41,244 bases of DNA from Bacteroidota bacterium (GTDB lineage: Bacteria > Bacteroidota > Bacteroidia > J057 > JAJTIE01). Below, one piece after another: positions 1 to 41,244 of this stretch. Where the stretch lies: NCBI GenBank assembly GCA_021300195.1, contig JAJTIE010000026.1, positions 1 to 41,244 on the forward strand, given 5' to 3'. Every line of letters starts with the position of its first letter. Positions within the stretch are counted from its first letter, which is position 1. The notes under the pieces are model-generated. The model did no database searches, was not told the DNA's origin, and saw only the letters and a list, made by a program, of their open reading frames with translations. The position numbers were made by a program, and so were the translations under genes.

Positions 1-417
1 AATGGTTAATCCTATGGTGCTCAAAGCCATCCAGCACAAGCCCATCATAACTTCTGTAACTATCTGTAAATAAAACACTTGACGGATCTACGTGGTCTCG
101 TATGATGCTATGAAGTGTTCTGGCTGTTACGTCTGGCACCACCTCTACATACACTTTTCTTCCTCGCTTGAGTAGTCCAAATACAGGCCAGTTGATCGGC
201 CTCTCAATTCCTTCCAAACGCCTCCAAAGTAGCTTTCATCCGGCTCCATCTCTCCTACCTGTTGCTCAAATTCTTTGGTTTGATGGACTAAGGTCTGCTC
301 AAGAAAAAAGCGATAGTAACGATTTATTGTGTTTCGATTAATCTGCAAAAGACTCGAGGCCTGGGTGGCTGTTAGCTCCAGGGCGAATGCCTGCAGGATT
401 TTTCTGCTTATACCTGC
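1..417 (-). pseudogene. Frameshifted IS1595-family transposase, 3' part outside window
   Basis: Reading leftwards from about 417, one frame gives a helix-turn-helix-like N-terminus (FALELTATQASSLLQINRNT) followed by the family hallmark DESYFGG near 222-240. The frame is then lost. From about 219 to 1 a different frame continues with WPVFGLLKRGRKVYVEVVPD and TDSYRSYDGL, the conserved core around the second catalytic Asp. A single-base indel near 219-228 therefore splits the gene. At the 5' end the frame runs into a stop at 418-420 with no good ATG, so the start is also damaged. The third catalytic residue lies beyond the window. The family assignment rests on these motifs; the copy is almost certainly inactive unless frameshifting is programmed, which is not typical of IS1595. 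Confidence 0.75.
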
Positions 418-434
418 TTAACCTTCTGTTATTC

Positions 435-474
435 CTTGACTTACAAGGCTATTTGTTGTGCCTTGTAAGTCAAG
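435..474. repeat. Perfect 15-bp inverted repeat at the IS end
   Basis: The arms CTTGACTTACAAGGC (435-449) and GCCTTGTAAGTCAAG (460-474) are exact reverse complements around a 10-base loop. The hairpin lies between the stop codon of the secreted-protein gene and the transposase, both on the minus strand. It would form in any read-through transcript and could shield transposase translation, as in several IS families. There is no T-run after it on either side, so it is not a canonical intrinsic terminator. Confidence 0.75.
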
Positions 475-477
475 CCC

Positions 478-2129
478 CTAGTTATACAGCCACAGACACT
501 GAGTGTGCAGCAGTGTGCCGCCAGGAGACAGCACCCGGGCCAGGTAGACAGAGGGTATCAGTGTGTCTACGGCCACCTGTGGGGCACCGTCTAACCGTAC
601 ATCTAGCAGCCTTCTGCCCTGCAGGTTGTACAGCTGTAGCGTGCTACCAGTTGGATAGCTCAAGGTGCCTGGGCTCACATACAGGCGCAGCAGGGTCTCT
701 CCCTTTGCCTTAGCGCGAGAGGTAGGGGGATCCGGAGTAGGGGGATCCGGATCGTTTGGATCCTCAGAAATATTTCCAAAACACATGACCCCAAAATTTG
801 TAGTCCCTGCCACAAGACGTGTCTTTGCATTTTTTTCGACAGTAAGCCGCGGCGCACTGCCTGCGTTTAGGAAATTCAATGCGTTATCTGAAAGCTTGTA
901 CTTAAAATGGATGCTTCGGGTATCAAGATTTAGTACAACAAGAAAAGATTGGCCTGTTGCTGTTGGAGGAGATGGTGTAACCCCAAACGACATATAGGTC
1001 TGCCCATTTTTTGAGAATATGGTAGTAGAAGTATTGATGCCCACGGGGTTTGCTGCATTGACCAGCGCACTGTAGTCTATTTCTTCTATCAAATTTCCGT
1101 TATGCTCGTCTAATCTAGTCAATCTTCCATAAATCGGCCTGGGATAAAACCATATGCCCCCGCGAGGGTCTTTGTTTATTGAAGAGATTAACCGCTCGTT
1201 TGTCGGAATATCGTATGTCCAAAGCAATTGCCCTGAGGTTCCCAGATCTTTTACCGCAAACACTTTGGGTGCTCTCTCTCCACCATCCAACCCTTCACCA
1301 TCAAAAAAATAGTATCACCAGAAACATATGGGCTGGCACCTGATTCGGAGCGAAAGGGGAAGCTCCAAACTTGCGTCATAGCAGTTGGCGATACATCAAT
1401 TGCAACCAAAGCACCCTTGTTGGGGAACCTAGACCCCAAAAAGTAAATCCTATTTCCTGCCGCCCCTACGGTATTGAGAGATCCATAACTTCCAATGGAT
1501 AAATTTAAATTGGGAGAAAGAACAGAAGTTTGTACGCCTGTTTCTTTATCATAGGCTGCAATGGGACCGTTTCGGCTGGCAATAACAATTTGTCCACTCT
1601 CCGTTAAATTCAAACTAAGCGGTTGATCCCCTCCTTGCCCATTTGTAGGAGTCATCCAGACCACCTGGCCCAAGGGGTCGAACCGAACCACCTTGTCTTT
1701 ATCGGCAACAATAAGACCTCCATCATTGCCCATTAAATGTCCAGAAAGACCGGCCGTGCTGCCCAAAATACCGGAGTCTGTAAAAAGCAGATTCCCATCA
1801 AAGTCGTAAACGACCAGATTATCCAGATCAGGGTTATCAGTATTCTGAAACGAACACGCGACTCGATCATTGGCGGTAGCACACCAGGCGCACACCCTTG
1901 CGTCCTCGTATCTTTTCCAAAGCAGAGAGATCTCTCCGCTAGGGGGGAGAGAGGGGGAAACATCGGACATCGCAGGATCACAATGTACCATGGGGCAACC
2001 GCCAGTAGCCAAGGTAAATGGCTGAGCGGTGCTGGTAAATGGAAATACCAAAACTAAGCAGACGCCGATAAGTATAACTCTTAATATATCTATTTTCACG
2101 TTTTTAAGAAAATTGGTATTACTAACCAT
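478..2129 (-). CDS. Secreted beta-propeller-like protein with T9SS C-terminal sorting domain, interrupted by a 1-bp frameshift
   Basis: Two adjacent minus-strand frames read as one protein of about 550 residues. The N-terminal part starts at ATG 2129 and has a signal peptide (hydrophobic VILIGVCLVLVFPF ending STAQ). It continues with repeated short blades (DFDGNLLF, FDPLGQVVWM, YDKETGVQTS) resembling PQQ-like or quinoprotein beta-propellers. At the T7 run (A7 at 1303-1309 on the plus strand) the frame shifts. Adding one T gives the continuous reading SGDTIFFDGEGLDGGERAPK into the second frame, which ends at 478. The C-terminal part has more blades, a Pro/Asp linker and a type A-like T9SS sorting domain (LYVSP, LQLYNLQGRRLLDV, SVYLARV). 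Known biology: such domains direct secretion across the outer membrane by T9SS. The IS remnant abuts the stop codon. Whether the break is real, phase-variable or a sequencing error cannot be told from one sequence. Confidence 0.75.
722..751. repeat. Two tandem 15-bp repeats encoding the Pro-Asp linker
   Basis: The unit GTAGGGGGATCCGGA occurs at 722-736 and again at 737-751. On the minus strand it encodes the PDPPT/PDPPT linker just before the T9SS sorting domain of the secreted protein. A unit length divisible by three means copy number could change without breaking the frame. Confidence 0.8.
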
Positions 2130-2415
2130 AAACTAGTAATAGAGTGGGGTGTATTCTTCTATTGAGAACCCTGAATGTAAAAGTAAGCATAAATATCAGG
2201 TAGGTCAAGCGCTTATCCGGACCCCTAGAATTTGAGATTTAACCTTGGACGCTCCACTTCCTAGCTCGCAGGACACTACCAAGAGACAGCCCTACTAGCC
2301 CGACACAAAAGCGCATAGCCCTGGGGATAAACCCCCTAAAATTGTCACTGCTCGGATTATTCTGGTATATTTACGGCTGGGCCACGGCCCTGTCCGGCTA
2401 TGTGGTACTACCTAA

Positions 2416-3012
2416 ATGGCAAGAAAGAGTCGAAATAAAGAAGAAGATGGGCTGCTGATAGACCGGGCAAAACAGGGCGATGAAAAAGCCTATGAGGTCC
2501 TGCTAAAGAAGTATCAGAAGTCTGTATACTACCTGATATACAAGATGATCCGCAACCCGGAGGATGCGGAGGACCTAACACAGGAGACTTTTGCCAAGGC
2601 TTTTGGTAGCCTGGTGTCCTTCGATCCCAAGTTTGCATTCAGCACCTGGTTGTTCAAGATCGGATCGAACTCAGCCATCGACTTCATCCGGCGGAAGAAG
2701 ATGCAAACCCTCTCCATCAACCAAGGAGGCGCAAATGATGAAACCGGTAACCCGGTGCTACAACTGAAAGATGGAAACCTGGTGCCGGATGAGAAGCTGC
2801 TGAAGCAGCAGCGCAAGGAGTATCTGCAGGTGGCCATCGGGCAGCTACCTACCCGATACCGCCAGCTGGTTATCCTGCGCTACTTCGAGGAACTTTCGTA
2901 CGAGGAAGTGGCCCTGGAGCTACAGATCCCCCTTGGCACCGTAAAGGCCCAGCTACACCGGGCCAGAGAGCTGCTGTATGGAGCGCTGAACAATATGGAA
3001 AACAAACTATAG
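2416..3012 (+). CDS. ECF-type RNA polymerase sigma factor
   Basis: 198 residues, the normal size for an extracytoplasmic-function sigma factor. Sigma region 2 spans about residues 18-95, with the core-binding motif PEDAEDLTQETF and the -10-recognition segment FSTWLFKIGSNSAIDFIRRKK. Region 4 spans about 138-190, with LPTRYRQLVILRYFEELSYEEVA and the helix-turn-helix PLGTVKAQLHRARELL. It would direct RNA polymerase to a specific regulon. No anti-sigma factor gene lies next to it; the next gene downstream is a LytTR response regulator 80 bases away on the same strand, so cotranscription is possible. The ATG at 2416 is the first in frame and gives a standard N-terminus. Confidence 0.92.
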   Translation: MARKSRNKEEDGLLIDRAKQGDEKAYEVLLKKYQKSVYYLIYKMIRNPEDAEDLTQETFAKAFGSLVSFDPKFAFSTWLFKIGSNSAIDFIRRKKMQTLSINQGGANDETGNPVLQLKDGNLVPDEKLLKQQRKEYLQVAIGQLPTRYRQLVILRYFEELSYEEVALELQIPLGTVKAQLHRARELLYGALNNMENKL

Positions 3013-3092
3013 GAATTTGCGGCACCCAATCAACATATTGGCACCCTGCCTACCCCTCAGCACACTATCAGATTTAACCCCGCACCCGTTAT

Positions 3093-3800
3093 ATGAATCG
3101 TGTTCTATCCGCTTTTGTCGTCGATGATGACAAGGTCTCGCGCATCCTGATTGAAAAATTTGTTGCACAAACTGATTTTCTCGAGCTAAAGGGGTCCTTT
3201 TCCAACGCAGAAGAGGCACTGGTGGCCCTGCAGCAGGAAGACATAGACCTGCTGTTTCTGGACGTTGAGATGCCCAAAATATCGGGCATGGAGATGCTGA
3301 AGTCGCTAAAGATCAGACCGCATGTTGTACTGATTACCAGCAACCGGGAATATGCCCTGGAGGCCTTTGAACACCATGTAACGGACTACCTGCTCAAGCC
3401 CTCTGAGTACACCCGCTTCCTGAAGGCCGCTACCCATATCCGAGAAGAAGTGGAAGCCGACCTGAATGCCCTGGCCGGAGAGAATCCGGATTTCCTCTTC
3501 GTCAAGCACAATGGGCGGCACGTAAAGATCCGGACAGCCGACATCAAGTGGGTAGAAGCCATTGGCGACTATGTGGAAATCCATACAGTAGGGCAGAAGC
3601 AGTATGTGATACACGCCACCATGAAGGTGATGGAGAAGAAACTGGGCCGCCCAGACTTCATCCGCGTGCACCGCAGCTACATTGTCCGCATAGACCAGAT
3701 TGAGGAGATAGAAGACGGCACCATCGTCATTGTAGGCAAGTTCATCCCCATTGGCAAAAGCTATAAGAAGCAGCTGCTGGATGCAATCAACATGATATAG
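3093..3800 (+). CDS. LytTR-family response regulator
   Basis: 235 residues in two domains. The receiver domain (about 1-120) has the acidic pocket D11-D13, the phospho-acceptor D57 in LLFLDVEMPK, T82 and the conserved K102 in DYLLKP. The C-terminal LytTR DNA-binding domain (about 130-232) has the typical FVKHNGRHVKIRTADIKWVE start and HRSYIV, and ends with the family pattern IPIGKSYKKQLL. By family it controls transcription in response to a histidine kinase. No kinase gene is adjacent, so the partner is elsewhere. It lies 80 bases after the sigma-factor gene and converges on the PAP2 gene; no clear terminator is visible in the 57 bases between them. Confidence 0.93.
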   Translation: MNRVLSAFVVDDDKVSRILIEKFVAQTDFLELKGSFSNAEEALVALQQEDIDLLFLDVEMPKISGMEMLKSLKIRPHVVLITSNREYALEAFEHHVTDYLLKPSEYTRFLKAATHIREEVEADLNALAGENPDFLFVKHNGRHVKIRTADIKWVEAIGDYVEIHTVGQKQYVIHATMKVMEKKLGRPDFIRVHRSYIVRIDQIEEIEDGTIVIVGKFIPIGKSYKKQLLDAINMI

Positions 3801-3857
3801 GGAGCGCCTGCAAATGGCCTGCGAGACCAGTACGCAAATGCCGGGAGGCACGCCAGC

Positions 3858-4502
3858 CTATAGCAACGCCAGCCCCAGCACCAGGAGGGCTGCGGCGACA
3901 GCCAGCAGCCGGAAGACTCTGCCCCAGCACGCGGATACCCAGTGCCCCAGCCGCGCCTGTAGCGGCAGGTAGCAGAGGGGGGTAAGCAGCAGGCCCAGCA
4001 GGCTGCCTGCCGCCACATCCAGCGGAAAGTGCGCACCCACATACACGCGGCTGATGGCTACGGCAAAGGCCAGGCCCGCCCATAGCCAGCCCAAGCGCGG
4101 ATAGCGTAGCGCCAGCAGCACGGCCGCTGTATAGGCCGTAACGCTGTGGCCAGAGGGGAAGCTGTGTGCCCTGGGCGTGCCGGGCAGAAAGGCCCCCTGC
4201 GGGAAGAAATGCGCCGGGCGTACCCAGTCGGCAAACACCAGCTGCTTCAGCAGCTGGGCTACCAGGCCCGTGAGCACCACACAGAGCGTAAATACCAGCA
4301 TCTGGCCTGCAGCGCGGCGCGGCAGTGCCAGCAGCAGGAGGGCCACTACAACAGCCGAGTCTCCCACCCAGGTAAGCAGCTGCCAAAAATGCGGCGGCGG
4401 ATAGGCGTACAGGGCCTCATACAGGCCTGCATTCCCCCACCACAGGATGGCAGCGGCTAGCAGGCTCAATAGTAATCCGGCAAGTAAATAGAACCCCCGC
4501 AT
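3858..4502 (-). CDS. PAP2-superfamily membrane phosphatase
   Basis: 214 residues from ATG 4502, polytopic, with about five or six hydrophobic helices. The three phosphatase motifs are complete: a KX6RP-like segment (K86 to R95-P96), PSGH at 116-119, and SRVYVGAHFPLD at 151-162 with the nucleophile-assisting His158 and Asp162. The family dephosphorylates lipid phosphates such as undecaprenyl-pyrophosphate or phosphatidate at the membrane; the exact substrate is unknown. The ATG at 4502 begins two bases after the stop of the M23 gene. A longer start (TTG, 4523) would overlap that gene and adds seven non-hydrophobic residues, so the ATG is preferred. It is the last gene of the long minus-strand operon. 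Confidence 0.88.
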   Translation of the reverse strand: MRGFYLLAGLLLSLLAAAILWWGNAGLYEALYAYPPPHFWQLLTWVGDSAVVVALLLLALPRRAAGQMLVFTLCVVLTGLVAQLLKQLVFADWVRPAHFFPQGAFLPGTPRAHSFPSGHSVTAYTAAVLLALRYPRLGWLWAGLAFAVAISRVYVGAHFPLDVAAGSLLGLLLTPLCYLPLQARLGHWVSACWGRVFRLLAVAAALLVLGLALL

Positions 4503-4504
4503 GG

Positions 4505-5722
4505 CTACTTTTGGGCTAGCCAACTGATGGGGTTTACGGGGTTAAAGCCCTTGTAAATCTGAAAATAGAGCTGAATCTCACCCGTATCGCTATTGGCCCG
4601 CACGGTGCCGATCTCTTGCAGCACGGCCAGCTGGTCGCCTACTTTTACCGACACCTGCTCCAGGTTGGCATACACGCTGCGGTAGCTGCCATGCTGCACG
4701 ATGACCACCTGCCCGTAGTTCGGTATCCGGCTAACGAGGGTTACCTTACCATCAAATACGGTGCGCACCGCCTGCCCCTGGCGGGTGGAGATGTAGATTC
4801 CGTCGTTGATTACCTCGCCCCCGGTAGCGGTGCGGCTACGGCCAAAATAGCCGGTTACCACACCCTGGTTCATCGGGATGGGCCAAGGCAGCTTGTGGCG
4901 GTTTTTCTCAAACACACCATTTAGCTGGTTTACCACATCTTTGTTCGCCACGGTGGCATTGGCTTCCACCATTTTGCGGATTCGGGCACGGATAAGGGCC
5001 AGCTCGCGCTTGTACTCCTGTATCCGGTCCTCGTAGTTTTTCTGCTTACCCCGCAGCTGGTTATACAGTTGGTCCTTTTCCTCTTTTGCCCGGGATAGCT
5101 TGCCAGTTTCCTCTTGCCGGTCGCCGCGCAGTTTCTTTTGCCGCGCCAGCTTGGCTTCCTTTTCGCCCTTTTTCCGGGCCAGGTAGGCGCTTGTCCGCCG
5201 GATCAGTTCTATCTGCTGCTTGCGGTACTTGGCAGCCTCGCGAAAGTAGACCAGCCGGTCGTAGGCCTGGGCAAAGCTTTCGCTGCTCATGAGCCAGAGC
5301 ATCATCGACATATCATCCTCGCCCAGATAGGCCAAGCGGGCAGCCTGGCCGTAGCTTTTCTGGAAAGTGGCTACATCCGCTACCAGAGACCCGATGATGC
5401 CATCTATCTGGTCTATATCGCGGCTAATGCCGTCTATTTCATCATTGATGACCTTTACCAAGCGCTCGCGCAGGTTGATCTGTTCTTTTAGCAGCACCAG
5501 TTCGTTGAACGATTTGCGCTTGATGCCTTGCGTTTGGCGCAGCAGTAGCTCGGTCTGCTTCACCTGTCGGCGCAGTAGCTCTTCTCGGCTTTTCAGGTTA
5601 TTTATCTGGCTACTGCCAGCCTGCTGGGCATACAGGCGGTAGTAGCTGCCCACTAGCCCCAGCACTGCCAGCAGGGCGAGTGTGAGAATGGGCTTAGCAG
5701 GGGTTGATCTTTTTATACTCAT
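4505..5722 (-). CDS. EnvC-like M23 (LytM) family protein with degenerate metal site
   Basis: 405 residues. An N-terminal hydrophobic segment (about 12-32) is a signal peptide or anchor. It is followed by a long coiled-coil region (about 38-270, rich in Lys/Arg/Glu/Gln) and a C-terminal LytM/M23 fold (about 287-405). The fold is recognisable (GVVTGYFGRS, VFDGKVTLVSRIPNYGQVVIVQHG). Positions that normally bind zinc are changed: the first H-x3-D site reads NDGIYIS, and the final HxH site reads LYFQIYK, with Tyr in place of His. This is the pattern of EnvC/NlpD-type activators, which lack hydrolase activity and switch on cell-wall amidases; that role is inferred. The start overlaps the DUF4292 gene by 29 bases, and the PAP2 gene follows at once, indicating translational coupling. 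Confidence 0.85.
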   Translation of the reverse strand: MSIKRSTPAKPILTLALLAVLGLVGSYYRLYAQQAGSSQINNLKSREELLRRQVKQTELLLRQTQGIKRKSFNELVLLKEQINLRERLVKVINDEIDGISRDIDQIDGIIGSLVADVATFQKSYGQAARLAYLGEDDMSMMLWLMSSESFAQAYDRLVYFREAAKYRKQQIELIRRTSAYLARKKGEKEAKLARQKKLRGDRQEETGKLSRAKEEKDQLYNQLRGKQKNYEDRIQEYKRELALIRARIRKMVEANATVANKDVVNQLNGVFEKNRHKLPWPIPMNQGVVTGYFGRSRTATGGEVINDGIYISTRQGQAVRTVFDGKVTLVSRIPNYGQVVIVQHGSYRSVYANLEQVSVKVGDQLAVLQEIGTVRANSDTGEIQLYFQIYKGFNPVNPISWLAQK

Positions 5723-6464
5723 CGGGCACCGAGAAGGATAGGCGCAGCTCCTCCGGATCGTAGCTCACCTTTTTGTGCTCCAGGTTTGCCTCCAGGATAT
5801 ACCGGCCCGTTACCTGCAAATTTAGCGAAAAAGGGAGCTGCGACAGGCCAGCATCTTGGTAGTGGCCATAGGTAACTGTGGATTGCTGATCTCCCGACAG
5901 CAGCCCAGCTATGATTTTTTCTGGACGATCTTCATCCTTGTGGATAAAAATCTGCCCTTTGGTCAAATGATTCTCGAAGACAAAGGTGGTGGGCGGCCCG
6001 GGGCTATAGCCGCGTACCAGGCTATCGGGTAGGGGGAAGTTGCCAAGCAGGAGTGCCTCGAGCGTGGAGAAGCTGACGGGCATGCCCAGCCGCTGGCTCA
6101 GGCAGGGGTAGTCGAGCACGAACGCCTGCCGCGCCATTCGGTTCAGTACCCACACGCTATCCGGCGTGGCTAGTAGGCGTATGCCTTCCAGGCCAAACTT
6201 CTGCGCTGTTAGCCAGATGCTCTCGCCACGCGTCATGCGCAGCCGGTAGGTAAACCCCACCTCCTGGCCTTCCATAGTCAGCTCGGCCTTGCCCCTTACT
6301 TCCAGGCGGGTGTAGGTATAGGCAGCCTGGTGGATCCGCTCCAGGGCTGCGGCCTGCTCCTTTGCAGCCCTGCGCTGGGCGCGCGTGCCATATTCATGCG
6401 CCTTGCAGCCTACGGTAGCGAGCAGCACCAGCATCAGGCCAAATAGAGAACGGTGCGACATCAT
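5694..6464 (-). CDS. DUF4292 family lipoprotein
   Basis: 256 residues with a lipoprotein signal peptide (LFGLMLVLLATVGC, Cys about residue 20). The body matches the Bacteroidota DUF4292 pattern: an early segment about resisting shear of a beta-sheet protein (VRGKAELTMEGQEVGFTYRL), then IWLTAQKFGLEGIRLLATPDSVWVLNR, and a C-terminal LSFSVPDEYKKI. The fold resembles LolA/LolB-like lipoprotein-binding proteins, but function is unproven. ATG at 6464 overlaps the stop of the upstream TPR gene (ATGA at 6461-6464), and its own end overlaps the M23 gene. The conserved order TPR, DUF4292, M23 suggests a joint envelope role. Confidence 0.87.
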   Translation of the reverse strand: MMSHRSLFGLMLVLLATVGCKAHEYGTRAQRRAAKEQAAALERIHQAAYTYTRLEVRGKAELTMEGQEVGFTYRLRMTRGESIWLTAQKFGLEGIRLLATPDSVWVLNRMARQAFVLDYPCLSQRLGMPVSFSTLEALLLGNFPLPDSLVRGYSPGPPTTFVFENHLTKGQIFIHKDEDRPEKIIAGLLSGDQQSTVTYGHYQDAGLSQLPFSLNLQVTGRYILEANLEHKKVSYDPEELRLSFSVPDEYKKINPC

Positions 6465-8173
6465 CTGGGTAGGCTATCGTTTGTGTTTTCCGGGTTGCTT
6501 TTGGGTCCACCCAGCTCCTCTGCCTTTTTTCGGTATTGTTTTGCCTCGTGCAGGTTTCCCATGGCCTCGTATATGGCTGCCAGATGTGTGGCAGCATCGG
6601 CACTGGGCGCGGCCTCATAGGCTTTTTTTACCCATTCCAGGGCCTTCTCCATCTTGCCCTGCTTGTATAGCACCCAGCCGTAGGTATCGTGAAAATTTGC
6701 ATCGTCTGGCCGTATTCTTAGGGCCTGCTCGATCATTTCCTGCGCGCGGTCCAGGTCTGTGCCACGTAGCGACAGGAAGTAGGCGTAGTTGTTTAGTGCC
6801 GTGGCATCGTTCGGATTTGCTGCCAAGGCTTTTTCGTAGGCCGCGTTGGAGGCCGGATAGTCGCCCAGATAGTGCAGGGCATCGCCCATCAGTACCAGCA
6901 TGTGCTGCACCCGTTGGTCTTCGGCTAGCTGTACAAAGCGTTCGGCGGCGGCGGCGGCAGTGGCATAGTCTTTGTTTTGATAACTGCCCTGGGCCTGCCA
7001 GAACAGCAGGTCCAGGTTGTTGGGGTACACCTCCAGGGCACGGGCAGCATCGGCCTGCAGGCTATCCCAGCTGCGCAGCTGTATATCCAGGCTGATAAGC
7101 TGCTTCCACAGGTTCAGGTCCGTATCGTCTAGCCGCACCGCCTTGCGAATGTAGTAGCGGGCACTGTCTTGCTGCTGGTCCAGGTTCAGGTACTTTTCGC
7201 CCAGGTAGCTGGCTAGCAGCGAATTGTTTGGGTGCTGTGCCTCCAGGCTGCGCAGCAGGTGCCAGATCCGCCGTTGCTGGGCCTGGTTATTCACGTCTGT
7301 ATCGGCCCGTATCAGCAGTTGTACTTTTTTGTCTAGCTCTATCTCTTCCAAGCCTACGGCTTTTTCCAGCAGCTCGTAGCTCTGTGCTGTATCTCCGGCC
7401 TGCTCTGCAGCCTCTATCATGCGGAAGAGCACAAAGGCATCGGTGGCATCCTCGGCATATAGGCGGGCTAGCAGGTCGCGGGCTTTGTCGGCCTGCTCGG
7501 TCTGCAGGTACAGGTCGTACAGCTCGTACTGATAGCTGCGCACACTGGGGTAAAACTGCACCAGTCTCAGCATCTCGGCTATGGCCTGCTGGGGTTCATT
7601 CAGGTACAGGTAGATTTCTTTTTTCTGCCGGATTATATCGGGGTCTACGCCTTTTCGTGCCAGCAGGGTGTCGTATAGGCCAAGGGCAGCGCGATATTCC
7701 TTGGCATGCAGATAGTTTTGGCCCAGCTCAATGAGCAGGTCTATGTCCTGCGGAAACTGCTTGCGTGCAGCCTCCAGGGTTTTTCTGCTTGCCTCCCGGT
7801 CGTTGTTGGCTTGTTGGATCCGGGCTAGCTGTACGTGGTAGTACACATTGCCTTTGTCCGACTTCATGGCCGCCTGGGCGTGTGGCAGGGCTGCCTGAAA
7901 CTGGCGTTCAGAATACAAGAGTTCGGCCACCAGGTAGTGCGCGGCACCGTGCTGTGGGTCTATCTCCAGCACCTGCTCATAGAGCGCCAGGGCTTCTTTG
8001 GGGTACTCTTGTGCTTGCTTCGTGGCTCCGTCTATGAACAGGGCGGCCAGGCGCTGCTGTTGTTCTTCAGAGAGCTTAGTGCCCCGGCCGTCTGGTGTGC
8101 GCTGGGTAGCCTGCTGGGTGCGGCAGCCCGCCAGCAGCAGGGTGCACAGCACCAGAACGGAGATACGTAACAT
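6461..8173 (-). CDS. TPR-repeat lipoprotein
   Basis: 570 residues. A lipobox is visible at the N-terminus (VLCTLLLAGC), so the protein is probably anchored to the outer membrane facing the periplasm. The rest is almost entirely tetratricopeptide repeats, with TPR signatures such as ALALYEQVLEIDPQHGAAHY, AALGLYDTLLARKG, AYEKALAANPNDATALNNYA and YGWVLYKQGKMEKALEWVKKA. Such proteins act as scaffolds for envelope complexes. The stop codon overlaps the DUF4292 start by four bases, and 19 bases separate it from the upstream nucleotidyltransferase gene. The partner is unknown. Confidence 0.9.
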   Translation of the reverse strand: MLRISVLVLCTLLLAGCRTQQATQRTPDGRGTKLSEEQQQRLAALFIDGATKQAQEYPKEALALYEQVLEIDPQHGAAHYLVAELLYSERQFQAALPHAQAAMKSDKGNVYYHVQLARIQQANNDREASRKTLEAARKQFPQDIDLLIELGQNYLHAKEYRAALGLYDTLLARKGVDPDIIRQKKEIYLYLNEPQQAIAEMLRLVQFYPSVRSYQYELYDLYLQTEQADKARDLLARLYAEDATDAFVLFRMIEAAEQAGDTAQSYELLEKAVGLEEIELDKKVQLLIRADTDVNNQAQQRRIWHLLRSLEAQHPNNSLLASYLGEKYLNLDQQQDSARYYIRKAVRLDDTDLNLWKQLISLDIQLRSWDSLQADAARALEVYPNNLDLLFWQAQGSYQNKDYATAAAAAERFVQLAEDQRVQHMLVLMGDALHYLGDYPASNAAYEKALAANPNDATALNNYAYFLSLRGTDLDRAQEMIEQALRIRPDDANFHDTYGWVLYKQGKMEKALEWVKKAYEAAPSADAATHLAAIYEAMGNLHEAKQYRKKAEELGGPKSNPENTNDSLPR

Positions 8174-8192
8174 ACGGTAATATACGAAAAAA

Positions 8193-9191
8193 CTATACAG
8201 CCGAATAGTCGCCGATGTTCAGCACCTCGGGTGTGCGTAGCACCTGGGTGTGGCTGCCTATCATGGCGTGCGACAGGTTGGCGTACCGGATCTGGCTATC
8301 AGTCTGTATGATGGTGTCGGACAGTATACTGTTATGAACGACAGAGTTGGCCCCGATTGATACATAAGGCCCCACTACAGACTGCCGCACCTCTGTACCC
8401 GGGCCGATGTAGCAGGGCTGAATAACGATGCTGTCCACAATCTTTGCCTGGCTACTCACTTGGCTTTCAGCCTGGCTCAGGTCCAGGATGCGTGCATTGG
8501 TTTCCAGTACATTGTCTTTGTTGCCACAGTCCATCCATTCCAGCACCTCACCGGCGGCAAAGCGCATGCCCTTGTCTTTCATGTTAGCCAGGGCATCGGT
8601 TAGCTGGTATTCGCCCTTGCTCCGCAGGTCATTGTCCAGCAGGTACTGAATTTCATCGCGTAGCCGGGCACCATCCTTTACGTAATAGATGCCGATGATG
8701 GCCAGGTCGCTCACAAACTGATCGGGCTTCTCCACCAGGTCCTCTATCACACCCTGCGCATTCACCTTTACCACCCCGAAGGAACGGGGATCTTCAACGG
8801 ATTTTACCCAGATAACGCCATCCATCTCGCGGTTCAGCACAAAGTCGGCCCGGAAGAGGGTGTCGGCAAAGCCAATGATTACCTCGCCATCCAGGCTCTC
8901 TTGTGCGCATTGTATGGCGTGGGCTGTGCCCAGGGGCTTATCCTGATAATAAATTGTGCCCTTTGCGCCCAGCCTGGCTGCTACGGCTTTCAGGTCTGCC
9001 TCCACCTGTGGCCCAAAATCTCCGATAACGAAGGCAATCTCCTCGATTTTGCCCGTATAGGTGGCGGCTATGTCCTCTACCAGTCGCTGCACAATAGGCT
9101 TGCCTGCTATGGGCAGCAGGGGCTTAGGGGTGGTGAGGGTGTGGGGCCGGAGGCGTGAGCCTCGGCCGGCCATGGGGATGATGATTTTCAT
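8193..9191 (-). CDS. Sugar-1-phosphate nucleotidyltransferase with left-handed beta-helix tail
   Basis: 332 residues from ATG 9191. The N-terminal Rossmann-type domain starts with the signature IIPMAGRGSRLRPHTLTTPKP (G-x-G-x-R and PKP), typical of RmlA/GlmU/GalU-like enzymes, which join a sugar-1-phosphate to an NTP to make a nucleotide sugar and pyrophosphate. DTLF near residue 110 fits the metal-binding Asp, and EKP near 165 and WMDCGN near 230 fit sugar binding. The C-terminal part (about 260-332) has hexapeptide-like repeats (CYIGPGTEVRQSVVGPYVSIGANS), a beta-helix seen in acetyltransferases and bifunctional enzymes. The open frame extends 50 codons further upstream, but that part overlaps the dUTPase gene and is not conserved-looking. 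The exact sugar cannot be named. Confidence 0.88.
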   Translation of the reverse strand: MKIIIPMAGRGSRLRPHTLTTPKPLLPIAGKPIVQRLVEDIAATYTGKIEEIAFVIGDFGPQVEADLKAVAARLGAKGTIYYQDKPLGTAHAIQCAQESLDGEVIIGFADTLFRADFVLNREMDGVIWVKSVEDPRSFGVVKVNAQGVIEDLVEKPDQFVSDLAIIGIYYVKDGARLRDEIQYLLDNDLRSKGEYQLTDALANMKDKGMRFAAGEVLEWMDCGNKDNVLETNARILDLSQAESQVSSQAKIVDSIVIQPCYIGPGTEVRQSVVGPYVSIGANSVVHNSILSDTIIQTDSQIRYANLSHAMIGSHTQVLRTPEVLNIGDYSAV

Positions 9192-9222
9192 GCGACCAGT
9201 ATAAGGGAGGTCAAAATTAGCC

Positions 9223-9978
9223 CTAAACCCCCGTATGTCCAAAGCCCCCCTCGCCCCGCTCGGTGGCTTCCAGGGCCTCCACCGGCTCCCACTCGATGTA
9301 CGTAACGGGGGCCAGCAGCATCTGGGCAATACGCATGCCATCCTCCACCAAAAAAGGGCTGGTACCGTGGTTGATGAGGATCACCTTCACCTCGCCCCGG
9401 TAGTCGGCATCCAGGGTGCCCGGGCTGTTTAGCAGGGTAATGCCATGCTTGGCCGCCAGCCCGCTGCGGGGGCGCAGTTGAATTTCGTAGCCCTCGGGTA
9501 TCTCCAGATACAGGCCAGTGCCGATGGCCTGAAAGGCTCCGGGTGCCAGGCTAAGCGGCTGGGCCAGGCAGGCGCGTACATCCATGCCCGCAGCGTGCAT
9601 GCTCTCGTAGGCGGGCAGGCTGTGCCCGGCAGTGTTGCGTACTTTTACTCTCATAGGGTAGGGGCCCGTGGGCTCTATTTGTGCTATATGGCCATGGCGG
9701 CTACACGCGGCAGCCAGGTCAAAGTCTTTGGCGGTAATTCCATCCACCTCGTGCGTGCGTAGCCAGATCTCCACCCTGCCATAGCGGTTTTTCCACATCG
9801 GGTGGTGGTTAGCCTTCTCGGCCTCGGCTGCTACCGCCGCCATGAAGGCGAAGGCCTGTGCAAAGTCGGCAAAGGCAAAGGTTCGGCACAGGCTGCCCGC
9901 GCGGTACTGCCAGCCGGGCACCTCTTCCAGCCGGTGGTGGATTTCTGTTTCGGTATAGGGCACTGGTGCCATGCGCAT
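9223..9978 (-). CDS. dut: Fusion of 4a-hydroxytetrahydrobiopterin dehydratase and dUTPase
   Basis: One uninterrupted 251-residue frame contains two enzymes. Residues 1-96 are a pterin-4a-carbinolamine dehydratase (PCD/PhhB): E54, the H58-H59-P60 motif, VEIWLRTH with H76, and D85 in TAKDF fit the family signature. After a 12-residue linker, residues 109-251 are a full-length trimeric dUTPase with all five motifs: AGMDVRA (131-136), RPRSG (169-173), [10 protein letters not shown] (187-196, D190, Y193), RIAQ (216-219) and [10 protein letters not shown] (241-250). dUTPase removes dUTP to keep uracil out of DNA; PCD recycles the pterin cofactor of aromatic hydroxylases. No purine-rich ribosome site precedes Met109 (9654), though internal initiation cannot be excluded. 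ATG is at 9978, with a second at 9972. Confidence 0.88.
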
Positions 9979-10004
9979 CTGCGTGGCGTAGGTGTGTGGC
10001 GTTA

Positions 10005-11300
10005 TCAGGTCTTCTTCTTTTGTTTTTTTGCGGCAGGGAACAGCACATTGTTCAGGATAAGGCGGTAGCCTGCGCTATTGGGGTGCAGGGTCAGGTCTGT
10101 AGGGGGTTCGCCCACCATGTGCTGGTAGTCTTCGGGGTCGTGCCCGCCGTAGAAGGTCCACATGCCCCGGCCAAAGTTGCCGTGTATGTAGCGTGCTTCG
10201 CCGGCGCTTTTCAGCTGGCCCATTACCAGTACATCGGGTTTCAGAAACTGACTGCGAAAGGCCGTGGTTTGCCCCATAAATCCCTTTACGGTGCGGGTGT
10301 GGTTTTGGGTAAGCATGGTGGGCACGGGGTCCCACTTGGCCGAGAACTCGAATAGGGTGAAGTAGTCCAGGCTCTGCGGCACCTGCCGGCCTACGCTGGG
10401 CGAGGCATCTATATCCGAGTACTCATATACCTGGGGGTTTCGCTCTACGTGGAAACCCTGAAAGGCCAGGCACTGGTCAAATACCAGTTTGTCCTGATAG
10501 TCGGGGTCTACACCGTCTCCATCGTACATACGGTCGCAGATGTCCGTGTGCATGGCTGCCAGGGCAATGTCGTAACTGTCGGTAGCACTGCACATGGCAA
10601 AGAGGAACCCCCCCTGCTCCAGGTAGTCGCGTATGCGCATGGCTACGGCCAGCTTCAGCTGGCTCACCTTGCCAAATCCATATTGACGGGCAATGGTCTC
10701 ATTCTCCTGCACCTGTTCCCTGTACCAGGGCTGGCTGCCATAGCTGGCCCAGAACTTGCCATACTGGCCGGTAAAGTCCTCGTGATGCAGGTGCAGCCAG
10801 TCGTACTCCTTCAGCTTGCCGTCCATTACCTCGGGGTCGTATATCACGTCGTATGGAATCTCGGCATATGTGAGCACCAGGGTAACGGCATCATCCCAGG
10901 GCTGGGCACTCTTGGGAGAATAGACAGCAATTTTGGGCACTTTTTCCAGTTTCACTGCATCCTGGTTGCTGCTCTCGCTGCCAATTGATTGCAGAATTTG
11001 GGCATAGGCGTTGTCCGATATCTTCTCGTAGTTCACATTGCGGATCAGCAGTTCCTGCTCAAACTTCTCGTAGGCCGGAAAAGCAAAGCTGCCCCCCCGG
11101 TAGTTCAGCAGCCAGTCTACCGGCTGCTCATGCGCCAGCACCCAGTATGCCACGCCATAGGCCTTCAGGTGTTCGGCCTGCTGCTCATCCATGGGCAGCA
11201 GTAGCACGGCCGCCCGCACTGGCAGGCTACACAGCAGTAGGCACAGCCAGAGCAGGCAGCAGGTGTGTGGGCGTGTGGGGCGAGACAGGAGGTGCACCAT
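10005..11300 (-). CDS. Exported protein of the family often labelled asparagine synthetase B
   Basis: 431 residues from ATG 11300 (a longer start at 11327 is possible). A signal peptide with a hydrophobic core ([12 protein letters not shown]) ends near VRAA. The mature start [22 protein letters not shown] and the block [14 protein letters not shown] match, from memory, a Bacteroidota family carried in databases as asparagine synthetase B. The middle (about 115-260) looks like a class I glutamine-amidotransferase or ThuA-like alpha/beta fold ([43 protein letters not shown]). An exported location argues against a true cytosolic asparagine synthetase; function is unknown. It is the first gene of the minus-strand run and lies 26 bases upstream of the PCD-dUTPase gene. 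Confidence 0.78.
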
Positions 11301-11420
11301 AGGGCTAAAACGTACAAAATAGGCCACCCGTTGCAGGCGAACCTAAAACTAGCAAAGATTCCGGCTCTGTGTGGCTTGTGAAGATATTTTCTAGCTTTAC
11401 GGAACCCAAATTGAAGCTTT

Positions 11421-12107
11421 ATGAAAAAGAAATTGACGCTTGCCTGCCTGGCCATGGCATACCTATCAGCGCTGAGCTACGTGCAGGCCCAGAGTTTACA
11501 AGGTGCCCGTTTTCACACCGTGGTGTACGAGGGTACACAGACCCTCACCCTGCTGGATGGCCCCTTGAATGACCATCTGGTGCTGGCCACCCCCGCAGAC
11601 TCGGCCAAGGTTCGGTTCTCCGTTATGAATGGGGTGCTGTACGTGGAAGAGATGGCTGAGATAAGCGGCCGTGCTAACATAATCGTCTCCATACGGGGTA
11701 TAGACAGCGTTTGGGTGGGAGGCTATGCCCGCCTGGCCAGCAATGTGCCTATACAGGAACGATTTGCGCTCTACTGCGAGGGCAATGCCTCGACCTACCT
11801 GCATGCCGAGCTACCCGCCGGCCAGCAGTTGCGCGTCTACAATGCCAGCGAAGGCGATGTATCCGTACATGGCCATACCGATGCGCTATATATATGGAAT
11901 GGCGGAAAGGGCCATGTTGAGGCACGCACCCTGCATGCCCAGGATGTGCAGGTGGACCTGATGGGTAAGGGCGATGTATTTATCCAGCCACACGGAAAGC
12001 TGTACGCAAATGTGGAGGGTGCCGGTTACGTATACTACGTCAGCAAACCCGTAGATGCCCAAACCAAGAATGGCGTGGGTGGCGGAGATATGGTGCGGCT
12101 GTACTAG
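11421..12107 (+). CDS. Exported GIN-domain (DUF2807) protein
   Basis: 228 residues with a signal peptide (MKKKLTLACLAMAYLSALSYVQAQ). The mature part shows the repeating short beta-strands of the DUF2807/GIN (head GIN domain) family, which is common in Bacteroidota: VLYVEEMAEISGRANIIVSIRG, DSVWVGGYARL, LRVYNASEGDVSVHGHTDALY, VDLMGKGDVF and GAGYVYYVSKP. Family members are predicted exported beta-helical proteins, annotated as putative adhesin heads; no enzymatic role is known. It is transcribed away from the minus-strand operon and ends before a GC-rich hairpin that separates it from convergent purM. Confidence 0.85.
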   Translation: MKKKLTLACLAMAYLSALSYVQAQSLQGARFHTVVYEGTQTLTLLDGPLNDHLVLATPADSAKVRFSVMNGVLYVEEMAEISGRANIIVSIRGIDSVWVGGYARLASNVPIQERFALYCEGNASTYLHAELPAGQQLRVYNASEGDVSVHGHTDALYIWNGGKGHVEARTLHAQDVQVDLMGKGDVFIQPHGKLYANVEGAGYVYYVSKPVDAQTKNGVGGGDMVRLY

Positions 12108-12129
12108 ATTTTATTCCCCAATTCCCCCT

Positions 12130-12170
12130 CATTCCGCCCCCCCTCTCTCAAGGGTGGGGGGGACGGAATG
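12130..12170. terminator. GC-rich hairpin between convergent genes
   Basis: CATTCCGCCCCCCC (12130-12143) pairs with GGGGGGGACGGAATG (12156-12170), with one bulged A. It lies in the 95-base gap between the GIN-domain gene and purM, which converge here, so it could stop transcription from both sides. It lacks a T-run on either strand, so a strong intrinsic terminator is not certain. Confidence 0.55.
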
Positions 12171-12202
12171 ACGGGTAGTGGGCAGGCCGAGAACACCCAA
12201 GA

Positions 12203-13375
12203 TCAGGGGTACTGTAGCACCTGGCCCGCATGGTGCACCGCCAGCGTAGCCTTTGGCCCAGCCCCGGGCTCTACACGCCCCACCACCTGCGCCTGTAGGT
12301 GCAGGCTAGCAGCCTGCTCGATAATTACCTGAGCGGTATCGGCATCCGTGTAGATCTCCAGCCGGTGCCCCATGTTGAAGGTGCGGTACATCTCCTTCCA
12401 GGGCGTATGCATGGCCGCCTGTATCTCCCGGAAGATAACGGGAATCTCCATCAGGTTATCCTTAACGATGTGCACCCCCTGGGGTGCAAAGTGCAGGCAC
12501 TTGGTTTGTCCGCCGCCCGTGCAGTGGATCAGGCCGCCAATCTTTGAGCGATACTCGGCCAGCAGGGGCCTTAGCAGGGGCAGGTACGTGCGTGTAGGGC
12601 TCAGGATCATGTGCCCCACATCTACCGGCACGCCGGCTATAGGGTCGGTCAGCCGGTACTTGCCGGCATAGGTTACGGCCTCTTCCAGGCTAGGCTCCAG
12701 GGTTTCGGGGTAGTGCACCTTGTAGTAGCTGGCCAGCAGGTCGTGCCGCGCACTGGTGAGTCCATTGCTGCCTATGCCACTATTCCAGCTCTGCTCATAG
12801 CTGGCCTGGCCACTGCTGGCCACCCCCACGATCACCTGGCCGGGCTGTATGTTTATCTCCATTACCTCGTCCCGGGCCATGCGGCCCGCTACGGTATAGC
12901 CCACATCCAGGGTGCGTACCAGGTCGCCCACGTCGGCAGTTTCGCCTCCGGCTAGCCAGGCCTCTATGCCATACTTTCTCAGGCTGTTCAGGTAGGCATC
13001 GGCATGGGCTATCAGCACGCCCAGCACCTCGCCGGGTATGCGTGCCTTGTTTCGTGCAATGTTGGACGAAACAACGAAACCCGTTGTCATGCCCGCGCAG
13101 GCCATGTCGTCCAGGTTCATTACCAGCGCATCCTCTACAATGCCCTTCCATACGTCCAGGTCCCCCGTCTCGCGCCAATAGAGATAGGCCAGGATGGGCT
13201 TGGTGCCTGCCGTATCAGTATGCAGCAGGCAGGCATGGGCCGAGCTGTGGGCAAAGTAGTCGGGCAGGATTTTGCAAAACGCATTTGGGTACAGACCCTT
13301 ATCCAGGTGCGAAATGGCAGCGTGTACGTCCTCTTTTCCGGAGGAAACACCCCTGCGGGCATACAGGTCACTCAT
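12203..13375 (-). CDS. purM: Phosphoribosylformylglycinamidine cyclo-ligase (AIR synthetase)
   Basis: 390 residues. PurM converts FGAM plus ATP to aminoimidazole ribotide, the fifth step of de novo purine synthesis. Family features are the ATP/Mg region around HTDTAGTKPILAYLYW, VMNLDDMACAG, the AGGETADVGD segment, VGVASSGQASYE, and the C-terminal FNMGHR block followed by VVGRVEPG. It is somewhat longer than the roughly 345-residue enterobacterial enzyme and resembles the longer Bacteroidota form. It is the only purine gene in the window. The 69-base gap upstream is largely occupied by the terminator of the OmpA-family gene, so its promoter must lie close to the start codon. Confidence 0.93.
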   Translation of the reverse strand: MSDLYARRGVSSGKEDVHAAISHLDKGLYPNAFCKILPDYFAHSSAHACLLHTDTAGTKPILAYLYWRETGDLDVWKGIVEDALVMNLDDMACAGMTTGFVVSSNIARNKARIPGEVLGVLIAHADAYLNSLRKYGIEAWLAGGETADVGDLVRTLDVGYTVAGRMARDEVMEINIQPGQVIVGVASSGQASYEQSWNSGIGSNGLTSARHDLLASYYKVHYPETLEPSLEEAVTYAGKYRLTDPIAGVPVDVGHMILSPTRTYLPLLRPLLAEYRSKIGGLIHCTGGGQTKCLHFAPQGVHIVKDNLMEIPVIFREIQAAMHTPWKEMYRTFNMGHRLEIYTDADTAQVIIEQAASLHLQAQVVGRVEPGAGPKATLAVHHAGQVLQYP

Positions 13376-13401
13376 CTTTTTGTATGAGAAATTGTGGCAA
13401 T

Positions 13402-13426
13402 AAAAAAGGGCGGAGAGTCCGCCCTT
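13402..13426 (-). terminator. Rho-independent terminator of the OmpA-family gene
   Basis: Read on the minus strand: AAGGGCGGA, a three-base loop, TCCGCCCTT, followed by TTTTTATT. This nine-pair stem with a T-run begins 18 bases after the stop codon of the OmpA-family gene at 13445 and lies upstream of purM. It is the clearest intrinsic terminator in the window. Confidence 0.9.
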
Positions 13427-13444
13427 ATGATTACACAGTTTTTG

Positions 13445-15541
13445 TTACCGGGCCTTGGGTGTAAAGTCCATGCTGCGGATCCGGAATTCCGTACGGCGGT
13501 TGGCCTGCTCATCTGCGTCAGACAGCTCCGGGTATTTGAAGGGGCGTGTTTCGCCGAAGCCAAAGCTGGACAGGCGCTTTTCGTCTATGCCTGCTTCTAC
13601 CAGGTAGGTTACTACACTCTTGGCCCTGCGGTTGCTCAGGCGCACGTTGTAGCGCTCAGATCCATTTGTGTCTGTGTGAGAATTGATCTGGATCGTGATG
13701 CTGGGGTTGTCTTTCAGCAGCTTGACCAGCTTCTCCAGGGTGCGAATGCTCTCGGGGCGCAGGTCGGCCTTGTCAAAGTCGTAGTAGATATTGTCCAGGA
13801 AGACAATCATGTCGATTTCGATCGGCGGTAGCAGGATGTCTATATTGGCCTCCAGCCTTTGCGCACCCTTGCCTTTTACCTCCCGCGCATCCACGGTCAT
13901 GTCCTTGGACAAGTATTCGGGGGCTGTACCCACCAGTTTGTAGCGATATCCTCGCTCGATGCTCATGCTGTAGCGTCCGTCCTGCTGGGTTTTCATCGTG
14001 TCCAGCGGCGTTAGGCTTCCGTCCTTTTCGTAGCGGAAGAGGGTAACCGTGGCAAAGGGGATAACCTGCTTGGTGTTTTCGTTGCGCACCAAGCCCTGCA
14101 CCGTGAGCGATAGGGGTGGGCAGTACTGCTTCACAATACGGTAAATGTCATCATCGCCTTTTCCGGCCCGGTTGCTGGTCAGGTAGCCTATGCTGTCTTG
14201 CTCGGTCCAGATCAGGGCAAAGTCGTCGTAGCTGGTGTTTATGCCCGCTCCCAGGTTTTTGGGTGCAGACCAGGTGGAGGTACTACCCTCGGCCTCGTAC
14301 AGGTCGTAGCCGCCAAAGCCGGCAAAGCCCCCGGCACTGGCAAAATAGATTTTCTTTCCGTCGGCCCCCATGTGTGGGCTCATTTCATTGCCGGGCGTAT
14401 TAATGGATCCCGCATTTACGGGCGTACTCCAGCTGGTGCCCGCCTTGCTGGAGACCCAGATGTCCATGCCCCCTTTTCCGCCCTCGCGCGTGGAGGCAAA
14501 GTACATGGTGTTTCCGCCATCGGCCAGGGTGGGGTGCATGTCTACCGTAGGCACATCCTTGGTTTTGCCCTTGCTGTTTATCACCACTTTTTGGGTTCCT
14601 GCTATTCCGGGCACTTTTTCGAATAGGCCCCAGCTGGCAGTTTCGGCATCGTACTTGGATTCGTAGATGCTGCAGCCCCATTTCTTTTTGAAGCGACCTT
14701 CTCCACAGATGGTGTAGTACATTACCTTGCCTGTGGGGTCTATTACGGCGTTCCCGTCATTAGACTTGGTATTAATCAGGGTGCCCAAGTTTTCTGGCTG
14801 ACCAAAAGTGCTGTCATTTTTCATGCTCGCGATCCACAGATCCCTGTAGGGCTTTCCATCCTCCGGATAGGCTCCACGGGGCACCTCGCAGCGATCTTTC
14901 GGTTTCTTCTTTGGCTTGTAGCCGCGGTTCTGCGGGCTCTCGGCCGTGAATATCAGGAAGCTGTCTGCCTCCACGGCAAAGATTGCCGGGAAGCCCTCGT
15001 CGTACACCGTTTGATTTATCGTTTTCATCCCGGCATCTCGGGTTACACGCCAGCCAGGGCAGTCCTTATTGGTCTCCATTTCTACCTTGGCATACTCGAT
15101 GCCAGCCAGCTCGTACCGGGTTTGCTTCAGGTAATAGTCATTGGGGTCGGTAACCGGATAACGGCTCAGAAAGTCCTCAAAAGTCTTCTTGGCGTTGTCA
15201 TACTGCCCCAGTGTCTTCAGTACCTGTGCCAGGTCGTAGTACAGGGTGTCGTTGCCGTTTGCATTCTGCAGCAGAGCATCCTCCATGTACTTTTTGGCTT
15301 GCTCGTAGTTGTTCAGGTACCAGTTGGTACGTCCCAGCAGGTAGCTAAGCTCAAAGCATGGGGTTTTTATGCCCTCCCAAGTACATTTCGCCTTGGCCAG
15401 TTCGCGATTTTTATACGCTTTCAACCCCTCGCTGAATATCCTCAGCTCTTCTTTGCTCAAACCGGTGCAGGGTGGCTGTGCGTGGGCATATCCCAGTGTG
15501 AACAGCAACAAGAAGCCCAGCAGGATTGTTTTTTTGGACAT
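13445..15541 (-). CDS. PorE-like OmpA-family protein (TPR, PD40 propeller, CRD, OmpA)
   Basis: 698 residues from ATG 15541, with a signal peptide (KKTILLGFLLLFTLGYAHAQ). Domains in order: TPR-like helices (about 25-150), PD40/WD40-like propeller repeats (about 180-460, for example HPTLADGGNTMYFASTREGG and PHMGADGKKIYFAS), a carboxypeptidase-regulatory-like domain (about 475-560), and a C-terminal OmpA peptidoglycan-binding domain (about 575-690). The last contains the motif INSHTDTNGSERYNVRLSNRRA. This is the layout of PorE, the type IX secretion component that links the outer-membrane complex to peptidoglycan; assignment to T9SS is inferred, and many paralogues exist. A TTG 27 bases upstream is a poorer start. 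A Bacteroidota-type promoter lies at 15574-15605 and a terminator at 13402-13426. Confidence 0.88.
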   Translation of the reverse strand: MSKKTILLGFLLLFTLGYAHAQPPCTGLSKEELRIFSEGLKAYKNRELAKAKCTWEGIKTPCFELSYLLGRTNWYLNNYEQAKKYMEDALLQNANGNDTLYYDLAQVLKTLGQYDNAKKTFEDFLSRYPVTDPNDYYLKQTRYELAGIEYAKVEMETNKDCPGWRVTRDAGMKTINQTVYDEGFPAIFAVEADSFLIFTAESPQNRGYKPKKKPKDRCEVPRGAYPEDGKPYRDLWIASMKNDSTFGQPENLGTLINTKSNDGNAVIDPTGKVMYYTICGEGRFKKKWGCSIYESKYDAETASWGLFEKVPGIAGTQKVVINSKGKTKDVPTVDMHPTLADGGNTMYFASTREGGKGGMDIWVSSKAGTSWSTPVNAGSINTPGNEMSPHMGADGKKIYFASAGGFAGFGGYDLYEAEGSTSTWSAPKNLGAGINTSYDDFALIWTEQDSIGYLTSNRAGKGDDDIYRIVKQYCPPLSLTVQGLVRNENTKQVIPFATVTLFRYEKDGSLTPLDTMKTQQDGRYSMSIERGYRYKLVGTAPEYLSKDMTVDAREVKGKGAQRLEANIDILLPPIEIDMIVFLDNIYYDFDKADLRPESIRTLEKLVKLLKDNPSITIQINSHTDTNGSERYNVRLSNRRAKSVVTYLVEAGIDEKRLSSFGFGETRPFKYPELSDADEQANRRTEFRIRSMDFTPKAR

Positions 15542-15573
15542 GGCAGGAATTAGGAAAGCTTTTGACAACTACG

Positions 15574-15605
15574 CAAACTTATAAAAATTTCGTAAAGGCA
15601 CACAA
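15574..15605 (-). promoter_or_regulatory. Bacteroidota-type promoter of the OmpA-family gene
   Basis: On the minus strand, TTG (15603-15605), a 21-base spacer, and TAAGTTTG (15574-15581) match the Bacteroidota housekeeping pattern TTG-N19-21-TAnnTTTG. The start codon is 32 bases downstream of the -7 element. Confidence 0.65.
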
Positions 15606-15742
15606 AGTAAATCTTTGGCTCAGCGCGTGTGGGCTGTTCCCGGTTTTTCTTTCTGCTTCTCGGGCATGTCCTTTTGGGGCGGTTTTGCCAGCGCATCCTT
15701 GCGCGAGGCGTACCGTACGTTGCCATTTGGGCGATTTACGGC

Positions 15743-16576
15743 CTATGGGCCGAAGATGGCCTGGCTGGCTAGCTCCCTGGCAGCATCCAGGTCTGTCTGC
15801 ACCTGGTCTAGCTTGGTCTGTATGGTCATCAGGGCGGTTTTGCCCAGGGGCAGTCGCAGGGGTGGGTCTGCCCGATGCACCAGCTGCCCGATGGCCTTGG
15901 CGGCCTTGGCCGGGTCTCCCTCTTGCTGGCCGTGCACGGCAGCTATTTTCTCACGAAACGTCCCGGCTGTTGCCTGGTAGTCGGCTATCCGGTTTTCGGC
16001 TTGCACAAAGCCGGGGCCTGCAAACTGGGTGCGGAAGGGCCCAGGCTCTACCAGGCTTACCCGGATGCCCAGGGGGGCTAGCTCCTGCGCCATAGCCTCA
16101 CTCATCCCCTCTAGCGCAAACTTGCTGGCATTGTATAGGCCAAAGCCTGCAAAAGCCTTGATCCCCCCATGCGAGGAGATTTGAACAATATGTCCCCGCC
16201 GCTGGGCCCGCAGCTGCGGTAGCAGCAGCTGGGTAAGCCGCAGGGTGCCAAAGAAGTTGACCTCGAACAGTCGTCGGGCTTCGGCCATGCTGGTTTCCTC
16301 TATGGCGCCTGCCATGCCCAGCCCGGCGTTATTCACCAGTACATCCAGTTCGCCCACCTGCGCCACGGCCTCCTGTATGCTCGCCGCGTCGCTCAGGTTC
16401 ATTACCAGCCCCAGGCCACGGCCCGCATACTGCTGGCTGTAGGCTGCTGCCTGTGCCAGCTGACGAAAGGTAGCGTATACATACGCGCCCTGCTCCAGGG
16501 CTTCTTTGGCTATGGCTAGCCCGAGGCCCGAGGAGGCACCGGTTACTAGCCATTTTTCCATGGCGTTTGATTTCAT
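15743..16576 (-). CDS. Short-chain dehydrogenase/reductase
   Basis: 277 residues from ATG 16576 (a second ATG at 16561 gives 272). It has a classical SDR fold: the cofactor motif TGASSGLG right after the start, NNAG near residue 82, and the catalytic Ser in QISSHGG with Tyr-x3-Lys in LYNASK (about 148-152). SDRs of this type oxidise or reduce small alcohols and ketones with NAD(P)H; the substrate is unknown. The C-terminal residues (LIQTKLDQVQTDLDAARELA-like helix) are typical of this subgroup. It lies 91 bases downstream of an AraC regulator on the same strand, which may control it. The frame extends upstream to 16699, but that would overlap the regulator and adds no signal. Confidence 0.9.
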   Translation of the reverse strand: MKSNAMEKWLVTGASSGLGLAIAKEALEQGAYVYATFRQLAQAAAYSQQYAGRGLGLVMNLSDAASIQEAVAQVGELDVLVNNAGLGMAGAIEETSMAEARRLFEVNFFGTLRLTQLLLPQLRAQRRGHIVQISSHGGIKAFAGFGLYNASKFALEGMSEAMAQELAPLGIRVSLVEPGPFRTQFAGPGFVQAENRIADYQATAGTFREKIAAVHGQQEGDPAKAAKAIGQLVHRADPPLRLPLGKTALMTIQTKLDQVQTDLDAARELASQAIFGP

Positions 16577-16667
16577 GCACAAATATCTCAAGCCTCGCCC
16601 AGGGTGCCGGGTAGCCGGGATGCAAGCTTGGGTATATTTCGAACTAGAGGCCTGGGCGGGCCCGAGT

Positions 16668-17543
16668 CTACGAGTGGGGCTGTGGGTGCGTAGCCGCAAA
16701 CTGTGCCCGGTAGGCCAGGGGGGCTATGCCCAGGTGTTTGCGGAAGGCTTTGGCAAAGTGAGAGGTATCGTGGTAGGCCAGTTGGAAGGCAATTTCGCTT
16801 ATGGTCAGCGTCGTATAGGCCAGCAGGCGCCTGGCCTCGGTCAGGCGGCGCTGCTCTATGTGCCAGCGGGTAGGCTGGCCGCTTACAGCCACACAGCATC
16901 GGCTTAGGTGCTGGGTGCTCAGCCCCAGTTGGTCGGCGTAGTAGGTGGTGCCCACTTCGGCGGTGAAATGCTGCTCCAGTAGGCTGCGGAAGCGTTTGTA
17001 TGCGATTAGCTGGGGGGTGGCATAGGCCGCACCAGGCCGCGCTCGTTCAATCAGCAGCAGGATCACCTCCAGGTAGGCGCGTTGCAGGGCGGGCGCTGTT
17101 TCGGCCTCCAGGGCCTGTAGGAGCAGTAGCAGCCGTTGCCAGTCTGCCGTGCCAGGCACGAAGAGTGGCTCTGTGCTGGGGTTGTCCAGATAGCTCAGCC
17201 CCAGCAGCAGGTTGGTATCGCGCCGGCCACTTAGAAAAAACGCTTCGGTAAACATCAGTGTACCTCCCCGGAGGTGCTGCCACCACTCGAAGGCATGCAG
17301 CTGGCCGGGCGAGATAAAGAAGAGCGAGCCTGGCCCCAGCTGGTAGCGCCGCCCGTCTATAGCCTGCATGCTGTGCCCCTGCTCCACCCACAGGATCTCG
17401 TAAAAAGCATGGGTGTGCGGGTCTTCCACTTCGGGCTCGGCCATCTGCTCAAAGCGGGTGAGGGCAAAGGGAACATCGGCATGGGGCTGATGGACGAAGG
17501 GCCCTATGGGGTAGTGCGGAAAGTTTCGATACAGCTGGGGCAT
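16668..17543 (-). CDS. AraC-family transcriptional regulator
   Basis: 291 residues. The N-terminal half is a cupin-like sensing domain (HTHAFYEILWVEQGHSMQ, GPGSLFFISPGQLHAFEWW). The C-terminal 100 residues form the paired helix-turn-helix AraC domain, with YYADQLGLSTQHLSRCC and the signature ISEIAFQLAYHDTSHFAKAFRKHLG. It likely binds a small ligand and activates nearby genes. Candidates are the SDR just downstream and the divergent permease 104 bases away. Which of them it controls is not shown by the sequence. Confidence 0.92.
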   Translation of the reverse strand: MPQLYRNFPHYPIGPFVHQPHADVPFALTRFEQMAEPEVEDPHTHAFYEILWVEQGHSMQAIDGRRYQLGPGSLFFISPGQLHAFEWWQHLRGGTLMFTEAFFLSGRRDTNLLLGLSYLDNPSTEPLFVPGTADWQRLLLLLQALEAETAPALQRAYLEVILLLIERARPGAAYATPQLIAYKRFRSLLEQHFTAEVGTTYYADQLGLSTQHLSRCCVAVSGQPTRWHIEQRRLTEARRLLAYTTLTISEIAFQLAYHDTSHFAKAFRKHLGIAPLAYRAQFAATHPQPHS

Positions 17544-17647
17544 ATACTACACAACCTGCAAGCGGCACAGTTCAGGGCCGCATAGGCTCAAGATAAACAT
17601 AAACGGTGATGCAGGCTACTTGCCAAAACTTTGTGTAAACTAGGCGT

Positions 17648-19369
17648 ATGAAATGGACGCAAACCCTCCTACGTCGCAAAACCCTGGACCGCATTCTGGA
17701 GCAAGAGGCCACCCGGCCCGAGGGCGAGCGCATGCACCGGCGCATGACTGTGCGCGACCTTACGGCCTTTGGCCTTGCTGCCATCATTGGCTCGGGCATT
17801 TACAGCGCCATTGGCGAGGCCGTATTTCAGGGCGGGCCGGCCACCAGCCTGCTGTATGTATTCACCGCCCTGGCCTGTGGGTTGGCAGCCCTGTGCTATG
17901 CCGAGTTTGCCAGCCTCATCCCCATCAGCGGGTCGGCCTACACGTATAGCTATGCAGCCTTTGGCGAGCTGTTTGCCTGGATCATCGGCTGGGATTTGAT
18001 CATCGAATACGGGATTGGCAACATTGCGGTAGCCATCAGCTGGAGCGACTACTTCACCCAGCTGTGGAGCAGTGTACCCGGCCTGCACTGGCCTGCGTGG
18101 CTCGGCATGGATGCCCTGAGCGCCGCGAACGGACATGAAAAGGCCGAGGCGTTGCTTGCCGCGGGCCAGCCCCTGCCAGCCTACCTGGCCGAGGCCCGTG
18201 CGGCCTGGCAGCAGGCCCCTGTACTGCTGGGCCTGCCGCTTATACTGGACCTGCCTGCCCTGCTGATTGTGGCCCTGATAACCTACATTGCCTACATCGG
18301 CATCCGCGAGAGCAAGCGGGCCGGAAACCTGATGGTGGCCGTAAAGCTGCTGGTACTGCTGGTGGTGGTGGTGCTGGGAGCCTTCTTTATCGATACCCAA
18401 AACTGGCAACCCTTTGCCCCGCGTGGCTGGGCCGGGGTGATGGGGGGCGTGGCTGCCGTCTTCTTTGCCTACATCGGCTTCGATGCCATCAGCACCACAG
18501 CCGAGGAGGCCAAAAACCCCCAGCGAGACCTGCCACGGGCTACACTCTACAGCCTGGGCATCAGCACCCTACTCTACGTTCTGGTGGTGCTGGTACTCAC
18601 GGGCATGGTGCCCTTTACCGAGCTAAAGGTGGGCGATCCACTGGCCTACGTGTTCGAATACGTGGGCCTGGGGTGGATGAGCGGCATTATAGCGGTGAGC
18701 GCCGTTTTTGCCATTGCCAGTGTGCTGCTGGTTTTTCAGGTAGGGCAGCCGCGCATCTGGATGAGCATGAGCCGCGATGGTCTACTGCCCCCCCGCTTTG
18801 GACGACTACATCCCCGTTTTCGCACCCCGGGCTTCAGCACCATCATGACGGGGCTACTGGTGGGTCTTCCGCTCCTGTTTGTAAACCTGGAGGAGATGCT
18901 TAACCTCAGCTCCATTGGTACCCTCTTCGCCTTTGTGCTGGTGTGTGGTGGCATCCTGCGCCTGCACCAGGATGAGGCCTACCGCAAGCATCCAAACCGC
19001 CGCTTCCGGCTGCCTTATATATCGGCCCGGGCACCCATGCCCCTGCTGTACATGGTTGGCTGGTATGTGGTGGCCCTACAGGCCCCCCAGGCCATCGAGC
19101 ATTTCTTTGCCCCCACCAGCCTGTACGAGATGCTGCCCACCTACCTGTTTGTACTGGTAGTAACCGGGCTTACGGTCTGGGCTTTCCTCCGTAGCCTGAG
19201 CCTGATCCCCCTGCTGGGCCTGATATGCTGCCTGTACCTGATGAGCCAGCTGCATGTGAGCAACTGGCTGCGCTTCCTCCTCTGGCTGGCAGTGGGGCTG
19301 GTTATCTACTTCGGCTACGGCCGCAGGCACAGCCGGCTGAATGCGGCTACTACGCCGCCTGCTGCCTAG
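17648..19369 (+). CDS. APC-family amino acid permease
   Basis: 573 residues, with about 12-14 transmembrane helices. The APC signature is clear: GLAAIIGSGIYSAIGEA in the first helix, AEFASLIPISGSAYTYSYAAFGE, and FFAYIGFDAISTTAEEAKNP, typical of cationic amino-acid transporter (CAT/YfnA-like) members. It imports or exchanges amino acids or polyamines across the inner membrane; the substrate is not determinable here. The ATG at 17648 is followed by a cytoplasmic basic N-terminus. It is divergent from the AraC gene, and its last four bases overlap the end of the convergent Cys-rich gene. Confidence 0.92.
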   Translation: MKWTQTLLRRKTLDRILEQEATRPEGERMHRRMTVRDLTAFGLAAIIGSGIYSAIGEAVFQGGPATSLLYVFTALACGLAALCYAEFASLIPISGSAYTYSYAAFGELFAWIIGWDLIIEYGIGNIAVAISWSDYFTQLWSSVPGLHWPAWLGMDALSAANGHEKAEALLAAGQPLPAYLAEARAAWQQAPVLLGLPLILDLPALLIVALITYIAYIGIRESKRAGNLMVAVKLLVLLVVVVLGAFFIDTQNWQPFAPRGWAGVMGGVAAVFFAYIGFDAISTTAEEAKNPQRDLPRATLYSLGISTLLYVLVVLVLTGMVPFTELKVGDPLAYVFEYVGLGWMSGIIAVSAVFAIASVLLVFQVGQPRIWMSMSRDGLLPPRFGRLHPRFRTPGFSTIMTGLLVGLPLLFVNLEEMLNLSSIGTLFAFVLVCGGILRLHQDEAYRKHPNRRFRLPYISARAPMPLLYMVGWYVVALQAPQAIEHFFAPTSLYEMLPTYLFVLVVTGLTVWAFLRSLSLIPLLGLICCLYLMSQLHVSNWLRFLLWLAVGLVIYFGYGRRHSRLNAATTPPAA

Positions 19370-19683
19370 TGTGCGTGCTGCCCCTGCTGCGGGCTGGGGC
19401 TGTGTGTGCCGTGGGCACCCTGTTCTTGTGTGGGGTGGTTGCTCCTGCAGCATGCCTGCTTTTTGCCCACTCCCCTGCAGCATGCCTGTTTCTGGCAGCT
19501 ACCCTGGTGGCACTTCTTCATCTGGCACATGCCTGCCTGGCACAGGGCGCAGGTGCCGGCCGCGCAGGCCGTGTGGGTAGGGCAGGGGCAGTAGTTGGCT
19601 TTGCTGCCGCTACGTGCCACCATCAGGGCTATAAAAAAGGCCAAAACAAGCACCGTAGTGCCCACCAGTAGGTTCTGTTTCAT
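19366..19683 (-). CDS. Small membrane-anchored Cys/His-rich protein
   Basis: 105 residues. One N-terminal transmembrane or signal-anchor helix (LLVGTTVLVLAFFIALMVA) is followed by a cysteine-dense stretch with 12 Cys in about 50 residues (CPCP, CALCQ, CQMKKC) and a repeated KQACCR. The C-terminal tail is His-rich (THSP, QHAH). This pattern suggests binding of soft metals or redox chemistry in the periplasm, but I recognise no named family. The gene overlaps the 3' end of the permease by four bases and is divergent from the RND adaptor gene, sharing a 146-base upstream region. A TATCTTTG element lies six bases before the ATG. Cys and His codon choice looks like its neighbours. A chance antisense frame is unlikely, given the start, anchor and promoter. 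Confidence 0.7.
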   Translation of the reverse strand: MKQNLLVGTTVLVLAFFIALMVARSGSKANYCPCPTHTACAAGTCALCQAGMCQMKKCHQGSCQKQACCRGVGKKQACCRSNHPTQEQGAHGTHSPSPQQGQHAH

Positions 19684-19688
19684 CGCAC

Positions 19689-19696
19689 AAAGATAG
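19689..19696 (-). promoter_or_regulatory. TAnnTTTG -7 element before the Cys/His-rich gene
   Basis: On the minus strand, TATCTTTG ends six bases before the ATG (19683). It matches the Bacteroidota -7 consensus exactly; no TTG is seen at the right distance upstream. If used, the mRNA would have almost no leader. Confidence 0.45.
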
Positions 19697-19829
19697 GGCT
19701 TGTACTTTTTCTGAAAAAAAGTAGATCGGCGGGCACCAAACAGAATGGAAACGCGTTCGGCTTGGAAACTATGAATGTCTTGAAAGTTTCCTCGTTCCTA
19801 TTCTTCCCTACGTTTATTTCTGTCGTACT

Positions 19830-20888
19830 ATGAAAAAGTGGCTCCGTATCTCCCTCCTGATTGTTGCGCTAGTAGGCGCATCCATCCTGATCTACGCCCG
19901 CCTGGAGAGTAATAAGGCCGAAATGGAGGCCGAGGCTCGGATAGAGGTATTGGAAAAGATACCGGTAAAGATGGCCCGGGTGACCGAAGAGAAAATGAGT
20001 AACACCCTGCAGCTGGTGGGCACGGTGGAGGCCAACCGCACCGTACGCATAAGCAGTGAAGCCACAGGCAAAGTGGAGCGTATCTTCTTTGACGAAGGCA
20101 CCTATGTGGCCGTAGGCACCCCCCTGCTAAAGCTGAATGATGAGCAGATACGTGCTAACCTGGTGGCTGCCAAGGCAAACTATGAGAAGGCCCGCAAGGA
20201 CTGGGAGCGCTTTGAGGCCCTGGCCAAAGAGAATGTGGCTACCGGCCAGCAGCTGGATAATGCCCGGCTGATGCTGGCAACGGCCCAAAGCCAGTATGAG
20301 ATAGCCCAAAAGCAGCAAAAGGACACAGAAATATACAGCCCTACCTATGGGGTGGTAACCCAGCAGCTGATTGAGCAGGGCGAGCTAGCCAACCCCGGTA
20401 GCCCGGTGGCCGAAATTACGGACATCAGCAGGCTGAAGGTAAAGGTGCGTGTGGGCGAGCAGGAGGCCTTCCGCCTAAAAATGGGAGAATCGGTAGCCAT
20501 CACCACCGAGGTGTTTCCGGGCACTACCTTTCGGGGTTCTATCACCTACATCGGGGTGCAGGCAGACAAGGCCCACACCTACCCGATAGAAGTAAGCCTG
20601 GTGAACAACCCGCAACGGCAGCTAAAGGCAGGTATGTTTGCCAAAGTGAACTTCACCCAGCAGCAGAAAGAAACCAGCGCGGTTATACCACGCGAGGCCC
20701 TGGCTGGCAGTGTAAAGGACCCCTATGTGTATGTGATAGAGGGCGGAGTGGCCAGGAAGCGGCCCATACAGCTGGGCCTGCAGCAGGAGGACCGGCTGGA
20801 GGTACTCAGCGGCCTGAAACCGGGCGAGCAGGTAGTAACAGCCGGGCAGTATGGACTGACCGATGGCGCCCAGATAAGCATTCAGTAA
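19830..20888 (+). CDS. RND efflux periplasmic adaptor (membrane fusion protein)
   Basis: 352 residues with an N-terminal membrane anchor (ISLLIVALVGASILIYA). The typical adaptor layout is visible: a barrel-sandwich/lipoyl-like half motif (VRISSEATGKVERIFFDEGTYV), a helical hairpin (about 95-155, coiled coil), the second lipoyl half (IYSPTYGVVTQQLIEQGELANPG), a beta-barrel and a C-terminal VSGLKPGEQVVTAGQYGL. It links the inner-membrane pump to an outer-membrane channel. The pump gene follows after 31 bases on the same strand. No TolC-type gene is nearby, so the channel is shared from elsewhere. Confidence 0.93.
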   Translation: MKKWLRISLLIVALVGASILIYARLESNKAEMEAEARIEVLEKIPVKMARVTEEKMSNTLQLVGTVEANRTVRISSEATGKVERIFFDEGTYVAVGTPLLKLNDEQIRANLVAAKANYEKARKDWERFEALAKENVATGQQLDNARLMLATAQSQYEIAQKQQKDTEIYSPTYGVVTQQLIEQGELANPGSPVAEITDISRLKVKVRVGEQEAFRLKMGESVAITTEVFPGTTFRGSITYIGVQADKAHTYPIEVSLVNNPQRQLKAGMFAKVNFTQQQKETSAVIPREALAGSVKDPYVYVIEGGVARKRPIQLGLQQEDRLEVLSGLKPGEQVVTAGQYGLTDGAQISIQ

Positions 20889-20919
20889 GGCATCTGTTAC
20901 CCATTTATCATCAAGAGAC

Positions 20920-23900
20920 ATGTCGTTTACCGAACTCGTTGTAAAAAGGCCCACCCTCGTGGTGGTCATCTTCACGGTGCTGGGCATACTGGGTTTCTTT
21001 GGCTACCGCCTATTGAAGTATGAGCTGCTGCCCGATGTGTCCTTTCCGGCCATTTCGGTGGTAACTGTATATCCGGGTGCCAGCCCGAGTGAGGTGGAGA
21101 ACAACCTGACCCGGAAGATAGAAGATGCTACCTCCACCATCTCCGACCTCAACTTCGTAAAAAGCCAGAGCCTCCAGGGCTTCAGCTTTGTGCAGCTGGA
21201 GTTTGACTACACGGCAGACATAGACGTGGTTACCCAGGACGTGCAGCGAAAGATAAATGAAATAAAGGACCAACTGCCCGACCAGGCCGAGGAACCCCTG
21301 GTGATCAAGTTTGCCTTCAACGAGATGCCCATCCTGCGCCTGGGCGTATCCCAGGGGGTGTATGACAGTAGTAAGGTTGCCGGAAAGGCGCGTAAAACGC
21401 TGACGGATAAAGAACTGTACCAACTGGTAAAGGACCAGATAGCCCCACAACTGAACAAAATATCCGGTACGGGCCAGATTACCCTCATAGGGGGAGATGA
21501 GCGCGAGATACGCGTAAATGTGGATACCGACAAGCTAAAGGCCTATGGCCTAAGCCTGGCAAATGTGGTACAAACCCTACAGACCGGAAACCTGGACTTC
21601 CCCACCGGGGATGTAAAGACCCGGGATAACCAGCTGGTAGTGCGGGTGGCTGGCAAGGAGCCCCAGGTAAGCCGGCTGGGCGACCTGCGTGTGGTAACCC
21701 CCCCGGGCTATGCGGGCGAGGTGTATGTGCGAGACCTGGCCGAGGTGGTAGATGGAACCCGCGACTACCAGAACATTAACCGCATCAATGGCCTGAACAG
21801 CATAGGGATGCAAATACAGAAGCAGAGTGATGCCAATGCAGTGGAAACGGCCAAAATGCTGCGCCAGGAAATGGCCCGGCTGGAGACCGAGTATGCCCAA
21901 ATCGGCCTGAAGTTTGACATTGCCCAGGATGGAACCGAGTTTACCATAGAGGCCGCAGATGCCGTGGAGCACGACCTGATGATGGCCATCCTGCTCGTAG
22001 CGCTGGTCATGTTCCTCTTTCTGCACAGCATCCGAGACAGCTTTATTGTCATGGTTTCGCTACCCAGCTCCATCATCTCGGTCTTCCTTGTCATGTATGT
22101 GCTGGACTTTAGCCTGAACCTGATGACCCTGCTGGCCCTCAGCCTGGTGGTAGGCATCCTGGTGGATGACAGCATTGTGGTGCTGGAGAACATACACCGC
22201 CACATGGAGATGGGCAAGACCCGCCGCAGGGCAGCCGTGGATGGCCGAAACGAGATCGGTTTTACGGCCATGAGCATTACCCTGGTAGACGTGGTGGTCT
22301 TCTTGCCACTGGCCCTGGTGGGGGGCATGATTGGCAACATTATGCGCGAGTTTTCCATCGTGGTGGTATTCAGTACCCTGATGTCGCTCTTTGTGTCGTT
22401 TACCGTAACACCTGTGCTGGCCAGCCGCTTTTCCAAGGCCCCCAACCTGCAAGGGCCGGGCTTGATGAATGCCTTTGGCCGGTGGTTTGAGGCACAGTTT
22501 GGCCGGCTGGTCGATCTGTACGACCGCTTCCTGCGCCTCAGCCTGCGCCGAAAGCGCTATGTAGTGCTGGTGGCCTCTGCCCTGTTCTTCCTCAGCTTTT
22601 TTATTGCAGGCCGCTATATTGGTTTCGAGTTTATCAAGCAGGCCGACCGGGGCCAGTTCTCCCTGCTGGTAGAGCTGCCCAATGGCACCCCCCTGGCCCG
22701 CACCAACCTGCTGAGCCAGCAGGTAGAGCAGGCCCTGCTACGAGATAGCTTGGTAACCAAAGTGATCGCAAAGGTGGGCGCCAGCGACGAGGGCTTCGAC
22801 TTCCTGCAGGGCACCAGCTACTACGTGGATATGACCGTGCAGCTGGTAGACCAGGATAAGCGAAAAGATAAAACCCTGAAGGTAAGCCAGCGCCTGAAAA
22901 ATGAGCTGGCGCGGCAGTACCCGGGGGTGGACTTCAAGGTACGCCAGATTGGCATATTCGGCACCGCAGATGAGGATCCGGTGCAGTACATCGTATCCGG
23001 TGCCAATCGCGACTCCGTTGCTGCCTTTGCCAACCGATTGGCCGAGATGGTGCGCAAGAGCCGTGGTGCCGTAGACGTGGATATCAGCACGAAGCGCGGC
23101 AGCCCCGAGCTGAATGTGGATGTAGACAAGCAGAAGATGTCAGAGCTGGGCATCACCACCGCCGATGTAGGCACGGTGCTGCAAACAGCCCTCACCGGTT
23201 TTGATGAAGTGAAGTTTCGTGATAGAGACACGGAATACGACATCCGGGTGATGGTGGATGCCTTCGACCGGCAGAGCGAGGAAGACCTGGGCAACCTAAC
23301 GGTACTATCTGCCACCGGCGAGGCCGTGAAACTGAAAGATATAGCCCGCATCAGCCGCACCGAGGGTCCAGCCAAGCTGGAGCGCTATGGCCGGATCCCC
23401 TCTGTAACGGTCAAGAGCCAGGTAATGGGGGTAACCGAGGGGGATGTGGACACACAGGTGCGGGCCCAGCTGGCCGAAGCTGGCGGCGTGCCCCCCGGCA
23501 TCAAACTAGATGTGTATGGCAACCTGAAAAATGGGGCCGATGCCGGCAGCAGCATGGGCCTGGCCCTGCTGGTGGGCATCACCTTTATGTACCTGATTAT
23601 GGTGGCACTGTACAACAGCTATTTCACACCCTTTGTCGTCATGTTCAGCCTGCCACTGGCCCTCATTGGTGCCTTCCTGGCTGTGGGCCTGGCCAAGGAT
23701 AGCCTGAGTATCTTCACCATGCTGGGCCTCATCATGCTGATGGGCCTGGTGGCCAAAAATGCCATTCTACTGGTAGATTTTGCCAACGCCGGAATTGAAA
23801 AAGGTATGAGTGTGCTGGATGCCCTGGTAGAGGCAGGCCGCGAGCGCCTGCGGCCCATCTTTATGACCACCTTTGCCATGGTGTTTGGCATGCTGCCCAT

Positions 23901-24123
23901 AGCCCTGGCGGCCGGGGCCGGGGCCGAATGGAAGCGCGGGCTGGCCTGGGCGCTTATCGGCGGGCTTACCAGCTCCATGTTCCTCACCCTCATTGTAGTG
24001 CCCGTGGTGTACAAGATCCTGCATGGCTGGCGCGAGTTCTTCCGCCGAAAGCTGGGCCGAAGTACCCCCCATACGGAGGAAGAAGATGTAGAGCAAGCTG
24101 TAGAGGCTGCCCTCCCTTCCTAA
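20920..24123 (+). CDS. RND (AcrB/HAE1-type) efflux pump
   Basis: 1067 residues, normal for the HAE1 branch. Twelve transmembrane helices and two large periplasmic loops are visible by hydrophobicity. The proton-relay Asp pair in helix 4 is present (GILVDDSIVVLENI, D416-D417). The second half carries FTMLGLIMLMGLVAKNAILLVDFAN and the ending typical of the family (SSMFLTLIVVPVVYKIL). The pump expels hydrophobic drugs, bile-salt-like compounds or other amphiphiles, driven by protons. The DD pair argues against the heavy-metal (HME) branch. It forms a two-gene unit with the adaptor and ends before an intrinsic terminator. Confidence 0.94.
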   Translation: MSFTELVVKRPTLVVVIFTVLGILGFFGYRLLKYELLPDVSFPAISVVTVYPGASPSEVENNLTRKIEDATSTISDLNFVKSQSLQGFSFVQLEFDYTADIDVVTQDVQRKINEIKDQLPDQAEEPLVIKFAFNEMPILRLGVSQGVYDSSKVAGKARKTLTDKELYQLVKDQIAPQLNKISGTGQITLIGGDEREIRVNVDTDKLKAYGLSLANVVQTLQTGNLDFPTGDVKTRDNQLVVRVAGKEPQVSRLGDLRVVTPPGYAGEVYVRDLAEVVDGTRDYQNINRINGLNSIGMQIQKQSDANAVETAKMLRQEMARLETEYAQIGLKFDIAQDGTEFTIEAADAVEHDLMMAILLVALVMFLFLHSIRDSFIVMVSLPSSIISVFLVMYVLDFSLNLMTLLALSLVVGILVDDSIVVLENIHRHMEMGKTRRRAAVDGRNEIGFTAMSITLVDVVVFLPLALVGGMIGNIMREFSIVVVFSTLMSLFVSFTVTPVLASRFSKAPNLQGPGLMNAFGRWFEAQFGRLVDLYDRFLRLSLRRKRYVVLVASALFFLSFFIAGRYIGFEFIKQADRGQFSLLVELPNGTPLARTNLLSQQVEQALLRDSLVTKVIAKVGASDEGFDFLQGTSYYVDMTVQLVDQDKRKDKTLKVSQRLKNELARQYPGVDFKVRQIGIFGTADEDPVQYIVSGANRDSVAAFANRLAEMVRKSRGAVDVDISTKRGSPELNVDVDKQKMSELGITTADVGTVLQTALTGFDEVKFRDRDTEYDIRVMVDAFDRQSEEDLGNLTVLSATGEAVKLKDIARISRTEGPAKLERYGRIPSVTVKSQVMGVTEGDVDTQVRAQLAEAGGVPPGIKLDVYGNLKNGADAGSSMGLALLVGITFMYLIMVALYNSYFTPFVVMFSLPLALIGAFLAVGLAKDSLSIFTMLGLIMLMGLVAKNAILLVDFANAGIEKGMSVLDALVEAGRERLRPIFMTTFAMVFGMLPIALAAGAGAEWKRGLAWALIGGLTSSMFLTLIVVPVVYKILHGWREFFRRKLGRSTPHTEEEDVEQAVEAALPS

Positions 24124-24154
24124 TCGCGTATTGCGCGTATACCCAATACAATAC

Positions 24155-24184
24155 AAGTGCCCACTTCGGTGGGCTTCTTGTTTT
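24155..24184 (+). terminator. Rho-independent terminator of the RND operon
   Basis: GCCCAC (24159-24164), tetraloop TTCG, GTGGGC (24169-24174), extended by flanking CAAG/CTTG pairs, then a T-rich run (TTCTTGTTTT). It lies 35 bases after the pump stop codon and before the convergent GT-C-like gene. The UUCG loop makes it very stable. Confidence 0.85.
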
Positions 24185-24238
24185 ACGTGTGCATAAGGGT
24201 GTATGGGGATGGATAGATACCAGCCAGTTTAGCCCGTG

Positions 24239-25399
24239 CTAGCCGCCCACAGCCCGCCCTAGCCTGGGCCCCAGGGCCAGGTAGAGTAGCAGGGGCAGTA
24301 GCATCAGGTAGTAGCCGGTAAGGGCGGCCAGCAGGGCAAAGGGGAGCGGAACAAGCAGAAGCAGCGCCCAGAACAAGCGCGGTGCCCGCATGCCCCGCCA
24401 CACGGCCAATACCCACAGGGGCCCCACACTACACAGAATAGCTATCCATTTCCAGAACGGCTCGTACAGGGGTAGCCAGAACAGTAGGTAGCTGTGCAGC
24501 GTACGCGCCAGGTAGTGGCCCGGGCGTGCCCGTACGTCTGCCCGGGCTAGGGCTAGTAGGGTGTCTTCCTCGGCCAGGGTAGCTGTGCCATAGTATACCT
24601 GGTGCAGTGGCTGGCCAGTGGCCTGGGTATACACCCGGTGCTCCAGGTCTGTGGGGCCATATAGTGCGCTCTCCCCTTTCCAATACTGGATGCCTGCGCC
24701 GGTGGCCACGGGTATGAAGCGGTGGAACACCCAGGCATTTCTCAGGGTCCAGGGTAGCAGGCAGGCCGTGCACAGCAGCAGTACACACAGGCTGGCCCGC
24801 CAGCGGGGCAGCAGGCCCAGGGCCACCAGTGGGGCGGCCACCAGCAGGGTAGCATGGGTGAGGGCTAGCAGCCCACACAGCAGGCCCAGTAGCACCGCCC
24901 CCCTCCTCTTCGGCTGTTTGCAGTACACCACCCAGGCCCAGATGAGCAGGCAGAGCAGGGCCGTGGCCAGGGGCACAAAGGTGCTGGCCCGCACAGCCGC
25001 CAGCAGCAGGGGGTGCAGGGCAAAGGCCCAGCCCAGCCAGCGGATCTGCCTGCGGGTACTGCCCGCTGTGCGGGCAGCCTGGCACAGTGCCCACAGCCCC
25101 AGCACGTGCAGGCCGGTAGTAAGCAGTAGCCACCAGCCATACCAGTGCTGCGCGTCCCAGCTGGCCAGCAGCATAAGCAGGCTGGGCAGGGGTGGCCGGT
25201 TGTGCACGGCAGGTCCGGTGGGGGTGTAGGCCCATCGGCCCGCCTCCCAGACGGTGCGAGACAGCTGCAGGTAGCCGTCGGTACCGGCATAGGGCCGGTG
25301 TATGCCCGCCAGCGGCACCACCTCCCAGGGGGTGGCAGCCCAGTATAGCAGGCCCAGGGCCAGCCGCAGGGCCAGGGCGGAGAGCAGCAGCGTGCGCAT
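24239..25399 (-). CDS. Polytopic GT-C-like glycosyltransferase-family membrane protein
   Basis: 386 residues, mostly hydrophobic, with about 9-11 transmembrane helices. The first periplasmic loop carries YAGTDGYLQLSRTVWEAGRW and HNRPPLPSLLM, the Asp-containing pattern of ArnT/PMT-like (GT83/GT39) enzymes that move sugars from polyprenyl-phosphate carriers. A second loop near 225-290 (GAGIQYWKGESALYGPTDLEH) resembles the same group. This family call is based on pattern only. The gene stands alone on the minus strand and converges on the RND operon. A TATCTTTA element lies 4-11 bases before the ATG. Confidence 0.7.
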   Translation of the reverse strand: MRTLLLSALALRLALGLLYWAATPWEVVPLAGIHRPYAGTDGYLQLSRTVWEAGRWAYTPTGPAVHNRPPLPSLLMLLASWDAQHWYGWWLLLTTGLHVLGLWALCQAARTAGSTRRQIRWLGWAFALHPLLLAAVRASTFVPLATALLCLLIWAWVVYCKQPKRRGAVLLGLLCGLLALTHATLLVAAPLVALGLLPRWRASLCVLLLCTACLLPWTLRNAWVFHRFIPVATGAGIQYWKGESALYGPTDLEHRVYTQATGQPLHQVYYGTATLAEEDTLLALARADVRARPGHYLARTLHSYLLFWLPLYEPFWKWIAILCSVGPLWVLAVWRGMRAPRLFWALLLLVPLPFALLAALTGYYLMLLPLLLYLALGPRLGRAVGG

Positions 25400-25430
25400 C
25401 TGCTAAAGATACAGTTTCGGACCGCAGCTG

Positions 25431-27293
25431 CTAGCCGCCAGCTCCATTTAGCCGTATGCCCACCAGTGCCAGGTCGTGGCTGGGGCTATGCTCGGCCAGC
25501 AGCACATCCAGTCTTTCCTCCAGCTCCACCCGCTGTTTCTGCATGGTGCGGCCGTGCAGGCTAGTTAGCAGCTGCAGGATCAGCTGATGTGTGAGGGCAT
25601 TTTTGCCGGTGCCAATGTGGCCAAGCGCATCGTTCCATAGGTAGATCCGGTCCACGTCCTCCAGCGGCAGGCTGCGGGTGTTGAATTTTTCGGCCCCACC
25701 CCCTATGGGGTGTTTGTCGCCCTGCAGTACAATGTGCTTGCCCCCGCTGAAGAGATGCAGGGGCAGGTTTACTCCACTGAACTGCAGCTCCTCCAGCCCG
25801 GGGTCTATTACTACAAAGGCAGCGTTTACCGGGTTGGCTACCAGTTGCTGCTGCCAGATGGGATTGTTCATTACCTCTTCGTTCAGCTTGTGCAGCATCT
25901 CGCCACTGCTTAGCAGGGGGGCTCCATTCAGTATGTGGCGCGTCATGTGCGTCAGCATGGCTACCAGGGCGTAGGTAGCGGCTTCATCATTGGGGTACTC
26001 TAGCAGGCCCAGTAGCTTGCGGTCTTCCGTTTTGTGCAGCCACATCACCGTCTGGGGCACCACCTGCATGGGCCTATAGTACATGAAGCTGTCCGGAAAA
26101 AAGTCCAGCAGGTCTTCTTCGGTAGCAAAGGCACCTTCCTGCATGCGCAGGCTCTGGCGCATGGCGGCCTCCAGGCGGTCTTTCTGGTCAGCCAGGTTCT
26201 CTGCCTCCAGTGTTTTTTCGTAGAAGAGCTGCTCGGCCTGCAGCACCTGGTAGCGTAGCTGCTCCAGCTGCTCTCGGGTGTCCAGGCTGCCCTGCATCTC
26301 CGTGTTCACGTTCAGGTGCATGCTGGTTTGCACCCCTATTACTTCGCGCTGCAGCTTGTGGTACTGCTTGTAGTGGTACAGGGCCTCATGGTGTTCGTTT
26401 ATCTTTTCATACAGCTGGCTTAGTGCCTTGTGCGCCTGGTACTCATTTTCCTTGTTGCCTATCTCCCGGGCCAGGCTTAGTGCCTTCTCTCCATACTCCA
26501 GGGCATCGGCATAGGCACCTGCGGCATTGTGCACATGGCTCATGTCTACATACAGGCTGCCCATGGCCTGCTTGTCTCCTATCTCCTCTTGTATGTTCAG
26601 CGCTTCCCAGAAGTTTAGCAGGGCTTTGCCTTCCTTTCCAGTCTTTTGGTATAGCAGGCCCATGCTCTGCAGCACCGGTGCCAGTGTGGCGGGGTTGTCG
26701 TGTTTTCGGGCATTCACCTCTGCTATCTGGAGGTATTTCAGGGCTTTATCTGTGTCGCCACGCTTTTCGGCCACATTGCCCAGGGTGGTGTAGGCTATGG
26801 CCAGGCCGTGCAGGTCATTCAGGGCATGAAAGGCTTCTTTGCTCTGCTCGGCATACTCTTCGCAGGGGTCCAGCTGCCCCAGCTTGTAGTACACCGTGGC
26901 CAGGTTTATCAGGGTATTGGCTGTTATGGGGTCTATCCGGGTGCTGTTTCGCTGGCGCAGGGCCTCCAGGTTCCAGCGCAGGGCCAGGGTATAGTTCCCC
27001 ATTTTCTGAAAAGCGGCTGCCAGGTTGCTGGCCGTGTGTATTTTTCCCTCCTCTTCGTCCTGTGCCTTGAAGAGCTCGTAAGCCGCGCTCAGAAATTGTA
27101 CAGCCTCTCGGAAGTCGCACAGAATAACGTTGCCTGCCCCCAGGATTCGCAGCGCTTGTGCCCGGGCCTTTGGGTCTTCGGCCTGCTCTGCCAGCGCCAG
27201 GGCCTGCCGGGCCAGCCTACAGGTCTCCAGCGGGTTTTCATAACGCAGTGCATGTGCCTGGGCAAGTAGCTGATCAATCTCGGGAGAGGACAT
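25431..27293 (-). CDS. TPR protein with a degenerate SpoIIE/PP2C-like domain
   Basis: 620 residues from ATG 27293. The frame also runs to GTG 27317, but that overlaps a promoter element. Residues about 1-325 are TPR repeats (ALSLAREIGNKENEYQAHKALSQLYE-type). A coiled coil follows (about 330-385, QLEQLRYQVLQAEQLFYEKT), and then a region laid out like the SpoIIE/PP2C phosphatase of Bacteroidota TPR-phosphatase proteins: FFPDSFMYYRPMQVV, ELQFSGVNLPLHLF, LQGDKHPIGG and RIYLWNDALG. The metal ligands are lost: DFYW reads TVMW, DCTGHGVPGA reads LEYPNDEAATYA, and SDGxxDQ reads NDALGHIG. The active form dephosphorylates Ser/Thr, often on anti-anti-sigma factors; this one probably acts by binding only. 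No signal peptide is visible, so it is probably cytosolic. Confidence 0.82.
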   Translation of the reverse strand: MSSPEIDQLLAQAHALRYENPLETCRLARQALALAEQAEDPKARAQALRILGAGNVILCDFREAVQFLSAAYELFKAQDEEEGKIHTASNLAAAFQKMGNYTLALRWNLEALRQRNSTRIDPITANTLINLATVYYKLGQLDPCEEYAEQSKEAFHALNDLHGLAIAYTTLGNVAEKRGDTDKALKYLQIAEVNARKHDNPATLAPVLQSMGLLYQKTGKEGKALLNFWEALNIQEEIGDKQAMGSLYVDMSHVHNAAGAYADALEYGEKALSLAREIGNKENEYQAHKALSQLYEKINEHHEALYHYKQYHKLQREVIGVQTSMHLNVNTEMQGSLDTREQLEQLRYQVLQAEQLFYEKTLEAENLADQKDRLEAAMRQSLRMQEGAFATEEDLLDFFPDSFMYYRPMQVVPQTVMWLHKTEDRKLLGLLEYPNDEAATYALVAMLTHMTRHILNGAPLLSSGEMLHKLNEEVMNNPIWQQQLVANPVNAAFVVIDPGLEELQFSGVNLPLHLFSGGKHIVLQGDKHPIGGGAEKFNTRSLPLEDVDRIYLWNDALGHIGTGKNALTHQLILQLLTSLHGRTMQKQRVELEERLDVLLAEHSPSHDLALVGIRLNGAGG

Positions 27294-27316
27294 GTGCAGA
27301 GATAGGGGGTTCTGCA

Positions 27317-27324
27317 CAAAAGTA
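27317..27324 (-). promoter_or_regulatory. TAnnTTTG -7 element of the TPR/SpoIIE-like gene
   Basis: On the minus strand, TACTTTTG matches the Bacteroidota -7 consensus exactly, 23 bases before ATG 27293. No TTG lies at a good distance upstream. Its position favours the ATG over the GTG at 27317. Confidence 0.5.
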
Positions 27325-27351
27325 GGGATTTAGCTGCTAGTATGTGGATAC

Positions 27352-27384
27352 ACAAAGTGGCCCCAAACGAAGTCTGGGGCCACT
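27352..27384. terminator. Strong hairpin between metY and the TPR gene
   Basis: AAAGTGGCCCCA (27352-27363) pairs over 12 bases with TGGGGCCACTTT (27373-27384). On the plus strand it is followed by TTTCTTTC, giving a good terminator. On the minus strand, where both neighbouring genes lie, only a short TTTGTGT follows. It probably ends metY transcription, but its better T-run faces the other way. Confidence 0.6.
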
Positions 27385-27420
27385 TTTTTCTTTCAATCAG
27401 ATTGGTGCTACCAGCACTTT

Positions 27421-28752
<1,332 letters not shown>

Positions 28753-28755
28753 CTA

Positions 28756-28786
28756 CAAAACTACGGCACCAGGCTACTGGATGCAA
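28756..28786 (-). promoter_or_regulatory. Bacteroidota-type promoter of metY
   Basis: On the minus strand, TTG (28784-28786), a 20-base spacer, and TAGTTTTG (28756-28763) match TTG-N19-21-TAnnTTTG. The ATG at 28728 lies 27 bases downstream of the -7 element. Confidence 0.7.
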
Positions 28787-28890
28787 GTGTTTTTTGAAAT
28801 AAAATTCTATATTTTTATTTTAATCAATTTTTAGTTTTTAATATATCTTATTTACATCTTATTATTAAAATAAAATTTTGATTTACATGT
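28787..28890. other. Very AT-rich block upstream of the metY promoter
   Basis: About 100 bases that are almost only A and T, in a region where neighbouring DNA is well over half G+C. It contains short A/T inverted repeats, for example AAATAAAA (28797-28804) with TTTTATTT (28813-28820), and lies directly upstream of the metY -33 element. It could serve as an UP-like element or a site for a nucleoid protein. No gene is visible in it. Confidence 0.5.
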
Positions 28891-28930
28891 GATTTGCGCC
28901 ATGGCCTGCAGCATTGGGCCAGGCTGCAGT

Positions 28931-28973
28931 ACAAAACAAGAAGGAGGCACAAGCACTGGGCTCATGCCTCCTT
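28931..28973 (-). terminator. Rho-independent terminator of fabI
   Basis: On the minus strand, AAGGAGGCA pairs with TGCCTCCTT (plus-strand 28965-28973 and 28941-28949) around a 15-base loop that has a small inner AGC/GCT stem. It is followed by CTTGTTTTG. It begins 28 bases after the fabI stop codon. Confidence 0.8.
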
Positions 28974-29000
28974 CGGGCGTAGATGAGGTATTGGGGTGGC

Positions 29001-29795
29001 CTAGGCACCCAGCAGCTCGGGGCTTACCCCCATGCTGCTGAAGCCGCCATCGCTGTACAGGTTCTGCATGGTGATGCGGCGGGTATAGTTGCTAAACAGC
29101 ATGATGCACAGGTTTGCACAGTCGTCTGCCGTGGCGTTGCCCAGGGGGCTCATCTTCTCGGCAAAGTCCAGCATCTCCTGGAATCCCTTTACGCCACTGC
29201 CCGCTGTGGTGGGGGTGGGGCTTTGGCTGATGGTGTTTACCCGTACCTTGGCCTTCTTGCCATAGTAGTAGCCAAAGGTGCGGGCATAGCTCTCCAGCAG
29301 GGCCTTGGCCTCGCTCATATCGCTATAGTCTGGGAAGGTGCGCTGAGCAGCCACATAGCTAAGGGCCACTATGCTGCCCCATTCGTTGAATAGATCGCGC
29401 TGGTAGGCCAGCTGCATCATCTTGTGGAAGCTGATGGATGAAATGTCATACGTCTTCTGCAGCCAGTCATAGTTCAGGTCGGTGTAGGCCTTGCCCTTTC
29501 GCACGTTTACACTCATGCCTATGCTGTGCAGCAGAAAGTCGACTTTGCCAAACTGCTCACTTGCCACATCATATAGCTTGTTCAGGTCCTCCAGGCTGGT
29601 GGCATCTGCCCCCACTATCTGGCTGCCTGTCTTTTCGGCCAGCTCATTCAGCTTGCCCATGCGCAGGGCTACAGGTGCATTGGTCAGCAGGATCTGCGCA
29701 CCCTCGGCATGTGCCTTTTCGGCTACTTTCCAGGCTATGGATTGCTCATCCAATGCGCCGGTGATAATCCCTTTTTTTCCGTCTAGTAATCCCAT
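29001..29795 (-). CDS. fabI: Enoyl-[acyl-carrier-protein] reductase (NADH)
   Basis: 264 residues from ATG 29795 (MGLLDGKKG); a TTG nine bases upstream is less likely. FabI reduces the trans-2-enoyl-ACP double bond in the last step of each fatty-acid elongation cycle. The family pattern is clear: GALDEQSIAWKVAE in the cofactor loop, HSIGM, Tyr147 in LSYVAAQR, and the catalytic Tyr157-x6-Lys164 (YSDMSEAK), equivalent to Tyr146, Tyr156 and Lys163 of the E. coli enzyme. SQSPTPTTAGSGVKGF matches the flexible substrate-binding loop. It is transcribed alone, with a terminator at 28931-28973. Confidence 0.95.
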   Translation of the reverse strand: MGLLDGKKGIITGALDEQSIAWKVAEKAHAEGAQILLTNAPVALRMGKLNELAEKTGSQIVGADATSLEDLNKLYDVASEQFGKVDFLLHSIGMSVNVRKGKAYTDLNYDWLQKTYDISSISFHKMMQLAYQRDLFNEWGSIVALSYVAAQRTFPDYSDMSEAKALLESYARTFGYYYGKKAKVRVNTISQSPTPTTAGSGVKGFQEMLDFAEKMSPLGNATADDCANLCIMLFSNYTRRITMQNLYSDGGFSSMGVSPELLGA

Positions 29796-29944
29796 TTCTT
29801 TCAATAGTTAATGATGCACAGGCTAGTTCGCCGCGAATATACAGCATTTTGGCAGCAGCCCGGTAGGGCCTGGGGTATGGCAGCTAGCGTGCTTAGCCCG
29901 CGCGGTCGGTGCAGTATGCCCTTGTGTGCAAATGCACCTGTGGC

Positions 29945-31180
29945 CTACTGTGCAGCCCTGTCGGCCAGGTGGGCCTGCTGCGTGCGGCCCGGGTACTGCT
30001 GCAGGGCCAGGGCCAGCACGCGCATGGCCTGCTCCAGCTGGGGGCGCTCCAGCACATAGGCAATGCGCACCTCCTGCTTACCCAGGCCTGGGGTAGCGTA
30101 GAAGCCGGTGCCGGGTGCCAGCATCACGGTGCTCTTTTCCTGCTCAAATTCCTCCAGCAGCCACCGGCAGAAAGTGTCTGAGTCGTCAATCGGCAGCCGG
30201 GGCATTACGTAGAAGGCGCCGCTCACATGGGGGCAGGTTACACCGGGCATCTGCTGCAGGGCACTGAGCACCGTGTTTCGGCGAGCCACATATTCGCGGC
30301 GTACTTCGTCGTAGTAGCTGTCGGGCAGTCGGCATAGGGCCTCGCTGCCCACCTGGCCCAGGGTGGGGGGGCTTAGGCGGGCCTGTGCCATGCGGATGGT
30401 GGCATCGTACACGGCTTTATTCCGCGTGATGAGGGCACCGATACGCGCCCCGCAGGCGCTCCAGCGCTTGCTTACGGTGTCTACCACCACTACCTGCTGC
30501 TCCAGGCCCGGCAGGCTCAGGGCACTTACAAAGGATTCGCCATCGTAGGCAAACTCCTGGTAGGCTTCGTCGCTGATCAGGAACAAATCGTGCGCCAGCA
30601 CCAGTGCCCGCAGCTTCTCCAGGTCCTGTGGGTTGTACAGCTTGCCCGTGGGATTGCTGGGGTTGCACAGCAGGATGGCTTTGGTCCGGGGGGTAATCAG
30701 TGCCTCAAACTGACGGATATCCGGCAGATCAAAGTTATCCTCCACGCGGGTGGTAATGGGTACCACTTTCACGCCGTTTTCCAGTGCAAAGCCATTGTAG
30801 TTGGCATAGAAGGGCTCAGGGATGATGATTTCATCTCCCGGATTGAGGCAGGCTGCCAGGGCGAAGCGGAGTGCCTCGCTGCCCCCGGTGGTTACCAGTA
30901 TCTCGTCGGCCTGTATGTGTAGCCCGTGGCGCTGCTGGTAGTAGGTGCCCAGTGCCCGCCGATAGCTGATGAGGCCTGCCGAGTGGCTATATTCCAGCAC
31001 GGGTGTGTCGCAGTAGCTGCGCACAGCATCCCAGAATGGCTGGGGTGTGGGCAGGTCGGGCTGCCCGATGTTCAGGTGATATACGTGCACACCCCGGGCT
31101 TTGGCAGCCTCGGCATAGGGCACCAGTTTACGGATCGGCGATGGGGGCATGGCAAGCCCACGTTGAGATATCTGTGGCAT
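29945..31180 (-). CDS. Fold-type I PLP aminotransferase (aspartate/aromatic type)
   Basis: 411 residues. It has the class I/II aminotransferase pattern: NIGQPDLPTP near the start, TTGGSEALRFAL, CNPSNPTGKLY with the conserved Asn/Gly, DEAYQEFAYDG, and the PLP Schiff-base lysine K238 in DTVSKRWSACGARIG. It transfers an amino group between an amino acid (aspartate or an aromatic one) and 2-oxoglutarate in the cytosol. The substrate cannot be fixed. A TATCTTTG element is at 31209-31216, 28 bases before the ATG. The next gene on this strand is fabI, 149 bases further on, so cotranscription is uncertain. Confidence 0.92.
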   Translation of the reverse strand: MPQISQRGLAMPPSPIRKLVPYAEAAKARGVHVYHLNIGQPDLPTPQPFWDAVRSYCDTPVLEYSHSAGLISYRRALGTYYQQRHGLHIQADEILVTTGGSEALRFALAACLNPGDEIIIPEPFYANYNGFALENGVKVVPITTRVEDNFDLPDIRQFEALITPRTKAILLCNPSNPTGKLYNPQDLEKLRALVLAHDLFLISDEAYQEFAYDGESFVSALSLPGLEQQVVVVDTVSKRWSACGARIGALITRNKAVYDATIRMAQARLSPPTLGQVGSEALCRLPDSYYDEVRREYVARRNTVLSALQQMPGVTCPHVSGAFYVMPRLPIDDSDTFCRWLLEEFEQEKSTVMLAPGTGFYATPGLGKQEVRIAYVLERPQLEQAMRVLALALQQYPGRTQQAHLADRAAQ

Positions 31181-31208
31181 AACTTGGCTAGGGTTCTCTA
31201 TTGATCTG

Positions 31209-31216
31209 CAAAGATA
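31209..31216 (-). promoter_or_regulatory. TAnnTTTG -7 element before the aminotransferase gene
   Basis: On the minus strand, TATCTTTG is an exact -7 match, 28 bases before the ATG at 31180. No TTG is at the expected distance, so only the -7 half is supported. Confidence 0.45.
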
Positions 31217-31364
31217 AAGCCAAACGCTGCCCGGCTAGTCTTTTTTGCCAGATTTCCAGAACTTATGGCAGTATTCCACGTGTCCTCTCTCAGTACAGGT
31301 GCTGCTGCCAGTTCGGGTTTTAGTCCCTTCCGTGGCATCGTCCGCTGGCTGCTGCTTGCTCCCG

Positions 31365-31736
31365 CTACCGCCGGATCTCGGTTTTCTGCCGCTTGTTTTC
31401 CATATTCCGGTATTTCATTTTCAGGTACAGCTTGGGGTGCAGGTTTAGGCTCTGGCTTAGCTCGCCGCTTTCGGGCACCAGGCTTACTACCTTTATTTTT
31501 TCCTGAACCGGGTTCATGTAGCGTAGTTTCACCTCCGATCCGGGCTTCAGGTTCTTTAGTGTGAGCTGGTGTGGGTTTTTGCCTTTCCCAAAATCCGGAT
31601 CCAGAATTTCCTTGCCATCCAGCATCACCACCGGGCGGCGAAACTCATAGGTCTCTGCCGGGGCCTCTTGCGCATAGCCCCTGCCAGTGAGCATAGAAAC
31701 AAACAGCAAGGCAAATAGAAACAGCGATGTCTTCAT
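31365..31736 (-). CDS. Small exported hypothetical protein
   Basis: 123 residues with a clear signal peptide (FLFALLFVSMLTGRGYAQ). The mature part is short and charged, with VVMLDGKEILDPDFGKGKNP and LKNLKPGSEVKLRYMNPVQ suggesting a small beta-sandwich; the C-terminus is strongly basic. I recognise no family. A TATCTTTA element lies upstream on the minus strand (about 31769-31776). It is divergent from the four-cysteine gene. The following 184 bases up to the aminotransferase start contain no convincing gene. Confidence 0.75.
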   Translation of the reverse strand: MKTSLFLFALLFVSMLTGRGYAQEAPAETYEFRRPVVMLDGKEILDPDFGKGKNPHQLTLKNLKPGSEVKLRYMNPVQEKIKVVSLVPESGELSQSLNLHPKLYLKMKYRNMENKRQKTEIRR

Positions 31737-31831
31737 GGATTTCAGTTTTTAATGTGTGGTAAAGATAAGCAAGAAGTGTACCAAAAGGTAGGTATGCGGC
31801 CAGGTGCTACCACGGCTTGTTATCGCACTTT

Positions 31832-31861
31832 TTGGGGTTGCAGGCAGAAGCCGTACCTTTG
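31832..31861 (+). promoter_or_regulatory. Bacteroidota-type promoter of the four-cysteine protein gene
   Basis: TTG (31832-31834), a 19-base spacer and TACCTTTG (31854-31861) are a full consensus match. The -7 element ends four bases before ATG 31866, so transcription would start at or inside the start codon. This implies either leaderless translation or a start downstream of the predicted one. Confidence 0.7.
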
Positions 31862-31865
31862 CCCA

Positions 31866-32444
31866 ATGAAACCCCTATATGCCGCCCCCGGCCCGGACAC
31901 GCTGGCCTGCCCCGCCTGCGATACCCGCTTCCTGGGTGCTACAGATTTGCCCCTGTACATCCGGGGTGCGCAGCTGGTGGAGATGCTACAGCTGGGCGAC
32001 CAGACCATCCGGCTGGACGGCCAGCTGAGGCTGAAGCTAGACCAGCTACTGGCCGCCGGAGACTATGATGTGGAAGACACAGCGGTGCTACAGCTGAGCG
32101 GACGGGTGGAGTGCCCTGCCTGTGGCCACCATAGCGACTGGCAGCTACAGCGCCCAGAGGCCGACCTGATGTATAGCCGCTACCATGTGCAGGCCCTGGA
32201 GCCGGAGACCGCCCCGGCTACGCAGCAGCAGCTGGAGGTACTACAGCTGATGGCCGTGCGCGACCTGCAGGCACAGCTGCGGAAGGACGAGGCACCCAAG
32301 GATCTTTCGAACCAGCCAGACCTGGAAGCCCTGTTTGCCTACCTGGCTCAGTATACCTTGGCCCGGCTGGCCTATGCCCCCGCGCCCCTGGCCGGGGTTC
32401 GCTACTACGCGGTATCGCTGGCAGGTCGCCCCGATAGCGATTAG
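31866..32444 (+). CDS. Hypothetical protein with two CPAC motifs
   Basis: 192 residues from ATG 31866. Two CPAC pairs (C15/C18 in LACPACDTRF and C83/C86 in VECPACGHHSDW) form a likely four-cysteine zinc site. The stretch between them is acidic and Leu-rich (LRLKLDQLLAAGDYDVEDTAVLQL), and the C-terminal half (about 100-190) is helical with many Gln/Ala. I recognise no family; an adaptor or nucleic-acid-binding zinc ribbon is possible. An upstream extension to 31752 crosses the promoter and is unlikely. It lies just before tRNA-Val. Confidence 0.72.
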   Translation: MKPLYAAPGPDTLACPACDTRFLGATDLPLYIRGAQLVEMLQLGDQTIRLDGQLRLKLDQLLAAGDYDVEDTAVLQLSGRVECPACGHHSDWQLQRPEADLMYSRYHVQALEPETAPATQQQLEVLQLMAVRDLQAQLRKDEAPKDLSNQPDLEALFAYLAQYTLARLAYAPAPLAGVRYYAVSLAGRPDSD

Positions 32445-32481
32445 CATTTCGCTCATTTCTTCTATTTTTGTGCCAATCCAT

Positions 32482-32556
32482 GGGTTGTTAGCTCAGCTGG
32501 TTCAGAGCACTGCCTTGACAGGGCAGGGGTCAACGGTTCGAATCCGTTACAACCCA
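32482..32556 (+). tRNA. tRNA-Val (anticodon GAC)
   Basis: A cloverleaf can be drawn: acceptor GGGTTGT/ACAACCC, D-arm GCTC...GAGC, anticodon stem CTGCC/GGCAG with loop TTGACAG (anticodon GAC, 32517-32519), and T-arm AACGG-TTCGAAT-CCGTT. The discriminator is A and the CCA end is not encoded. It reads GUC and GUU valine codons. No tRNA is adjacent. Confidence 0.93.
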
Positions 32557-32716
32557 CCCCGGTTGTAGCCATGCTGCCGCGGGGCAGTGGTACATCTTTT
32601 TACTTTTCTTTTGCCTGGTCTCGGCAAGGGTTACACAGAGCCGAGGAAAATGCCCCTAAGTGCACTGATCTAAAATAGATTCGCTTTAGACTGAAAGGTC
32701 GCCGCGCACTGTTGTT

Positions 32717-34831
32717 ATGACCATTTACTACTTGCAGTTTGCCTGGGGGCTGGTAGCTATTCCGCTACTGGCATTTATGTTGGGCACATTCGGCCTCAGG
32801 CTCGCCGGCCTCCTTACCCAAACAACGCCCGCCGCACCCAACACGCTGCCGGGGCTTTTTTACCGCCTGCTACTGGGCACGGTGCTGGGCGTGCTGCTAT
32901 ACGCCCTGTACAAGAGCGGCTTCAATACAATCCTGAGCGGGCTATTACTTACGTTTGGCCTTGCACTTATTGGCTTTCGTCGGTATGACAAACCTGTAAT
33001 TGGGCATGGAGAAGGCAAGCCTAAGCCTATTCAGGCAGGCCCTGCAATTTTATTGGGAGGCGTCTACCTCCTGTATATGGGGATTTATTTCCTCTCAAAT
33101 CTAAACGGACATCCCGATCTGCCATTTATTAGCTCGCAAAGCGACCATGGCTTTTATGCGCAGATAGGCAAGAACCTGTCTGAAGGTTTAGCAGAAAACA
33201 GGCTTCCGGTCTACACGTTACTTGAGCCCAGTCAGTACGGAAATGCCATGTATCACTATTTTGATTCGTGGACTTCGGCTGCATTTTCGGATCTTACAGG
33301 GCTTCCCGGTCTCGAAACCATACAAACCTATGAACGGGCCTGGTTTCTGTTTATCACCCTGCTTGGGGTTTGCTCGGTTGTACAATGGTATAGCGCACTT
33401 TCATACTGGGTTCTTCTCTTTATTTCGCTCTCCATTATTGGCCAAACATCACCTGTATTCTATGATTTTCTTCCTCCAAAGCACCATGCCGGCCTACATG
33501 ATTATGCCTTGTTTCTGAGACCATCTTATCTCACAAAAGTATCTTATTTAGCTGCATTCTTTTCTTTGATTCTCTTGCTATGGAAGAGGAAGATGAGGGT
33601 TCTATCTGTGTGCATCAGTACAGGGCTTGTTTTTATATCTGGCGCCTTAGTTGTCTGGACTTTTTCTTGTTTCTATCTCACTTCATTTCTGCTATTTAAG
33701 AAAAATTTTACGAATAAAGGAAAACCATGGGACAAGTTATTTTATGTAACTTTTTCGGTCATTTCTGTGTCTTTATTCTACTATATTTTCTATAATATTA
33801 CAACTATTCAAGGTGGTAGTCATAAAAGCATAGAAAGTTTAGATTTTTATATTACTATAAAATCTATCGCGACCTTTGAGTTTTTGAGAAGAGAAATTAT
33901 TTATCTGGGCTTTCTGTTTTTTTCTACACTTCCATGGGTTATTTTGGTTCTTTTATTTGCCCTTCAGAACAAAACTAGATTTAGGGATCTATTCCCGATT
34001 ACAATTAAGATTGGGTTGATACTTTTTGTTATTCTGTTTCTATTGGGTAGTGTAAGCTCCTTTCTCGTTAAGGGAATTTTGTTTGGAGATTCCGATCAAC
34101 TAACGAGATTTAGTTTCCTTTCGCTTTATTTGATTCTTCTAGTATTGATTGCTGTTCATTTTCATAGATTTTCGATTCCATTAAGATTTTTATGCTACGT
34201 CGTTGTTATATTAGATCTGTATCATTCGTTGGTTTCGCTCAATACACATAGATCGATAAGTTCAATGCCGCCCGATAGTACATTCTCAGATTCTTTTTTT
34301 GAGGAGGTAGCACTACAAGACCATAAGAGCAAAGTAGGCGGCTACATTCAGGATACTTCATCCAATAGGTATATAGACATTTTTACCACCTCCTATTATA
34401 CGGACTTTATTTTTGAATTGACTGTTCTCCCAAATTATTATGGTTTTGTAAGTCTTTTTGATGATGAGATAAACTGGGATTCCACAGATGCCGGGCAGAA
34501 TGCCACTCGAAACATACTGTTCTACCTGAACTACAAGCAGCGCCCGGAGAACAAAGGGCTTACCAGAGATCAGGTTCGCTTCAAGCTAGTTCAAGAGTAT
34601 AAACTGGATTGGGTGGTAACAGACCCGGGCATGGCTTTGCCATCTTACCTGAAACCCCATCGAAGAAGTAAAGTGTGCGATCCTAAAACCGGATTTTGTA
34701 TACATTACTTGAACCTGAAGTCGCTACTTGCGGCCCCCTTACCTGCCGATACCACGATTCGCGATGCTACAAGTAACCCTGAGCCCATGCCCCGAACCCC
34801 AGCAGGAGCTGCTGATAGCCGAGCTGGATGA
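32717..34831 (+). CDS. Polytopic membrane protein, GT-C-like, with AT-rich central part
   Basis: 704 residues with many hydrophobic helices, the first at 5-30. A periplasmic-loop segment SQSDHGFYAQIGKNLSEGL followed by MYHYFDSWTSAAFSDLTGL resembles the Asp-containing first loop of GT-C glycosyltransferases or related polyprenol-linked enzymes; the family is not certain. The last 230 residues form a soluble domain (VQEYKLDWVVTDPGMALP, CDPKTGFCIHYLNL). Base composition is unusual: the first 250 and last 300 bases are as GC-rich as the neighbours, but about 33500-34480 is strikingly AT-rich (the line at 33781 is 25% G+C). It overlaps the next gene, prmA, by 68 bases. A paralogue with the same N-terminus (YYLQF-WGL-AIP) starts at 41135. 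Confidence 0.7.
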   Translation: MTIYYLQFAWGLVAIPLLAFMLGTFGLRLAGLLTQTTPAAPNTLPGLFYRLLLGTVLGVLLYALYKSGFNTILSGLLLTFGLALIGFRRYDKPVIGHGEGKPKPIQAGPAILLGGVYLLYMGIYFLSNLNGHPDLPFISSQSDHGFYAQIGKNLSEGLAENRLPVYTLLEPSQYGNAMYHYFDSWTSAAFSDLTGLPGLETIQTYERAWFLFITLLGVCSVVQWYSALSYWVLLFISLSIIGQTSPVFYDFLPPKHHAGLHDYALFLRPSYLTKVSYLAAFFSLILLLWKRKMRVLSVCISTGLVFISGALVVWTFSCFYLTSFLLFKKNFTNKGKPWDKLFYVTFSVISVSLFYYIFYNITTIQGGSHKSIESLDFYITIKSIATFEFLRREIIYLGFLFFSTLPWVILVLLFALQNKTRFRDLFPITIKIGLILFVILFLLGSVSSFLVKGILFGDSDQLTRFSFLSLYLILLVLIAVHFHRFSIPLRFLCYVVVILDLYHSLVSLNTHRSISSMPPDSTFSDSFFEEVALQDHKSKVGGYIQDTSSNRYIDIFTTSYYTDFIFELTVLPNYYGFVSLFDDEINWDSTDAGQNATRNILFYLNYKQRPENKGLTRDQVRFKLVQEYKLDWVVTDPGMALPSYLKPHRRSKVCDPKTGFCIHYLNLKSLLAAPLPADTTIRDATSNPEPMPRTPAGAADSRAG

Positions 34832-35582
34832 CCTGGCCTACGACAGCTACTGGCAGCAGCCCCACCAGATGGTGGCTTATATAGCCGAGACAGACTTTGA
34901 CGAAGCAGCCCTGCAGGCGGTGCTGGCCCATTACCCCGGCGTGCAGTATTGTAGGGAGGAGATGCCCGAGCAGAACTGGAACCAGGCGTGGGAGCAGCAC
35001 TATGAACCCATTGCCATACCCGGGGTGTGCTACATCCATGCGCGCTTTCATCCCCCGGCCCAGGGCTATCCCACCGTGCTGTGCATCCAGCCCCAGATGA
35101 GCTTTGGCACTGGCCACCATGCCACCACCCGCCTGGTGATACAGGCCCTGGCCCGGCAGCAGCAGCCCTATGGCCGCGTGCTAGACATGGGCTGCGGCAC
35201 GGGCATACTGGGCATATACGCCCTGGCCAATGGCGCCGAGCGCTGCGATTTCTACGACATAGACCCCCAGTGTGTAGAAAACACCCGCGATAACCTGGCA
35301 CTGAATGGCCAGCAGGCCCACTGTGTGCAGGTGGGCGAGCCTGCGGCCATACCGGACGGCACATTCTATCATACCATCCTCGCCAATATTAACCGAAACA
35401 TTCTGCTACAGCATGCCCCGGCCTATGCACAGTTGCTACAGCCCGGCGGAAGTTTATATCTTAGTGGATTCTACACCTATGATGTGCCCCTACTTTCCCG
35501 GCACGTTCAGGCCTTGGGCCTGGCGCTGGCGGATCAGTGGGCTGAGGGGGAGTGGGCGTGTCTGCGGTTTGATAAGGGTTGA
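34764..35582 (+). CDS. prmA: Ribosomal protein L11 methyltransferase
   Basis: 272 residues from ATG 34764. PrmA adds methyl groups from S-adenosylmethionine to ribosomal protein L11. The family pattern is complete: an N-terminal substrate-binding part, NWNQAWEQHYEP, FGTGHHATTRL, the SAM-binding motif LDMGCGTGILGI, DFYDIDPQCVENT, and ILANINRNILL near the catalytic core. A longer frame begins at 34728, but the extra 12 residues do not resemble the family. The start lies inside the end of the preceding membrane-protein gene. The next gene starts 36 bases after the stop. Confidence 0.92.
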   Translation: MLQVTLSPCPEPQQELLIAELDDLAYDSYWQQPHQMVAYIAETDFDEAALQAVLAHYPGVQYCREEMPEQNWNQAWEQHYEPIAIPGVCYIHARFHPPAQGYPTVLCIQPQMSFGTGHHATTRLVIQALARQQQPYGRVLDMGCGTGILGIYALANGAERCDFYDIDPQCVENTRDNLALNGQQAHCVQVGEPAAIPDGTFYHTILANINRNILLQHAPAYAQLLQPGGSLYLSGFYTYDVPLLSRHVQALGLALADQWAEGEWACLRFDKG

Positions 35583-35618
35583 CAAGAGAAACGAACACAA
35601 GCACCAGCTCCTCTCTCC

Positions 35619-38600
35619 ATGCGCTATTCAATTGTATTTCTACTGTGCTGGCTGCCGGGCCTGGTGATGGCGCAGCTGACAGGTAAGGCCGACACCTTTG
35701 GCCAAGAGCTGGCCACTGAGGTGGTAAAACTGCGAAGCGACGGACACAACCAGTGGTTGGGCCATTACCTGGCCTTCTACGAGAGCGACACGCTGAGCGA
35801 CAGCGAACGCACCCTGATAGCCAAGACCCTGGGCCTGCTACTCCGGGAGCCGGGCTACAAGCTGGTGCCACATGGCCTGCTGCTGCTGGACATGACCCAC
35901 TTGCTGAAGGATAGTGTGCTTTCCATCCGCCTACCGCTGGATAACTACCTCAAGGTCATTTATGTGGCCCGTGGCGGGCTGGCGGCAGAGGGGCAGTTTC
36001 AGCGCTATAACGACCGCCTGGCCCAGGTACTAGGCCAGGGCCTGCTGTACGATACGCAAAAATCTCGCTGGACCGTGGAGGCAGACTCTGCCAGGCTGGT
36101 AGCACAGAAGCAGTACGACGCCAAGCGCAAGATAGAGGTTATAGAGCCGCTCCTCCGGCTGGATCGTGCTTTTCTCCACTACGAGGATGCCTATACCCGC
36201 GGCACCCTGGCCGAAACAAATGCGCTGTACCACCCCCTGCGCTGGCTGTGGGAGGGGCAGGGAGGCACCTATGCCTGGACGCGTGCCGGCCTGGACGGCG
36301 GGGCCGTATACTGTAGCCTGAAGAGCTATCGGATAAACTGTGCCGAGACCGCCTGGACGGCAGACTCGGTAACACTGACCTATGCGGGTGGGCCGGCTGC
36401 TAAGCTGGCCGGTAGGCTGGTCGAGGATTTTGCCCAAGGTGGGGACCCGGAAAGGCTACAGTACCCCCAGTTCTACAGCCAGGGCGAACGCGTAGAGATT
36501 CCCAATATCCTGCCAGGGGTAGACTATGTGGGCGGTTTTGCGCTGAAGGGGAAACATCGATATGGCAGCAGCGATGACCGGCATGCGGCTGAGCTGCGGA
36601 TCAAGCGCGCCGACACCCTGGTGCTGCGCGCCCAGCTAAGAGAGGTAAGCCTGGAGGATCCACAGATCAACCAGAAGTTTGTACGCGCATCACTCCTGCT
36701 ACCCGGCGGAGACTCGCTGTATCACCCCATGATCGACCTGTTTTTCGATACCGGAACCCGCCAGCTACGCCTCCTCATAGACCGCGACTCGCCGGCCAGC
36801 TGGCAGCCCATCTACAGCAGCCACCACCGCATGGAGTTCTACATAGATGAGGTGAGCTGGAACCTGGCCAATGATACCCTGCACTTTGGGTCGGCCATTG
36901 CACAGGAGTGGAAGAAATTTGCCCTCCAGAGCCAGGACTGGTTCGATGCGCAGACCTACATGAAGCTAAACGGAACTCAGTACTTCAATCCCATCGGGAT
37001 GATTTACAAAGTGTATCTGGAGGACCTAAAGCGCCAGCGCGAAGCAAAGAGAGCCAGCCAAGTGCGCCAGAAGCAGATACAGCAGCGCCAGGCCGAGGCC
37101 GAAGACCAACTGAGTGGCTTTGAGTGGAATGACAGAAGCAACGAAAACACGCAGGAAAACCCGGGCAGCCTGGATTTTGCCGACTTTGGGTCGGAATGGA
37201 ATGTGGGCAGCCAGGAAGACGAGGAGATAGCGGAGGAATATGAGCAAGAAGCGCAAGAGGAGCAGGACGAAAGCTATGGGTCGGTAGAGGTTTTGCCCGC
37301 CAAGTCGAATCCCACAGAAGTTAAGCAGGCTCCCGATGCCAAGACGCAGACCCTGGAGGTACGGCCCCACTACGACTATAGCGTGGATGAAGTCCTGCGG
37401 CGCTTTGGCCACGAGAAGAGCAAGGCGAGTTTTCTGGAGCAGCTGCGCATCCTGTCGGGTGCCGGTTTTGTGGACTTCAACCGACAGACCGAGATTATCA
37501 CCATACGCCCCAAGCTGATCCGCTGGGGTGCCAGCATAAACCACTGGCGAGACTATGATAAGCTGGTGCTACAGACCTATGTGGAGGGTGGAGACAATGC
37601 CTACCTGCTGTACCCTAGCAAAGAGATAAACATGCGTGGGGTAGAGCTCTTTTACCTAAACGATAGCGTGCTCGTATCGGCCTACCCGGAGAGCTATAAA
37701 GTGAGCGTGTATGAAAACCGAACACTGGACTGGGCTGGTGGGGTAAAAGCTGGGAAGGCAAACCTGGAGGCTAAGGGGCATTCGGCTTTTCGATACTCCT
37801 ATGCCGATAACAAGATTGACTGCGACTCTATAGACTACATACGTTTTGTACCCGAGCGAGACAAATTCTACCAGCCAGACCAGCTAAGTAGCCGCGTACT
37901 GCGTGCGCTGAAGCGCCTGCGCATAGAGGACATTACCGGCGCCATCTACATTACCCAGCCCAACAATAAGAGTGCTTACAAGCCGCATGGTATGTACCCG
38001 GTGTTCGATAGCCATACCGAAGCCTTTGTGTACTGGGACGAGGAGGACGTACAGGCCCGGCAGTATAGCCGAGACAAGCTACATTTTATCCTCGATCCCT
38101 TTGTGATAGACAGCCTGGAAACTTGCGACCTCCGAGGGCTGGAGTTTCTGGGCGAGTTTGAATGTGCCGAGATATTTGAGCCTTTTCGAGATACGCTAAA
38201 GCCCGTGGCAGACGACACCTATGGCGTGCACCAGCTAACGCCGCCAGCGGGCTGGCAGGCCTACCAGGGCAAGGGACGGTTTTATAACGAGCTGACCATG
38301 GACAGCTATGGCCTGTGGGGAAATGGGAAGATAGAATACCTGGCCTGCCAAGCCGAGAGCGATACCTTCACGTTCCACTTTGATAGCGTAATGGCCAAGA
38401 CGAGAAACCTGCGGCTACAGGACGGAGCCCACGGAGGGGCTAGCTATCCGGATATCTCTGTGGCGCACTGCAAGTATACCTGGTACCCCAAGGCAGAAAG
38501 ACTGGTGCTGGAGAGTGCGTACAAGGAACCGTTTGTTTTTTACAACGGAACCGCGGAGTTTCTGGGAAGAATTGTGATAACGCCCCGGGGTGCCTATGGC

Positions 38601-40613
38601 GACGGGGTGCTGACCATGGGAGATATGCAGCTGGAGAGTGATTCGATCGACATGAGCGATAGCAAGCTGACGGCTGCTGCTGGTACCCTGCGTGTGGCCG
38701 ACCCAAAGCTGCCCACACGCCTGTACTTCCAGGCTGAGAATTCGGTTCTCGAATATGATGTAAAGGAGGGACAAGCCAACTTCTATAGCCGCGAGCCAGG
38801 CGTGGCAAACAATAGCTTCCCAGGCCTGCAGTACCGCACCTCGCTGGGCAAGGGCCACTACAATCATAAAACTGCCGAGATCAGCCTGGCAAGCAACACT
38901 ACCAATCCCCAGCTGAATTTCTTTGAGAGTACGAATCCGGCCATGCGGGGCCTCCGTTTTGAGGGCCAGGTTGCCCTATTTGATACCCTGAACCAGCGAC
39001 TGGAAATCAAGGAGGCAGATAGCATACACGTGGCCGATGCCATCCTCTACCCGGATAGTGCACAGGTAACCATCCTGCCTAGTGGTAAGATGAATACCCT
39101 GAATAATGCACGCATTGTCTTTGATGACAGCACCCGCTACCACCAGTTGTATAGCGCCGTAGCCGATATCCAGGATGCCTACAACTATAAGGCCAAGGCC
39201 AGGTACCTGTATGCCAATGTATTGGGCCAGCCACAGGAGATCTACTTCAATACCATCAAGGTGCTAGGAGATAGCCTGAGCGTGGGCTATGGCGAAATAC
39301 TGGAGGCAGACAAGTTTTACTTATCCGAAAAAATACTCTTCCGCAACACCGCCACCATAACGGCCAATCAGCGCTTCCTGGCTTTTGAGGGAGAGGTGAA
39401 AGTAGAGTTTGATAACCCCACCTTTGATGAATGGATCGCCTTCAAGGATGGATTTGTAAACCCGGATACGGTAATTGTGAAGATAGATGCCCAGAAACTA
39501 CGCGGAAAGTCGGTAGGGATGAGCTACTATGCCTCGCTGCGCAACCGGTACTTCTACCAGCTATTCCTGGAGCAGAAGAGCGCCAGCCAGGCCAAGGATC
39601 GAGATATATTGACAGCCTATGGCGCCCTAACCTATGACAAGAGCGTAGGAAAGTTTCGGATAGGCCCTACGGATAAGCTACTAGGCAAGAGCTTTTTGGG
39701 CAATGTGATGGAGACCGACGACAGACTGGAGGTGAAGACCGCCCGGGGCCTGATGGCCTGGCCCGTGCCGGATAACCCACTGGCCAACACCCTGAAGATG
39801 CGCGTAGCGGGCGCAATGACCCAGCATGGCGACCCCGAAAAGATGGATGGGCAGGTAAGCATTACCCTGGACTTTCCCAAGGACCTGCGAAGCGCCTTCT
39901 ACAAATATGGCAGTCGTATGGTGCGAGATGGCTTCAACCAGTTTCCTGCAGACCTGTCTGCACGGCACACCCAGGAGTACCTGTCGGAGCTGATGGTAGC
40001 AGGCAAGGAAACCGAGAAGCCCGATGAGCTACCTAGCCAGGTATGGCTGGAACAAGCCCCAAAGCTGGACGACCTCGCACAGCTGAAGCTAGGCCAGTAT
40101 ATGGAAAACGACCTGGTGATAAGCGGGCTGAAGCTGCGCTACTGCCCGGCTGCCAATGCCTTCTACACCGCAGAAGATGCCAACCTGCTGGCAATGGCTG
40201 GCGAAACGCTGAACAAGCAGGTATCTGCTCGAGCAGCATACGTGTTTGGTCGCCCCGACGCGCGTGGAAACCAACGGGCCGATACCCTTTTCCTCTACAT
40301 TGGCTGGGCTAACGATTTTGAGTACCTATACCTGGAGGTAACCGAGGGCTACATAAAGGCGGTAAGCAGCCACATAGGCACCACCCAGGTGCTGGAGGAG
40401 CAGCTGCTGAAGATGCAGAAAAAACCCGACGACTATCCCTACCAGCTGGTGATAGGCAAGGAAGATGATAAGACCCTGTTTTTCAACCGCTTTAGCCTAA
40501 AGTATTCTCCCTCGGCCTGCGAGCGCAGCTCGGCCTACGAACAAGGGGCCGAAGACGAGAGCCCTGAAACCCAGCCCGATGAAACCCCGGATGCAGACAG
40601 CCCAGCCCGATGA
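35619..40613 (+). CDS. Very large exported protein, function unknown
   Basis: 1664 residues with a signal peptide (MRYSIVFLLCWLPGLVMAQ). No catalytic motif is recognised. The N-terminal 470 residues are mixed and look alpha/beta. Residues about 465-590 are a charged, low-complexity linker: a basic coiled coil (LKRQREAKRASQVRQKQIQQ), then an acidic stretch (EDEEIAEEYEQEAQEEQDES). The rest is mainly short beta-strands with recurrent themes (LQDGAHGGASYPDISVAH, ADSIHVADAILYPDSAQV, NTIKVLGDSLSVGYGE), reminiscent of OstA/LptD-like or beta-helical envelope proteins. The C-terminus is Pro/Glu-rich without a T9SS sorting domain. It may belong to a large exported family of Bacteroidota with no function assigned. 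It follows prmA by 36 bases on the same strand and may be cotranscribed. Confidence 0.85.
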   Translation: MRYSIVFLLCWLPGLVMAQLTGKADTFGQELATEVVKLRSDGHNQWLGHYLAFYESDTLSDSERTLIAKTLGLLLREPGYKLVPHGLLLLDMTHLLKDSVLSIRLPLDNYLKVIYVARGGLAAEGQFQRYNDRLAQVLGQGLLYDTQKSRWTVEADSARLVAQKQYDAKRKIEVIEPLLRLDRAFLHYEDAYTRGTLAETNALYHPLRWLWEGQGGTYAWTRAGLDGGAVYCSLKSYRINCAETAWTADSVTLTYAGGPAAKLAGRLVEDFAQGGDPERLQYPQFYSQGERVEIPNILPGVDYVGGFALKGKHRYGSSDDRHAAELRIKRADTLVLRAQLREVSLEDPQINQKFVRASLLLPGGDSLYHPMIDLFFDTGTRQLRLLIDRDSPASWQPIYSSHHRMEFYIDEVSWNLANDTLHFGSAIAQEWKKFALQSQDWFDAQTYMKLNGTQYFNPIGMIYKVYLEDLKRQREAKRASQVRQKQIQQRQAEAEDQLSGFEWNDRSNENTQENPGSLDFADFGSEWNVGSQEDEEIAEEYEQEAQEEQDESYGSVEVLPAKSNPTEVKQAPDAKTQTLEVRPHYDYSVDEVLRRFGHEKSKASFLEQLRILSGAGFVDFNRQTEIITIRPKLIRWGASINHWRDYDKLVLQTYVEGGDNAYLLYPSKEINMRGVELFYLNDSVLVSAYPESYKVSVYENRTLDWAGGVKAGKANLEAKGHSAFRYSYADNKIDCDSIDYIRFVPERDKFYQPDQLSSRVLRALKRLRIEDITGAIYITQPNNKSAYKPHGMYPVFDSHTEAFVYWDEEDVQARQYSRDKLHFILDPFVIDSLETCDLRGLEFLGEFECAEIFEPFRDTLKPVADDTYGVHQLTPPAGWQAYQGKGRFYNELTMDSYGLWGNGKIEYLACQAESDTFTFHFDSVMAKTRNLRLQDGAHGGASYPDISVAHCKYTWYPKAERLVLESAYKEPFVFYNGTAEFLGRIVITPRGAYGDGVLTMGDMQLESDSIDMSDSKLTAAAGTLRVADPKLPTRLYFQAENSVLEYDVKEGQANFYSREPGVANNSFPGLQYRTSLGKGHYNHKTAEISLASNTTNPQLNFFESTNPAMRGLRFEGQVALFDTLNQRLEIKEADSIHVADAILYPDSAQVTILPSGKMNTLNNARIVFDDSTRYHQLYSAVADIQDAYNYKAKARYLYANVLGQPQEIYFNTIKVLGDSLSVGYGEILEADKFYLSEKILFRNTATITANQRFLAFEGEVKVEFDNPTFDEWIAFKDGFVNPDTVIVKIDAQKLRGKSVGMSYYASLRNRYFYQLFLEQKSASQAKDRDILTAYGALTYDKSVGKFRIGPTDKLLGKSFLGNVMETDDRLEVKTARGLMAWPVPDNPLANTLKMRVAGAMTQHGDPEKMDGQVSITLDFPKDLRSAFYKYGSRMVRDGFNQFPADLSARHTQEYLSELMVAGKETEKPDELPSQVWLEQAPKLDDLAQLKLGQYMENDLVISGLKLRYCPAANAFYTAEDANLLAMAGETLNKQVSARAAYVFGRPDARGNQRADTLFLYIGWANDFEYLYLEVTEGYIKAVSSHIGTTQVLEEQLLKMQKKPDDYPYQLVIGKEDDKTLFFNRFSLKYSPSACERSSAYEQGAEDESPETQPDETPDADSPAR

Positions 40614-41134
40614 GGGCGAACATGTAGGGACCGACACCGCCGGAAGAGCCCCAATGAGCTGATAAACTCGATTCCAGAATTCGATTTCTGTACGTGCGTA
40701 TGCTTTCGTCCAGATCTTACTCCCTCTAACCAACGGCAAGTGGGAGCGCCAGCTCGGATGCGATTGGCTGCTTTGTATGTCATCTGCATGGGCCGAAACA
40801 TGAGGCACTGTTTCGCGGCATTAAGCCCCTGTTCTGGAGAATGCTTCCAGCTAGAGAGGCCTCTAACAACATAAATCACCATTCTTGCGCATACTTTTGC
40901 CTATCTTGCCTCAGTCTGAAGCTGCCTGTCGATGAAGATAAAAGTACCCATGCACCGGTAAGCGGAGCCAGCGGTACTGGCCGCCTGTCACCTGGCTCTG
41001 GTATACCTGGTGGATACTTGGTTGGGCACATGCCCGGGGTGTAGGCGCTTTTTCACTCGGAATGGATCTCGTCAGATTTTTGCGTAGGATACGGGATCTT
41101 TGTTTCTTTCAGTTCTTCTAACCATTCATTCCCT
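40614..41134. other. Intergenic region without a convincing gene
   Basis: About 520 bases. Short open frames here lack credible starts and family features. Possible signals are an exact -7 element TACTTTTG at 40892-40899 and, downstream on the plus strand, nested inverted repeats: GAGCCAG/CTGGCTC, an inner GCGG/CCGC and GGGCA/TGCCC between about 40965 and 41037. A nine-codon frame (MKIKVPMHR) begins at about 40932. A structured RNA or a leader is possible but unproven. Confidence 0.4.
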
Positions 41135-41244
41135 ATGGCCATCTACTATCTGCAATTTCTTTGGGGCCTTATCGCAATCCCAGTCCTAGCCTATACCGTA
41201 GGTACCCTTACGCTGAAGGGACTTCGCTTTCTAACAAAAACTCA
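41135..41244 (+). CDS. Start of a paralogue of the 32717 membrane protein (truncated by window end)
   Basis: ATG at 41135 opens a frame that continues to the window edge: MAIYYLQFLWGLIAIPVLAY and on to LTLKGLRFLTKT. The first 36 residues align with the start of the 32717 gene (MTIYYLQFAWGLVAIPLLAF), with the same spacing of hydrophobic and basic residues, while the DNA is only moderately similar. So it is an older paralogue and not a recent duplication. Too short in the window for more; a multi-membrane protein is expected. Confidence 0.8.
   Translation, partial: MAIYYLQFLWGLIAIPVLAYTVGTLTLKGLRFLTKT

Follow-up and report, generated by a model that had tools for sequence, protein, structure and literature searches.

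A host-like start and an AT-rich interior in the gene of a putative GT-C-fold membrane protein from a 57% G+C Bacteroidota genome

The locus

The window analysed here, a stretch of 41,244 nucleotides, is the whole of one contig (C26; JAJTIE010000026.1) of a Bacteroidota genome that comprises 2.67 Mb in 71 contigs and has a G+C content of 57%. Its central subject is an open reading frame (ORF) of 704 amino acids at 32717–34831, with an overall G+C of 0.42 and a product predicted to be a membrane glycosyltransferase-like protein of the GT-C fold. This ORF and all of the neighbours described below lie on the forward strand. A tRNA-Val (GAC) gene occupies 32481–32559, leaving a gap of 157 bases that agrees with the ∼160 bases given in a preliminary description of this DNA. 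Downstream, prmA, a member of the ribosomal protein L11 methyltransferase family with host composition, runs from an ATG at 34764 to 35582. It is followed by a gene for a 1664-amino acid protein (35619–40613), which matches no Pfam or NCBIfam family and also adjoins prmA in the relatives G001 (49% identity), G002 and G014.

The contig ends inside a second member of the ORF's own family. This paralogue, already noted in the preliminary description, does begin with an ATG, and its first 36 codons (41135–41244) can be read before the contig end truncates it. These codons specify a peptide with 58% of its 36 amino acids identical to those of the ORF and have 57% nucleotide identity to it; over this length there is no sign of recent conversion between the two copies. 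Protein and profile searches did not find the rest of the second copy elsewhere in the genome.

The nearby tRNA gene had been read as a common neighbourhood for integration, a suggestion that the window does not bear out. The 3′ end of the tRNA-Val gene is unrepeated in the window at up to three mismatches (the only match is the tRNA itself), and no integrase or transposase family was detected in the 25 window ORFs, a subset of the total, scanned against Pfam. Searches for direct and tandem repeats found nothing framing the gene. A tRNA-borne integrative element, recognizable by a 3′-end repeat together with an integrase, is therefore not seen within the contig, and the tRNA gene is no evidence of integration; the case for tRNA-linked integration is one of position alone. 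The gene also has no conserved place in the genomes seen: the family profile detects no member among the closed ORFs at four prmA loci (those of G001, G002, G003 and G014) or at six tRNA-Val loci of relatives. G001, which belongs to the same family of genomes, carries one family copy ∼12.5 kb upstream of prmA, and its tRNA-Val gene adjoins fabI. When the family profile was run against the fabI loci (3.0–20.8 kb) of the best 80 of 561 relatives, it returned one weak match (E 2.4e-4).

A patchily distributed family with a predicted GT-C fold

The family profile finds members at E ≤ 1e-5 in at least 29 of the 395 genomes of the class, the gene's own genome included; no more than three candidates were scored in each. 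Of the 30 class-level loci that this search yielded, L100, L103 and L106 were omitted as having no ORF past the filter. No Pfam or NCBIfam model passes its cut-off for the family, the one NCBIfam match lying far below it. A profile built from 33 other family sequences covers the window protein from residue 5 to residue 665 in a single domain, and this end-to-end alignment indicates that no domain has been inserted. Identities to homologues are only ∼14–26%. No donor and no close relative of the window gene was found, nor any sequence close enough to recombine with it; a protein search of the contigs of other genomes gave 179 pattern matches and no confirmed relative. Two homologues (L044:7257-9236 and L047:359-2305) have a G+C content of only 21–23% in genomes of 30–33%.

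An AlphaFold2 model built from 34 sequences (pTM 0.83, mean pLDDT 74.8) predicts the multi-helix membrane architecture of GT-C proteins. In a VIA structure comparison, residues ∼100–668 match GT-C structures, the best being ArnT (5f15; Z 11.5, rmsd 5.4 over 404 residues), a score to be read with the caveat that Z values below ∼13 can reflect an arrangement common in helical proteins. Rows 1–38 of the comparison, with Z from 11.5 to 6.1, each represent a GT-C protein or a complex that contains one, where we take the matched subunits to be the GT-C ones, partly by their names; the next rows fall to 5.3 and are unrelated. The uniformity of this list and the gap after row 38 are our reasons for accepting the GT-C assignment. 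Foldseek alone gave a weaker signal against the PDB, with a best E of 0.0048 and no match at E ≤ 0.001, though its first four rows are GT-C proteins.

The available text of PMC8035078 describes GT-C glycosyltransferases as having an acidic residue or a DxD-like motif in an extracytoplasmic loop. The window protein is without a DxD as such, and three of its residues are nearly invariant in the family: Asp143 (32 of 33 sequences), Glu160 (32 of 32) and His180 (32 of 32), the last within a nearly invariant Tyr-His-Tyr at 179–181. In the model, Asp143 stands just past the first helix of the GT-C module (108–129), and Glu160 and His180 fall in the same stretch beyond that helix. Likeness to enzymes such as ArnT, PMT, STT3/PglB, AftA and ALG12 is one of predicted fold over residues ∼100–668 and of the conserved Asp143. 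In contrast to those enzymes, the window protein has extra N-terminal helices (residues 1–99), and its family lacks both a sequence match to the solved members and a Pfam or NCBIfam family of its own. A 34-sequence profile run against the solved GT-C enzymes gave no sequence match, only two designed proteins (E 0.009 and 0.013). We consider the window protein a likely GT-C-fold, integral-membrane, glycosyltransferase-like member of a patchily distributed Bacteroidota family. Its fold and a conserved acidic residue point to a probable role in decorating an envelope polymer, with a lipid-linked sugar as donor, on the outer side of the inner membrane.

Composition along the gene

G+C content falls and rises again along the ORF. 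It is 0.60 in codons 1–60, 0.46–0.49 up to codon 240, 0.40 up to codon 300 and 0.30–0.38 in codons 301–600, after which it recovers to 0.48 and then 0.56. A middle falling to about 25% G+C had been described beforehand and is confirmed, with values of 0.265 in the 200 bases 33700–33899 and 0.23 in codons 341–380. The GC-rich start claimed for the gene is likewise present. The GC-rich end is so only in part: family homology stops at residue 665, and the last ∼120 bases (34712–34831) form a tail that overlaps the start of prmA, so that some of the final rise is not the gene's own.

Third positions follow the same course, from a GC3 of 0.68–0.80 in the first three 40-codon windows to 0.17–0.35 in windows starting at codons 301–481, and the dip is thus not due to amino acids alone. 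Codon sampling does not account for it either, as had been proposed. The lowest GC3 over 100 codons is 0.25, against a minimum of 0.41 in 10,000 simulated genes encoding the same protein with host codon usage.

Within its own genome the gene is unusual yet not unique. Its internal G+C range, 0.30, is the fourth widest among 425 host ORFs (mean 0.107, sd 0.044), seven of which reach at least 0.25; none of 139 sampled ORFs of G001 does so. This host pool holds ORFs of at least 200 codons taken from the window and the starts of 40 contigs, a genome sample of 687,350 bases in which one contig start (L129, 2,660 bases) is all N and some long ORFs are possibly false. One long ORF of the pool, L016:18486-19898, has a doubtful 5′ part.

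Within its family the gene stands at the extreme. Among 29 full-length copies, the window gene included and fragments omitted, its range of 0.30 ranks first and the 28 others span 0.05–0.20, the next widest being 0.20 (G129) and 0.16 (a G001 copy). The dip is thus not a family trait, and an AT-rich centre shared by all homologues, which had been named in advance as the observation that would count against a mosaic, is not what they show. Both G001 copies, in surroundings of 56% G+C, are without a comparable dip. G002, a genome of 53% G+C, has a partial homologue in pieces on two contigs; it alone among the homologues is likewise AT-rich with its minimum in the middle, and the window gene may therefore not be the sole case of an AT-rich centre. 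A milder tendency is general, in that 24 of the 29 full-length copies lie below their own flanks in G+C (mean difference −0.042), which we infer to be partly an effect of membrane amino acids.

A smooth bowl and an early synonymous break

The preliminary description called the change in composition sharp. For raw G+C this is not supported, since over codons 1–665 a smooth quadratic (BIC 2680.7) is preferred to one step (2691.1) or two (2691.2). Change-point analysis of G+C returned a single segment under a heavy penalty and three segments under lighter penalties with flanks included. The best such segmentation gives 0.500 (32441–33495), 0.332 (33496–34475) and 0.573 (34476–35600).

This single AT-rich segment favours one way in which the gene could have arisen: an AT-rich homologue may have supplied the centre alone (∼33496–34475) through a double crossover, as an allelic replacement, both ends being resident. 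Synonymous sites tell against it. With the host expectation as an offset and amino acids allowed for, third positions are described by one break at codon 76 (BIC 823.7), almost as well by a quadratic (825.2), and less well by two breaks (834.8). The position of the break is confined within 2 lnL to codons 70–78 (32924–32948) when the 424 other host ORFs serve as reference and to codons 69–78 with 46 membrane-like host ORFs, and it does not fall at codon 260, where replacement of the centre would put it. Its likelihood ratio (LR) is 14.9 in a fine scan and 12.1 in a coarser one, a value reached by none of 1000 simulations, and the break accordingly exceeds amino-acid and sampling effects. The second break that replacement of the centre also calls for, near codon 583, is weak and was reached by 99 of 1000 simulations. 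On the other hand, an LR of at least 12 occurs in 14 of the 181 host ORFs of at least 400 codons, the window gene being the 14th. The clearest synonymous break in the gene is thus a single one, at codon ∼76, between a host-like start and an AT-leaning remainder.

Codon usage, amino-acid make-up and origin

Codon usage and amino-acid make-up distinguish successive parts of the gene. Codons 1–∼75 (32717–32942), which encode predicted N-terminal helices outside the GT-C match, are host-like in both respects, and the host table fits them best of ten (−1.64 bits per codon). In codons ∼76–260 (32943–33495), where Asp143, Glu160 and Tyr-His-Tyr 179–181 fall, mid- or low-G+C tables fit best; third positions lean to AT and amino acids are near-host, as tested for codons 76–240. 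The AT-rich core (33496–34475; G+C 0.332) encodes membrane helices of the GT-C module and is AT-type in both codons and amino acids. Over codons 261–587, AT-rich tables score −1.62 to −1.80 bits per codon against −2.29 for the host, although two tables were built from only 7 and 22 ORFs and the host AT-rich comparison table was chosen by composition, making its good fit partly one of construction. All 12 arginines in these codons are AGA or AGG and none is CGN; the AGA/AGG share in the host is 12%. The conserved C-terminal part (34476–34711), which runs to residue 665, is intermediate between core and host, with a near tie over codons 588–665 between the host table (−1.74) and that of G014 (−1.65).

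Amino acids alone give a similar profile. For each segment, FYMINK/GARP ratios were calibrated against the surrounding G+C of 28 or 29 homologues, out of a total of 28 full-length and two partial ones. They indicate apparent genome G+C values of 0.55, 0.50, 0.37, 0.38 and 0.48 across five segments, and the two central ones depart by z of +3.1 and +4.0. The amino acids of codons 241–587 are those expected of a genome with ∼37% G+C, and this AT-type make-up is the extra dip in the centre. Replacement of the centre alone gains from the same result, which confines AT-type amino acids to codons 241–587 and leaves near-host ones on either side.

We place the probability at roughly 0.55 that an AT-rich family member was acquired into the 57% G+C chromosome, giving a gene of largely AT-rich origin with host-like ends. 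From codon ∼76 onward, and most strongly in codons 241–587, the sequence would carry the make-up of a ∼37–42% G+C genome. Recombination within the better-conserved ends may have preserved the start of a resident copy, and possibly its conserved C-terminal end as well; alternatively, these parts might have already adapted to the host. Of the mosaic or transferred DNA proposed in the preliminary description, foreign-type sequence in this sense finds support in the codon fit of 261–587, the 12 of 12 AGA/AGG arginines and the ∼37% G+C amino acids. Replacement of the centre alone does not, given the break near codon 76, the weak return at 583 and the trees described below. The patchy distribution of the family and the narrower internal ranges of the 28 other full-length copies also favour acquisition; the failure to find a donor, the agreement of the trees, the near tie over codons 588–665 and the lack of recent conversion in the second copy count against it.

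A different account needs no transfer. The centre would be the fastest-evolving part of the family, weakly selected in this lineage, with AT-biased mutation shifting its composition in place. Such local drift would explain why raw G+C forms a smooth bowl, and on synonymous sites, too, a bowl comes close to the fit of a single break, which counts against transfer. Codons 76–240, with near-host amino acids and AT-leaning third positions, show a pattern that is also expected from drift, and 25 of 28 full-length homologues have their lowest identity to the window gene in a central segment. However, in both G001 copies and in G007 and G129, where the surroundings have 52–62% G+C, centres that have diverged as much are not AT-rich. 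The uniform AGA/AGG arginines of the core would also resemble long residence under AT-rich usage rather than a partial drift from CGC, and just 12 of the 425 host ORFs in the sample, the window gene included, have a G+C content below 0.45. On balance we regard drift without transfer as somewhat unlikely.

Phylogeny and assembly

Acquisition of an AT-rich member was also examined through trees of the ends and the centre. The tree of codons 1–240 places the window gene with G001 (SH-aLRT 87) and G014 (86), neither grouping starred. In the free tree of codons 241–600 it stands elsewhere and within no starred set. Both trees carry long-branch warnings. Holding the gene with G001 and G014 for the centre is not rejected (AU p 0.82), and the tree so held is 11.8 lnL better than the free tree found. 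The different phylogenies that the preliminary description looked for between ends and centre are thus not seen, in trees that have little power at identities of ∼14–26%. This absence of conflict agrees with local drift and speaks against replacement of the centre alone, for which, moreover, no sequence close enough to recombine was found. Within-gene transfer is common among strains of E. coli and Shigella in the available text of PMC3212841, which lends replacement of the centre some plausibility; weighing both sides, we hold it to be quite unlikely.

Contig ends fall within family members in G002 (the end of L107 and the start of L030), in G007 (L033 and L028) and in the window genome, and the two G002 ends share a stretch; such breaks perhaps reflect strain variation. 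In the window genome, 4 of 39 unmasked contig starts (L015, L023 and L125 among those concerned) are below 45% G+C; of 418 interior kilobases, 6 are (Fisher p 0.007). Breaks in this assembly seem to favour variable loci that are AT-rich. Two strains or species could accordingly have been joined inside the gene by the assembly. The end of the contig in the second copy, the breaks inside the G002 and G007 homologues and the strain variation suggested by AT-rich contig starts are compatible with such an artefact. Against it stand one unbroken frame with end-to-end family homology through both transitions and a gradual change with no sharp joint in raw G+C, and we consider an artefact very improbable.

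Patchwork genes elsewhere in the genome

DNA exchange between bacteria is known to produce patchwork genes, of which this genome has several. In rhs genes, parts of one gene with distinct G+C, associated with displaced C-terminal tips, are explained by module exchange in the available text of PMC2935791. The window gene resembles them in having parts with distinct G+C signatures, but in rhs genes, as that text presents them, the exchange concerns a non-homologous tip at one end of the gene, whereas the window gene belongs to one family up to residue 665 and its AT-rich part is internal. For E. coli and Shigella, the accessible portion of PMC3212841 reports breakpoints inside genes in 678 of 5282 gene sets (12.8%). 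The likeness there is that transfer units ignore gene borders; those breakpoints are phylogenetic and found among strains, as far as the same portion goes, whereas the window gene offers composition only and has no close strains.

Several other ORFs of the genome have uneven composition. L021:6288-8291 and L021:8324-10255 (reverse strand) are tandem genes for 'WDKTYGG'-type repeat proteins, probably secreted, with AT-rich centres of mostly 32–50% amino-acid identity and G+C-rich tails of 63–88%; the pair is a clear module mosaic. A third such protein (L014:7890-11145, forward strand) lies in two overlapping frames, possibly a frameshifted gene, with AT-rich repeats followed by a G+C-rich tail that has a type IX secretion domain. 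A multi-helix membrane protein near a contig start (L121:39-1835, reverse strand), matching no Pfam family at E ≤ 1e-5, has an AT-rich first half and a second half near host composition. Strong internal contrast is also found in two further host ORFs with AT-rich tips, presumably Rhs-like by their motifs, and in an HsdS-type ORF. An ORF with a reverse transcriptase domain (L006:18222-19832, reverse strand) is AT-rich (35%) in this 57% G+C genome.

It is conceivable, if highly doubtful, that this genome repeatedly pairs ends of host composition with AT-rich exchangeable cores by a common route of within-gene replacement in which the conserved ends serve as recombination handles. The families meant, all of surface proteins and unrelated to one another, are the GT-C enzyme, the secreted repeat proteins with shared tails, the Rhs-like tips and HsdS. 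A literature search, made on titles and the starts of abstracts, found nothing on the family of the window gene or on such a genome-wide pattern.

Concluding remarks

No transfer boundary should be taken from a raw G+C dip in a membrane-protein gene until its amino-acid and synonymous parts have been separated; in this gene the synonymous boundary precedes the visible dip by ∼550 bases. The gene also adds an unnamed, patchily distributed family that is GT-C-like by predicted fold. Should the pattern of host-like ends prove general in this genome, it would be a place to study the transfer of gene parts.
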